Shown here: positions 1 through 64,000 of the stretch, piece by piece | Layout: each line of letters opens with the position of its first letter | How positions within the stretch are numbered: the stretch's first letter is position 1 | Source of the DNA: Entamoeba invadens IP1 | Taxonomy: Eukaryota; Evosea; Mastigamoebida; Endamoebidae | Length of the DNA stretch: 64,000 bases | Direction of reading: 5' to 3' | NCBI RefSeq assembly: GCF_000330505.1 | Contig: NW_004191750.1 | Span: 185,784 to 249,783 of the forward strand | Position numbers and translations under genes: made by a program | Notes under the pieces: generated by a model | Seen by the model: only the letters and a program-made list of their open reading frames with translations | What the model was told of the DNA's origin: nothing | Database searches by the model: none

Positions 1-468
1 CAGTTGTTCACTTTTGAGGTCCACACCCCAAATAAGAGGTGTATGGTGACTCTTCCATTTTTAAGACTTGACACCGTCACTTTCAGTAAGGAAGATGTTG
101 TCTGGGTGTCCGACTTCGTTCAGAAGAGGATTTCTGAGAGAATCAAAATTGAGATGGAGAACGGAATATCAGAAAAGACAGCTTTGAGAAGGTGCGAGAA
201 TTATAAAATATCAGAAACTCTTCATTTCTTAATGGACGTCTTGTCAATGTACGGATACTTCTTTCAAACACGAACTACAACTGGCAAGAAGGGAATGACT
301 AAGGTAGACGTCTGTTTCAGAGTGTTCAAAAATGGAAAAATACTCTATGATCAAAAGCAGATTGAAGATATCGGGGAGAAGGTTAATCAATTAATTGTTG
401 AAATGAAGCCCGAGACCGGAAAAGTTGTGGTTGACAAAAACACGTTTAGTTCTGTTGTGAAGCAATGA
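1..468 (+). CDS. C-terminal part of a small conserved family protein (5' end cut by window edge)
   Basis: The reading frame is open from base 1 and stops at 466-468, so only the C-terminal 155 residues are seen and the start lies upstream. I do not recognise the function. Two other genes here (15703-16317 and 57865-58581) share a roughly 100-residue C-terminal module: an amphipathic stretch, a motif like DGI..KTA.RR.E.NK, then HLL.D.L...GYFF and a Lys-rich strand ending in a W/F-KNGK-like turn. In this copy the motif reads NGISEKTALRRCENYK and MYGYFFQTR. No membrane segment or known domain is visible. It ends in A+T-rich DNA with no close downstream neighbour. Confidence 0.7.
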   Translation, partial: QLFTFEVHTPNKRCMVTLPFLRLDTVTFSKEDVVWVSDFVQKRISERIKIEMENGISEKTALRRCENYKISETLHFLMDVLSMYGYFFQTRTTTGKKGMTKVDVCFRVFKNGKILYDQKQIEDIGEKVNQLIVEMKPETGKVVVDKNTFSSVVKQ

Positions 469-1038
469 CTTCATTATGTTTGATTATTGATTGATTGTAA
501 AGCCAATTGTTAATTAATTAATTAAAGTAATTATTAAATAATATAATTAAGTAATATAATTAAATAATAGTTAATTAATATAATTAAGTAATAGTTCAAG
601 TTTTTTATTTACATGAAAGCTTAAAAGTTAACATAACTAATAATAATAAGATAATAATAAGATACCAATGAACGAAATCTTCATGTTCGCATCTAAAAGA
701 TTTTATTTACAGTATTTTCTATGTTTTTATTGTTTGGTTACGAAGTAAAGTATTGGATGAAGAAATCACGTGTTTTTGAAATCGGTTATTATATCAATTT
801 AATGCACAAAATTAACACATTTTGTTATTTGTTCTTCAAGTTTAAATTAAAAAGACGATATTTTCTTGTATTATTAAAATCTATTTTTGAATTATTGTTA
901 TAGATATTTCTCATTGTTTTTTAAATGTTTTATATAACAAATAGACATGTTATAATTGTACATGAAGATTGTGATATAAATCCATTTGTATAATTTGAAA
1001 GACTATTTAAAAAATAATGACAATGTGTGATAACGGAA

Positions 1039-1114
1039 GTATTTAAAAGGGGATTGTCATTCAATGTTTAACTCAAAGTTTAAACATTTCCCTTCACTCG
1101 ATCCAAAAGACTAA
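1039..1114 (+). promoter_or_regulatory. Orphan Entamoeba-type TATA element with 16-codon ORF
   Basis: GTATTTAAAAGG at 1039-1050 matches the known Entamoeba core TATA (GTATTTAAA-like). ATTCA follows at 1059-1063, resembling the initiator, and overlaps the ATG of a 16-codon ORF (1064-1114). The elements are visible; transcription is inference. Base composition here makes chance TATA matches common. Confidence 0.25.
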
Positions 1115-3241
1115 AAAATCTTCAACTTTATTAAATTAAATTAATAATTGTTTTTATTAAAAGTATTGTTAAATGATTTTTGACCATATAATTAATATCA
1201 AAAGGAATTATAATGAATTTTTGGGGGATTTTTTGTATTGAATTTATATAATTTGTATTTGAAATGCTTCACTTGTTTTTGAATATTAGAAATGACAAAC
1301 TGTTTTAAAATAAAGGTTAATTCAAAACAGGATGAGAAATTGTGTGTTTTAATAGTAAGATAAACAATCAGTAATTTCTTGTAATTTAGTTTTAATGGCT
1401 AAGAAAGAATAAAATTTCCAATTGTTCTGAATGTTAATTACAAACAAGAATGAACTCTAAATTGAATTCGAAAAGAAAATAACACAATTTTGTTATAGGA
1501 TACTTTTTAAACGTTGATGTTTCTCAATTAAAAAACTTCCTTTTGTATTAATATAAAAATACGGGTCTTCTTGTGTTTTGACCTTTCGCAAGAGCAACAT
1601 TCTTTTTATGTTTCAACGAAAAAAAAATGAAGACGAAGTTGAAAATGATGTTTCTGGAATTGTTAAAAGATGGAGATTTGTTTTGGTCGAAAGTTTTCAT
1701 TCGTTGGACAGTTATTTACGAATTTTTTAATAATAGACAATATTTTTAAGTGTATGAAATATTCAAAGTTAATAAAAAGAACAAGGTTCAATTCCAATTA
1801 TACACAATCAACAATTATATATATCTTACATTTTAAAATGAATGTGGCTCAGAGCAAAAATATATAATCATAGTATATTGATAACAATATAACACAACCA
1901 AATTACAAGTAATTCAAAACAACATAAATTAGTTTTTAAACAAAAAATAAAAATTAAGTTTTATAAGTATATCTATACATTTAATAATCTCTATTTAATT
2001 TTTATTATTAAATAATTAAAACAATTATATGTAAGTTGAAACACTATAATAAACAGACAAAATTCTACAAATTTAACATTGTATAAGCAACATAATCTAA
2101 TTTGACATAAATTAAAAGTTGAAAACCAATATCACATATTGAACATGCTATAGAAAAGACAATTTGATGAAATTCAAAGTGTTTTAACTGTAATAATTTG
2201 AAATAACTACTTTTTAAAAAAATATTTGAGTTTGTATATTTAAAGTGTTTTAAATGAATATATTTAAACCGATTAATAATAAGTACTTAAAGAAAGTAAA
2301 GTTATTAAATGGATACTAAACGTGTTTATTTAAATATTTTGATTATATGATAAGTGACATCTATGGTCGAATGAAACAAGCTTCGAAATCCAGAAGTGAG
2401 ACAGCCATTTAAAATTGACATTTGTTTTATAATAATTGGTTCTTGTACTTCATAACTATAAGAATAATTTAAATGAATACTAATTTATACAAATTACTAT
2501 TGATTATTGTTTCAAACAATCGGGTTGGTTAATAGAAGAAATAAATGCCGAATTGTACTATTCAAACGATATAAACTTCTTTATTTCCTCATATCCGAGC
2601 TTTTATATAAATAATTGAAATTTCTCGGTGTTTTTGTTTGAATAACTTTGTACTAATTTTCAAAATTGGTTAGACAACCCATAAATAACCAAAATGTAAT
2701 TGAATGTTTATATTTAAAACTTCTTCAAATCCAGACTATTGATAAATATATAGTTCCTTCAACTAATATCTTTATTACATAAATTCTGTTTCTTTTTATT
2801 TGAATTATTAATATTAGTTTTATTTAATATTAAAAACTATTAAGACTATAACCGTTAGCCTGATATTAAACTGGCCAATAGCGAATCAATGTTTGATTCA
2901 AACCACAAATTTGTTAACACTTCCCACAATTTACCGTTCAAAACCCGAAAAAAGAATGACTTGTCAATTCAGCTTCAATGAATAGACCAAAAAATGGTTT
3001 GGTTGTGAGAAACGAACTCAAAAAAAGAGAAAATTGGTTTCTTAGGATCGATTTTTTGTTTAATAAAAAAATAAATAATATGTTTGATTTTTGAGTGTTG
3101 CTATTCAACCCAACAACAATAATAACACCAATTACTTGGGAACAATTAAAAAAAATAAAAAACAGTTAAAAAACGGCATTTTGAAAGATTCAGTAAACTC
3201 TTCGAAATGTATTAAAATGGAAATCTTTAAAGAACTATTTA

Positions 3242-3341
3242 NNNNNNNNNNNNNNNNNNNNNNNNNNNNNNNNNNNNNNNNNNNNNNNNNNNNNNNNNNN
3301 NNNNNNNNNNNNNNNNNNNNNNNNNNNNNNNNNNNNNNNNN
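3242..3341. other. Assembly gap (100 N)
   Basis: Exactly 100 unknown bases, the usual placeholder for a scaffold gap of unknown size. Confidence 0.99.
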
Positions 3342-3968
3342 GTTGAAAAGCGTTATCCATATAACTCACTTTGTATTTTTCAAATCATTATTTGTAACTT
3401 GAAGCAGTTTATGTATTATACAACTACTATAATTAAATTAATAATTGTTAGTAAATTTATTTCAGAGCAATATATAGTATAAGTATAATACATTAAAACT
3501 ATTGGAACCAATTTAAAAATGTAAAATGGATTTCTTGATGAATTACAAAACCAAGTACTAAAGAACGAAGCTAAATTGTGGGTTAAGATCCCAATCAATA
3601 TCAATTGTGTTGTTTCGGCGAGAATAAATTGCATGACTGCGGCAAAAACTGCCTAAAATTTCGAAAAGGCTCTCTTTTTGAAGAAAAAAGTAATGTATTT
3701 TTATATCCGAAGTAATAATAATAACGTGTTGATTATTGGATTTAAAAAGCGGGAAGAAGAGGCATAATAATTGCTTCACCACAAAAATTACAGAAGTTTT
3801 CAAAAGAAAGGAAATGACACTGACCATCATAATGTGGGTTTTGGTTAGTTGGGGAGAAAACAGAGAGATTCCAAAACACCATAAGCCAAGCTTAATTGTT
3901 TTTGAGATGGACAAAAATAGGTAAATCAACTTTGTACCTTATAAATGAAAGTGCGATCCACTTCCACA

Positions 3969-3979
3969 CTATTTAAACC
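3969..3979 (+). promoter_or_regulatory. TATA element of the Myb gene at 4011
   Basis: CTATTTAAACC lies about 35 bases upstream of the ATG, the spacing expected for Entamoeba genes with very short 5' UTRs. Confidence 0.45.
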
Positions 3980-4010
3980 CCAAAACTTCCAATGCAAATT
4001 ATAATAACCG

Positions 4011-4463
4011 ATGAGTACAAGAGCAAGACTTTCACCAATATCAAGATCAGTCCGTCCTTGGGATAAAGAAGAAGACGCAAGACTCCTCGAAGCTGTCAGG
4101 GTCAATGGAGACTCCAACTGGGAAGTCATTGAAAGGTGTGTTGTAACTAGAAGCAGGAAGCAATGTAGAGAGAGGTACCATAATCATCTCAAGGTCTCAA
4201 TACAAAAAGGAGACTGGACGGTGTATGAAGACAATGTTATCCTTGAAAAGGTCAATATGTTCGGAAGAAGGTGGACACACATCTCATCCTTCTTACCACA
4301 TAGAGCTCCAAATTCAATCAAAAACCGATTCTATTCACATTTGATTAAACACTTGAACGACAACACCAAAGTGAATAAATCCCATTCTGACTCCGAACTC
4401 ACTGAGATTACACTTAGTGCGTTTGTCCCTACATCTCCCAGTCTTTACAAAATTATTATGTAA
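4011..4463 (+). CDS. R2R3-type Myb/SANT DNA-binding protein
   Basis: A 150-residue protein with two consecutive Myb repeats. Repeat 1 (about residues 18-65) starts RPWDKEEDARLLEAV and ends RKQCRERYHNHL. Repeat 2 (about 70-118) starts GDWTVYEDNVILEKV and carries the W..I...L phasing, ending IKNRFYSHLIK. The third conserved tryptophan positions are partly aliphatic, as is usual in protist Mybs. It should be a nuclear sequence-specific transcription factor; small Mybs are a large family in Entamoeba, some linked to stage conversion or stress. A short C-terminal tail ends F-V-P-x(5)-LY-x-II, closely echoed by the Myb gene at 44631-45068. Target genes cannot be inferred. Confidence 0.9.
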   Translation: MSTRARLSPISRSVRPWDKEEDARLLEAVRVNGDSNWEVIERCVVTRSRKQCRERYHNHLKVSIQKGDWTVYEDNVILEKVNMFGRRWTHISSFLPHRAPNSIKNRFYSHLIKHLNDNTKVNKSHSDSELTEITLSAFVPTSPSLYKIIM

Positions 4464-5217
4464 CTTGTTTTTATGTCTGTCTTGTTTAATTTGTAAATTG
4501 TACTTCCGTATATTAAATTTGGTTTATACATTAATTTCATTTAATTAATATCGGAGTCTAAAATGCAGCTACTAAAATGTGTAATTATCGGGTTATTCTA
4601 TATTGTTATTATATTTTTGGTTTAGTCCAATATCAATCAAGTAAAGCTTTCTTTCAGACCATTTCCGTTTATCAATTTTATTCTCTTTTTCACATCTTCG
4701 TGACTGTATTTTTGCTCACTATAACTTGTAATATTCTATAAACAGACATCGGCAGGTTGAAAAGGTTGTTTCTAGAGTTCTTTGAGAACGTTTCAAGAAA
4801 CTTATTGGTATTCCTTTCTGGGATTTGTGGTGCAATCGTGTGGAATTATTATTGGCCTATATAATGAAGATGATAATCTTATAAAAAACAAGCAAAGAAC
4901 ATTTCAAGAGTTAAATTAAGTTCTAGCGAATAAAACAATATCAAAATAATCTCTTCTCAACTTTAAAATGAACAAATATTGAAAGAAAATAGTGCTTCAA
5001 AGTTAACACATATATTCTAAAGATGAAAAGTTTTTCCATTGCCCAATAAATGAAAAGAAACTGTTCAATTTTCTATCGAAATTTTTTATCGCAATGTCAA
5101 ATATTGAAATGGAAATTTGAAATTATTAAAAACCCATTTTTTTCTGACCAAATAATAAACAGAAATATTACAAAGCGATAAAATTGGTTAAAAATCTAAA
5201 AATACCAAATCATAAAA
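4464..5217. other. Intergenic, no gene seen
   Basis: A+T-rich DNA between the Myb gene and a minus-strand gene. 4740-4860 is slightly less A+T-rich but has no ORF of note. Confidence 0.6.
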
Positions 5218-5892
5218 TCACTCCAATTTTTTAGCCAAGACCTGGAATGAGTCAATGCTGCAGCTTTGTATCGGTAATACATCAAGGTTTGTTACTTCGA
5301 GTTTTGATTCATTCAACCTGAACACGCCTTCCAACCCAATTTCGTTATCGCCAAGAATGAGCTTCTTTTGGATATTCTTTATTTGGGGCATTGTGTCATG
5401 CACAACAACCAAATAGACGCTCGCGTCGACAACGTCAGCTCTCACGTCGTCTTCAATGAACATCCAAAATATTTCATTATTTTCGGTGACAAACATGAAG
5501 AGGACACTTTCTCTATTGAGTACAGCTTTAAAAAGTGTTTTCTTTTTATCCTCCATATCGGGAAAGATCTGTTCAAATTTGATTCCGATAAACCACTCCA
5601 TCTTTCCTCGATACGTTTCCAAGACCGCCAAAACATCTGTTTGTTCATTAAACTTCATTTTATTTTCCAAGACAACGTTTTCCCTTGTGGGTTCTGCCAT
5701 TTTTTGAGCCACGGTATTGATCTGATTGATTAAATTTTCAATGTACACCCGTTGCTTTTCAATCAAATTCCGCTGTTGAATAATTTCACTTGCTATCTCC
5801 TCATATCGGTGAACTATTTGTTGATGGACTTCATTGATTTGATTAATGAAATAAAGTCCGTCCTCATACTTTTTGCGATAATCGTCTTGCAT
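5218..5892 (-). CDS. Coiled-coil protein with C-terminal beta-rich domain (TLDc-like?), unknown
   Basis: A 224-residue protein. Residues 1-70 are charged and heptad-like (coiled coil). Residues 85-224 alternate hydrophobic strands, with a pattern resembling the TLDc fold: an LF.A...-ESVLFMFVTENNEIF segment, then an acidic loop, a strand VYLVVVHD, and a C-terminal strand pair. TLDc proteins are numerous in Entamoeba, but I cannot see a decisive motif, so this is a suggestion only. No signal peptide or membrane segment. It lies just downstream of the 6124-11942 gene on the same strand, with 230 bases of A+T-rich DNA between. Confidence 0.65.
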   Translation of the reverse strand: MQDDYRKKYEDGLYFINQINEVHQQIVHRYEEIASEIIQQRNLIEKQRVYIENLINQINTVAQKMAEPTRENVVLENKMKFNEQTDVLAVLETYRGKMEWFIGIKFEQIFPDMEDKKKTLFKAVLNRESVLFMFVTENNEIFWMFIEDDVRADVVDASVYLVVVHDTMPQIKNIQKKLILGDNEIGLEGVFRLNESKLEVTNLDVLPIQSCSIDSFQVLAKKLE

Positions 5893-6123
5893 TCTTTTCT
5901 TTTTGAGTTGTAGTTTTTACTATCTGGATTATTATTAATTATACCAAAGAAAATACTATTAAAACCCAAAATTATGAATCATTCTTGTAATAAAGTTCAT
6001 TCATTGAAATTATTCATTTTTAATAATTGTTTTTAATTAATTATAGTTTATACTTCTATTTTATTATATTATTATTATTTATTATAATAGTATAGTTAAC
6101 ACAACTCCACTAAAAAACACAAT

Positions 6124-9100
6124 TTAAAACATTTTAGAGATTTTCGATGGTTTTGATGATTGTTTTGACAGACTAAGCTCTTCCAAGTATTTTAAAACCT
6201 CATCGAAGTCTGGTCTAATAAGGTCGTTTTGATCCCAACATCTTTTGATTAATTCTTTGAGTTCAGTCTTTTCATCAAAAGATGGTCGTAATCCACTTAC
6301 TATTTTCTCTTTGACTTCTGTGAAGAATTTACACTCAGAAAATGGGACTTTATTAGTCACCAATTCCCACAACACAATTCCGTATGAATACACATCGACT
6401 TTTGGAGTCGTTCGATGCTCTGAAATTACTTCCGGAGCAAGCCAATACGGGCATTCGACCTCATCTGTAGGACCTTCTTTGTCTTCAGTCGTTTCCTTTT
6501 CTTTCTCACTCTTTTGCTTAATTATTTTGACAGACATGCCAAAGTCGATGACTGCACAACTTTCAATTGTCCCTTGTGAGTCCGTGCGAAGCACAACATT
6601 TGGAGATTTCACGTCTCTGTGGATATACCCCATCTTATGAATAACGCCAAGGCCTTTAGCAACATCCGTTGCTATTTTCAATCGCATTTTCCAGTCAAAA
6701 GCGATTCCTTTGTTATCGTGGAGTGCATTGAACAAGTTGCCCCCATTGAAATATTCCATGACAATGCACAACGGTTTGACGGAGTATCCATAGATCGAAG
6801 CGACGTGAATATTATGTGGCGCACGAATAAATTTCATCTCTCTGAAGAACTCTTGCATGTAATTGGTGAACATCCCCTCCGCAGTTTGCGAGTCGTCCAT
6901 TTGTGAACTCGAAAAGTCCATCTGCGACGTTTTGATGATCACTTTCTCTCCAATTTGAAGGCCGATCGTGTCGTGAATGACTTCATATAAACTGATCACT
7001 GAATTCGACCCCGTCGCAATCCCCTTGATATACTGAAAGTCGCTGATATTCGTAAGCTTGTCAAACCGAAACGCAGACACAAAGAACTCAAAGACGGATA
7101 TCACCAAATTCACTCGACACTCCCCACACACTAAATACACATTCAACTCTTTCACACTCGCTTTTAATTGTTTCATATCAATTAAATGAATTAACCCATG
7201 CACTAAACACTGCGGACATAACACCGACATCTCATATTTCACTTTGTTCATCTCTAATAATGACTCAATCATCACACACGTCTCTTCTAACACACTACAC
7301 CCATGGAAACACACTGAATCACTCGTTAAAAGGTACCTCACTCGAACGTAAACACGCTTCTCGTCTAAATCACTTCTTACTAAGAGATATACTAATAACG
7401 CTCCATCTCGACACGTACATACCACACCTTGTTTCCATTGGTGTACCACTTCATACTTCAAGGAAGTAAAACAATTGATACAACTCACTAATTTGGTCGT
7501 GTGCGTTTGTAGAAGGTAAACACGTCCAACTTCAACTTCATTCTTCTTGTGGTACAGCGGCCACCCCTTCGGTACATACGGATTTTCAAGCAACTTCTTC
7601 GACTCGCACCGACACAACACACTCTGCGAAAACTCAGTCGTCAAACGCCGCGATATCTCGCGCTTCTCTCCAACTTCGTCGTCGTCGAGATTTAAGTAAG
7701 GGTATACCAATACACTCTCGTCACTTAAAGTAATCTGAGTGACATTCCTTCGTTCAATTTCAACAGCAGACACCGGCAAATTTTCAACACTTTTTGTTTT
7801 GAGGAGGTCTTCCTTGACAAATTTGATTTCTTTTGTCGAAACAAACGACGTCAAGTCCTTCACATCGGCCAAAAGGCCTTTCGTCACTCTCTTCGGGGTT
7901 TTCTGTCGGTCGGTACTCACTAAGGTGTATACCTCTTCAAACTGTTTTGTAAGACCAAAGCTCTTTGCGCACTTGTATGAGAGTGAGAAGCATATCCCAT
8001 AGTAACTCATCATTTCCAACAAAAATGGTTTACTCGACGCTTTAATGTGAAGTCGATCAAACAGTCGCCCATCACAAAACCCTCGGAGGAGTTCCCCTTT
8101 AAATATCGCGTCTTTGACCGCCTCAAAGAACGTCAAATCGACTAAAATGCGTTTGTCGGTTGCATTTGAAGACGTGGGAATGAAGCAATCGCGCGATTCG
8201 GGTAATGAAATGATGTACCCATTTTCTTGCAACCATTTTGAAATGACAAGACTTTGGTTGATGGGCAGATTTAACAGAGAAATGAACTCCGAAAATTGGG
8301 GTTCGGTCATATTGAACTGGGTAACACCAACAATCCCTAGTTCGTTCACAACTAGATCACATCCATCTTCACTCTTCTCGCTCCGCAGTTTAATTTCGTT
8401 GTTCAAATAACTTGCTAATTCACTATACTTCTTTTCTTTGTTCGACACTTGAATGTATTTGGTATTCAACACCCCATATTTCCCTAAATCTTTCACACTC
8501 AAGTCACTCTCTATCACTATCACTACCCCTTTCGTCACTCCAACAGACATCAACGCACTCAACACACGCTCACTCGTCTTCCCACAACTGTTCCGACACA
8601 CTACGTATAACTTACGACGGTTCTCCCACATCTTCTCTTCTATCGCCTTTATCTTGCCAATACAAAATTCAACCTTCTCCCCGTAACTGTCAATCTTCTT
8701 TCTTTTAATACTCGGCGAAAAGTAGAAACTCCCATTCGTTTCAACTACTCGTCCGTACTCCTTCATTTTCTTTTGAAGAATATTAAATACTTCACTACGA
8801 AAATCATCACCGGTAATAACCACTTTATCAATGTCTGTGACAGCTTCTATAACGCGATGTTGGTCTAATATCCTTTCCGCCTTTGCAGTAGAGTCAATGA
8901 ATGCCTTTTTCAAATTAAAAAGTTTCTTAAATAGTACACTTTTCCGCTTGATTCCATTGCCTCGAAAGTCAACCTCTTCCAATGTGGTCATAGAAAAGAA
9001 TTCGTAGTCTATCTTGAGAATCGCGTTATCTCGCACATCCAATTTCTTCAGCTTCAGATTCCACAAGTTATTTGGAATACATTTCAGCCCACAATTGCGC

Positions 9101-11942
9101 AGTTTGAGTTCAGTCAATTTGATCGGAGGGTTTGCGATGAACTCGTCGATGTTAAATATCGTGTTAGAAATATCAAGCGAAACGAGTTCGCTCATTTTAC
9201 TCAATTCATTTGGAAATCGTTTCAAGTCCTCCCCTATAAAGACTTCAAGCGATGGATTTAAACGGAAAATTGGTGTTATACCTTTGTTGACGTCTGCAAT
9301 TGGGTTATACGAGATGTCGAAGAAGAGGAGAGGTACTTGAATGAATGAAGGGAGGGAGATGATCAAATTGTTTCTCAAGTTCAAATTTTGAAGAGTCGTA
9401 AGTCTTGAGACCTCTTCAGTGACAACTCCAATTTTGTTTGACGACAAGTTAAGACTTCTCAGGTGCGGCAGTTGGCATATTTCCTTTGGAAACTCGGAGA
9501 GTTCATTTCCGGAGAGGTCTATAAGAGCCAGGTGTTGCAGATTAATGAGGTGTTGTGGTATTCTAACGATGTTTTGTTCTTTATTAAACAGTTCCGTTGT
9601 CTTCGTATCACACTTCGATATCTTCATGTCAAATTTTGAATTCTTTTCCATCAACACTCTCCACCGCTGGAAACAATAACAGTTCATCCCATTGATATGT
9701 CTCCACGTTAATGGTGTTGTGTCGTTCTGTGATTGTGTGTTATACAACGTATTCATATACAGACTCTTGTTCTTTGAAATTGTCGATATCACACCTTCAA
9801 GGGAAGACACATCGTTACGTTGGAACAAGTTATCAAACAACAAGAGCAGAAGCTCTTCATTGTATTGGAATTTCGAGAAGTTCTGCTTCATTACTGCGTC
9901 AATGGCCACTATAAGTAACACTAAGACTATTTCACTCTCAGCCATACTTTGCTTTTTCAGTATCACAATAAGACCTTCAAGTGTTCTATAGAAAGGATCG
10001 GATATCACTTCAGCTAACACTTCAAACGCTACGACGTTGTCTTCGCTATTTAAGTCTCTTGGGACCAACAATACGTCTTTCTTCTCATTCAATTGTTTGA
10101 CTAATATGATCGACAGCGAGACAAACCCATCAACACATCGCGAGATCATCATGACCTTCTCGTCAAATTCATCATTTGAAGTATCCGTCGTGTGTCGCCC
10201 TACTAATATTTGCATGCGACTAAAACATCTCTCCATTTCTCCTATTGGTTCGACTGTTCTACAAGCAAACTGATTCAAATTTTCCACTTTCACTGTCGGC
10301 GTTTTGTTGGTGACTCCATTCGAAACGGAACACTCTCGAACAGTACCAAATCTGAGCAACAAACTCCCACTTGGAGATTTGAATGAAACAACAATTGGTC
10401 GTTCAGCAATCCCATATAAAGGGAGGGGTGGGGTGTACCAATTAAAGCATTTCTGTGTGATGTTCATTCTCTTGGCGTCGCGTTCAATTGCGTCCTTTTC
10501 GAGTGTCGGTACTCTACTTGTTATTAATAGTAACAGTAATAGTATTCTTATCATTCTTATGCGCTAACTATACTCAATAGTAAATGATACTAGAAACAAA
10601 CAAATCGACGATGTAGTCTTGTTGTAACTTCGAAAGTAACTGAACAAAATCGTCTTTAATACATTCAAACACTTTGAATGTCGTGCAGACCAAATTCTTC
10701 CCAACAACACGCAAATAGAAAATGTTGTTCTGAGCACCAGTGATTGTTTTATCTCCATACACTTTGACCGCTGCAATGTTAATGACGGAGATCTCAGACA
10801 CAAATTTGTTGACTTGCACCTCGTCGAACGGACAGAAGATAATTCGAAACGTCGTGATGAAAAGGATGCCAGAGACAACGTCTTCGTTCTTCTCTCGAGA
10901 CCCCCACAACGACCCATCAACGCACATGTACTTCAGACATTCTGCGCGTTCGTACTTTCTTAACACGACTTCGCCTTCTAAGTGATTTAAAATATTTGAG
11001 TCGTTGGAGCAGTCTGCCTTCCACAACACAAGTAGTGAGTCGATGACATTCGTAGAAATTTGGTTGTCTGTGCAAGCCATAGCCTTCACAAAGCAAGACA
11101 CCATCTCATCAATTTCTTGCTTTTCCATTGCAGTGATGAGCGATAATTCAATAAGAAAGTTAATAGTTTTATTAACTATTTTCTCCCTCCTTTCGCCAAT
11201 AGCACTTCTTATAGTTTGTCTGTTGCCGACTAAGTCCATCGGATTTGCTTTATACATTTTTGAGAGTTTCTTCAGGAATTCCGGAGGGAGAATTGGTGTT
11301 GGGAGGAACAAGAAGAACAGTTTGAGTAATATAAAGGCGGTCCTGACGTTTTCCAAGTCTCGTGTTGATGGAATGACATTAAACGCGTCGATCATTCGTT
11401 TCATTTGGGAGAAGTGCGCGTTCAGAAAATTTGCATTTGCGTTGAGTTTCACTTGATATTAATTTGTTATTAATTAGTTATTAATTAACAACTCTGCTGA
11501 CTCGACATGAGAAGAACAAACTAAAGAAAGACGAGTAGTCGTGTTCTAATGAAAACAATTTGATCTTTTTCGCATCCTTTTTACTCACTCCAAGGCGTTG
11601 TAATGACTTTGACGTCTCGTGTTCATTGATATGACGCAACGTCATCGACAGAATTGTTTTGTTTGGCGTCAACAATTGAATACAAGGGAACGCCCCTATT
11701 GGTTTATCTTTAAATAACGTGGGATTGGCTCGAACACTCTTTTCGATGTATTTCAAAATTTCAACAAGACACAATGGGACGCCTTCCATGTTTAAGTCAC
11801 GAGTCGTCATGTCATCTATTTCGCAATAGAACGAGTTGAACTGTTTGTCTTTGTTTGAAGACGTTGAAAGGGGGTTAATAAGAAAATAGCCAGAAGTTTG
11901 TCGTCGAGGAGATGGACTTGGTTGTTGAGAGGGCTCCGCCAT
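6124..11942 (-). CDS. RhoGAP-like / PH-GRAM / inactive myotubularin / LRR / GTPase-like / TKL kinase (IMLRK family)
   Basis: Three ORFs join through two introns: exons 11942-11522, 11451-10602 and 10513-6124 (421+850+4390 = 5661 nt, 1886 residues). Both donors are GTTTGT and the acceptors are CAAG and GTAG; phases 1 and 2 match exactly. Domains (approximate residues): RhoGAP-like helices 60-270, with LKLFFLFLPTPILP; PH-GRAM 310-420; a myotubularin phosphatase fold 430-690, recognisable by DPFYRTLEGLIVILKK and the following FQYNEELLLLLFDNL; leucine-rich repeats 740-955; a P-loop-like CRNSCGKTS near 1065 and a COR-like region; a Cys-pair region; and a kinase about 1615-1875 with IHRDVKSPN, DFG and LAPE. 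The phosphatase CX5R loop is absent (LLVPRDLNSEDN in its place), so lipid binding without catalysis is expected. The family was named from Entamoeba as inactive-myotubularin/LRR/ROCO/kinase. Reading 10554 as the start gives a false signal peptide made of intron sequence. Confidence 0.8.
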
Positions 11943-12121
11943 TTTTACAACGTGCAGATTAATTTTCTTTTGATTACTTTGTTTGTTTGAGTTAGTCACA
12001 AATTGGGAAAGAAATATTCAAAGTTCTCAATGGAAACAAATGATTGTGGAATATAGTAAAAATAAGTATAATAAACTATTCACAAACTCTCTTTGTCGTT
12101 TCGGGACTTTCCTCAAGACGC

Positions 12122-12304
12122 ATGGACTGGGAAAACGCCATGGCAGAGTTGATCGATCTCCGATTTCGTTCACTTTTCGGAGAGGCCGACATTCACTGTT
12201 TTTTTAAGTCAGTTTTGCTGAATTTTTTATGGCTTAGATTTCGTTTAACTATTTATATTTATATTTATAATTCGTGGATTAAAAATTTATGGTTAATATT
12301 TTAA
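12122..12304 (+). other. Short orphan ORF, possible gene remnant or first exon
   Basis: An ATG at 12122 opens about 29 codons of balanced composition (MDWENAMAELIDLRFRSLFG and onward) before the frame runs into A+T-rich sequence. It lies divergently, 180 bases from the start of the 6124-11942 gene. No downstream exon was found. It could be a relic of a duplicated gene or chance. Confidence 0.2.
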
Positions 12305-13559
12305 CACAAAGAAGAACCGACAAACAGACTAATAAAACTCTTGTTATTGTTTTATAATTATTAAACAATAATGGAATAGTATAGTATATAATTAGTACTT
12401 TCATTATTATTAATGATAGTTTTGTAAAAAAAGATGGTTTTAATTTAATAACTATTAAATAGAAATTGTTACTCAATATCTATTTGAACCGAAAACATTA
12501 AACGTTTTTACAAAAAACAATTCAATAATTTAGTTTCTTTTTGTTATTAAATACTATTAATATAGTAAAATTATTAAGATTTGTTTAATTCATTATGTTT
12601 CAAAAAATGGATAAAAATTGTGTTGAATTATTTTTATTTTTAAAACAATTATTATAAATTAAAAATTATGTTTAATAACTTTTTCAAATAAAACACAACT
12701 TACTATTTTGCCAAACTTCTAAAACAAAAATATTTTTAATATAACATTTTTATTGAATAATCCCAAATATTAAATAGAGAATTTTTGGGATTAATGATTT
12801 AATGATAATTTAAAAAAAAACAAAAAAATAACTAAAGAACCATTCTCTCTTATTGTAAAAGTGTGTACGTTGATTTTTTAACAACACTCTTTGAATTCGT
12901 GTAAATTGGGTAGATAAAATGTCACTTCGAGCAGCGACAGAACATTAATTGCTAATATTTGTTTCATAACATATTACAAATTGCTATATGTTAAGAAATA
13001 TTCGAAGATGGGTTTGGAATCACAATAATTTGAATATCTTAGTGATTTTTTTTATAAATTGAATAATAATTTAACTAAAATCACAAAATAATCCACAAAG
13101 AAGTTCAAACGGGTTTCTTCTCTTTTTTTATTTTATTGAATGCGGCAAAAAAATTATTAAATATTTTTTTTATTTTTTTAATAAAACAGAAAAAACAAAG
13201 CTCTAACATGTTAAATAAAATTTTAAACATTTTAATAGTAAGCCAGTCTTAATACAGATTTCCATTATTTAATACTGACTCATAGAGTTCCATTGAGCCA
13301 CTATTTCAAACAAATTAATTACTGTGCCATGTAAATTAAAAATTGTCATATAACATTTTTAAACACATCAAAATATAAATTTCTTTAATTATTTCGATTT
13401 AGTTTTTATATGTTTAATCATAATCAGTAAAAAAGTAATTTTTTTAAATAAAATTATTTAATTTTATTTAAAAAAATATATATTGTAAACATTTTATATT
13501 ATAAAAATACATTATCACAAAGACTGAATTAATTCACAATGTGGATTTATTTCTTCTCT
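12305..13559. other. A+T-rich intergenic DNA
   Basis: No gene seen. Long A and T runs. Ends at an assembly gap. Confidence 0.65.
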
Positions 13560-13659
13560 NNNNNNNNNNNNNNNNNNNNNNNNNNNNNNNNNNNNNNNNN
13601 NNNNNNNNNNNNNNNNNNNNNNNNNNNNNNNNNNNNNNNNNNNNNNNNNNNNNNNNNNN
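13560..13659. other. Assembly gap (100 N), probably artefactual
   Basis: The 15 bases before the gap (13545-13559, ATTTATTTCTTCTCT) are identical to the first 15 bases after it (13660-13674). The two flanks therefore probably overlap and little or no sequence is missing. Confidence 0.95.
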
Positions 13660-13661
13660 AT

Positions 13662-13757
13662 TTATTTCTTCTCTTCCTTCTTTTCAGTGGCAGCAGCCTT
13701 TGGTGCGGCTTCCTTTGGTGCAGCAGCAGCTCCCTTCTTTCCTCCCTTCTTTGGCAT
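13662..13757 (-). CDS. 31-residue Lys/Ala-rich peptide, copy 1
   Basis: A 31-codon ORF encoding a basic peptide that starts MPKKGGKKGAAAAPKEA and ends in mixed Lys/Glu. It is identical in protein sequence to the ORF at 14198-14293 on the other strand, with only synonymous base differences, so the reading frame has been under selection or gene conversion. A TATAAAAGGG box sits 36-45 bases upstream, and the leader (CACTCGTTA.ATACACATG) matches that of the other copy. Composition resembles histone-H1-like tails or the basic N-terminus of some ribosomal proteins, but I cannot assign a function. The stop codon lies 2-5 bases from the assembly gap. Confidence 0.7.
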   Translation of the reverse strand: MPKKGGKKGAAAAPKEAAPKAAATEKKEEKK

Positions 13758-13792
13758 GTGTATTTAACGAGTGACTAGAAAGATGTAGTATT

Positions 13793-13802
13793 CCCTTTTA
13801 TA
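13793..13802 (-). promoter_or_regulatory. TATA box of the 31-residue peptide gene, copy 1
   Basis: TATAAAAGGG on the minus strand, 36-45 bases upstream of the ATG and conserved in the other copy. Confidence 0.6.
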
Positions 13803-14152
13803 CAATTCACATTTCTGTGGGGGTATGACAGCCATGTTATGTCCTACATAACGGGTGTATTGTGGTGTCAAATAGCAAATCATATCATCGTAAATAGACA
13901 TCACACAACGATTGATATGCCATAACTCAAAACATCCCACTTTATTACGCATTTTTTGTCTATTTTAGTATAAAATGTTGAAAATTACGCACAGAAATAG
14001 AAACTCGGCAGATCACACGATTCTTCACCTTTATTCATCGCCACGTCATTGTTATAAATAGCACACCAAAAATAACACGATGATGTGGCATCAGGAATTC
14101 CCGATTATTGGACAAAATACGGGCTGTTGTACCTCACAATAATGATTGCCTC

Positions 14153-14160
14153 TATAAAAG
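14153..14160 (+). promoter_or_regulatory. TATA box of the 31-residue peptide gene, copy 2
   Basis: TATAAAAG starting 45 bases upstream of the ATG at 14198. The spacing and downstream leader match copy 1. Confidence 0.6.
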
Positions 14161-14197
14161 AAAAGAAAGCATCTTTGTAATCACTCGTTACATACAC

Positions 14198-14293
14198 ATG
14201 CCAAAGAAGGGAGGAAAGAAGGGGGCTGCTGCTGCACCAAAGGAAGCCGCACCAAAGGCTGCTGCCACTGAGAAGAAGGAAGAGAAGAAATAA
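14198..14293 (+). CDS. 31-residue Lys/Ala-rich peptide, copy 2
   Basis: This ORF encodes the same 31 residues as 13662-13757. The two genes are head to head with 440 bases between the start codons, and promoter blocks are recognisably duplicated: a GGCTGT..TAC block, the TATA box, CATCTTT, and the CACTCGTTA leader. The arrangement is an inverted duplication of a whole small transcription unit. Third-position changes only (for example GGA/GGG and GAA/GAG) argue for a translated product. The peptide has no Cys, aromatic or hydrophobic core, so it is probably disordered and nucleic-acid or ribosome associated; that is inference. Confidence 0.75.
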   Translation: MPKKGGKKGAAAAPKEAAPKAAATEKKEEKK

Positions 14294-14991
14294 GATGCAT
14301 TCTAATTCATCACTCGTTCAGTATTATGTTTTTTATTGTCTATTATTATTATTATCTGACAGATATAAGAAAAAATGAAATGGTAACTAAGAATATTAAT
14401 TTTAACTTAAATTTTTCATAGTCCAAATTCAAAACAAAGTCTACAAATTTAGTTTCTTTTGTTAACAAAATTTTAGTCTAAAATCACTTAACAAAATATT
14501 TTGAGTCTTTTGAAAAAAAACAAAGTGATGAAATTTAAATGAGGTAAAATAACAACCTGTATTTCTAAAATAATTTTGTCATTTTTTTGTTATTTCCACA
14601 TATCCTATTTTTATCAAGTTATTATTGTTTTTATAAACACATCACATTAAAATAAATAATTAAAAATTTATTATTTAAACCTATACAAACAAATAGTTTG
14701 GCAATAGTTAACTTGTTAAACAACAGTTTTGTGTTAATTTTTATAACAACTTTTTCGCATATAACCCGATTTGTATGTTTTAAACACCTTAAAATATTTG
14801 AATGTGATGAGGTTTTTGGAATGACGATGTTCCACATGTCCACTTCATTTTATATTGTTTGCAAACAACTAATAACATTAAGATACAATATAGTTAATAT
14901 ATAGTTTTGTAATTATAAAATACACATATAGGCAAAGTCACATTGCCATACATATCGCCTCACAAAATGAAATAGACGTCAAGAAAAACAC
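14294..14991. other. Intergenic, no gene seen
   Basis: A+T-rich DNA. ORFs on both strands (for example 14631-14904) are low-complexity shadows. Confidence 0.6.
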
Positions 14992-15165
14992 TATAAAAGC
15001 GAACCCTACGACTTACAATACAGTCCCTGGTGTTTCCCCAGGTGAATGTGTTTGGGTATGGCGCTTGTGAGCAACAACTATCGAATATGACATCCCACAA
15101 ATGTGTTTCAATCAATGACATTTTACATCATCAAATTGTGTCATGATGTAACGTTTTTTATTTTT
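14992..15165 (+). ncRNA. Candidate small structured RNA
   Basis: A TATAAAAG box at 14992-14999 is followed by about 150 bases that are clearly less A+T-rich than their surroundings but hold no ORF over 15 codons. They contain a short hairpin (CCTGG...CCAGG near 15030-15046) and end in a perfect 9-bp stem, TTACATCAT (15123-15131) with ATGATGTAA (15143-15151), directly followed by T-rich tracts (15154-15165). A TATA box at a fixed distance plus a T-run is the layout of polymerase III type 3 snRNA genes. I could not match it to U1-U6, SRP, RNase P or a box C/D snoRNA. Confidence 0.35.
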
Positions 15166-15702
15166 TAACGTGTTATTCAAATTCATTTTTTCGTTCAACT
15201 TGTGTTTATCAACTCGAGTTATTTTACGTTTTAATTAACTTTTCTGTGTTTTTATTTTTGAACTTGAAGTATTAATAATTAATATATTTATAATAAATTA
15301 ATAATATTAATTATTTACAAAGTCATATTAAAATACTATAATTCTCTATAATAAAAATTATATATGTTTTGAATAAACTATAATACTTGTTTATTTGGAC
15401 TACTTAATTAGTTTATAACATCGTATCTGTTATACATTTATTATTTGAATAGATTCATTTTAATACAATGGTTAAATAACAATAAATAATTATAAAAAAC
15501 ATTGAATTCACACTTTTTGTTCCCGCCACTTGGTAGCGGGTTAATTTTTAGTTTTAATTTAATTAATTTTATAACTAATTATATATTTAATTAAATATAA
15601 TAATAATATTTTATATATTATTATATAAATGAAGATAAAATAAAAATATTATTGATATGGCACAATTTGATTATTCACAAAGAATGAATACAAAACAGTA
15701 AA
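15166..15702. other. Intergenic, no gene seen
   Basis: A+T-rich DNA. A short G+C hairpin (CCCGC...GCGGG near 15524-15542) stands out but is isolated. Confidence 0.6.
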
Positions 15703-16317
15703 TCAGAGAGAGGCACATGTACTCTTCTCTATTGTCAGAGTCATAATCGTTGGATCGTTTGCCTCAATACAAATCTCCTTTTTACCGAAGAGTCTGGCAT
15801 CGATTTCGTCAAGCACCTCCTTCCCAAGGTCGATCATTTCTTCGTGGTGCAAAAACAACATTCCCTCAAGAAAAATTGTTGTAATTCTTTCCATCCTGAG
15901 AGTCTTTTTAGTCTTTCTCGACAGTGTTGAGTTAAAGAAAAATCCCTTCTCGAGCAATAAATCAAACATCATGTTGTGGACGAATGTTTTTCTGTTTTTC
16001 TCTAACCTTCTCATAGCACTGTCCCTTTTCATTCCGTTTTGCAAATCGGCGTCGAAAAGGTTTTTGCTATAATCCTGTGCCAGTTTGAAGAGGTTGATTT
16101 CCCCTTCGGGGAAGAGTAATTTTTTGACTTGTGGCTGTGGTACTGTCAACGACGGGACTTTGCGAGACTTGGCAATGACCACCCCACAAAACGAGTTCAA
16201 CAGTGACACAAGGACAAAAGTTTGAAACGTCTCCATGTCCTGTTTGTCACGTTTATTTTGCATGTACTTTTGTTGTTCGGCCCGAGGAACCCGGACAGAG
16301 CTTCTTCGTCTGTTCAT
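15703..16317 (-). CDS. Second member of the three-gene family, basic N-terminus
   Basis: A 204-residue protein. The start at 16317 gives a very basic N-terminus (MNRRRSSVRVPR), then a hydrophobic stretch (TFVLVSLLNSFCGVVIA, about 30-47) that could be a single membrane segment. Residues 85-195 align with the C-terminal module of the genes at 1-468 and 57865-58581: ADLQNGMKRDSAMRRLEKNR, then a helix ending LEKGFFF, then a Lys-rich strand and EMIDLGKEVLDEI. It is the most diverged copy and lacks the N-terminal extension of the 57865 gene. Function unknown. Confidence 0.75.
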   Translation of the reverse strand: MNRRRSSVRVPRAEQQKYMQNKRDKQDMETFQTFVLVSLLNSFCGVVIAKSRKVPSLTVPQPQVKKLLFPEGEINLFKLAQDYSKNLFDADLQNGMKRDSAMRRLEKNRKTFVHNMMFDLLLEKGFFFNSTLSRKTKKTLRMERITTIFLEGMLFLHHEEMIDLGKEVLDEIDARLFGKKEICIEANDPTIMTLTIEKSTCASL

Positions 16318-16794
16318 TTTACTCTCTCACGCCTTCCATTTTTTCGCGCTTATATGTCTGCTCGTTCTACACTTCGTTATCATCAATCTCAAAAAAATGA
16401 AAAAAAGAAATTTTTTATAGTTTTTTTTTAATTAATAAAACCTACTAAATAATAATTACAATATAATTACACTTAAACTATTATAAAACGAAAAAAGTGA
16501 AAAAAATTCAAGTAATTTAACTTTTAATAATTTCAAGTAAAATAAATTATAAAAACTATACATAATTATTCAATTTCATTCGATATTATCATTTGATTAA
16601 CTATTTATACTATTTAATATTATACCATTTTATTTGATAATTCAAATATCATCACAAAATAACAACAAATATTTTCCACAAATCTCTTCACAACGCCGTT
16701 AAGTTTCACATTTGCGAAAATTCTGTTTTTCTGAAACTTCCTTTAAATAAACGAAAAATAAATAAAAAAAAATTTCGTAACGATTAAAGGCACA
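16318..16794. other. Divergent intergenic region
   Basis: A+T-rich spacer between head-to-head genes. No further gene seen. Confidence 0.6.
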
Positions 16795-18300
16795 ATGGAT
16801 TTCTTAGATCCAGCATCCCCCAAACCGAAAAAGAACATCACAACACTTCCCGACAAAACAACATTAGACGTCAAATGTAAAGACATAATCGAACATTGGG
16901 GAGTCATTTGGGACAACTTTGAACGGATTTTATCGACTCGAAAGGACTCTCCATTACTCACTGTTCCCTGGAAATATAACGATCAAAATTTTCAGTTATC
17001 CCATCCGAGTTCCCACGTCGCCTCTTTTAATATCAAATTATTTCCCGATTACTTTAATAAACAATTGCACATTGTTTATAACAATCCTGTGTTACCTATT
17101 AAACATTCCCAAGTCCTAGTAGAGAAATATTGTATGAACCAATACCTCCACTTGATACCCATTAAATCACAATACACCTTAATTGATACCAAGTCGAGGT
17201 CTTCGAAACTTCCCGGCTATTATATCTTCAATTATGGGACTTTTAAAAGTGAAAGAGTGATGTATGATGATATAGTAGTTACTGTCCATGTTCCTTGTAT
17301 GGTCAAATTCTCGGGAATTACTTACCCCATTTTGTCAATGTCTTTTGCGTTTGTGATTCCTTCGGACTTAGACGTGACGACTAACACATTTTTGTGGGAC
17401 GTCTTTTTGGACTCACTCAATTTGATCTTCTTTGAATTCCAAGTCACTCACTTCGAAGAAAAAGGAAAGAACAAAGAAAGCTATCAATTACTCGCCAAAA
17501 AGCTCTCGGATGTAATAAACAAATTTGACGAGTATATGTTGGCGATGACCACCGCAATTAAAAAGAAGGAAATCAACGAAATTTGGACCAACAAAAAATA
17601 CGTCCAAAAAATCATTGAAAATCACTTGGTCTCCACTTACACACTAATCGTCTCAGATAACTTGCCTGACGCTTATTTCGCTTATAACATCTGCTCTTCA
17701 TTGGACGCACCAGACTTATTTAATCAACCACTGACCTCCCCTATCACTCCTAAAATACTTAACGTCCCAAACCCTTTCTTTAGAACTATGTGTTTGACAT
17801 CTTTCTCAGGAGAGTACTTCTTTAGTCTCCCTTTTCCGTATTGCGTCATATCGACGGCAGAACAAAGTGTCTCAAGAATATCAGCACAAAGCACCTTCCT
17901 CTACTTCATCAAGAGAACTAACTACTTGCTCCTCTTCGCTTCGAAGAAACTCGGGGTCACCGGGTTTGTCCCTTCTATACAGTTGAAGGAAGAATTGGTC
18001 AACCCTAATGAGTCTAATTTGTTAACCCCTTACAGTCATATCTTCGAGGTCGTTGACCACAACATCTTGGAATTGTTTTTGTTCAAAATATGCGACTTGT
18101 TGGTACTCAAAGCTAGGACCATCGTCGGAATGATCACACAGAAGGAAATAGTCCAAAGGAAGATCGAGAATAGTAAGACTAAAGAAATCAAAAATATGAT
18201 CCAGACAGACGACGAAGGAATAAAGATCATCCTCGGACTCTGGAAATTCACAGACCCTATTGCAGTAGCTATGGTAACACAGAACGTCGAGGAGAAGTAA
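16795..18300 (+). CDS. C9ORF72-like longin/DENN protein (tentative)
   Basis: A 501-residue protein with no signal peptide or obvious membrane span. Three blocks resemble C9ORF72 in order. Residues 170-215 have the longin-like strands PILSMSFAFVIPSDLD. Residues 265-300 have KIIENHLVSTYTLIVSDN, similar to the start of the DENN core (SSHL...SVVVGSS). The C-terminus has DDEGIKIILGLWKFTDPIA, like the EGDLNIIMALAEKIKPGL segment. LPFPYC (about 350) fits the short LPF motif. C9ORF72 homologues are known from scattered protists, reportedly including Entamoeba; in animals the protein works with SMCR8 as a small-GTPase regulator in lysosome and autophagy traffic. The similarity is by eye; the N-terminal 120 residues match nothing I know. 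Confidence 0.55.
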   Translation: MDFLDPASPKPKKNITTLPDKTTLDVKCKDIIEHWGVIWDNFERILSTRKDSPLLTVPWKYNDQNFQLSHPSSHVASFNIKLFPDYFNKQLHIVYNNPVLPIKHSQVLVEKYCMNQYLHLIPIKSQYTLIDTKSRSSKLPGYYIFNYGTFKSERVMYDDIVVTVHVPCMVKFSGITYPILSMSFAFVIPSDLDVTTNTFLWDVFLDSLNLIFFEFQVTHFEEKGKNKESYQLLAKKLSDVINKFDEYMLAMTTAIKKKEINEIWTNKKYVQKIIENHLVSTYTLIVSDNLPDAYFAYNICSSLDAPDLFNQPLTSPITPKILNVPNPFFRTMCLTSFSGEYFFSLPFPYCVISTAEQSVSRISAQSTFLYFIKRTNYLLLFASKKLGVTGFVPSIQLKEELVNPNESNLLTPYSHIFEVVDHNILELFLFKICDLLVLKARTIVGMITQKEIVQRKIENSKTKEIKNMIQTDDEGIKIILGLWKFTDPIAVAMVTQNVEEK

Positions 18301-18572
18301 GGCGCATCATGTATTTATTTGTCATGTATTTATGTTTTAAGTATAGTTTTATTATAGTTATTTTACTATATTGGTATGGTTTTGTATTTCCTTTCAGAAT
18401 TGCTTCTAATATTGAATTATAGTAGATTATTAATAATAATAGTAATAGTATAAACTATTGGAAAGTAAAATATTATAGTTAAATATACCTTTGAAATAAC
18501 AATAACTAGTTGACTAGAATTTACTATAGACAAACTATAAAATAACTAAAAAATTAACAACTAATAAAAGTA

Positions 18573-20013
18573 ATGCAATTTGACCTGAAGGAAAGTCTGA
18601 TAGAGAGCGAAGTGGTGAAACGTGGGTGTAAACGAGTTGTCTTGCAATTTCCAGAAGGGCTCATAGCACAGGGAGTGCAATTGCAGCAACGACTTGAAGC
18701 AAAGTTGAAAGACGTTGAGTTCATACTCTATACAGACTATGTCTATGGTGCTTGCTGTGTGGATGACCGATTCACATCGTATATTAAAGCAGACTTTTTG
18801 GTCCATTTTGGACATTCTCCACTCAGTTTGTTTTTTTGTCTAGAAGCTTGATGTCTTGTTTTCATTGTTATTTTATCATATTCTTCTATAGTTTTTTTTA
18901 ATATATTTTACTATTATTTTTTAAATTTGAAATGCATTCTATTTTTGGAGGTTCTGGTTATTTTAATCACCAAATCTATAAGTGTGGTTTTTTATATTAT
19001 AATTTAACTACAAATAGATAGAAAAGGAAAACTCAAAGAAAGTCCCTCCAGAGTGTTTGAAGGTCGCAAGCATATACATTCCTGTTGTAGCAGAGATCAA
19101 GCTTGAGCCTTTGGTTGAGAAGATCAATCAAATGGTAGACAAGAAATTGAGTTTGTCCATAGTAGCAACCATTCAATATGAACCCTACCTGTCACAACTC
19201 AAAACGTTGTTGAAGGACTTTGACATCATCATACCAAAAATTGATCCACTTCCTGAAGGGATCACTTTGGGGTGTACAGTCCCTCCTCTTGGAGATAAGA
19301 AGATTAGTGTAGTTTTTATTGGAGGCGGACTCTTCCATGCAGAGGCCGTTGCATACAACTATCCAGATAACAAAGTTTACTCCTACGACCCTCGCAATGA
19401 AACTTTAGTCCCTGTTTCTGTTGATAAAGAGAAGTTCTCGAGTGTAATGCGGTTTGTTAACTATATATTTACTATATATTCCTATATATTCCTATATATA
19501 GTAAATAATAATTCTTAATATTTCCTATATAGAATTACTGGTATTATATCATATAATACCTATTCTATATATAATATAGATCAAATAATTATAAATTATT
19601 AAATAGAAATCATAAACTATAAATTATAATTAATAAATAGAAAGAAAATTGACATTGCTCGACAACAGAAGTACATTGGCATCATTACATCGACACTTGG
19701 GAGACAAGGCAATCCAAAAGTAACCGAAAACGTAAAAGCACTGGTCGAATCCAAAGGTCTAATTCCTGTGTTATGTTACGCAGATGAAATATCGACAAGT
19801 CTCCTTGAGAGTTACAAAGAAGTCCAAGTCTGGATACAAGTCGCTTGTCCCCGTCTCAGTATCGATTGGGGCGATAATTACAGACAAGTATTGATGACCC
19901 CATACGAAGCTTTCTTAGCATTTGGCAACCCATGTGAAAGTAAATTGGATTATATTCCAATGGACAATTGGGCCATTCCTGCGCCCGAAAAATGGTGCGC
20001 TTCAGTTTATTGA
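18573..20013 (+). CDS. DPH1: Diphthamide biosynthesis protein 1, 3 exons
   Basis: Exons 18573-18825, 19022-19451 and 19641-20013 (253+430+373 = 1056 nt, 351 residues). Donors are both GTTTGT and acceptors are ATAG; phases 1 and 2 are consistent. DPH1 with DPH2 forms the 4Fe-4S enzyme that transfers the aminocarboxypropyl group of S-adenosylmethionine to the histidine of elongation factor 2, the first diphthamide step, in the cytosol. Family motifs visible: VVLQFPEGL, YGACCVDD (first cluster cysteine), HFGHS, LGCTVPPL (second), TLGRQGNP, and VQVACPRLSIDWG (third). Length is a little shorter than typical (about 360-440). The ACPRLSIDWG ending fits DPH1 rather than DPH2. It is convergent with the eIF2B-beta gene, 133 bases apart. 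Confidence 0.92.
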
Positions 20014-20146
20014 TTTCATTGACTTTGGATACTAGTTTCTATTTATTTTACTTACAAGTACTAGATTTGATAAACTATCCTCTAATTATAAAGTCTTAAA
20101 CCAAAACCATAAATAAGCTATATTCCCAAATTGATTGAAGAAAGTA

Positions 20147-21708
20147 TCATCGAGTAGTAAAGAATGTGTCTTCAGGGTTGTAGAGTTGCGCGAGTAATCT
20201 GTAGATGTAAGAAGGAGGAACACCATTCCTGTGAATTAGTAAATAAAATATAATAATATAATAATAAAATTACAATAATACAATAATACAATAATACAAT
20301 AATACAATAATATAATAATATAATAATATAATAATATAATAATATAATAATATAATAATATAATAATATAATAATATAATAATACTAATAAATATAATTA
20401 TAGTATAGTAATTACCATATAATAAAATATAGTATAAATTTATTAAAAAAGAGTGGAACAAACTCATTGGTGATAAACAGATTAATCCAATCTGGCGATA
20501 TATATTCGAACGTTGAGTTAATCACACGGGTGTACTTTGCCTCTTCGATTTGGTAACTACTTTTGTCTGCGGTTTCTTCGTCACTTTTTCTGTCGAGTAA
20601 CAACTCGAGTCCAGTTTGGGTTGATTGTATTGAAGGTTTTGATAATACAGCGGGCATGATTGGTAGTGGTGATTGTATCAACGCGAAGTCTGTGTCGTTT
20701 GTTGGGAATATTGGGGAGATCTTAAAAGTCCCGGTACAGACATAGACGGGGACTCGGAAGTGTGTCGCAACACAACACAAATTGAACGCACCAGCAGCTG
20801 CAATGAGACCTCCATTAGCCAAAACCGTATGGCACCCCAACACAATTTTGTTGACATGTGGTAATACCGAGAAGAGTGCAGACTCGGGGAATAAATCAGC
20901 TTTGATGCCTCTATTCTGTAATTCTAAAACTATCTCTTCACCATCTTTGCGTTGTAAACTATCCACTACTATCACATAAAACGTCCGAACAGTTTTCGCT
21001 CCGGCAATGAACTCTAAGACTGTCTTGGATTTCCCAAATAATAAGACAACATCACTCCATATTAATACTATTCTTATTACTATTCTTATTAATAAAATCT
21101 TTACAGACATAAACCATCCAATTCTGGTTTTTTTTATTATAAATAAACTAGAATGCTATCAAAGAAAAAGAAGAACAAACTTGTCGTTGATATACGCCTC
21201 GCCTTGCTCCGCTATACTTTTATATAACGTCTTGAGCTCAGTCTGATATTCTTTAAGCGATTCAATGAGTTCCTTCTTGAACTTTTTCATGTCGACGTTA
21301 CTGATGGACGGGGACTCGGAAACAAGTCGGTGTAATTCGTTCGACTGGACGTCAAACTCGACATTGGATAGACTTCGCTCCACCTCACGAACAATAAACA
21401 TCACGCGGCGGACAATGTTCACCGTCGAGAATTCTATCTTGGAACCTCGTTGGAGATATTTCCCCATACCCTGAAGTACTGACATTAACTCGGACGGTCG
21501 TTCAAAGTCTTCTTTCTTCACCAATTTCATGATTTGCGCTAATATCGGGTTAGCAGACTGGAACGCACCATATATAATTCTACACATGACTTCTAATTGC
21601 TATCCAGTATTATTCGTTATAATTATTTTACTATTAAAGTATAGTACATTTGATATATAAGAATAACAAACCCTCGTCGCATTCTTTGGAGAATCTCTTC
21701 AAGCTCAT
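20147..21708 (-). CDS. EIF2B2: Translation initiation factor eIF2B subunit beta, 4 exons
   Basis: Exons 21708-21672, 21592-21181, 21054-20464 and 20228-20147 (37+412+591+82 = 1122 nt, 373 residues). All donors are GTTTGTT. eIF2B is the guanine-nucleotide exchange factor for eIF2; beta is in the regulatory core. Motifs: IVRRVMFIVREVE (N-terminal helices), DVVLLFGKSKTVLEF, KIVLGCHTVLANGGL, FKISPIFP, FEYISPDWINLFITN, and, only after the last splice, ENGVPPSYIYRL. That last exon restores the conserved C-terminus and confirms the intron. The exon-3 acceptor could instead be an AAG at 21073, adding six residues. The first 12 residues rest on splice phase alone; an overlapping frame there (21670-21780) looks protein-like but cannot be spliced in frame. 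Confidence 0.88.
20272..20385. repeat. Microsatellite of 8-bp units inside the last eIF2B-beta intron
   Basis: About five copies of ACAATAAT followed by about nine of ATAATAAT (unit boundaries approximate). It lies wholly within the intron 20229-20463 and makes that intron much longer than the others here. Confidence 0.9.
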
Positions 21709-21911
21709 CAAATGTTGCCTGGTAGCGCTGCATTAACTGTACATTTGGAGATCTTTCATTCAGATGCTTTTTTAAATACCTTTGAAAATGAATTAAATGT
21801 TATATAAATGTTATATAAAATGTTATTCAAATATTATTAGATTGTTATTGTGGCCATTAAACACAATTAATTTATTTCACACGACCACAAAAGAAACTCA
21901 AAAAGACCAAG

Positions 21912-22365
21912 ATGGACACACCAGACATTCACAGCTTTGTTGAGCTACTCATAAATATGATTAAGTTTGAATGTTATAAAATATGGTTAATAGACAATAA
22001 AGTAAATATTTTGAATGACAAACAGACCGACGGACCCCAATGCGTTTTACAACGAATTTCTGAACGAGTCGATTGAAACGTTAAAGAACATCATGAGCAT
22101 CGACGCACAAGAATCTGTCAAAGTCCTCAAAACGGATATTTTATATTACAAAAGAACAATAGAAGAGTTAAGTGCAAAGCTACAAACTTCATCAAAAGAT
22201 CAACAACTTCACATAGTCAAAGAAATTAACCAGAAAACTATGGACTTTGTCTCTGTGTTAAAAAATTTCTCCGATTCATTAAACGCAGAAGAGGTCTCTT
22301 TATTCCCTGACGACGTCGCTCGGTTGAGAGACCAAATCCTTGTCGACTTGGAAGATGTTGAGTAA
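21912..22365 (+). CDS. Small helical protein, 2 exons, unknown
   Basis: Exons 21912-21964 and 22026-22365 (53+340 = 393 nt, 130 residues). Intron 21965-22025 has donor GTTTGA and acceptor ACAG, and its phase matches the downstream frame exactly. Starting instead at the ATG at 22015 would give 116 residues, but that ATG sits in the intron. The protein is almost all helical, with heptad-like stretches (SIETLKNIMS, LYYKRTIEELSAKLQ), and ends LRDQILVDLEDVE. The size and helical end recall small Mediator or BLOC/BORC-type subunits (MED22 in particular), but this is weak. It is head to head with eIF2B-beta, 203 bases apart. Confidence 0.65.
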
Positions 22366-22424
22366 CTTTGTTTCATTTTACTACTAATTTATAATAAAAT
22401 ATATTAAATTATTAAATTAAATTA

Positions 22425-22802
22425 TTAAAGATAAACAATGTTTTCCTTTTTGATGACTTGTGCTATCTTCTTAACATCTTCCACCTCATTTACTTTAACT
22501 TTGTCACACATGTAAGATGTTGTAATACCATGGGAGAGGTCACCCAAATTAGTGAAAGTCAAATAACAAGATCCCTTTCCTTTAAATGAAAAGGAAACCT
22601 TCTCAGAGACTTGAAAAGAAAGTGTAGTCATTCCAGGGTTAACCATCCGGCAGATGCGTTTGGGAACATCACCAGGACGGTTGACGAATAAAACCATTTC
22701 GTTCTCTCCAGTGTATGACACTGTGTCCAACTGATATGTGTCTGTCGTTGTCGGAAGGAGGTATAGCATCCCAGGTTTCAGAGTCACATACAACTTATCC
22801 AT
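22425..22802 (-). CDS. Small beta-rich protein, nucleoplasmin-like fold suspected
   Basis: A 125-residue protein from the first ATG (22802); an in-frame TTG upstream is not a likely start. It is dominated by short beta strands: LYVTLKPGMLYLLPT at the N-terminus, EMVLFVNR, TTLSFQVSEKVSFSFKGKGS and CYLTFTNLG. This order and spacing resemble the nucleoplasmin-like domain of FKBP39-type and plant HD2 proteins, which begin at the extreme N-terminus with a similar strand and KPG turn. No acidic tract or prolyl isomerase domain follows, so any histone-chaperone role is inference. The 3' end is tail to tail with the previous gene, 59 bases apart. Confidence 0.6.
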   Translation of the reverse strand: MDKLYVTLKPGMLYLLPTTTDTYQLDTVSYTGENEMVLFVNRPGDVPKRICRMVNPGMTTLSFQVSEKVSFSFKGKGSCYLTFTNLGDLSHGITTSYMCDKVKVNEVEDVKKIAQVIKKENIVYL

Positions 22803-23031
22803 TGTGGGGTTTACTATTCTTTTTAGTTTATACAAGAGGAGTATGGTAATATACTATTACTTCTTATTTTAAATTAGTAATATATGGTACATAATTATTT
22901 CAAATAATTAATTTAATAAATTTAATTAATTAAATATAATTAATCCAAAATACATGTATTAATAATAAACCAGTAAAGTATAGTTTTTAATGCCTACCAA
23001 GACCGATATGTAAAAAATCAAAAAAATCAAG

Positions 23032-24699
23032 TTAAACACTGAAAGTCACTTCATCGGAGTTTGAAGATACTGTTGATGTGTCTTTCTCTGTTGTTTCCTT
23101 GTTCTTCAATTTCTTTCTCTCTTTCTTCTCGCGTTTTTCGTCTTTCGCGCGCTTCTTCTTTTCTTTGATCTCGTTTGCTTCATTCTTGATAGACTCTTTG
23201 CATACTTTCCAGTTGGACTTCCACTCGGATTTGACTTGGTCTTTCTTCTTTTTAAATGTTTCCAGCCGCTGTTTGTGGATTTCTTTCAGCTTATCTAACG
23301 TGTCGTTCTGTTTTTTCTCAAAAGATTCAAAAGATTGACTCAAACTGTGTTTTTTCTTCTGAGATTTTCGTGGTGACGGAACGACCGGGTCAAGCACAAC
23401 GTCCGTCGAAAAAGAAAAGTCTTTGCCTTTGAGGGCAGCTTGCCGTAAGCACGTTTTCAAGTTCTCATTTTTCAATCTCTTTTCTCTCAACTCGATGTTT
23501 GCCAGAACGACCTGTTGTCTTAAGGAGTAAAATTGGTCCTCGTAATTGTCAGACCTTGCCAACATCTTATAAAGGCTGACATAATAATCGTGGACAAAGT
23601 GTTGAAACGTCCCAATAAGCTTCTCGTAAACCAAATAATCGTCGATGTTACTTCTTTCAAACTCCAATGCCTGATATAACTTGAACACAACATCGGACGG
23701 AACATCCTTCTTCATTGGAAGGGAATTCGTTTTCATGAGAACAATCATCTCCGTGATAACGTCGTCTTTCGGTGTTTTAAAATCGTCTTTGACGTCGACC
23801 AATTTCATCAAGTTCGAGTAAAGCTCACGATTGTCGACATCTGCGCCCTTTAGACTGTTAGTGAGTTGTTTTGCGATGTAGTCGGAGTCTTCTGATTTAT
23901 CGCAGAATATGCGAGGAGTCAAGTTGACGATGAAGGCAATCTTTTTCTCATAGTTTTTTAGGCTTGGTTTTTCTTTAAAGATAATATCAAGGAAGTCACG
24001 GTCTTTAATAAGTCGAGTAAATCCGTTGCGTACCATTGTGTTGAAAAGACGAAGACATATGATATTTTCACTGTCCTGCACTAATGTATTAACTTTCTCA
24101 AAAATGGTTTTTAAAACAGAAATAAGGATTGGTGGAAACGATGCGTTCACTGAATTTCTGAAGTCCAATCCCTTTTTGATAATGGTAGACAAATTGCACA
24201 ACGATTGGTTGTACTTCTTTAAGTTTTCATCGGAAATGTCGGAACTATATGTCGTCAAGATGTCGATATCAATCTGGTCAAATAAACTTTCTTGTGACGC
24301 CATAAATTCAATGACCTGAGAATAAAATTCGTTGAAAAACGTTTTACAAAAAGAATAGAAGAAAGTCGTGAAAAAGCCATCGTCGCTAAACAAGAGTTCG
24401 CCTTTATCTATATCGTCAATTCTTTCCATGTGATATCAAGAACGAACCATTGATCATAATTTGTCGACGAAAAGCCCACCAAAAGAGCTGAGGAAGTTTT
24501 CCATGAAGTCGGTAATAGTCGGTGACAATCTTTGCGTTTCGTAAGCATTCTTTGTCTTCAATGTTGTAAATGAGCTATATATTAAATATTGTTAGTTATT
24601 TTACTATAAATGTGGATCTCAAACGTTAGAACAAATGGCGTAAAGAACACCTGAGTCGTCATTAAAAAGAACAGAGTTAAATGTGTCTAAGTCAAACAT
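23032..24699 (-). CDS. RasGAP-like protein A with basic coiled-coil tail, 3 exons
   Basis: Exons 24699-24625, 24574-24448 and 24407-23032 (75+127+1376 = 1578 nt, 525 residues). Introns have GTTTGA..ATAG and GTTCGT..ATAG ends. The ATG at 24429 lies inside the second intron. Residues 60-250 have the helical layout of a RasGAP domain: LLFSDDGFFTTFFYSFC where active RasGAPs have LFRGNS, then FPPILISVLKTIF where they have a CP..LR motif, and a later LRLFNTMVRNGFTRLI. The arginine finger is replaced (LFS), so GAP activity is doubtful. Residues 330-525 are a highly charged Lys/Glu coiled coil. The paralogue at 25215-26879 shares size, order and both intron sites. Confidence 0.75.
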
Positions 24700-25214
24700 T
24701 AAATGACTGAGTAAGATTGTTTTTGATTTCTGTTTTAAATAAAAATGGCTTCTATTAATAATTCTATTTTATAATTTTTGAAATAATTAACATCGTTGAA
24801 TCGTTAAATGTTGTTCAGTTTATTGACACTTTTTTTAACATAATTATTCATGGTTATTTTATTTTATTATTAATTATTAATTATTTGTTTGGTTTATTAT
24901 TTAAATATGTTCAATTATTATTATAATACTTCATCAAAAACTGCTTAGTTTTTTCAATTCAAAAAAGGAATATTTATAATTATTTACTATTGAAGTAATA
25001 ATTTATTATCATATAAAAAAATGTTGTTTAATTTTTTGATTTATAATTTGTAATAATTGTATAACAATTTCAATGATACTATTTTACAATTAAATAACTA
25101 AAAAAATTAACTTTTATCTTAAGAGATCAAATTGTGTATATAAAGAAAAAAATGGACACAAGAAAAAATTAAACTATAAAATTAACTACAATTGTTATCT
25201 ATTTTTAGTTTTAC
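24700..25214. other. Intergenic, no gene seen
   Basis: A+T-rich spacer between the tandem RasGAP-like paralogues. Confidence 0.6.
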
Positions 25215-26879
25215 TTATTTTTTCTTTTTCTTTTTATCGTCTTGTGATTGGTTCTTCTCCTCCTTTTCTTTCTTTTCTTTTTTTCCTTCCTCCTTCAGAC
25301 ATTTATCCAAATCATCTCTTGACTGTCTTTTGGTGAATAAATCGACAAGAGACAATCTTCTTTTTCTGTCTTTTTTCAAGGCTATCTCTAGATCAGTGTT
25401 TTTGTCTTCTTTAGGTACACCAAAAGGTCTTTCCGCGAAACTTGCCTTCCTTTTCTTTTTGTGGATATCTGGTCTATCTGTAAATGGTTCTGTATCATTG
25501 ATCTTGACTGATATATTTTTGGGCGGATTAATGGTTAAATTGATGTTCATATTTAACTTCTTCTCTACCATAATTTTCTTTTGTTCGGGAATTGTAACAT
25601 TCGTCGATTTCATCCCTTTCTCTTGCCTCAAAGCATTCAGTCGTTCCGCCAATTGCCTGTTTGTCTCTTTTTTATTTGCATAAAGCGTTTTAAATACCTC
25701 AATCTTGTCCTGTTGATTTCTATACTCCGCAACTTTTCCTATTTTTTCTTCGTTGACTTTCTCAAAAAACGAAACATAATCTCCAAAAACCTTCTCTAGT
25801 TTTCGAAATAAAAATTGTAAGGATGATTCGTCAGCACTCGCAAACGTCAAATCTCCAAGTGAAGTCAACACTCTCTCTTTGACTTCTGGAGACAGGCATT
25901 TTTTAAGAGTGATAAAATGGCAACGGAGGAGGAACGTGAGATTGCTGCCCATTCCACTCTCGCGATCTCTCTCCCTCTCATTTTTGAATATTTGAAGGAT
26001 CTCGGAAAAATCAGTCTTATCAAGCACATCATCGACGCCCACAACTGTCCCAAGCCGTTTCTCCACCTCTTTCAGGAACAACAAATCCTCGCCTTTGTTC
26101 AAATAAAATAAAGTCCGACCAAGTAGTTCGATACCATCACACTCCTTTGCCGTTTGTTGATTTGTCATGAATGATCGGAGGATCTCTTTGTTTTTCAAAC
26201 ACCTCGCAAACCCATCTAAGATTAGTCGGGTTATGAAAAAGTCGTTTTTCTCTTTGCAATTTGCCTTTTTGATCTTTTTGAGGGAGCCCACATATTCGTC
26301 TGGAAATTGTTTGATGTTAGAACGTATCGAATCCATCACAACTTTAACGTCTTCTGTTAAAATTTCGACAGTTGTTTGAAAGCTTTTGGCTGAGAGCTCG
26401 TCGAGGTACGACGGGTTGATTGAAAGGATTGAAGCGTCCAATTCCATCAATCTTCCCTTTTGGAGTAATGACTTAATTGTGTCTTTGATAATCGGGAAGC
26501 AGAGTTTAGCGAAGTATGAAGTGTTTAAAGTTGAAAAGAAAAATTCATTGGAATTGATTTGAGCTATGGTTGAGTGTTTTGTGTGAGTTTTTCTATCATA
26601 AAAGTAATGATATTTATAAGACGACAAATATGAAAGCAAACAAGTGTTATTTTGGTTTTGATAAGTCCACATGAACAAATTTTCGATTTTATTAAAGGTC
26701 TGGAAGTGTGAAATCAATAGATTTGCGTTGTCAAGACAGTAAGTGTCGTCAGGGTCGTATATCAACTTTGTATGAGTTTTATAAAATGAGTTGAAAACAC
26801 AAACATTAGAAAAAATTGCATAGAGTAAGTGTGAATTATTATCAAAAAGAATAGTGTTAAATTCTTTTGTGTTAGTCAT
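25215..26879 (-). CDS. RasGAP-like protein B, paralogue of A, probably 3 exons with in-frame introns
   Basis: The frame is open for 554 codons, but comparison with paralogue A shows two insertions, each bounded by intron signals. 26804-26766 (39 nt, GTTTGT..AAAG) sits after the same 25th codon as in A. 26641-26564 (78 nt, GTTTGC..ATAG) sits within one codon of A's second intron. Both lengths are multiples of three and lack stops, hiding the introns. Removal leaves 515 residues and makes the W-to-C block (31 residues) align with A without gaps. Domain layout as in A: N-terminal FNTILFDNNSHLLYAI block, RasGAP-like helices, then a Lys/Glu-rich tail with a coiled coil near 350-390. A stretch near SIRSNIKQFPDEYVG corresponds to the CP.LR helix region. 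No arginine finger is visible. Confidence 0.75.
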   Translation of the reverse strand: MTNTKEFNTILFDNNSHLLYAIFSNVCVFNSFYKTHTKLIYDPDDTYCLDNANLLISHFQTFNKIENLFMWTYQNQNNTCLLSYLSSYKYHYFYDRKTHTKHSTIAQINSNEFFFSTLNTSYFAKLCFPIIKDTIKSLLQKGRLMELDASILSINPSYLDELSAKSFQTTVEILTEDVKVVMDSIRSNIKQFPDEYVGSLKKIKKANCKEKNDFFITRLILDGFARCLKNKEILRSFMTNQQTAKECDGIELLGRTLFYLNKGEDLLFLKEVEKRLGTVVGVDDVLDKTDFSEILQIFKNERERDRESGMGSNLTFLLRCHFITLKKCLSPEVKERVLTSLGDLTFASADESSLQFLFRKLEKVFGDYVSFFEKVNEEKIGKVAEYRNQQDKIEVFKTLYANKKETNRQLAERLNALRQEKGMKSTNVTIPEQKKIMVEKKLNMNINLTINPPKNISVKINDTEPFTDRPDIHKKKRKASFAERPFGVPKEDKNTDLEIALKKDRKRRLSLVDLFTKRQSRDDLDKCLKEEGKKEKKEKEEKNQSQDDKKKKKK

Positions 26880-27286
26880 TTGATTTTTTAGTTGACTAAT
26901 CTATTCAAAACCGGACTTATAATTCACTTCAGTTGTTTCTGTTCATTTTCAAGTCGACTAATTTTAATTTTGGTGCTGAGAGAAAGAAAAGTAGTACAAG
27001 AGAAACAATAAAAATACAATAAAATGAGTTAGAAGAACAAATATCAAGGAAACAATTGAAATGGTTATTTGATAATTATTGGAAATCAAAAGCAAAATAT
27101 AGTTCTCATTTTATAATTAAATAATTATTATTAATGTAATGATATTAGGAATATAATAATTTGAATGATTAAAATAAAATTATTTTATTAAACAATTCAT
27201 TCTCATTATAAAATAGTTACAAAATAAACACATTTTATACTTAATAACAAAAACAACTATAAATATAGAAAATGCCAAGAAATTGA
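26880..27286. other. Intergenic, no gene seen
   Basis: A+T-rich spacer upstream of RasGAP-like B. Confidence 0.6.
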
Positions 27287-27985
27287 TTAGAACAAGAAGT
27301 ACCCCATTGCAACAGAAGAGAGTGGAATGAAGACATTGTCGTAATTGGGATACGAATAGAACTCGACAAGAGCACCAACGAAGCCAAAGATCAGACAGTA
27401 GAGTGTGTAGTACTCTCCAAAGATCATCTTGCACATCACCATTGAACCAACAGCACCACATACCATCACTGCAATTGCACCTTCAATTGTCTTTTTCTTT
27501 CCCCATGGATTCATCACTTCAGTTCGCCCTATCATTTTCCCAATGATCTCAGCCATCCCATCACCCCACAAGAGAAGACCACATCCAATGACTGAAGGCG
27601 GATAGTTTCTCCAAAAGACAAGCGAGAGCAGTGAAACAGTCACACAATAATTCAGTGGGCCATACAACATCTCTTTGTAATCCCCATTGCGACAAACAGT
27701 CGCTACAAGAAAGTCACAGATCTTACCTTGGAATAAACCAAGTCCAAACACAAGAAAGACTACAACATAGATCAAACAACACATCGTCCCCCAGACACGT
27801 GCACTCATTTCATCAGGATACAACCCCCAAAGTGCAAGCTGACACGTCCCAAGTGAAATGTGGACTATTTTTCGCGATGTGTAACTTGTGATGATGTTCA
27901 ATTTGCTGAGAACAGTCCCTATCAACAGACACACATTGACTCCAACAAAGGACGTCAAAAACAGTGAGAAACTGGTGCTCAACAT
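27287..27985 (-). CDS. Phytol/dolichol kinase-family integral membrane protein
   Basis: A 232-residue protein from the first in-frame ATG (27985). Six or more hydrophobic helices. Family motifs: SRKIVHISLG (the RK..H element of the CTP-dependent kinase family), LLLWGDGMAEIIGKMIG (the GD..A...G nucleotide/metal site), KKKTIEGAIA, and a C-terminal EFYSYPNYDN-FIPL. The family comprises CTP- or UTP-using lipid alcohol kinases: dolichol kinase SEC59, phytol kinase VTE5 and yeast diacylglycerol kinase DGK1. The short length and GDGMAE-type motif fit the phytol/farnesol-kinase branch. In an organism without plastids a prenyl or dolichol substrate in the ER is likelier than phytol; that is inference. 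An open frame extends upstream without ATG, so a missed 5' exon is possible. Confidence 0.8.
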   Translation of the reverse strand: MLSTSFSLFLTSFVGVNVCLLIGTVLSKLNIITSYTSRKIVHISLGTCQLALWGLYPDEMSARVWGTMCCLIYVVVFLVFGLGLFQGKICDFLVATVCRNGDYKEMLYGPLNYCVTVSLLSLVFWRNYPPSVIGCGLLLWGDGMAEIIGKMIGRTEVMNPWGKKKTIEGAIAVMVCGAVGSMVMCKMIFGEYYTLYCLIFGFVGALVEFYSYPNYDNVFIPLSSVAMGYFLF

Positions 27986-28804
27986 CGAATGACTCCTTTC
28001 AGAGTTCACCCCTCTTATTGGCCGTGTGACGTAGACACCCTGACTCCATCTTAATCAAATATGAATTATTCCTGTGCATTTGTAACTATTTTATTATTTC
28101 ATAATTAACATTTTTATTAAGAATCAAAGACCCACAACGACGGTCTATTATAGCAATTCCATTCACCAATTTGGTCAGAAATTGGAAAGATCACTTATTC
28201 AAGTTCTGTTGTTTTGGTCGTCGACATTTTCACCACTTTTTCACAACTTTATTAATATTACTATAAATATACGATGATATTCGGGACTTTTTGATGGTTT
28301 GAGAAAATGGTTTTCAAAATGCAACGGAAGAGGTATCTTTTTCTTCACATTTAAATTTTCATCACACTATTTCTAAGATTAAATCTATTTGTTGTGTGTT
28401 GTTCATTTTTCCAAGTCCGTCATTATTATTACAATTCATTTTTTGCAATTGTTCTCCATTAATTCAATTATTTTTTTAAAACCTCACAACAATTATATTA
28501 CAATTCAACCATTACAAATACTGGAATAAACCAGACACTCCACATAACTACATTTATTTTTTTATTATCGTTTTACCTTTACCATCCAATAACACAATGT
28601 AGTATATATACGGTTATCTGTTGGATAACATAATATATTTTACTGTTTTGTTATCTGTAAAACCGTGACACAGTTAGACATTAAAAGTCAACCAATACAA
28701 TAAGACTCGGCTATATGACAAAAAAGAAATTACATGTGTCGGTTGAATGGCATTAATTAATAATATGAAAAATGTCATTGGATTGAAGTAAAATAAAAGT
28801 GTTG

Positions 28805-28904
28805 NNNNNNNNNNNNNNNNNNNNNNNNNNNNNNNNNNNNNNNNNNNNNNNNNNNNNNNNNNNNNNNNNNNNNNNNNNNNNNNNNNNNNNNNNNNNNNNN
28901 NNNN
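28805..28904. other. Assembly gap (100 N)
   Basis: Exactly 100 unknown bases. The flanks show no overlap comparable to that at 13560. Confidence 0.98.
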
Positions 28905-29948
28905 AAGGTTGGACGATACCATGTATATATATTTATTTTCATGTTCATTTCGTTGTGTTCTAAACAGCACATTTAATAAAGAAAACATGATAATAGTTTT
29001 TATTTAAAATAATACAAGTTGTTAACAACTTTGGATCGAGTTGCACAAAATTTAACAATTTGTTTTGATTCACAAAAACAATTTATGTCATTTTAAAAAA
29101 TACATAATATTTATAATTAGTTATGTGTATTAACTTTATCCAAACACAGTTAAATGGTCGTTGAAAATTTGTTTTTAATGTTACACTATGAATTATCAAT
29201 TATTATTTAAAACAAATTGTTAAATATGAAAATTATTAACATTTTCTTTATTATTTAAAAGTCAAAAAGTGTTAGATTTGGGTAATTTATTTGAATATGT
29301 ATTTATAGTACATGTCAAATAACAATCTACTTGCTTTTATGAGTATTACATCGTTTTGTAGAATATTTAATTAAAACACTTCAAAAATCCCAAATATTAT
29401 AACATAAAAAAGAAGTAATGTCTGTTGATGAAAACACATCATTTCAAACAATTAAATGTTCATATTTATGTTTTAAAATTTTTTCAAAATAAAGATGGTT
29501 TTGATAAATGACAATTATACAGAAAAAACATCTTTTAAAAACACAATAATAAAATGGTATAACATATTGTTTTCTGTCTTTTTGTTTTCTGTGTTTTTTA
29601 TCCCTGAATAAATAATCATTTATTACTATAATTTACTTGAGTATTTTTTGTTTGACATAAACAACAAACTATTACCATTAATTTAATTTACTATGTTTTA
29701 AAACTATTAAAAAAACATGGAGATTTGTTATGGCTTTTCAAAACTACATAAAACTATACTTTCTATTCCTCATTATTTAAATGGTTTTCTTTTTTACCAT
29801 CATTTTAGAATGTGTATAGTTTGGACGATTTTGTGGCTAGCCATTTTTTTATCACTACTGGCTGACAAATCCTAATTAATTTATTCAACGAATTAAAAAT
29901 AATAGTTCCAAACACAAATTCTGGCTGAAAATATTTAAAAATTAACAC

Positions 29949-29984
29949 GGGCTAGCCACCAGTTGAATCCGGTTTGCAGCCCTG
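29949..29984 (-). repeat. hAT-type terminal sequence, probable transposon remnant
   Basis: Read on the minus strand, this begins CAGGGCTGCAAACCGG and continues to GTGGCTAGCC. Eukaryotic hAT termini characteristically begin CAGGG or CAGNG. A GTGGCTAGCC copy in the opposite orientation lies at about 29833-29842. No transposase remains nearby and the partner terminus was not found, so this may be a nonautonomous or deleted element. Confidence 0.4.
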
Positions 29985-30084
29985 GTATTTAGTTGAATAT
30001 TTTAGAAAATTGTTAATTTAAAAATAAACCAAAATTATAATACAGTCGAAGGTTGAATTCCGCCAAACAACCATAAGTGTTGAA

Positions 30085-31188
30085 CTACACAGCCAGTTGG
30101 TTGAATTTTTCAAAAATGATGAGTGGTGACGCCCACATTTTATTAACGCACATTTCCATTTGTTTCCACCTTTGTTTCATTTCGAAATACTCTTGATAGT
30201 TTCCCCGCATACTTTCAAACTCAATTTTGCTCACAGGCAAAGTGTTATCGTTATCAAAACAAAAACATTTCTCCACGTCTCTCCACGTCAGTTTTGGACT
30301 TTTTTCAAAATTGAAAATGTTGAAAGTATTATCGGCCAAATTATTATCGCTCCTTTGAGTTTTGTCATCTTTGTAATCGTTGTAGATATTTAGTTTTTCT
30401 TTAAATCTTTCAAGTTCCATATAATCAAGTTGGTCTTTTAAAGACACGGAAAAGGGAGTTAAATCAACAGAATATGTTTTTCCTTGTTTTTCGTGTTGAA
30501 GATTTTTACTGTCTTTTGATGGTAGTTTGTCTGCAATTCGCTCTTTCAGACTTTTTGGCGGTTTTGTGACTTTTTCGGTCTTTTCCGACTTTTTATTTTG
30601 CGTTTTTGTAATTTTCACTGCATCAAATTGTTGAAGAAAGGTGTCAAGTAATTTGTTGCGCTCAATTTCCTCCTCTTTATCGCTTTGCGTCGTTTTGTTG
30701 TTTGTTTTAATATCGTTTTGTGGTAAAATTGGAAGTGTTTCGTTATCACTTTTTTCATCTTCATCAGTGAAAAAATCTGAATATGTTTGAGTAAAGTTAG
30801 GAGCGGTTTTATCATTTTTTAAAAGTTCTTGTTGAATTGCCAAAAGTCTGTCGAACAGGCACGAACTTTCTTGTTCGGAATTTACTTGGAAAATGTCGTT
30901 ATTGTTATCCAAATTATTATTTTCGGCTAAATCGTCTTGTGGTTTTTTTATGAGTATTTCTTCGTTTTTGTGTGAAAGTTTAGTTTCAAGTTGTTTCGGT
31001 TTATCTTCAATATCGTCGACAGTTTCAACTGAAAATTCTTTTTGGAGTTGTTCATTAAAATTACTTTGTTCGTCCAAAAAATTGAACATCCGATATATTA
31101 AAAAGAAAATCGTTTTGTTTTGTGATTCGTCAAGACTTGAAATCTGATAAACAAATTCCCGCCACACTTCGCTGTCTATAAGTTTCAT
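30085..31188 (-). CDS. Asn/Asp/Lys-rich hypothetical protein
   Basis: A 367-residue protein, unrecognised. The N-terminal 45 residues form a helical block (LIDSEVWREFVYQISSLD, then IFFLIYRMFNFLDEQ). Residues 60-260 are low-complexity, rich in Asn, Asp, Lys and Gln, and probably disordered. The C-terminal 90 residues return to ordered composition, with LTWRDVEKCFCFDNDN and a final helix KQRWKQMEMCVNKMWASPL. There is no signal peptide. A disordered linker between two small conserved-looking ends suggests a scaffold, which is inference. It is head to head with the EF-hand gene, 188 bases apart. Confidence 0.65.
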   Translation of the reverse strand: MKLIDSEVWREFVYQISSLDESQNKTIFFLIYRMFNFLDEQSNFNEQLQKEFSVETVDDIEDKPKQLETKLSHKNEEILIKKPQDDLAENNNLDNNNDIFQVNSEQESSCLFDRLLAIQQELLKNDKTAPNFTQTYSDFFTDEDEKSDNETLPILPQNDIKTNNKTTQSDKEEEIERNKLLDTFLQQFDAVKITKTQNKKSEKTEKVTKPPKSLKERIADKLPSKDSKNLQHEKQGKTYSVDLTPFSVSLKDQLDYMELERFKEKLNIYNDYKDDKTQRSDNNLADNTFNIFNFEKSPKLTWRDVEKCFCFDNDNTLPVSKIEFESMRGNYQEYFEMKQRWKQMEMCVNKMWASPLIIFEKFNQLAV

Positions 31189-31376
31189 TACTTTTTACAG
31201 TTTCTTTTTATTTAAATACAAAAAAAAGTTGAATAAAAATAACTTATAAGAATTCATTATCATTTCTAAACTATAACAATAGTTAATATTACCTTATTTT
31301 TATTCTATTCAAAAAATGTTTCCTTTGAAAAAAACACTTAATTACAAAACCCTACTTAGAGACTGTTTTACTTAAA

Positions 31377-31871
31377 ATGGCTGAAAAACCACCAGGACGC
31401 ACCATTGAAGAGTTTTTTGCGGACATCGATACGAACAAAACAGGCAAAGTGAATGCCGACGAATACTTTGAAGGTGTAAAAATGTGGCGTCGAGACATAG
31501 TTGAGAGTGACAAAGCCAGTCAGACCCTTTTATTCAACTTGGCAGATTTGGATGATGACGGTGAAATTGATATTCGCCAGTTTGCGCGTTTAATGGCGAT
31601 CTTAAACAAAGGGTTTGGGAAAGATGCGAAAAGTGTATTTACAACAGTCTTCCTTCTTCTCGACATTCATGACAAAGGCAAAATAGGTGAAAAGGAGTTA
31701 GCTCGTTTAATGAAGAAGATGGGCAAAGACTTAAAAAATGAAGAAATTGAGTCTTTTCTTGATTCAGTAGATGGGGACTTAGACGGGTATATTACTCTTC
31801 AAGAGTTCCTTAAATTCTTCCTCCCTCCACAAGACAAAAACACTGTGCCAAGTAATAAAAAAGCCGAATAA
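31377..31871 (+). CDS. Four-EF-hand calmodulin-like protein
   Basis: A 164-residue protein with four EF-hand loops. Loop 1 (about 16-27) DIDTNKTGKVNADE is canonical. Loop 2 (about 53-64) DLDDDGEIDIRQ has Gln at the usual Glu position 12. Loop 3 (about 91-102) DIHDKGKIGEKE has His at position 3. Loop 4 (about 127-138) DGDLDGYITLQE is canonical. Loops 1 and 4 should bind calcium best. The N-terminus is cytosolic, with no myristoylation glycine. It is not calmodulin itself: sequence and length (calmodulin is about 149) differ. Entamoeba has many such calcium sensors; the partner cannot be inferred. Convergent with the kelch-kinase gene, about 100 bases apart. Confidence 0.9.
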   Translation: MAEKPPGRTIEEFFADIDTNKTGKVNADEYFEGVKMWRRDIVESDKASQTLLFNLADLDDDGEIDIRQFARLMAILNKGFGKDAKSVFTTVFLLLDIHDKGKIGEKELARLMKKMGKDLKNEEIESFLDSVDGDLDGYITLQEFLKFFLPPQDKNTVPSNKKAE

Positions 31872-31970
31872 TTTACTATTTTTTACTATTACTTCTAGTT
31901 CAGGGTTTTTTTTACTATTCGTCTAGTTTTAGTTATTATAAATAATCTATAAATTGCAAAGAATAAGAAC

Positions 31971-34361
31971 TTACTCATATGCGTCTTGTTCTTCCTCTTC
32001 TTTAGGCGGCTCTACAGGTTTGTTCACTCCAAGAGACTTCAAGAACGCAACAGACTTCGCTCGTACCTCTTCCAGTCGTTTGTATATTTCCATGAACCCT
32101 GGTCTTTTATTTGGAGTGATGTTCCATGTATCTAACATGATTTTATAGACTAAATCTCCTATTGGATCTTCTTCTTCTTCTTTTTCAGCTTCATCATCTT
32201 CGACTCCATAGTCATTTTCTTCTTGAACAACAGGCTTTGGTGCATATCCCCCAGCTTCTTTTTCTCTTTTGAACGGGTTTTTCAAAAAATCCGGCTTTGC
32301 TAGTCGAACCCCAGACTGAACCGCATCAAGAACGGCGGGAGCACCTACAAGATTGGAATATGGTAGATTTCCACCACTAAATAATTCCCAAATGGTCACG
32401 CCATACGCCCATATATCATTGAAGACATCAAACTTCTTCGATGCTAAAGCCTCCGGCGCAGTCCATTTGAATGGGATCTTGGCATCATCCTTGGCTTGGT
32501 ACTCCCCACTCTCAGACACTCTTGACAACCCAAAGTCGGAGATTCTTCCTCTCAACCCACTTGCGTCTTCATACCACAACACATTTCTCAGAGCCAAGTC
32601 TCTATGAATAATACTTAATGATCCCAAATATGCCATCCCAGCTGCTATATCCTCAGCTACTTGCAGTAAATCCATAAATGGCTTTTTAACCTTTTTTACT
32701 AGTTTAAGCACATCGCCCTTTGCCAAAGCAAGAATCATATACAATTTATCTTCTCCAGTAGCTTCAAAGTGATGTTTGTATATCCCATACATAGTCGACA
32801 AATTTGGATGTTTCAACTTGGAACTCACAAAGGCCTCCTTAGCTATATCAACGAGTTGAGCATTTTGCTCCTCTTTTGAAATCACCTTCTTCGGCTTCGT
32901 TGGGTCTTTTTCTACCTTTTTGGCACTCCCATCTGGTGGTGGTATTCCAAACGGATCCGCATCCTCCGGATCTCCAGATATCCCTTTCATGGCTACTTCA
33001 GTGGTCCCTAGCCAAAGTGCTTTGTAGACTAACCCAAAGGCACCTTGGCCTAACGCAGAGATCGGCACAACATCTGTTAAGTATCCAAATCGTTCGAAGA
33101 GGGACATATCAAACTTGACATCTTCATTATAGACTTCGAGTCGCGCTCGAGAGATCTTCTTTGCAGTCACCACGTCGATTTTCATATCAGTGAATTCCTC
33201 TTGTTTTGCGACAGAAAATGAGTCGTCGCTGTTATACCCATTTTCAAGTAATAACTGTTTTAAAGCATCATTGTCATCAAGACCAGCCAATTTTAACGTC
33301 TCTAAGACTTTCTCATCAAATTCGGGTTTGTCCTCAAACGACACCAAAACAAATTCAGTGGTCCCAATGATGACTTTCGTGTTATTTTTCCGAAGAACAG
33401 CCAAATTCATTTCTTTATCAAAAGAGAGAAATTGTAATCCCTCTGTAGCTCCTAAGACAAATATTTCTTTTCCTTTCGAACAGATTGACCCGCCTTTATT
33501 AGTGATTTTAATCTCTTCTGGATTTTCTATTAATTGTTTGGAGACGACATCTAATAATAAAATCTTGTCATTTGAGAGGCCAAACCCTTCTCCGCCACCT
33601 AATATAACTCCAAGCTTTTGGTCCGGCATGTATACACAATTCGGACTTAACAATTTAATTGGAAGTTGGGCGACTGTGACCCATTCACTCTTTTTATTAC
33701 TGAAGGCATCGTACATGAAAATGTCCTTGTTATGCTCATCTCCTATTTTCCCACCAATGACAAAGATCTTCCCATCAGTAGTTACAAAAGAGCCATGTTT
33801 AAATATCACTCCAAATGGTAATTCACTGGTCGACACTACCTTCTCAGTCTTCATATCAATTATAACAAAGGAATTACTCTTCGTCTGATTTCCGGTGCGA
33901 AATCCGATGATATAAAGTTTGTCGTTGTATAACACTACACTGTTCTCAACTCCAAAATCACTGATCCCTTCTATTTTGATGAAAAAGACTTCTTTGGTCT
34001 CCATATTCACTTTAATGATCTTCGTTAAGTTCTTTTTCGAAGAAACACCACCAACAAAGTAAATAAAAGTCCCATCAGTGACACCCGCAGACTTGGAAAA
34101 CGCAAACGTCTCTTCGTCATACTCATCAGACTTCGAATTGAACTTATCCATAGTCCACCGTGCATTTGGAATACTGAATGAGTAAACGTTTTTGTTGTAT
34201 TCTGTGGCACCTTGTGTTAATGGAATTTCTCCTCCAAAGACATAGAGAAGACCATTCACCATAAACATGTTAAATTCTCGTAGACCTGTAACAGGCAAAG
34301 TTTTGGCTTCACCAATTAACACTTTCTTTTGAATGTGCTCACCCATTTCAACTTTAATCAT
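31971..34361 (-). CDS. Kelch-repeat protein with tyrosine-kinase-type catalytic domain
   Basis: A 796-residue protein. Residues 1-330 hold kelch-like repeats (LLYVFGGE, GTFIYFVGGV, KLYIIGFR, GKIFVIGG, LGVILGGG), giving a beta-propeller for protein contacts. A short helical linker (about 355-385) follows. The kinase spans about 430-775: glycine loop GQGAFGLVYKA, lysine in EVAMKG, a Pro/Lys-rich insert, catalytic loop IIHRDLALRNVL, ISDFGLSRV, and IPFKWTAPEAL with a following WAYGVTIWELFSGG. HRDLALRN and P-x-KWTAPE are hallmarks of true tyrosine kinases rather than Ser/Thr or typical TKL kinases. An acidic insert (about 725-745) lies in the C-lobe. No SH2 or membrane segment is seen, so it should be cytosolic. 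Confidence 0.9.
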   Translation of the reverse strand: MIKVEMGEHIQKKVLIGEAKTLPVTGLREFNMFMVNGLLYVFGGEIPLTQGATEYNKNVYSFSIPNARWTMDKFNSKSDEYDEETFAFSKSAGVTDGTFIYFVGGVSSKKNLTKIIKVNMETKEVFFIKIEGISDFGVENSVVLYNDKLYIIGFRTGNQTKSNSFVIIDMKTEKVVSTSELPFGVIFKHGSFVTTDGKIFVIGGKIGDEHNKDIFMYDAFSNKKSEWVTVAQLPIKLLSPNCVYMPDQKLGVILGGGEGFGLSNDKILLLDVVSKQLIENPEEIKITNKGGSICSKGKEIFVLGATEGLQFLSFDKEMNLAVLRKNNTKVIIGTTEFVLVSFEDKPEFDEKVLETLKLAGLDDNDALKQLLLENGYNSDDSFSVAKQEEFTDMKIDVVTAKKISRARLEVYNEDVKFDMSLFERFGYLTDVVPISALGQGAFGLVYKALWLGTTEVAMKGISGDPEDADPFGIPPPDGSAKKVEKDPTKPKKVISKEEQNAQLVDIAKEAFVSSKLKHPNLSTMYGIYKHHFEATGEDKLYMILALAKGDVLKLVKKVKKPFMDLLQVAEDIAAGMAYLGSLSIIHRDLALRNVLWYEDASGLRGRISDFGLSRVSESGEYQAKDDAKIPFKWTAPEALASKKFDVFNDIWAYGVTIWELFSGGNLPYSNLVGAPAVLDAVQSGVRLAKPDFLKNPFKREKEAGGYAPKPVVQEENDYGVEDDEAEKEEEEDPIGDLVYKIMLDTWNITPNKRPGFMEIYKRLEEVRAKSVAFLKSLGVNKPVEPPKEEEEQDAYE

Positions 34362-34837
34362 TATCAGTTTGAGGTTTTATAGTTTTGTATAACACAGCTT
34401 TTTTCATATTAAAACTGTTCTCTTGAAAGTCATTTAATTATATTTATAGTTTTGTTTACTAGTATGGTGTAGTTAAATACACTTTCAAAGAGTTTTGAGA
34501 ATTATTACTCTTTCAATACCAAAAATGATTGTGTATTAATTATTAATAACACTCGACTCGGTTTTTCATATAAATTTATATTTTTTTATTATTAATTATT
34601 TTTGAAGCCTTTGAATAAAAAAAAGGTGTAATAATTATTGTTTTATTATTAGTGATAGTATGCTCTAATAATCGGGATTAAAAAATAATTGAATTATAAT
34701 TATTATTTAATATTAATAATACTATAATAATTAAATCTATAATAATTTGATTATTATTGTTTATAAATTTAATAAAAAAAAATAAAACAATATGACGAAG
34801 AATTAATAATTATAATAAAAATGCTATTATATATAGT
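34362..34837. other. Intergenic, no gene seen
   Basis: Very A+T-rich. Promoter side of the kelch-kinase gene. Confidence 0.6.
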
Positions 34838-35554
34838 TTAAACAACCATCAGACCCTCATACAACGAAGTCTCTTGTATATTACAAGACTTGAGAAATGT
34901 TGATATGTATTGTGTTGTGAGAGTTGTGTTATAGCGCTCCATTCCTCTTAATGTTTCGATGATCTCATGTTGTTGTGAGATATCTGAGAAATGGAAAAGA
35001 AGTGCCAAAAGCACTAAAAGAGCTGACCAATCGAGTGGAGGAACGAAAATGACTTTTCTATTCACAAGTGAGAGAACTTCCTTTAAGATTGAAAAGATGA
35101 GAAGTGTGTGATTTTCTGAGTGGAACGACACAGCCTTTAAAAGGCCAGAAAAATGGCGAGTGCAAAAAACAGACGAAGCACAAAGGAAAGGAACAACAAA
35201 CCCAAGACACGTCTCAACCTGGTCGTTCAACGCATAATATACATCACTCACAAACTGTTTCATGCAGAGGTCGTATAATTTAATGTTGACTTTCGGTTGC
35301 GTTAAAAGATAATTAACCCAGTCAAGTGTGACACTTAACGACTCACTCTGGGTTGTTTTATCAAGGCTCGACGTATAAGGCAGTATTGTTGTTGTAAAAT
35401 CGTACCCAAAGCCCTGAAAAATACTAACATCAATTTCTTTTTGGTAAATTTTTGAAATGACGGTCTGTCTCTTCCCCAAATCGTCGCTTTTAAGCTCACT
35501 CAAAATCTCAATCACTTGTTTCGTCATTTGCTTTTCAAGTTTATTTTCTAACAT
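34838..35554 (-). CDS. Helical-repeat hypothetical protein
   Basis: A 238-residue protein from the first ATG (35554); the longer frame would start at TTG. It is almost entirely alpha-helical, with hydrophobic helix pairs (LSVTLDWVNYLLTQ, CLGFVVPFLCASSVF, LDWSALLVLLALLFHF) that look like ARM/HEAT-type repeats rather than membrane spans, since charged residues are regularly spaced. The N-terminus VIEILSELKSDDLGKRQTV is like the capping helix of a HEAT array. No catalytic motif is seen. Function unknown. Confidence 0.65.
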   Translation of the reverse strand: MLENKLEKQMTKQVIEILSELKSDDLGKRQTVISKIYQKEIDVSIFQGFGYDFTTTILPYTSSLDKTTQSESLSVTLDWVNYLLTQPKVNIKLYDLCMKQFVSDVYYALNDQVETCLGFVVPFLCASSVFCTRHFSGLLKAVSFHSENHTLLIFSILKEVLSLVNRKVIFVPPLDWSALLVLLALLFHFSDISQQHEIIETLRGMERYNTTLTTQYISTFLKSCNIQETSLYEGLMVV

Positions 35555-36087
35555 GTATAATTTGTATTTCAATTATACTATTATAATAATAATTATTATC
35601 ATTAATTTATTAAAACATTATAATTGTAAAAGTAAATTATTATTTCATATATTTTAGACGAAAAATAATAACAATTTTAATAACAATTTATTTTTTTGTT
35701 GTTTGTTTTGTGGGTTTCTAAAAATAGCATTTTTTATTAATAATTTATAATATCCAATTTAGTTCTACTTTTTCGCATTTTAAACTGTTAATATGTTTTT
35801 TTATTTCCAAAAAAAACGAAAATAATATATACTTTTAAAAACTATATTTATAGTTAATTCGATTCTAATTGAAAGATAATTTGTTGTTACATATTTTTTT
35901 GAAAAAAAAAACATCCAGTTACAAGAACACAAATTATTAGTTTTGATTCAATTAAATTATAGTTTACAGTTTGTTTCGAATTCTTTTCCAATAAATATCA
36001 ATTCGGTTTTTTTGTTGTTTTTGGAAATAAAACACATCACAGGAAAATACGCATTAAAAACGTACAAACATATCTGTGAACATTCAA
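35555..36087. other. Divergent intergenic region
   Basis: A+T-rich spacer between the HEAT-like gene and the expansin gene. No gene seen. Confidence 0.6.
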
Positions 36088-37641
36088 ATGTTGTTTATAC
36101 TTCTAACGACCATTTCAAGTGCATACCTGACTCCATTGTCCGATTGTCAAGCAGCAAGAATTACTTATTATGATAGTTATAGCTCAGAAAATGTACGTTG
36201 TCAGTTGGGGACTGCTAATATGGACACACTCTTTCGTTGCGCACCCAATACAGCTTTTCTCAACAAGGCTTCTCAGTGTGGTATATGTTATGAAGCTGTT
36301 GGTGAGTTAGGTTCTGTACGATTTATGGTGACTGATGAGTGTCCTGCCAGTTCTAACAGTGAACATTGCTCGGGTGATTACACACACTTTGATATGGCTG
36401 CAAATGCTTTCCCGAGTCTATGTAAATCATCATTAGGAATATGTAACATAACATATAGAATGGTTGCTTGTGACCACACGGGGAATATCCAAGCGAAACT
36501 CAAAGATGGTTCAGGCAATGGGTACATTGGTGCAATTTTTCGAAACCACGTTGTTGGAATAAAGAAAGTGCAAATTTCGTTGGGTGGAAATACACACGAT
36601 TTGACACGAGACGAGTCGAACCAATGGGAGTACAATGGAATCTTGTCGTTGCCAATCACTTACTTGATAACGTCAATCGATGACGACACAGTCAATTTGG
36701 TTATCAATGATTACTCCACAACAACACTCCACGAAGCAGAAAGGAACTTCAAAATCCCACAAGACACATTCTTCGACATCTCGACACTTCAAAAAACTAC
36801 AAAGACAAGCTCACAAGAATGTTGTCAAATGCCTGAGTACAACACGGTCTATACTGATCGTTTTGAGACTCCATTTTTGTTCTTAACTGGAGGAACTAAA
36901 AATGAGTGTGACTCAAATAAATATGAGGGAAGCTGTGCGGTTTCTGTTAAGATAGCACAATGGGGATACTTCAAAATTACAACGGGAGACCACCAATTGT
37001 ACGCCAAGTCGATCAAAGCAGTCACATTCTATGCAAAGGCAACAAAAGCATCAAATTTGGATTTGTGGGCTGAGACCGTTTCGGGGTTCAAAAAAACAAT
37101 TTCAATGACAACTAATTTCCAGATGTACACAATTAACTTGAGTGAAATGGGTGTGAAAGAAAGCGACCAATATTGGTACGGCATTCAGTTCCAAAACACT
37201 GACCCAAGTGAAGTCACGTACTACTTGGACGCAATAATATTGGTCTACGACGACGAGGTGTGTACAGAAAAGTGTTCTGATCACACATCAACTTGCAAAA
37301 CAATTGTTGAGAGTAGTGACGATACATCTTCAGCTCAAAAGAGTTCACAACCCGACGAGAGCAGTAGTAGTGAAGGTAAAGAAAGTAATGCCATGAGTAG
37401 CGACAACACACAATCAAGTGAAGAGAGTAGCAACAATAGCGGTGAAAGCAGTGGCAAACCAAGTGGTGAGAGTAGTGAAAGTAAAGAAAGTAGTGATAAA
37501 CCGGGCGTCATAAGTAGTGACAACACGCCATCTGGTGGAGAGAGTGGAAATAATGAAGAAAGTAAAGTCCCGGGGCAAGACGGAAGTATTTCTATTTTCT
37601 GTTTAACTGCTGCCTTTATCTGTGTTGTCGTTCTGGTTTAA
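36088..37641 (+). CDS. Secreted, GPI-anchored expansin-like protein
   Basis: A 517-residue protein; the ATG at 36088 gives a clean signal peptide (MLFILLTTISSAYLTP). Residues 20-125 form an expansin double-psi beta-barrel: ARITYYDSYS, several paired cysteines, CGICYEAVG, VTDECP, THFDMAANAF and YRMVACDHTG. Residues 130-220 match the second, beta-sandwich binding domain. Residues 240-390 form a further beta-rich module, possibly carbohydrate binding. A long Ser/Glu/Asn-rich stalk (about 410-495), likely O-glycosylated, ends in a hydrophobic tail (ISIFCLTAAFICVVVLV) typical of a GPI signal. Expansins loosen polysaccharide networks without hydrolysis; for a cyst-forming amoeba the cyst wall (chitin) is a plausible target, as inference. 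The HFD aspartate expected in active expansins is present. Confidence 0.88.
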   Translation: MLFILLTTISSAYLTPLSDCQAARITYYDSYSSENVRCQLGTANMDTLFRCAPNTAFLNKASQCGICYEAVGELGSVRFMVTDECPASSNSEHCSGDYTHFDMAANAFPSLCKSSLGICNITYRMVACDHTGNIQAKLKDGSGNGYIGAIFRNHVVGIKKVQISLGGNTHDLTRDESNQWEYNGILSLPITYLITSIDDDTVNLVINDYSTTTLHEAERNFKIPQDTFFDISTLQKTTKTSSQECCQMPEYNTVYTDRFETPFLFLTGGTKNECDSNKYEGSCAVSVKIAQWGYFKITTGDHQLYAKSIKAVTFYAKATKASNLDLWAETVSGFKKTISMTTNFQMYTINLSEMGVKESDQYWYGIQFQNTDPSEVTYYLDAIILVYDDEVCTEKCSDHTSTCKTIVESSDDTSSAQKSSQPDESSSSEGKESNAMSSDNTQSSEESSNNSGESSGKPSGESSESKESSDKPGVISSDNTPSGGESGNNEESKVPGQDGSISIFCLTAAFICVVVLV

Positions 37642-37906
37642 TTAAGTCTTTTCAATCTTTTGTTATTTTACTATATTTTAATGATTAAGATATAGTATAT
37701 TTATAAAATTTAAATAATTGTATTTTTATATTTTTTTGTCTCAGATAAATATATTAAATGTTAATAATAAAAGCAAAAGTATAGTATATTAATAAAAACA
37801 ATACATATTTATAATATAATATAATAATATAATAAGAATGATAAGAAGAGATTATAAAAGCCGAAAAGAAACAACAAAAAAAGAGAAATGAAGAGATGAA
37901 TAAAAC

Positions 37907-38170
37907 TCACTTTGCCTTGTTTTGGATGTCAGCAAGGAGTGCAGAACGCTTTCCTTCTTCGACCTTGACATCAGCAGCAATGACAGGGGCTGATCTGTCG
38001 TTGGTTTCTGTTTGTTTGAGTTCAGCACCCTTTTCGATGCCTTGAAGGAGTTGTCCTCTGTCATTCTTCTTGAGTTCAACATTCTTGTCGATGACTGGAG
38101 CTGACTTGTCAACAGTGGTTGTGTCTTTTAATTTGACATCCTTGAGTCCAGCGAGTTTTGATGCGTCCAT
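37907..38170 (-). CDS. Actobindin-like actin-monomer-binding protein
   Basis: An 87-residue protein with tandem beta-thymosin/WH2 units, laid out like Acanthamoeba actobindin. Features: VDKSAPVIDKNVELKK, RGQLLQGIEKGAELKQTE (amphipathic helix plus LKQTE, equivalent to the LKKTET actin motif), NDRSAPVIAADVKVEE and RSALLADIQNKA. The repeated SAPVI...V.(L/V)K units are about 36 residues apart. Actobindin binds actin monomers or dimers and inhibits nucleation. Length is essentially identical to the Acanthamoeba protein (88 residues). Cytosolic. Confidence 0.92.
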   Translation of the reverse strand: MDASKLAGLKDVKLKDTTTVDKSAPVIDKNVELKKNDRGQLLQGIEKGAELKQTETNDRSAPVIAADVKVEEGKRSALLADIQNKAK

Positions 38171-38659
38171 TGCGGCTTTCGAGTTTTTAAAGTGCTTTTT
38201 ATTTTAGAGGTTTTGTCGGTCTTTTTCAAGATGGACGTAATCTCGTATTTATAACTCTCATTGAAATAAATAAAACCATGTTTGTGTGGTGTATTTCTTT
38301 TTCTTGTTAATAAAAACCTAATGAAAAGGAGCTTAATTGTTGTATGGTTGATTTGGACAAAAATCTTGAAATCGTTATTAAAATTATTGAAATGATTTAA
38401 AAAATTTGAAAAAATTTTAAAAATTAATTTCTTTTAATTTTGTAGTAAATGTTAAAAAGGTATAGTATATTTTATTATAATATTTGTTGAGACACCAAGA
38501 TTTTATATAATTTTTTAAATTAAATTGTTTTACTAAAATAAAACATGAATAAATAATTTAAAATTTATTATTAATTAAAATTAAATAATTTAATGTATTA
38601 AAATTTGTTATAAATTGGTTTTTATTGGAATTGTTGTTTAATAGTTGTTTCAAACAACT
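38171..38659. other. Intergenic, no gene seen
   Basis: A+T-rich spacer between the actobindin promoter and the hAT insertion. Confidence 0.6.
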
Positions 38660-40978
38660 TGTTTGGCCAGAGTACCCAAAAATAAAAATAGATGGCAAGG
38701 GTTTTAAACTTTTTGAAAGAAACAAAAATTGAAACAATTATGAGCACTTTTCTTCTTTAACATATAAAAATTCCAAAATTTGTTTTTTTAACCTAAAATT
38801 TGTTTTTAGATATATTTTTTTATTTAAAAGAATCTGGTAATAAATATGAAAAGGCCATACAAAATTGATTGGGGTAAAGAAAGAAATATGGAGGTTTTAG
38901 TTGATAGAAAATATTTCTGTAGAGTTTGCGTCATTATTATCAATAAAACAATTGCCTCAGATCATTACCTAACACACGAAGAAAATAATGATGAAGTAAC
39001 CAAATGCAAAGTTGCTCAATATTTTTTCAATGGTTTAAAATATGCTTCAAAAAAGAAAATATGGAATTTATTCAATACGAAACTGTTGAGACAGAATCTG
39101 CTGTAAATAGAGATAAAAAACTAATCGAAAGTGGAAGAGAATTGACAACAGAAATTTCATTGTTATTTGCAGAAAATAATATAGTATGTAAAGCTGAAGT
39201 TCTTGAAAAACTTTTGGTGATGATTAAAAGATACATAAAAATGGAAGGAATAGGAATTCTAGACAAAATAAGATCAAGCCATCAAACCATTACATCAAGA
39301 ATTAATATAGAAGCTACCAAAATCGAAAAGAACATACAAGAAACATGTGAAAAAGCACAACATGCTGCTATAATGACCGATGAATGTACAGTACACCACA
39401 AACATTGGTATAATTATTACACCAGAATTGTTATGCCTGATTTAAAAGTACTCACTCGTTTGGTTGAAGTGAAAACGTATTCTGGCAAGGCTACTGGTGA
39501 GAACACGAAAGAAAACTTAATCGAAGGTTTAAAATGTGTTAAATGTGACAAAAATAAAGTATCTGCAATAGTAACTGATGGGGCAGGAAACATGCAAGGG
39601 GTGGAAAATGGTGTGGGTCCTCTTGTTGTTCGAGAATTTAGTGTTATACCCAAACGACAATTTGAAATTATGTCAGTTTGGTGTTTCTGTCACCGTTTAG
39701 ATCTATGCGCAGAAGAATATTTAAGTGTTGATGGAGCCAATGAATGTGTTGAAATCATATCTGAAATATGTTATTTTTTGAGAGTTGAAAAGTCTTTTTA
39801 TTTAAAATACTCTATGTTGTTTCCAACTTATTGTCCAACTCGTTGGTTATCACTTGAATCCATATTTGATTGGTGTCATAAACATTATGATAATGTGGTC
39901 GAGTTTTTGGAAGGTTTTGAGGACAAAGATAAAGAATGTGGTGAATATACAGTTAATCAATTGTGTTTGTTGTTCAGTGGAAGTGTAATAAAAAACCACA
40001 TTTTATTTATTTTGGATACAATTGGAAAACTCCAAATGTTAAACAAAGAACTTCAAAGAAAGGATGCATGCATATTCAGAGCGTATGAAAAAATTCAATT
40101 ATATAAAACGAAAATAAGTAATATGAAAATAGATATAATTAATAAACAATTTGTGTTGTTTCCTAACTTAAAAGAAATTATAGATTTTTTCGATATTGAA
40201 TGGATGATAGATCTCATTCAGGTACTCGAAACAACACTTGATGTTCGTTTTTACAGTGTTTGCACATCTCCAAAATTCAAAGGAACTTGTTCAAAATACA
40301 TTAAAAATGTCAAATAAATCCTCTCAAACAAAAAGAAAGAGAATCGCACTGCAATTTGTTGGACGAAATGTGTCATTTTGCAATTCATTTTGATAAAATA
40401 ATCAACGGTGATTATCAGCCAACGAAAAATATGATAATCTATATGGAAGAAGTAAATGAAATAAAGAATATGGATAATTATGTACACTTGAGAAATGGTA
40501 TTATTTTACAAAAAAGAGAACATCTTCATAAATTCAAAGAAACGTGGGTCGTTGATAAAATTGATCTTCTTGATTATTAACCCCTTTTAAGGAAAAATTC
40601 AAATTTGAACAACCTTCTTCGTTATTTGATGAGCATACCACCTTCAACTGCAACATGTGAATATGGTTTTTCTATATTAAAACGTGTTTGTGAACCCAAC
40701 TCAAAAGAAAAAAACGACCAAAAACAGATTACTTATCAAAGATTGTGCTATTAACAAAGAACTACATCAAACAAAATATTAATTATTATATCAATGATTG
40801 TAACTTTAATTAATAAATGTTTTAATTATTTTTGTATAATTATTTTTTGTTACCATAATTATTTTTTTGCCATATTATTCGAAAATAACATAATTTGAAA
40901 AAATACGAAAAAAATATTTTTTAACACGTCTGCAAAACGTGGTGGCAAGGTTTTGATTTTTTAAGAACTCTGTTTGGC
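38660..40978 (+). mobile_element. hAT transposon with target-site duplication
   Basis: Bounded by a perfect 8-bp direct repeat TGTTTGGC at 38660-38667 and 40971-40978. The left end starts CAGAGTACCCAAAAATA; the right end, read inward on the minus strand, is CAGAGTTCTTAAAAAATC, giving short imperfect terminal inverted repeats of hAT type. The TG of the right repeat can also be read as the last two bases of the element, so the exact boundary is ambiguous by 2 bases. The element is about 2.3 kb and holds a broken hAT transposase on the plus strand. Confidence 0.85.
38846..40754 (+). pseudogene. hAT transposase, frameshifted
   Basis: Fragments in order: 38846-39106 (zinc finger FCRVC..ASDHYLTH, a BED-like C2H2); 39004-40317 in another frame (RNase-H-like core with MTDECTVHHKHWYNYY, VTDGAGNMQGVENG, WCFCHRLDLC and CPTRWLSLESIFDW, the usual hAT signatures); then 40356-40580 and 40614-40754 in a third frame (C-terminal hAT dimerisation motif with IPPSTATCEYGFSILKR). 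Frameshifts occur near the A-run at about 39049 and near 40318, and a stop lies at 40578-40580. The catalytic acidic residues look retained, so decay seems recent. Not expected to be functional. Confidence 0.85.
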
Positions 40979-41171
40979 TACTTTCGAGTCTCTTGTTAGT
41001 AATTTTAAAAGTGGCTGACTTAAAATATAATATTTTTTTAATATAAAAAAATTATAGTAAAAATATTATTCAAATCACTAATTTTTATGTTAAAAGAATT
41101 TTTAAAATAAACTATATATATTTAAAATAATTATTAAAGAATGAAATAAAAAATCATTCAAATTATTTATT

Positions 41172-41382
41172 GATGGATATCTTTTAAACACAAACACGAC
41201 ACGTTGATGTTTTTATTTTTTAGTATTTCATAATTAATATTTACTACATTATTATCACACTTAAAACTAGAAATGGTAGTTGTTTTTATTATTTTTTATA
41301 GTACTTTATTATTGCACAAAAAATAAAAATTATATTTTTAATTTACATTTAGTTCGATGAAAAAATATTCGAATTACACAAA
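41172..41382 (+). repeat. Left terminal inverted repeat of the MULE
   Basis: Begins GATGGATATCTTTTAAACAC and is the reverse complement of 43610-43820. Confidence 0.9.
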
Positions 41383-41526
41383 AAATCAAAAAACGTATTA
41401 ATTTGCTAATTTGCTATTTTTCTTGGTTTTTTTCTTTATTGTAATGTTTGAACCAAAGGGACTTATCAACCAATTTGGATGTAATAGTTTTAAATCTTCC
41501 TTTGTATTTGACATACTTTCAATCCT

Positions 41527-43327
41527 TTATTTCTCATTTTTGTATTGAGTATCATCACTTTTACAATTCTCAAAAATCTGTAAAAATTCCACAACATTTT
41601 TAAATATTGTTTTTCTACTCAAAAGATTAGCAACATTACACAACTTCTTTTTAATATCACCTCTGGTTATTTCTCTTTCTTCTGTGATAATTCTAACTTC
41701 ATGAGTTGGTTCAGTAGTGTTTTCTATAAATAAATTGGCTCTAAAATCTGCCTTTAAAAGTATAGGAGTGTTATTCTGGCATTTTACAATTGGATGTATG
41801 ACTGAATTGATACCCAATTGGACATCTCTTGTCTTGAAAATTGTCTTCTTTAAAATATTTATTATACAACATGTGGTGACAAGGAACTCCACTACTCGTG
41901 TATAAGTTGCAAGTATAATTATTACTTTTTCTATTGTGCAGTCTTCCATGCATGTAACAGTTTTATAATTATTGAGGAGAGACTTAATTGTGTTAGGTAT
42001 CAGAGTTTTTAACAATTTATTAGGGATGACTAGTAAGCTTATTTGCATTTCTTTTTATGTGAAAGCTCAGCATTGCAATGCAACTGTTTTGTGTAAAGAA
42101 CAAAGGCTTGTGCATCTACCCAATGAAGGAATTGTTTGTTGAACGGATAAAGTTGCATGAGAAAAAAATGCTTCAACTAAATTTGGCATATAATCTTTGG
42201 TCAACTTGTAATGGCAGAAAAGTATTTTTAATGTCAAATAGCGTTCTCAACATTCTATATTTAGTTGAAGGCTTGTAGAATTCAACTTGAGTATATTTAT
42301 CGGTCATATAAACCATTGATAAATAGTCTGCAAAGTCTTTCTGAGTAAACATGTTATCTACTTGTTGATCAAATGATATTTGGATTTAAGACGTTGCATC
42401 AAAAGAGTAACTTGTTCACAAACAATGCTTCAGCTTTTTAAATGTCTGAATTTCCCCGAAACATATCATAAAAATACTAATTATTTCTTTTTTTTATTAA
42501 AATGGTTTATTATATTTCTTCCAATATGTAAATAACAATGAGTTATTTTTATAGTTGAACCAAACACCTTTAATAACGACGAACTTTGTGTCTCTAACAT
42601 GTCTCCTAAAAAGCCAAAAAATGCTTTTTCCTTTTATTCAATTCACTTTTAGTTCATCGAGGAAAATCACAAAAAAATTATCAATGAATCATATATAAAT
42701 TCCAAACACACCATTTTTATTGTTATTTTTAAAAACAATCATAAACAACAGTTTGTTAAATTTGTTGGTGCAGTGGGTATCATCAACCACAAGACAGTTT
42801 TATGGTAGTCTTGTATAGAAGTCAAACTCAGACAAAAGCAACTCAAAAAACGACCTTCTATATCAGTGAATATAAAGTATTGAAATCTTCAAGTGAATCA
42901 AAGTAACTTTCTAAAATTTTCTGCGTGTTTCTTATTGTTATACCGATTTGATTGACATCTTATCTTATATAACTTTTGTGCATCTATTACAATGTTATTG
43001 TTGAGTCTTGACAACGAACTTGAAATTCCATCATTGGCATCTTTAATTAACAACAATTTTGTTTCATTAGAAATGGTGTTGTGTACTTCTTTAAGAATTG
43101 TTGATTCATTGTGATTAAAATGCCAAGGATCAAAGACTATACCACTAACTTTTGAATCTTTGGCAATATAAATACAATTTCTGAAGAACAACCTTTGTGT
43201 TTACAAAAAGGTTTGTTTTGGACTGTTGGTTCTGGTGTGCGTTGCTTTGTATATTTTTATTTGTTTTTTGTGGAGAGTATAAAAGGCAAACTACTTTAAT
43301 TTTGCATTCAGAGTTGCAGTTAAACAA
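41527..43327 (-). pseudogene. MULE transposase, degraded
   Basis: Minus-strand fragments in order. 43327-43145 is a Cys/Gln/Asn-rich N-terminus. 43191-42898 has PWHFNHNESTILKEVHNTIS. Around 42790-42690 comes DDTHCTNKFNKLLFMIV, the D-T-x(n)-N-K block carrying the first catalytic aspartate of MULE transposases. 41953-41771 has YTCNLYTSSGVPCHHMLY, a SWIM zinc finger (CxCx(n)CxH) typical of the MULE C-terminus. The 41527-42048 frame overlaps it and is partly shadow. Several frameshifts and a stretch without usable frame show the gene is inactive. Confidence 0.7.
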
Positions 43328-43609
43328 GTTCCCAACAAATCAAACGATCCATTTCTAATTTTATCGTTAATTGAAGAAAAAAACTATTGTTTTTTGTTGA
43401 CTAATTCTTATCCACATAACAGAATAACCAATATTATCTATTACTTCTATGACAAACTTTGGCTTTAATTATTCTTTTGATAAAATTTAAAGTTCGTTTT
43501 GTGTTGTAACACATAGTGATGTAAATGCCACTCTTTAAGAATGACTTCATAAAGAAAAAATGACATTTTAAATAACAAGTTAAGTTTAAAAAAAATAATA
43601 CAAAAAGTT

Positions 43610-43820
43610 TGTGTAATTCGAATATTTTTTCATCGAACTAAATGTAAATTAAAAATATAATTTTTAGTTTTTTGTACAATAATAAAGTACTATAAAAAAA
43701 TAATAAAAACAACTACCATTTCTAGTTTTAAGTGTGATAATAATGTAGTAAATATTAATTATGAAATACTAAAAAATAAAAACATCAACGTGTCGTGTTT
43801 GTGTTTAAAAGATATCCATC
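43610..43820 (-). repeat. Right terminal inverted repeat of the MULE
   Basis: Reverse complement of 41172-41382. Ends GATATCCATC at 43820. Confidence 0.9.
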
Positions 43821-43829
43821 TTATTTTTT

Positions 43830-44630
43830 CCCAAATTATATTTGAAATTATAATTATTTGATTATTAAATTACAAATTATAACAACTATTATGTCTTTTG
43901 ATATTTTTGGGGACTATTGTAAATAAGGTATAATAAATTAATATAATTAGTTGTTTAGTACTTAACAAAGTTGGAAACTTTCAAAAAGGCTAAAAAAGTC
44001 TTCGACATATCAACAATAACAGAAGTCGCCGAATAGCTATAAGAAGATTAATCACGTGTCTTTTATCAGTTATTTTGATATTTCAAAATCCATTCAACAA
44101 AACCAATAATTGAACAAAAGAGTAAACTAAAATGTAAAGCCTTTTTTTATTTATAATATATTTGTAAATTATTTTTAAATAATATAAAAATCCTCATCAT
44201 TTATAACAAAATATGAAGTTTGTTTTACTTCTTTGAAACATTTTAAACAACTTTTAATCAATTTATATAACTTTAATAAAAAATAGTTAGTATAAATGGT
44301 ATCGACAACATTCCAAAAGTCTTTCATTTTGGCAATAAAATAAAAGGTTAATACATTACCGTGCAATATTCTTTACTCAACTTTAAATCATAATAAACTG
44401 ATTTCAACAATTTTCGGCTTTTCTAAATTACAAATACAGTCTTGAGTGGTGTAAAAATTGTTAATACTATTGTATTTCAACTAAAAAAAAGATAAACGAA
44501 TTCCAAAAAAGTTCCAAAAATGGATAATGACGTAATCATTTCTATAAATATATTTTCATGGTATTATTTATTCATGTACAAAGGTTCACCATTTATCAAA
44601 ATATAGTAAAAAACATTGAAAATAAGGAAA
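43830..44630. other. Intergenic, no gene seen
   Basis: A+T-rich DNA between the MULE and the second Myb gene. Confidence 0.6.
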
Positions 44631-45068
44631 TTAATAAATTACAGAATAAAGGGTGATATCCACTGGACAAAAGACCCCTAAACGATTTTTGGATTCTTCA
44701 GATAACATTCTCGTACTTCTTGATTCAAATCTTTTGAGGGTTCCAAAGTACCTGTTTTTCACATCATTAGCACTCCGCCCTTGAAGACACTTACTGATAA
44801 ACGTCCATTTATTACCAACTTCTTTTCTGGTTTTCATTATAGTTTGATCTTCTTCAATTGTCCATGGTCTCTTACTTTGATTCTTAAACATCAAAGAGTT
44901 AAAGTACCGTTCTCGACACTGTTTACGATTGCGTCCTTTTATGTTCTTTTCTACTTTCTTCCAGTCTTTAATACCATACTCTTGTATTGCTTGTAAGAGT
45001 GCATCATCTTCACTCGAAGACCATGGCCCAAATTTTATTTGCTGTGGGGCTTTTAGAACAATTTCCAT
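44631..45068 (-). CDS. R2R3-type Myb/SANT DNA-binding protein
   Basis: A 145-residue protein. Repeat 1 (about residues 10-58): KFGPWSSSEDDALLQAIQEY to GRNRKQCRERYFNSL. Repeat 2 (about 66-112): KRPWTIEEDQTIMKTRKE to GRSANDVKNRYFGTLKR. Both tryptophan-phased helices are clear. It should be a nuclear DNA-binding factor. The last residues read FCPVDITLYSVIY, matching the end of the Myb at 4011-4463 (FVPTSPSLYKIIM), so both belong to one small-Myb subfamily with a conserved C-terminal peptide. A TATATAA-like element lies about 40 bases upstream on the minus strand. Confidence 0.9.
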   Translation of the reverse strand: MEIVLKAPQQIKFGPWSSSEDDALLQAIQEYGIKDWKKVEKNIKGRNRKQCRERYFNSLMFKNQSKRPWTIEEDQTIMKTRKEVGNKWTFISKCLQGRSANDVKNRYFGTLKRFESRSTRMLSEESKNRLGVFCPVDITLYSVIY

Positions 45069-46413
45069 CTTTTGATTTTGAATGAATCAGTTCCATTATA
45101 TAAGGTCAAAATAGATTCTTTTGATATCAAATCTTGATTCGCCTTCTATTTTGTTGTCTTGTGTTATTTTTAATAAATAGATTAATAGCTTTGTTTACTA
45201 TTTCAGTTTAATTAATTAATTTCTGTTTCTTCAAAGAGTAATTAATCGTTTAAAAACCAAATCAGTATGGTTCAGTAATTTGTTGGATAAATCTTGTTGA
45301 CTTTTTAAAGTGTGAAATTACCGGCTTGTAACAATAACAGTACAACGATAAATCTGGAAGTTTGGAGAGTTTGGTTAATAATTCTGCTTGAAAGATATTG
45401 AAAGCCGCCTAAAATGACGTTTAGAAGACACCTGGTGTTATTTTTCGTTAAAAAAATTAGGAATATTTGTTAACTTAAATATAAAAATAACCAAAATATG
45501 AAAAAAAAAAAAACAAGACATAAATAGAGTAATATCTAAAACAAAAACCTTTTTAAAACATTTTCAATAACAATTGTTTTGACAATAAGACATAGCAAGT
45601 GTTGTATAATAAAAAACTATAATTAAACCATTTATTATTTGACAAACTTTTTCGTTTTTAAATGATTATTTAAAAGTAAATTTGATTAAAAAACAAAAAA
45701 ACTATTATTCAAAGACAATTTAATTGATATTCTTAAAAGAAACAATTAAACTTCTCAAATAATTAATAAAATGTTTTGATTAATTATAAATACATAATAA
45801 TAATATATACCTGTTATTTGTATGGTTTCATATTAATTTATTAGTAGTTACGACTTTTTAAATTACCAAGTTTAATAGTTTTTTTTAATTATTTAAAATG
45901 ATAATAAAATATTAAGAAATCCCATAATAATAAAAATTAAAAATAATATACAAAATTGATACATCACATAATTTATATTACTTCTTTATGTTTCCCATAC
46001 TTAGATATACTATGCCCTGGGTTTAAACAAGAAGCAGAAAGTGGAATATTAGCAGGACAAAAAGTTAGCTTGAGTCGAATCACAGTTCCGGATATTTTTT
46101 TCTTTTTGATTCAAATAATAATCTATTACTATTTGACTATTAATACTAATTCCACTACTACTAATAAATATTAATATTCTAATAGATTAATATATGAATT
46201 TAATAATAGAATAAATAAGTGGGGTATATAAAATTATAATAGAATTATCACTAAATTATAATTAATATGTAACTAATAATTAATAATAAAATAAAGTGTT
46301 ATAATTGTACTACCAAAACACACATATTGTTCCGTTCAAAACGAATAATACTCTATTTTAGAGAACAATCTCAGTAAATTGATGGTATACCAAACAATAT
46401 GAAAAAGCATCGT
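45069..46413. other. Intergenic, with one possible gene scrap
   Basis: A+T-rich. At about 45996-46107 (plus strand) a 30-codon stretch PGFKQEAESGILAGQKVSLS stands out in composition and faintly resembles domain IV of EF-G-type GTPases. It has no flanking exons and may be a relic. Confidence 0.35.
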
Positions 46414-46830
46414 TTATAACAAAAACAGAAGAAGTCCTAGTGCTGCAGTAATCATAGTGAAGAAAAAGAGATACAAAGAGACATTCCCAACGAAGCGTGT
46501 GAGCAGTTCTTTTGATTTTCTGGAGAGAACAAAAGCGGACACCCAAGTGAAGAATGTGACAAAGCCGACCATGAAGAGGACAAAAACAAATGTAGAGATT
46601 TGTTTTTCCTCTTCTTCCGCATCAGAGACTTTCTTCGGCCGTCTTGCGCATGGAAAATTTTGTTGATCGAAATATACAGGTTGGTTAATAATATCGACTT
46701 GATTGCCAAAGTTATATTGTGTGGGCTGATTTTGAACCGCACCGACTATAATTGGCTGTCCTAGAGATGATTGAGGCAACTGAAAGTAGTAATAGTTCGG
46801 TTGATATGGGACCTTAGGTGAATATTCCAT
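46414..46830 (-). CDS. Small two-TM membrane protein with Pro/Gln/Asn/Tyr-rich N-terminus
   Basis: A 138-residue protein. Residues 1-68 are cytosolic, rich in Pro, Gln, Tyr and Asn (PYQPNYYYFQLPQSSLGQP). A basic Cys-containing patch (CARRPKK) and an acidic run (EEEE) follow. Two membrane segments lie at about 81-103 (FVFVLFMVGFVTFFTWVSAF) and 116-138 (VSLYLFFFTMITAALGLLLF), the second reaching the C-terminus. There is no signal peptide. The layout resembles the Pro-rich-tail/two-TM proteins that are abundant in amoebae, but I cannot name the family. Confidence 0.7.
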   Translation of the reverse strand: MEYSPKVPYQPNYYYFQLPQSSLGQPIIVGAVQNQPTQYNFGNQVDIINQPVYFDQQNFPCARRPKKVSDAEEEEKQISTFVFVLFMVGFVTFFTWVSAFVLSRKSKELLTRFVGNVSLYLFFFTMITAALGLLLFLL

Positions 46831-47808
46831 TGCACTTTAAAAAGAGTTTTTTTTGGGTTTCAAATACCCACTTTTTTTCAATCCATGTCTAATACTTTTT
46901 TTCTATTTGATATTTCTATATATGATATACTATTGTTTATAGTTGTTTTAACTATATATGCAATACTTTGAGGCAAAGGAAGAAATAGAAGACCTTTGGA
47001 GCGTTTTGGTATTGACAAATTTGATGCACCGGTTTTGGTATGAAAAAAAGAGATAAGAATGAAGAAAAGTAAAGATGATTTCTGCTAGATTTGCAAAAAG
47101 GGAATTTTATGGTAAATAAATGCGCTTGTTGCTGAACAATGAAAAAAGCTACAAATATAGAATCGAAAAATCAAGAAAGGTCATTTGTAGTAAATAAATG
47201 TGTAAATACCATTTGGCTTTTATTTGCAATGTTAAATATAAAACACCGCAGTTATTATTTCTTCACAAATCAGATTCTTTTTACCATAAATTATAATTAT
47301 ATTTACTATTTGTTGTAATACTCTTTTTGTGAAATTATTAGTGAATTGAAGAACTTAATAATAATAAGTATGACCGCAATTTACGGATGGGAAAACTAGG
47401 TGCCGATCTTCCATTTCTTCTTTTTATTTTACTTTAATTATCAATAAAATTTCGGGATATAAGGAAACATTTCTGTACATCAAAATTTTATGTTTTTGTG
47501 ACATTTTCCGTCTGTCTGTGTTGTTGTTGAGAGCCTATAATTTGTTTTATTATAATTTTATTTATTATAAATTACTATAAATTAATTAAATTAATATTAA
47601 TAAAAAGTTAGTTCTTTAATATGGCATATACACATTGAAAATTCTTTACAAAAAACTTACAGTAATTTGATCTGAACTGAAAGGTAGAATGACTAAAATT
47701 TCTTATTTTTTAAAACAAAGCTGCCTTACAAACAACTCGAGCTTTTCGACTTTTTTCCTCAACTCTTTTCTACAAATTAATTCCTTTTTTCATTCGAGTA
47801 AAAACACT
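46831..47808. other. Intergenic, no firm gene
   Basis: A+T-rich. A 33-codon ORF at 46958-47059 (starts MQYFEAKEEIEDLWSVLVL) is composed like coding sequence but has no supporting context. Confidence 0.5.
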
Positions 47809-48285
47809 TTACAGAACAAACACCTCACTATTGAGTTCAAGTAGTCCTCCAACCGATTGCTCTATTTGATCAAATCTACTCAAAAGTTGATCAACGGAAT
47901 CAGAAAAGTCCAACACCGACAGTAACACATCATTTGTACTTTGTTTGTGGATCACAGTCGATTTTTCAGTTGAATCTGCACACTACATTTCAGCACATCA
48001 CCACAACAGTCAAAGCTTAATACCGCTCTAAAAATGGTATCACAATTAAACTATACTTAATCTATAAATTATAATACAATAAAATCAAACTGTCTCAAGA
48101 AGGCCCTCCAATTTTGCGATGTAGTCGTCGAGTGCGCTTGCACAACACACGGTTTGTTGATGCAGTGTATGAAGATATGCTGTTGGATCCAATGGTTCAA
48201 CGACTGCTGTTGTCTTTGATTCTTCTGTTGGGACTAATGGGATTGGACTAACCCACTCAATTTCCTTTGCTTTTTCCTCTGTCAT
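47809..48285 (-). CDS. Small helical protein, 2 exons, unknown
   Basis: Exons 48285-48091 and 47982-47809 (195+174 = 369 nt, 122 residues). The intron has a GTTTGA donor and a TGTAG acceptor, phase 0. The first exon alone would end two residues past the donor, so the ORF-only model of 66 residues is truncated. The N-terminus is acidic and Pro-rich (about 1-32). Residues 35-122 are helical with a heptad pattern: HTLHQQTVCCASALDDYIAK, then VLLSVLDFSDSVDQLLSRFD and SVGGLLELNSEVF. The layout recalls small subunits of BLOC-1/BORC-like or kinetochore complexes, without a decisive motif. Confidence 0.65.
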
Positions 48286-48489
48286 GGTCTTTCAAGTTTT
48301 TAAAGTTCGTTTTCCCTCAGGAAGTTTAAACTAGTAATAAATAATAAAACAATTATATATTTATTATCCGCAACACTTCTTCTTATATACCAGATTTTAT
48401 AATAAAATAATCTATCAAATTTATACTCTTCAAAAAGGAAAACTTATGTATTAAGTATAGTATTTTAAACTATTATATAAACCATACAA

Positions 48490-50895
48490 TCATTTTGCTA
48501 CCCAGAGATGTCTCTTCTTATCAAGTCGACACAAGTTCTTCAACAAAGACTTGAAAACACGTGTCTCATTGATCCCAGAAATGTCATTAGAAAACTCTTT
48601 GAGAACATCATCGCTCGAAACTTTGCCACCTTTCTTTTCAATGAAATTGGCTAGACGCTCTGCCAAAGTTAGTCCTTCAACGTTCTCCCCTTTTTCTTGC
48701 TTTGGTACTTGAGGGGACGACACCACAGACTCTTTAGAAACAACAGCGGAAGAACTTTTTCTTCTCCCCATGATCTGATTCCGTTTGACCAGTTTTAACT
48801 TGTAAATAGCCTCTTCCGCTATTTTAGCAGTCTCTTCGTCTGTCAACCTTTTCTCTTCATCCGACAGCGTGTTTGCCTTCTCCATCAAAATTTCGTCGAT
48901 CACCTTTTCATCGCCTTCAACGACTTTTCCCATCAAATCAATTTTGTTCTTCTTCTCGTCTTTCTCGTCGTCTTTGTCACTCTGGTCGTCACTGTCTACT
49001 TGTTTCTTCGATTCTTTTTTTGGCACTGTATCTGTCAACTGGAACAATTCCTTCACAATTTGCTTCTTAAATTGCTTTCTGAGTACTTCATTTTGGTCGC
49101 TGAGTATCTTGTTTGATATAATTTCCTTTGATATCTGTCTATTGTATATCCTCTCTTCTATCGTCCCAGAACATATCAATTTGTATATCGAAACGTTCTT
49201 AATCTGCCCTATACGCAACGTTCGTTCTTTGGCCTGAGAGTCCACAGTTGGATTCCAGTCGGGGTCAAACAAGACCACCCGATCAGCTCCCGTCAAATTA
49301 ATACCCAACCCACCAACACGTGTTGTTAATATGAAACAATTGATAGTGTCGTCATGATTAAACGCATCGATCAATGAACTCCGCTTCCCAGCCGCAACAT
49401 CGCCATCCATTCGTAAGAATATATACTTGTTGTACTCTAACACCTTCTGGAGAATATTCAACATCTGCTTGGTCTGACAAAAGATTAGTGCCTTGTGCTT
49501 CTCCTTCCTCCAATTGTCTAAGAGACTTAATAAGACTTTGACCTTTGCACTCTCCATGACATTCTCGTGGTCCATCTCAACGTTCTTATTCAACAGAAGT
49601 GGGTGGTTACACACTTTGCGCAAGTAATCGATCGCTACAAGCAAATTGGTATCGCCGTTGATCACTTTTGTAACTGAAAAGGAGTTGATGTACTCTAAGT
49701 ATAACTCTCGTTGTTTCAGGGAAAGCTTGACAAAGACCACATTCTCCGTTTTGTTGGGTAAAGTCGGTAACACATCTTTTTTGAGTCTTCGCAATAAAAA
49801 TGGCGCAATCGTGTCTTTCAGCGCTTTCGCGCATTTTAAAGCGGCAGTGAATTGAAAGTAGCTCGCAGAAGTATAAGACCCAAATTTGATTGGGTCGATG
49901 AATTGTTGTTTGAAGACGGGAAGTGTCCCCAACTTGCCGGGGTACACAAAGTCGAACAGCGACCAGAGCTCGGCCAAATTGTTTTGAATAGGGGACCCCG
50001 ACAGAATCAATCTGTTTTCGCTTCTCAATGATTTTATCGCAATCGAAATGCCACTTTTAGGGTTCTTAATTTTATGTCCTTCATCAAGTATAGTGTACAA
50101 ATATGTCACCCGATTCAAATCATTCAATTTGTTTCTCACAAAGTCGTATGTTGTGACAAATATACAATTGGACGCCTGTGTGAGTAACTCAAGATTGTCT
50201 TGCCCACTTGATGAAAGTGCTCGATGGAGCACTATAACCCTAAAAAAGGGGACAAATCGATGGGCTTCAGAAACCCAATGTGATATTAAAGTTAGTGGAC
50301 ATATGATTAAAATGTTACCGACGCGCATCTCTCCACGAGTCGTAAGAACATCACTTTTTGATTGTGTACATTTGGCATATAACGTCGAGTGAAGTCCTTC
50401 TAAGAAGGAAAGGACCATCAGAGTCTTTCCTAAACCCATTTCATCACCAACTATCCCTCCTCCTCCTTGTTTATATAACTCGTACATCCACTTCACACCA
50501 ACTCGCTGATGTTCATAGAGTTCTTCATATAACTTTTGTCGTATTAAAAATCCGGAACGAAACGTCTTTAACTCGCCTTCGGGCTTCACATTGTTTTCAG
50601 CGTCTAAATGTGAACTCCCTTTTTGGCTCAAACGTTCATGGAAATACTCTAAAAAGACATCATCACTCCACTCGCGGACATCTTCTTTATTCTCCACAAA
50701 TACAGCGTCCGTCCCTTTCGCATCTTCGTCTTGTCCTAATGGATTCAGTTTTCCTTTTTTAATCAATTCTTCTCGCGATGAATCGTCATCATCAACTAAA
50801 CTTATTCCACTCGCTTTTGTATCTGGTGCTGTAATCTCTTGGACATCATTTGACTCTTCACTGTGAAACTCCTCGTCATCAAACTTCCTTTTCAT
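48490..50895 (-). CDS. ERCC6: SNF2-family ATPase, ERCC6/CSB (Rad26) type
   Basis: An 801-residue protein. The helicase core starts at about residue 125: LYEHQRVGVKWMYEL, Walker A GDEMGLGKT, ICPLTLISHW, Walker B LDEGHKIKNP (DEGH is usual in the CSB group), LSGSPIQNNLAELWSLFDF, then the second lobe with KALIFCQTKQ, RMDGDV, TTRVGGLGINLTGADRV, FDPDWNP and RTLRIGQIKNV. The following IEERIYNRQISKEIISNKIL matches the post-core CSB element. The C-terminal 60 residues (LAERLANFIEKKGGK to LCRLDKKRHLWVAK) resemble the CSB winged-helix end. CSB remodels stalled RNA polymerase II in transcription-coupled repair. The N-terminal domain is short compared with animals (about 1490 residues) and closer to yeast Rad26. 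Confidence 0.9.
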   Translation of the reverse strand: MKRKFDDEEFHSEESNDVQEITAPDTKASGISLVDDDDSSREELIKKGKLNPLGQDEDAKGTDAVFVENKEDVREWSDDVFLEYFHERLSQKGSSHLDAENNVKPEGELKTFRSGFLIRQKLYEELYEHQRVGVKWMYELYKQGGGGIVGDEMGLGKTLMVLSFLEGLHSTLYAKCTQSKSDVLTTRGEMRVGNILIICPLTLISHWVSEAHRFVPFFRVIVLHRALSSSGQDNLELLTQASNCIFVTTYDFVRNKLNDLNRVTYLYTILDEGHKIKNPKSGISIAIKSLRSENRLILSGSPIQNNLAELWSLFDFVYPGKLGTLPVFKQQFIDPIKFGSYTSASYFQFTAALKCAKALKDTIAPFLLRRLKKDVLPTLPNKTENVVFVKLSLKQRELYLEYINSFSVTKVINGDTNLLVAIDYLRKVCNHPLLLNKNVEMDHENVMESAKVKVLLSLLDNWRKEKHKALIFCQTKQMLNILQKVLEYNKYIFLRMDGDVAAGKRSSLIDAFNHDDTINCFILTTRVGGLGINLTGADRVVLFDPDWNPTVDSQAKERTLRIGQIKNVSIYKLICSGTIEERIYNRQISKEIISNKILSDQNEVLRKQFKKQIVKELFQLTDTVPKKESKKQVDSDDQSDKDDEKDEKKNKIDLMGKVVEGDEKVIDEILMEKANTLSDEEKRLTDEETAKIAEEAIYKLKLVKRNQIMGRRKSSSAVVSKESVVSSPQVPKQEKGENVEGLTLAERLANFIEKKGGKVSSDDVLKEFSNDISGINETRVFKSLLKNLCRLDKKRHLWVAK

Positions 50896-51242
50896 TGAAT
50901 TATTGAGTTTTCCTTCTGTTATATTTTATATAGGATTATTATTATTATTATTATTATATATGTTACTAATACTAATAATAAGTTTTATAGTTAAATAAAT
51001 TATAAACAATTATTAATTTTAACTCTAGTATTTTAACTGTAATACTTAATAACAAAAAAATAGATTGAAATTTGTTATTAGAACTAATCCATTGTGATTG
51101 GTTATTGAGTCAAACTTCAAATTTTGAAGACCTCAAAAACACAACAGAAAATGAAAATGCGCACAAAATCGGGAAATACATTGCTTCTTTTAAAAATAAA
51201 GATGAACAAACCTCAAATTAAGAATTGGAACTCATAATACAA
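50896..51242. other. Divergent intergenic region
   Basis: A+T-rich spacer between the ERCC6 and 51243 genes. Holds a short TTA/ATT repeat (about 50935-50958). Confidence 0.6.
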
Positions 51243-54200
51243 ATGACAACGACAGCAGAGTCGGACAAATTTCTGAGAGAGATAACATTACTCGGACAAG
51301 GAAAAAACATTCCAGTGAATGTATTGTATTATCCATATAAGGAAGGAGAGATGTACCCATATACACCAACACTAACAAATCTGCCTTTCAGTCGTGTAAG
51401 TAAAAGAAAGGAATTTCCTCTTCATTCGTGTAAATATGATAAAGACACGGCAGAGAAAATCAGTAGAGAGGCTAAAGTCTCTGTGAGTAAAGTGTATAAC
51501 CACAACGAGATGATATCAAACACAAATGAAACGCAAATAATCGAGTCGTTGAAACGAAAGAAGTGCTTTGGCCAACAACAGTGGGACGAGAACAACCCTC
51601 TTGCGATACTTCCAACAACAACAAATTTCTCAACGGAAATAATCGCTTTGCTTTTAAAGTATACAAAGGAGCGTACAGACGACATTGCACTCCTCGCGAT
51701 ATCCTCTTGTGTTGTCAATTGCAAACAAAAAAGTGATTTACTGCTCTTTACAAATGAACTCACCCCACAAACGGCTTATGCAATTTTTGTCGCATTGTGG
51801 TGCAAAGACACGCGAAGTTCAATGGCAGAGATTTGTCGCGAAAAGAAGCTTGGAATCAAACTTTTAGAAATTTCGCTTTCGTTGAATGGTAAGAAAGAAA
51901 GTGTTGAGGCCAACCTTTTCTTCCAAGTCTTATTGGCGGTTGTATTTTATGTTGGGATGTGTGGTATTGACCACGACGTCGCAGATAATTTCACACAAAT
52001 TGTTATCGCAAATTTGGGGGACATGTCGCCAGAAAGAGCAACTCTGGCGATTTGTGTAGTAAAAATTTTTATCGCAACATTTCAAGATTTGTTACAAATT
52101 TTGTCTGCGATGAAATTTGACCAAATGATGGAAATTGTTGATACCAATTTGTCGACTCTGTGTCTCTTCAAGTTAGTCACAAAGTTTTTACCGACAGCTA
52201 ATATCAACCCCAACTCCTATTCTCTTGCCAATAAAATACTTAGCGGGTACCTCATTAAAGCTTCCGAACCAATCAACTCAACTCGTATTGTGAATCAACT
52301 AATACAAACAGTAATATCGACGGGAATGTATCCATTGGGCTACGAATCATCCGACCTCTATGCTACAGTCTATTTACTGTATTGCTGCATCATCAACAAC
52401 CACGGAGAGTTTGACGAGAACGACAAATACTGCGAAGTTCTTCTGAACTTCTTACTTCCGAAAGTCGAGAACGAGTATGACGCACCAAAGAATGGACTCT
52501 ATGGAACTATGTGTCCCAAAAGCCGAGAAAAGGTGATGAAAATGTTTATCATGTTATTACAAAAAGCAACAAATTTCAAAGAAAAAATGGTCTTTGACCG
52601 ACTTCGTGATATCCAGAAATGTAAAGTCTCTTACGGGCTCTCATCTAAACGGAAGTTTGTGAGTTACATGAGTCAACTAGAGGCGACTGTCCTTAACGCG
52701 TTATTTGAAGTTGAAAAGATCCAACAAATTGTGTTAAATGGGGACTCGGATTTGTCGTACGATGCAGACATAGCGACTTTCATATACGGCTTTAACCAAG
52801 TCGTCAAATTGAAGAACATCACAACGACGTATTCTATGAATGACTGTCTGCAGTTATATCTTCAAAAGATTTCCAGTGACGAAATTGGATGCGTTGAAAT
52901 TCCTCTTAACCAAATAGAGGAGCAAACTGAATTGAACAAGCCGATTGAAATTATTCAAATTGAAAAACAAAGCTATTTGGAGACTTTTGAGCAACGTCCA
53001 ATTCGGTTGACAATTGGAAAACACGTTTTGGTCTCTTCAGTCTTTTATAGAGGGCGTGAAGAGAATGAAGACTATGTCATTCTGCGACGTTTAAAAGACG
53101 GGAATTACAATGTTAAAATGCGCAATGGGAATTGTGTTGTATCTTATGGCACCATTAGTCTTTATTTACTTAACATCACACACGCGGAAACCTCAGACGT
53201 TTTAAGACCAAAATTTCTTATTTACGAAAAGACAGTCGCATCAGAGAATTTCCAAGAAGTCACGAAAATAGTGACAAACTCCTTTGACCAAGCTTATAAG
53301 GCGTTTGGGTATAGTGATTGGTACAACAATGATTACAACACAATCGTCTTCCCTATCTTCCTCCAACTATGTACGTGGACTTTAACTCCAAAACTCTCGT
53401 GGAATAACTCGGAGAAAGCAGTGTTGTCGATAAAAAAACTCCAAACTGTTAATATTCGAGGTCTTGTGATCAACTCGATGTTGTTCTTCCACGACTGGAA
53501 GAACCTACAAAAACCATTTAAAAGTGTTGCACTCAAAGAGGCGGTATACACCTATTTGCAAATATTTGGGAAAGCGTCACTACTTTCAACAGCGTGTATT
53601 GCGTTCAATGAGATGGACCACATCAAGTATTATGTCTACTCAAACAACAACTGTCTCTTCACCTCTCTCATCATGAGACTGATGGTTTCTCTTGGAAGTG
53701 AGCCATCACAACTCGAGACGTTGGCATTCTGTAAATTTCTAACAGCCATTCAGTGTGTAAGTGAGAAGGAAGTGGAGAATTCGTATGACTCTCAATTTAA
53801 TATCGTCATCTGTAAATTGATGGAGGCGACAGAACAATTCCACACATTCTTCTTTAAGACCAAATTTGTTCATTTCATGCTCGGGGTGTTGCCCGATAAA
53901 GGAGAAGATATTTACAGAGGAGCTGTGAATGTCACTGCAATAGTCCGATTGTTGATACGCGTGAGTTACACCGTGCAAAAAGAAGACACTGCTGTGACAC
54001 AAGTCGACGATTTGGAGAAGCTCAAAGCAATTGTTTTCGACGAAGAAATTAAACTTCTTTTAATAAGAAAGATGGGATTTATAATTAAGATGAGTGCAGA
54101 TATGAGTCTTCTGGTGGGATTACTTCATAAGTTGTGTTTCAATGATGAAAGTGTCTCAGCTAAAATATGTAATTTGATATTAGAACACTTGGATTTTAAT

Positions 54201-54868
54201 GAGGACGATGGCTGGATTTACGCTTTAAAGGGGATTGCAGAAATTAAGGACCAATTTTCGGACAAACGGATGATGACCATTTGTAATAGCAACAAAATGG
54301 CGAAATCAAAACTGGGATATGGAAAGCTGTCTGAAACTACTATTGAGTCGTTTGTCGATATCTTCAAAATGGCAAACGGTCCGGCAAGAAAGGTCGAGAA
54401 CTTCTCGAAACTTCTTACTACGGTCGAGTCGTATTTGGAAAAGACTTTGAAGGAAGACAATAAGACGAAGGCGTGGCTTGGAAATTTCAATGCAGCGGAA
54501 CTGGCACAAACGCTTGCGAGTGGGAAAGTCCCTTTTTATGTCAACAAAAAGGTATTAGGGTTGTATGTAGACCTCCAACATATTATTCAACAAGAAATAG
54601 ATGAAGGGAACACATTTTTCACATTGAAGGATTATGGATTCGATATGGTTTGTCTTTTTAAAACACATTTAACGATTTAAGTTTAACTCCGTAGATGCAC
54701 CTTGTTTATTTGAAAGCAATTACAAATCAATGCAGAAGAGGAAGGAATGCGCAAGTACCGAAAAAAGAGGTCGAGGAAAACACTCTTCCATTTCAATCAA
54801 GTCTTTCTGATACACCACTTTCTAATATCGAGGATATATTGTCGGATAGCTCAGATGTAACTCCTTGA
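51243..54868 (+). CDS. Large helical protein with a USP-like, probably inactive, segment; 2 exons
   Basis: Exons 51243-54647 and 54695-54868 (3405+174 = 3579 nt, 1192 residues). The intron of 47 nt has a GTTTGT donor and a GTAG acceptor, phase 0. The second exon adds 57 residues with an acidic Ser-rich end. Most of the protein looks like ARM/HEAT helices, as in USP9X/USP24/USP34. Near residue 435 is a KSREKVMKMFIMLLQKA element like the RT/SR.AAF.LL stretch just before their catalytic domain. Then QLEATVLNALFEV sits where N.GATCY.N.L is expected, and a strand pair with ENEDYVILRRLKDGNYNV sits where GHY is expected, followed by PKFLIYEKT (compare AYILFYE). Cys and His are missing and the core is short, so any deubiquitinase activity is doubtful. 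This reading is tentative. Confidence 0.7.
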
Positions 54869-57864
54869 TTTTAAATGCAATATTTTTAGGTTTTATCGCA
54901 TAAATTTGATATAATTTGATAAAATGTTGCGATACAAGAACTATTTTTAAGTTATTAAACAATCTATAACTAATATATATTATTTTTTTTGATTTTTTCT
55001 TGATTTAAAGTTTGTGTTTAATTGTTTTTACTAAAAACAAATTAAATTTTAAACAAAATAACAATTAACTATTATTTATTATGTTATTATTTACAATAAA
55101 GTAATATTATTTAAAAATTTAATTTAAAAAAAAATTGTTTGATGAATATTTTGTGATGATAAATTTTGTTGTTTTATTTAAATCTAAAAAAATGAAATAC
55201 ATTTTTATTATATGGTATATCGATTAGTAATTGATTATTTAAACCTATTTTTTGATTTGCCATAAAATAATATAAGTAAAATAAAATGGGGTTATTTGTT
55301 TAAAAAACTTGTTTTTCTTAAGAAATATATATAGATGATAACAATTTTTGTATCTAAAAAAGAACATTGATTGTTTATATTCTCAATCCATTTGAGTACT
55401 TATTTTGATATTCAGATATTTGAGATGAAATGTATCTTATTTCAAAGTATTTAAAATAATACATAGTTATTACCAAAATTGTTTTTTATAAGTAATTTAT
55501 TTAAGGTATTACTATTTCAACATGTAAAAAAGACTTCGCATCTTTTATACATAAATTAAACCATTTTATTGGCGTTTTTCGATACAAATTATTGATAATA
55601 TAATTCTCAGGCGCGAAGCCTAACGTATAAGTATATATCTAATAAGTCATTTGTTTGATCATTATGCACAATGTGAGCAATTTATTATGTATATTATTTT
55701 AATTACCTTTGATAAGAAATAATAATAATAGTCATAAATAAGTATGTTATAATTACTCGAAACGTGTTGATTGTATAAAAATTTAAATAACCCTGTTTAA
55801 AATATGTGATAATAAATAAAAGAGATTACACACAATAATAACGTTTATTTTGATAACTTCTTAATTAAAATTATACTTTACATACTTCTCTTAAATTATA
55901 GTTGTTGTATTACAAATTAAATAAAGTTATATTTCTTTATTATAGTTATTATATATTGTAAAGTATATTTGAAATGGTTTTATTCATTTCTTTGAAGTAT
56001 CATACAGACTTTTCTTATATTAAAAAATTAATACTGATATCATTATATTTTAATACATATTTTTTCGGTATAAAAATAACAAAAACAAAAACATTTTTTT
56101 ATATTTTTTTCAGAAATTGAAATAAAATAAAATTTTGATATAAATTTCGAAATAATTATTATTAGAAGGAGTGTACTGTTATTTAATATGTAAATCACCA
56201 CCAATTTATACAGAAGTCATTGAAAATAAAACAATTCACTTAAAAAAGAAGCAATAGAAAGATAAAGATGCGACAAAAGCGTTTAAAATAAATTTAAACC
56301 AATATTTTAGTAATTCTTACATCTAACAATGAGGAATAAAATTTCAGAAAGAAAGACTTGTTTGGAGTATTTGATCAAAAACATTTAAATAATCAAAACT
56401 AAAATTCATTGGGTAAACTATGGTACAATAATTCTAATGAAAATCATTGATATGTAAAAGTTATTCGTAAACACACAATAAATAATTGGTGGTGTATTTT
56501 TTTCATTTTGTAACACTTGATATTGAAATTAACATGTTATTAACATGACAAGCATTTTAAATTGAATATAAAGCAATTATTACTGAAATTTAATTAATGA
56601 ATTTGGAATTATTTTTAATATTTTTGTCATTTTGTTTTTAAATTTTTATGTTTTATTTTTTTCTTTGCGATGATCAAAATAATCGTTCTAAAATTGTAAT
56701 ATTATAACCCCAGTTGTTCTGACAATTAACCATGTTTATCATAAAAATGGTCAAAGAAAAATGATTGAGTTGTAGTTAATAATAACTTTTCTTGTAGATT
56801 TTTATTGATGAAAAGTGCCTTCCTTTTTTGATTGAAACCTTCTATAGTAAAAACACCCTTTTTAGTCGAAGTTTTCAAAATGACAAAAGATTGGATTTGG
56901 CTTATACTTTACTTCTATTTTTTGATCTAAAATCAAAATGTTACAACAGTTTTCTATATATATAGACAAAAGGAATGTTCTAAATACCTTCTATCTTTGG
57001 CAGTAAGTGAAAAATATCATTTGTTGTGAACTAAACTATTTTTTTATAATATCGTTAATAAAATTGGATTTAGATACATACTTTGACTTTAATTTTAATT
57101 CTTCACATCTTCATAAAACTCGAAACAATTTGTTTATTAGTATGAGGTGTTGGAATTCCATTTTCAATTATATTTTAAATTCCATCCCAATATATATAAG
57201 GTTTTTACTATTAATTATAGTATTATAATTATTGAGTAAAAACACAAAACAATAAAAAACATTTTTCAGAATATTCTAATAAAATGGCATTATTGTATTA
57301 TTGTTTTATGATTTTACTTATTTTATATATAATAACAATAGCAATCCAATGTGTTTGGGTATAAAATCCTTTATATTTATCAAAAATTTGGAAGTTTGTT
57401 CATTTGAACAAGACTGAAATACATTAATATAACCAACTCAAAATTATTATTGCTAATAATTTACAAATTTGTCACTTGTAAAACATTTGAATAAATAACC
57501 GTTTATAGACAAAACAATCCGAAACAACTAAAATAAATTATAAATGTACTATTAATTTGCTTTACGTTTTTCACATTTTATTGTCACGGCATAATCACTC
57601 ATATTTCCTTCTATAATTATGAACCTAAATTGCCACTCCGTTCGAGCCAAAACCATAACCAAACCAAAACCAAACTAAATAGGCTTCAAAATATGAAGTG
57701 TTGGTTTTCTATTGAAAACCCAAAGAATTAATTCGATAACAAAGCTCTTCTCAAGAACATACCTAATTATTCCCCAGATTTTGTTCAAAAACATTGCCCA
57801 TTTTATTAAAGCCCAATATCCTTCTTTCTGTTTTGAGAATTTTTCATCAACCAGATTTAAACGT
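54869..57864. other. A+T-rich desert of 3 kb
   Basis: No gene or clear repeat. A small G+C palindrome AGGCGCGAAGCCT near 55611 is the only compositional outlier. Confidence 0.65.
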
Positions 57865-58581
57865 ATGGATGATCTGATTATTATCGTTATGTCGGAACCT
57901 TCAGTCTTGTATCAATGTTCCCATGATCCAATCCTCGTTAGAGGTCTTTATGATAAGGAAATGTACATAGTCTATCCACCTTATTTCACAGAAACTTCAT
58001 TTGAACCAAATTGTGGTTCAATACCTTACCAGTTCATGAAAGATAATTATAAGATGGATATACGGACAGTTCAAGCTTCTCAAGAGTGTATATGCATAGG
58101 TCTACTGAACGATTTTTGCTCGTTCACTTTCAAACAGCCAGCAAAGAAAAGTACAGTCTCTCCACAATTTGTGAGGCTGTCTTCACTCACTTTTGAAAAT
58201 GGAGAGTGCCTCAACGTGGAGGAGTTTGTCAAAAAGAGATGTGAGAAAATACTGAAGGATGATATAAAAGATGGAATCCAAGCCAAAACTGCTCAGAGGA
58301 GGTTTGAAACAAACAAGAAAACAGAAGTTATCCATTTATTAGTCGATATATTGAGGGAAAAGGGGTATTTCTTTGGAACTCGAATGACAGTCGGAAAAGT
58401 TGGGACGAAAAAGACGGAGTATGTGACTGATGTTTGGAAAAATGGGAAATATCTCTTTGGACAAAAAGAGGTTGATAGAAGAGGCACTTTGATATCTAGA
58501 ACTCTTTCTGCAATTGGCATGGGATCCAAGGAATTCAGTGTACAGAGAAAAGAAGGTAAAATTGCAGAAATCATGGTTTAA
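57865..58581 (+). CDS. Third and longest member of the small paralogous family
   Basis: A 238-residue protein from the first in-frame ATG (57865); the frame is open back to 57697 without ATG, so an unrecognised 5' exon is possible. Residues 1-100 (MDDLIIIVMSEPSVLYQ, a Cys/Pro/Tyr-rich segment, then a Met/Ile/Cys-rich strand) have no counterpart in the other complete copy. Residues 110-225 align with the genes at 1-468 and 15703-16317: SLTFENGECLNVEEF, DGIQAKTAQRRFETNKKTE, LVDILREKGYFFGTR, DVWKNGKYLFGQKEVDRR. The partial gene at 1-468 aligns from the FTF strand onward, so it probably had a similar N-terminus. Function unknown. Confidence 0.7.
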   Translation: MDDLIIIVMSEPSVLYQCSHDPILVRGLYDKEMYIVYPPYFTETSFEPNCGSIPYQFMKDNYKMDIRTVQASQECICIGLLNDFCSFTFKQPAKKSTVSPQFVRLSSLTFENGECLNVEEFVKKRCEKILKDDIKDGIQAKTAQRRFETNKKTEVIHLLVDILREKGYFFGTRMTVGKVGTKKTEYVTDVWKNGKYLFGQKEVDRRGTLISRTLSAIGMGSKEFSVQRKEGKIAEIMV

Positions 58582-60262
58582 TGTCAAGAAAGGCTCTTCT
58601 TATGTTTTTTAGGTAAAAACAGTTCAATATTTATTAAATGTTATTGGCTATTTTTTGAAATCTTATTTTATTAGAATAAAAAAACAAACTGTTATTAAAA
58701 TTTTTATTGTAATAAAAGTTGTTTTTTATATAAAAACGAATAAAACATTTTTTTTACTAATCAAGTAAGATTTTGTATTTATTTATTTGTAAATATTATT
58801 TTTTTTGAAACAATTTCACTATGATATTTTTTAAATAAACAAATAGTTTAATAAAATCTTTCTATTATAAAAAATGGAATAATGGTTCAATTGTTGTTAA
58901 ACTATTTCTGCATTTCATGGTATTGGCTCCACTCATTAACCTCACTATACTGATATTGTTTTAAACATAGTTAGACAAAAACAGAGTGTTATTCAAAAAT
59001 GTTTTTTTCAAATTTTTATTAAGACATTACCTTTTTCAGGGTTTTTTGGAAATGTGGAAATAAATTTGATAGGGTTAGCAATAATTTGCATAGTTCAGAT
59101 TAATAATTAATTTTGTCATAAAGTGAACTATCGAAACCCAAATAATATATTAATACTATTGATATATTTACTTAAAAAGTATAAATTCAATTCAAAACAA
59201 TAAATAGTTAAATAACTATGTATATATTAAACAATATTTTAGTTTAAAATATAATTTTGTAGCTATATAAAACAAACTATCAAATATAGTTGAAATAAGG
59301 TACACTAAAGATGTAAAAAATATAAATAACTTGTTATTAATAGATTGGTATTATTTTTATTTATAATTATTATAATATATATTAAAATATATAATAAAAT
59401 AATAGTTAAGTATAGTACATTAGATATTTAATATTGTAAAACATTTAAAAATATAATGTTACAAATTATTTAACCATTATAAAACCTAATAACAACCATT
59501 TATTAATAATTTATTGAGATTATTCATAAACCATTAAACCGATTAAACTATTAACAAATCATTGAAATTACAATAAAAGTATTATTAAAAAATGATTTCG
59601 ACATATATTGAGATATTTAAATAACAAAAAAAACAATAAATATAATATATATAATCATAAACTAATGATTTATTTTACATGAATAAGCCGAATAACGTTA
59701 TTTGTTTTGATTCAAAAATAAAAATAGAATTATATATCCATTTATCAATCGAATTATCATTATGATAACTTTTTAATTACTAACTAATTATTATTTAATT
59801 TCATATGTATTAAACTCAATTATTAACAATTGCAATTTTGAACAATTTCTAATGAAACTTATTTGAATTAATTACTATGAATTATTATATTATTATATTT
59901 ACACAAAGAAAATCATTTTAAACCAAACCCACCTTAAGAAGAATTCAATTACCAACAATAATTTATGTTAGTCTTTTAAATTGAATATCAATGACAAACA
60001 TAAATGATGGGTTTTTGAGAAATCGAATATAGTTAATAATAAACCAAATAAACCATTAAATAAATTATAAACTAATACAAGAAGTATATTATTAGTAATA
60101 CACTTAATGACAATATAAACAGAATTAATAAACAAATTCAAAACAATTTAATAAAACCATGATAAATTACCATTTTTCATATTTTGAAGTAATTTATAAC
60201 AAAATTCTGTTTAATAACACATACAAAAATTATAAATACAAATACCATCTTGAAAATAATAA
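58582..60262. other. A+T-rich desert
   Basis: No gene seen. A CAGGG at about 59037 could be a hAT end, but its partner was not found. Confidence 0.6.
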
Positions 60263-62745
60263 ATGTCAAACTACATACCAAGAACTTGTCTCGAACACAA
60301 TTATAAAGAATTTGAATTAAATTGTTCATTTATACCAAACATAAGTGGCATTTCTAAAACAATTGTAAAACAAGTTCATTATTGCCTTATTTGTGATGAA
60401 GTTTATTCTTATATTGTAGTGAAAAATCACATTTTAACACATTTGCAAGAACGACCAGATAAAACAAAAATGAATGAATTAATAAAAGACAATTTTTCAA
60501 TTTTGAATTGGTTAGCAATAGAAGCATTACAGAAATCAGGACTTGCTTCACATGTTGAATTGGTTGAAAAATATCGATATCTAATTCTTGAACAAAAACA
60601 GAGAATAAATATGTGTTGTAATTCTCAAATGATTGCACAGATGAACAAAATTATCAAAACAATAAGTGATGATTTCGTTTTTCTTCAATTGGAAAACCAA
60701 AGTAAATTATCTTTGGAAACTAATAAATTAAAATTAAACGAAATACACCACGTATTCCTAGACGTGTAAAAATGACATACGAAAAATCTAAAATTCAATC
60801 TTTTGAGAAAGAAGTGTCTCCTTTTTCACAAGAATGTGTTGATGTTCATATGGAAGAAGATATTTTTAGTAATGATGGCACAGAAGACGCTACAAATAAA
60901 AATCCACAAATCCAAATAGAACATACTGAAAGTGTTAATAATTCTGTAAAAGAAAAACACGAAAAAGAAAAAGAGGAGGATTTGGAATTCCTTCTCGATT
61001 CGCTATCTTTGAGTCAAGGATATATAGAAAGTAACATGTTTGTTGGTAACAGAATCAAAGAAAGAATACAAGATAAACTCGGGCAGTCAAGCGACAAATT
61101 TTCAAAATCAAGAGAAGCAGCATCTTTTAGAAGAAAAATGTTTGAAACGTTATTCATGTTAAAATTTTCGTGTTTACATTTAACTTCTATCCAAATTGAC
61201 GCAATTCTCGATATCATTGAAATCGTTCTCGTTTCTTGTAATGTGGAAAAGAATATGGTAGACATAAATATGTGTTCAAAAACTATAATAAGAAACATGC
61301 CCATAATGTCCACAATTGTTGAAAAAAGATTACAGGAGTTTGGAAGAAAAAAATATAACTATACAGCTGTTGTTGATGGTCAAACGAGTAGATCAATATC
61401 TCATCTCTCTGTTTGTGGTCACTTTTATCTTGGTGATTTCAAGACAGTAGAAATTGAAATTCAAGTACGTAACCATTTTGAAAAAAAGGTGGAAACGAAA
61501 TGAGTCGTTGGCTTGAACAGACACTTAGTGATAATGGAATTGACCCCAAATTGTGTGTTGGAATTACGAAAGATAGATGTTCTGCCAACTCTGAAATGAA
61601 GGGGCTGTCTGGTAGTTTTATGAGGAGAGTCGAAGGGTTATCTCCCCTTAATTTTATATCTCATACGTGTTACAATCACACATTATCAATTTGTAGTCAA
61701 AGTATGTCACTTTTTTGAGTTGAGAGATAAAATTAACAATACTTCAGACACGTTTTTTGAGAATCTTCCTTTTGTAAGGGAATTAACAAGTATAGAATTT
61801 GATGTTCTTCGTGTTGTATGTTCAGATCATATTACCCGGTTTTTACAAGCTTCAAGTCTTCGTTTTACGAACCTTCTTATTTATTCATCTAAAAGTGATG
61901 TTTCAACAAATGGAGTAAAAAATACATTAGTAATTTATACAGATTTTGAAGAAATTATGGCAAATGTGCGTAAAGCTAAAACAAGCACAAAAAAGATGGA
62001 ATCTGAGAGGATGGAAGAACAGCTTCTTCTAAATATAAAAAACGAAGCTACTACTAAATTGGACCTTGATATGAAACTGTTTATGCTACCAGAAAATCCA
62101 AGTGATGTTAACCCAGAAGATTATCCTCGTGAACTCAAATTCGAGATCGATAAGTTCGAAGAATTGTTGTGCACAAATTCCGGTAGAATTAAATTGCTTC
62201 GTTTAACCCAGTCATCTCATTTATTTAAACTTCCTAAAATTAAAATGAACAAATTTTTGAAAAACCAAGTTACCAATATAACTTCACATGGTCATTTTTG
62301 TGATATTAATTATCACCACGATAACACCGAAGATATCATTGAAACAGCTGAAACTACTTTTGCGAGTGAAAATATATCAATTCCAAACGATGTTTTGTAT
62401 TTAAAACATTTAAAAGATAGAGTGGAATTTCGAGAACGGAAAACTAAAGAAATGGTATTTTTTGAATCAAAATGTCCTTGTGATTATATTTCAACAGAAA
62501 ACGTATTTCAAATATTTGATTTTTCCATTAAAGAAGATTATAAAAATATCATACAAAGCATCGAAAGAATTGTTATTATCGCACCAACTAGTTGTTGGTG
62601 TGAACATTCTTTTAAATATTGGGAAGATGCATATTCGGATAATATAAGTGAAAAGATGCAGAAGGCAAAAATGGATTCAAAAAGAATATGCAATGAAATC
62701 GAAAAAGGATATGGCCAACCTTCTATAAAGCTCTATAATAACTGA
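60263..62745 (+). pseudogene. Degenerate hAT-like transposase of a second family
   Basis: Four ORFs in tandem with frame changes: 60263-60769, 60772-61503, 61500-61718 (overlapping by ATGA) and 61720-62745. The first has a zinc-finger-like CLICDEVYSYIVVKNHILTH. The second ends in VVDGQTSRSISHLSVCGHFY, and the third has KDRCSANSEMKGLSGSF and HTCYNHTLSI, which correspond in order to the D, D..N..G and C..H blocks of hAT cores. The last ends IIAPTSCWCEHSFKYWEDAY, a hAT dimerisation motif. It differs in sequence from the element at 38668-40970, so it is another family. No terminal repeats or target duplication were found. It could alternatively be a domesticated gene with introns, but frames do not splice cleanly. 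Confidence 0.65.
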
Positions 62746-64000
62746 TCGTTCGTTTTATTATTTTTTGTTTTTTATTTTATTTTGTAATATTTTTATTAGA
62801 ATTAAAGAATTTTAATGTATTTATAGTTAATAATGTCAACTAAATAAAATTTCAATGGTTTTTATTGAATTATTTAATTTGAAAATAACCATTTTAATAA
62901 ATATTTATGTAAAATATTAATATTACTTTAATAAAATTTTTAATTATTATTTATAAATAATAACTATTGAACAATAAAAACCTTATATATCTGGTTTTAT
63001 GTATAATATTTTTATAATCGTTATTTAATAAAAACACCAAAAAATTTATAAAATGTCAAAATTTAATATATTGTAATATTATAATACATAGACATTTAAT
63101 TAATATAATTAATTTATTTTTTATTAAATAATAATTGGGTTATTTGCATAACAGTATAAACATAATTCATACCGATACAAAAGGTTTAAAAAACTTATAT
63201 TAATTAATTAAGTATTAAATAATAAAGAGACAGTTTTAGGATTATTTGTTGTTATATAAAATTTTGGGTTTTTAAATGAATAAAATCGGGAATATTAGTA
63301 ATAATAGTAAGCAATTGTCCAAACTTCCTAAAAGTTAACAATTTAACATAGTAAAAGGACATAATCTTTGTTTAAATATTAATCAAGTCATTAATAATTT
63401 TTGTGAATACAACAGTATCTACAATTGAAAGACAAATTCTTTTTATTCAGATAGTAATACATCTTAACATAGAGTTTACCATAAAACGTTTATTATTTAG
63501 ATGTTTGACAATTTAAAATCTTCGAATTTTGGAAAATTTTTTGTTTTTTAATTTTTTTTCTTGATCCCGAAATTTTGGCTGAATATTTGACTTGTCAATT
63601 TTTGTCTCGGCAATTTTGAAAATAGAAATAACATTTCTTATATTTTACTATAAAATATTACTATTTGATTTTTTAAAACAAAAAAAAATCAGTTTAAATA
63701 TTTTTTTACTCACAAAATTGATTTTGATCAATTATTTTGTGTAAATACTTAATAAAATGTTGAAATTTCTGCAATTTTGGGAATTATACCCATAAAATAA
63801 TGAATAAATGTATAACTATGTTTTAAATGAAACACAATTTTTTGTTTTTTTATTTGTAAAAAAAATAAAATGAATAAACTGATCAATATATAAACTAATT
63901 TTCAAAAGTCGATAGTGAGAATTTTTCATTATTGTGTATTGAATCAGGATTTAGTATGCTAAAAACACCCGTTTTGGGGGGTTTTCTGGTTTCAAGTAAG
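62746..64000. other. A+T-rich DNA to the window end
   Basis: No gene seen. Confidence 0.6.

What the first reader, a model, noticed from the sequence alone, without database searches (positions are those of the whole stretch)
6124..11942. One 1886-residue signalling protein hidden in three ORFs; its apparent signal peptide is intron
Donors GTTTGT at 11521 and 10601 and acceptors ending at 11452 and 10514 join three ORFs with matching phases, and the total is a multiple of three. The splice rejoins the PH-GRAM domain to the myotubularin linker (DAIERDAKRMN). Read alone, the last ORF would be taken for a receptor kinase because intron sequence encodes a run of leucines.
Basis: partly seen in the sequence, partly recalled or inferred. 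Interest (0 to 1): 0.75.

Follow-up and report, generated by a model that had tools for sequence, protein, structure and literature searches.

The report
Spliced gene for amoeba LRRK2-like kinase
The three reading frames are the exons of one ordinary, already catalogued gene of the amoeba Entamoeba invadens, which makes a large signalling kinase built like human LRRK2 whose lipid-phosphatase and GTP-switch parts lack the sequence motifs such enzymes use.

Summary
Exons 11942-11522, 11451-10602 and 10513-6124 (minus strand) join in frame to 1886 residues without a stop. The joined protein is identical to a public record, 'serine-threonine protein kinase, putative' of Entamoeba invadens IP1, so it is not hidden. 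RNA-seq-confirmed introns of this species carry an extended GTTTGT donor (PMC4053983, passages). A phase-1 GTTTGT donor sits at the place of intron 1 in 4 of 8 paralogue loci. A paralogue frame without interruption bridges junction 2, and another bridges both junctions. The leucine run is intron-encoded.

It carries RhoGAP-like, PH-GRAM, dead myotubularin, leucine-rich repeat, degenerate Roc-COR and kinase regions: the IMLRK architecture described by Kerk and Moorhead (2010) in E. histolytica and Dictyostelium. The myotubularin CX5R and Roc Walker A motifs are absent here and in the paralogue frames as far as readable; the kinase motifs are kept. I infer a kinase steered by non-catalytic domains; nothing was tested at the bench. 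Verdict: new member of a known kind, low interest. Transcript proof of these two introns was not available here.

The parts
11522..11942 (-). Exon 1 (coding, residues 1-140 and the first base of codon 141)
11452..11521 (-). Intron 1, phase 1, GTTTGT donor, AAG acceptor
   Evidence: donor at the same place in 4 of 8 paralogue loci; extended GTTTGT consensus in PMC4053983
10602..11451 (-). Exon 2
10514..10601 (-). Intron 2, phase 2, GTTTGT donor, tandem AAG/TAG acceptor
   Evidence: junction bridged by homologues
10514..10554 (-). False signal peptide: intron letters that read MIRILLLLLLITS when the last ORF is taken alone
6124..10513 (-). Exon 3 with stop codon
11523..11741 (-). Residues 68-140: divergent stretch before the RhoGAP-like part; SAM-like in some paralogues, weak
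   Evidence: no Pfam match in exon 1 itself
11150..11410 (-). Residues 155-241: RhoGAP-like region; no arginine-finger motif seen upstream
10604..10984 (-). Residues 297-423: PH-GRAM-like region
9664..10272 (-). Residues 505-707: myotubularin-like phosphatase region
10039..10065 (-). Residues 574-582 VPRDLNSED, near the place of the CX5R catalytic motif (HCSDGWDR)
8887..9573 (-). Residues 738-966: leucine-rich repeats
7054..8862 (-). Residues 975-1577: degenerate Roc-COR
8788..8811 (-). Residues 992-999 GDDFRSEV, the likely place of the Roc P-loop (read by eye)
6187..7020 (-). Residues 1589-1866: TKL-type protein kinase domain

Best explanation
A three-exon gene of Entamoeba invadens encodes an IMLRK protein: a ROCO-family (LRRK2-like) kinase with a RhoGAP-like region, a PH-GRAM-like region, a myotubularin region without its catalytic motif, leucine-rich repeats, a degenerate Roc-COR and a C-terminal TKL-type kinase. 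Shown by computation: gene structure, domain order, missing CX5R and Walker A motifs, kept kinase motifs. Inferred: PH-GRAM and dead myotubularin place it on phosphoinositide membranes or on active myotubularins, LRR and COR mediate assembly, and kinase output is set by binding partners rather than by a GTP switch.
For: Joined protein identical to the public E. invadens IP1 protein. Family profiles against the PDB: myotubularins E 6e-19 to 2e-17; the best four of 7 Roc-COR hits are ROCO chains, E 2.7e-4 to 2.3e-3; the best 13 of 30 RhoGAP-profile hits are RhoGAP-domain proteins, best E 6e-5. Kinase E=1e-39 and LRR_8 E=8e-12. HRD, DFG, K1618, E1649, N1729 and APE present; no Walker A in the protein and no CX5R in its myotubularin region. 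Nine loci of this kind in the genome, a lower bound. Matches the published IMLRK description (PMC2927912).
Against: Single-protein scores are weak: myotubularin 23.3 bits against a cut-off of 25 for the whole protein (28.1 for the cut piece), RhoGAP and COR-B below cut-off. A genome search with COR-A found nothing. Both structure models failed (mean pLDDT 36.7 and 32.5). The kinase glycine loop is degenerate (IATGSNSVI). Two more protein searches found only the protein itself, so no E. histolytica orthologue was shown. No transcript evidence was seen.
Confidence: 0.75

Rival explanations
1. The last ORF (6124-10554) is transcribed alone and makes a secreted or membrane receptor kinase with a signal peptide.
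For: It opens with ATG and a hydrophobic run (mean hydropathy 3.46 over nine residues).
Against: The run is made of intron letters with a GTTTGT donor upstream and an acceptor at its end. The PH-GRAM to myotubularin join is bridged by L011, L018 and E. marina P0002. The LRR and myotubularin regions resemble cytosolic proteins (family knowledge).
Confidence: 0.04
2. The two introns are right, but the protein is alternatively spliced or intron-retaining at these places in a regulated way.
For: Tandem in-frame acceptor at intron 2. PMC4053983 reports 276 introns that were confirmed and also had more than 5 reads inside them (passage).
Against: Retention of either intron gives stops. No data on this gene were seen.
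Confidence: 0.15
3. The gene is a decaying pseudogene, and the missing motifs reflect general decay.
For: CX5R and Walker A are missing and the RhoGAP part is divergent.
Against: 1886 codons without a stop, kinase motifs kept, and the same motifs missing in the paralogue frames and in E. marina P0002.
Confidence: 0.03

Closest known systems
[quoted passage not shown] section 10 and part 1 of 2 of section 6 read; passages)
   Same: Same order: RhoGAP in five of the Entamoeba sequences, PH-GRAM, inactive myotubularin, LRR, divergent ROCO, mostly intact kinase; nine reported there and nine loci found here.
   Different: Different species; one-to-one orthology was not tested. They report one E. 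histolytica member with possibly working Roc residues (EHI_048230); none with a Walker A was found in the frames examined here.
Dictyostelium Roco9 and Pats1 (as described in PMC2927912; not fetched)
   Same: IMLRK architecture; Roco9 also has an N-terminal RhoGAP.
   Different: Not compared by sequence here.
P0003, a transcript-derived protein without a species name in the output
   Same: Myotubularin end without CX5R, LRR, Roc-COR, kinase.
   Different: Keeps a Walker A motif, GQHSVGKS.
LRRK2/LRRK1 and prokaryotic ROCO proteins
   Same: LRR, Roc-COR and (in LRRKs) kinase in the same order.
   Different: No myotubularin or PH-GRAM; their Roc binds GTP (family knowledge).
Inactive animal myotubularins such as MTMR5 and MTMR9-13 (from PMC6563779, passages)
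   Same: PH-GRAM followed by a phosphatase fold without a working CX5R.
   Different: No LRR, ROCO or kinase.

Membership tests
IMLRK | Myotubularin-like region without the CX5R motif | tested here: met
   Profile hits myotubularins; no C-x5-R within the region; the two C-x5-R in the protein lie elsewhere, at residues 770 and 1067
IMLRK | PH-GRAM before the myotubularin region | tested here: met
   Profile aligns to the GRAM part of MTMR2 ahead of the phosphatase (10.4 bits) and to BBS5; Pfam GRAM in 2 of 8 members, not in this one
IMLRK | Leucine-rich repeats | tested here: met
   LRR_8 E=8.1e-12, over the cut-off
IMLRK | ROCO (Roc plus COR) region | tested here: met
   Best four of 7 profile hits are ROCO chains, E 2.7e-4 to 2.3e-3; COR-B E=0.0079, below cut-off; COR-A not found in the genome
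IMLRK | C-terminal kinase of TKL type | tested here: met
   PK_Tyr_Ser-Thr E=1e-39; Roco4, TAK1, RAF and RIPK1 among the PDB matches
ROCO GTPase with a working switch | Walker A (GxxxxGK[ST]) in Roc | tested here: not met
   No such motif anywhere in the protein
ROCO GTPase with a working switch | GTP binding and hydrolysis | not testable with these tools
   Needs an assay
Active myotubularin | CX5R catalytic motif | tested here: not met
Active RhoGAP | Arginine finger in a GIFR-like motif before the matched region | tested here: inconclusive
   No [IFV][FY]R in residues 1-250; the profile match begins just after the arginine-finger place of p50RhoGAP (place recalled)
LRR receptor kinase | Signal peptide and membrane span | tested here: not met
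   The signal-like run is intron-encoded. Highest 19-residue hydropathy mean 2.08, at residue 614 inside the myotubularin region

The most novel reading that the evidence does not exclude
The modules upstream of the kinase (RhoGAP, myotubularin, Roc) have all lost catalysis in this Entamoeba family, so the protein is a LRRK2-like kinase that runs without a GTP cycle: natural evidence that COR and LRR can govern a ROCO kinase on their own. In addition, a SAM-like helical module may sit within the RhoGAP-like region, before the place of its arginine finger.
Probability: 0.35. Interest if true: 0.45.

Novelty: new member of a known kind. Interest (0 to 1): 0.2.

Why it matters
It is a clean example of how single-ORF reading can mislead in a protist: a false signal peptide would turn a cytosolic kinase into a receptor. 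It extends the IMLRK family, described in E. histolytica, to E. invadens, the laboratory model of encystation, with at least nine loci. If the missing Roc motif means no GTP switch, the family is a natural test of how ROCO kinases are regulated without GTP, a question that bears on LRRK2. That idea was already put forward by Kerk and Moorhead.

Tried and rejected
GTTTGT count as evidence: rejected, since 5 sites against a shuffle mean of 3.7 is no excess.

CGKT (residues 1067-1070) as the Roc P-loop: rejected. The profile alignment to 3dpu places that stretch later in the Roc fold; the likely P-loop place reads GDDFRSEV, by eye.

SAM domain in exon 1: suggestive only. In the PDB 4 of 12 hits are SAM constructs (E 0.034, 0.082, 0.087 and 1.7; that these are SAM domains is recalled), the other 8 are unrelated. 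Pfam SAM_1 matches 2 of 9 members, best E=0.014; the best SAM-type match is SAM_SMF, E=0.0047, in one member; the segment of this protein has none.

'FF' before junction 1 as a remnant of the RhoGAP GIFR motif: spacing did not fit; not claimed.

AlphaFold models of residues 975-1886 (5 rows) and 1-720 (2 rows): mean pLDDT 36.7 and 32.5, too poor for a fold search, so none was run.

Acceptors of intron 1 in L011 and L012 were not resolved. Anchors for the intron-1 comparison were chosen by hand.
Full report
What it is. The window lies in Entamoeba invadens. The best database match to exon 3 is P0001, an E. invadens IP1 protein at 100% identity; its longest contig has 774,236 bases, which is also the length of the contig that holds the window in its own assembly. 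The gene model is therefore already public, named 'serine-threonine protein kinase, putative'. I take that record to be a computational annotation.

Splice evidence. Both introns begin GTTTGT, are 70 and 88 nt long, have lower GC than the exons (0.27 and 0.26 against 0.40-0.41) and hold stops in the frames that would be read through. GTTTGT occurs 5 times in the gene span, no more than shuffles give (mean 3.7 of 200), so the motif alone proves nothing. In the E. invadens genome paper, introns confirmed by RNA-seq have an extended GTTTGT donor while unconfirmed ones show only GT, and 2,470 of 5,894 predicted introns were confirmed (PMC4053983, passages). Whether these two are among them I could not see.

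Homology across the junctions. At least nine loci in the genome carry a myotubularin-like piece and a kinase of this type: this one and L011-L018. Eight pass the Pfam myotubularin cut-off; the L018 locus matches only at E=0.586. I could anchor the place of junction 1 in 7 of the 9. Phase-1 GTTTGT is there in this gene and in L012, L013, L015 and L016; L011 has GTTTGC; L017 has no donor. L018 was not anchored but its frame runs on over the region; L014 could not be examined. Intron 1 thus looks like an old family intron. Junction 2 is bridged by single alignments to an uninterrupted L011 frame (residues 288-688, E=6e-19, with a short gap near the junction), an uninterrupted L018 frame (42-676, E=5e-7) and the annotated E. 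marina protein P0002 (91-681, E=6e-18); the last two span junction 1 as well. Identities are near 20%. The position of intron 2 was not found shared. Its acceptor is tandem (AAG ending 10517, TAG ending 10514), both in frame.

The false signal peptide. ORF 6124-10554 starts inside intron 2 and reads MIRILLLLLLITSR; the leucines are intron letters.

Domains. Pfam on the whole protein: kinase E=1e-39, LRR_8 E=8.1e-12, myotubularin E=3.5e-5 (23.3 bits, cut-off 25), RhoGAP E=0.017, below cut-off. Family profiles built here and compared with all PDB sequences reach further. PH-GRAM plus myotubularin (8 sequences; P0002, and L016 which is partly unreadable, left out): 8 hits, six myotubularin chains at E 6e-19 to 2e-17 and two BBS5 chains at E 0.014 and 0.035; 8 of 8 members match Pfam myotubularin and 2 of 8 match GRAM. 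Roc-COR (8 sequences; P0002, and L017 which is partly unreadable, left out): 7 hits, the best four being 3dpu, 4wnr, 6hlu and 8r4b at E 2.7e-4 to 2.3e-3 (3dpu is called ROCO in PMC2927912; for the others that is recalled), the other three at E 0.21 to 0.55. COR-B matches 2 of 8 members, this one at E=0.0079, below cut-off; a genome search with COR-A found nothing, while its control rang in 1 of 14 genomes. RhoGAP (6 sequences: this one, L011, L012, L013, L018, P0002; L014-L017 left out): 30 hits, the best 13 RhoGAP-domain proteins (for RalA-binding protein 1 recalled) at E 6e-5 to 0.053; most of the remaining 17 are PI3-kinase p85 chains or designed proteins. Five of 6 members match Pfam RhoGAP, this segment at E=0.00045, below cut-off.

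Lost and kept motifs. The place of CX5R reads VPRDLNSED; the only two C-x5-R in the protein lie elsewhere. No Walker A pattern occurs in this protein, in the 12 paralogue frames scanned as far as readable, or in P0002; P0003, from an unnamed species, has one (GQHSVGKS) and also lacks CX5R. The kinase keeps K1618, E1649, HRD, N1729, DFG and APE, though its glycine loop is degenerate (IATGSNSVI). HRD with DFG is present in 8 of the 9 E. invadens loci; L017 has HRN. These are sequence readings, not assays.

Comparison with what is known. Kerk and Moorhead (PMC2927912; section 10 and part 1 of 2 of section 6 read; passages) named this architecture IMLRK, with nine members in E. histolytica and two in Dictyostelium. 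They report N-terminal RhoGAP domains in five of the Entamoeba sequences, poor conservation of Roc residues with one possible exception, and all critical kinase residues in 7 of 9. They proposed membrane placement through PH-GRAM, pairing with active myotubularins, and kinase control without Roc GTPase activity. Two later papers repeat the finding (PMC6563779 and PMC4104024, passages). A full-text search for 'IMLRK' listed three papers and one for E. invadens with myotubularin listed three; no title concerns E. invadens IMLRK genes, but I did not read all of these papers. The library holds open-licence papers only. So: a new member of a known kind, whose sequence is already public.

Mechanism, by basis. 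Shown by sequence: domain order, missing motifs, kinase motifs. From family knowledge: PH-GRAM regions bind phosphoinositides, inactive myotubularins pair with active ones, COR mediates dimerisation. Inferred: the kinase is brought to phosphoinositide membranes, assembles through LRR and COR, and is controlled by partners rather than by a GTP cycle. I put the chance that Roc has no nucleotide switch at about 0.55.

Limits. Two further protein searches returned only the protein itself (1 hit each among 4,736 and 6,334 candidates), because that search needs shared short words; no E. histolytica orthologue was therefore shown. Both structure predictions failed. No transcript data were available.

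Noticed in passing
window 31971-34361 (-): A 796-residue ORF with Kelch repeats and a TKL-type kinase domain (Pfam E 1e-16 and 8.8e-50), a second unusual kinase in the window.
   Followed up: no
window 48490-50895 (-): An 801-residue ORF with SNF2-related and helicase C domains (Pfam E 1.8e-73 and 1.5e-24).
   Followed up: no
window 20412-21110 (-): ORF matching the initiation factor 2B family (Pfam E 6.3e-31), the match covering only the latter part of the profile, so probably one exon of a longer gene.
   Followed up: no
window 4011-4463 (+): Small ORF with two Myb repeats (Pfam E 3.8e-27).
   Followed up: no
window 36076-37641 (+): 521-residue ORF with a weak DPBB_1 match (E 6.3e-4, below cut-off).
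   Followed up: no
window 10514-10519 (-): Tandem in-frame acceptor AAG/TAG at intron 2, which could give two proteins differing by one residue.
   Followed up: partly
L017 (kinase part of its 1620-residue frame): Paralogue whose kinase reads HRN instead of HRD, a likely pseudokinase; PMC2927912 reports a D-to-N change in EHI_135010. Orthology not tested.
   Followed up: no
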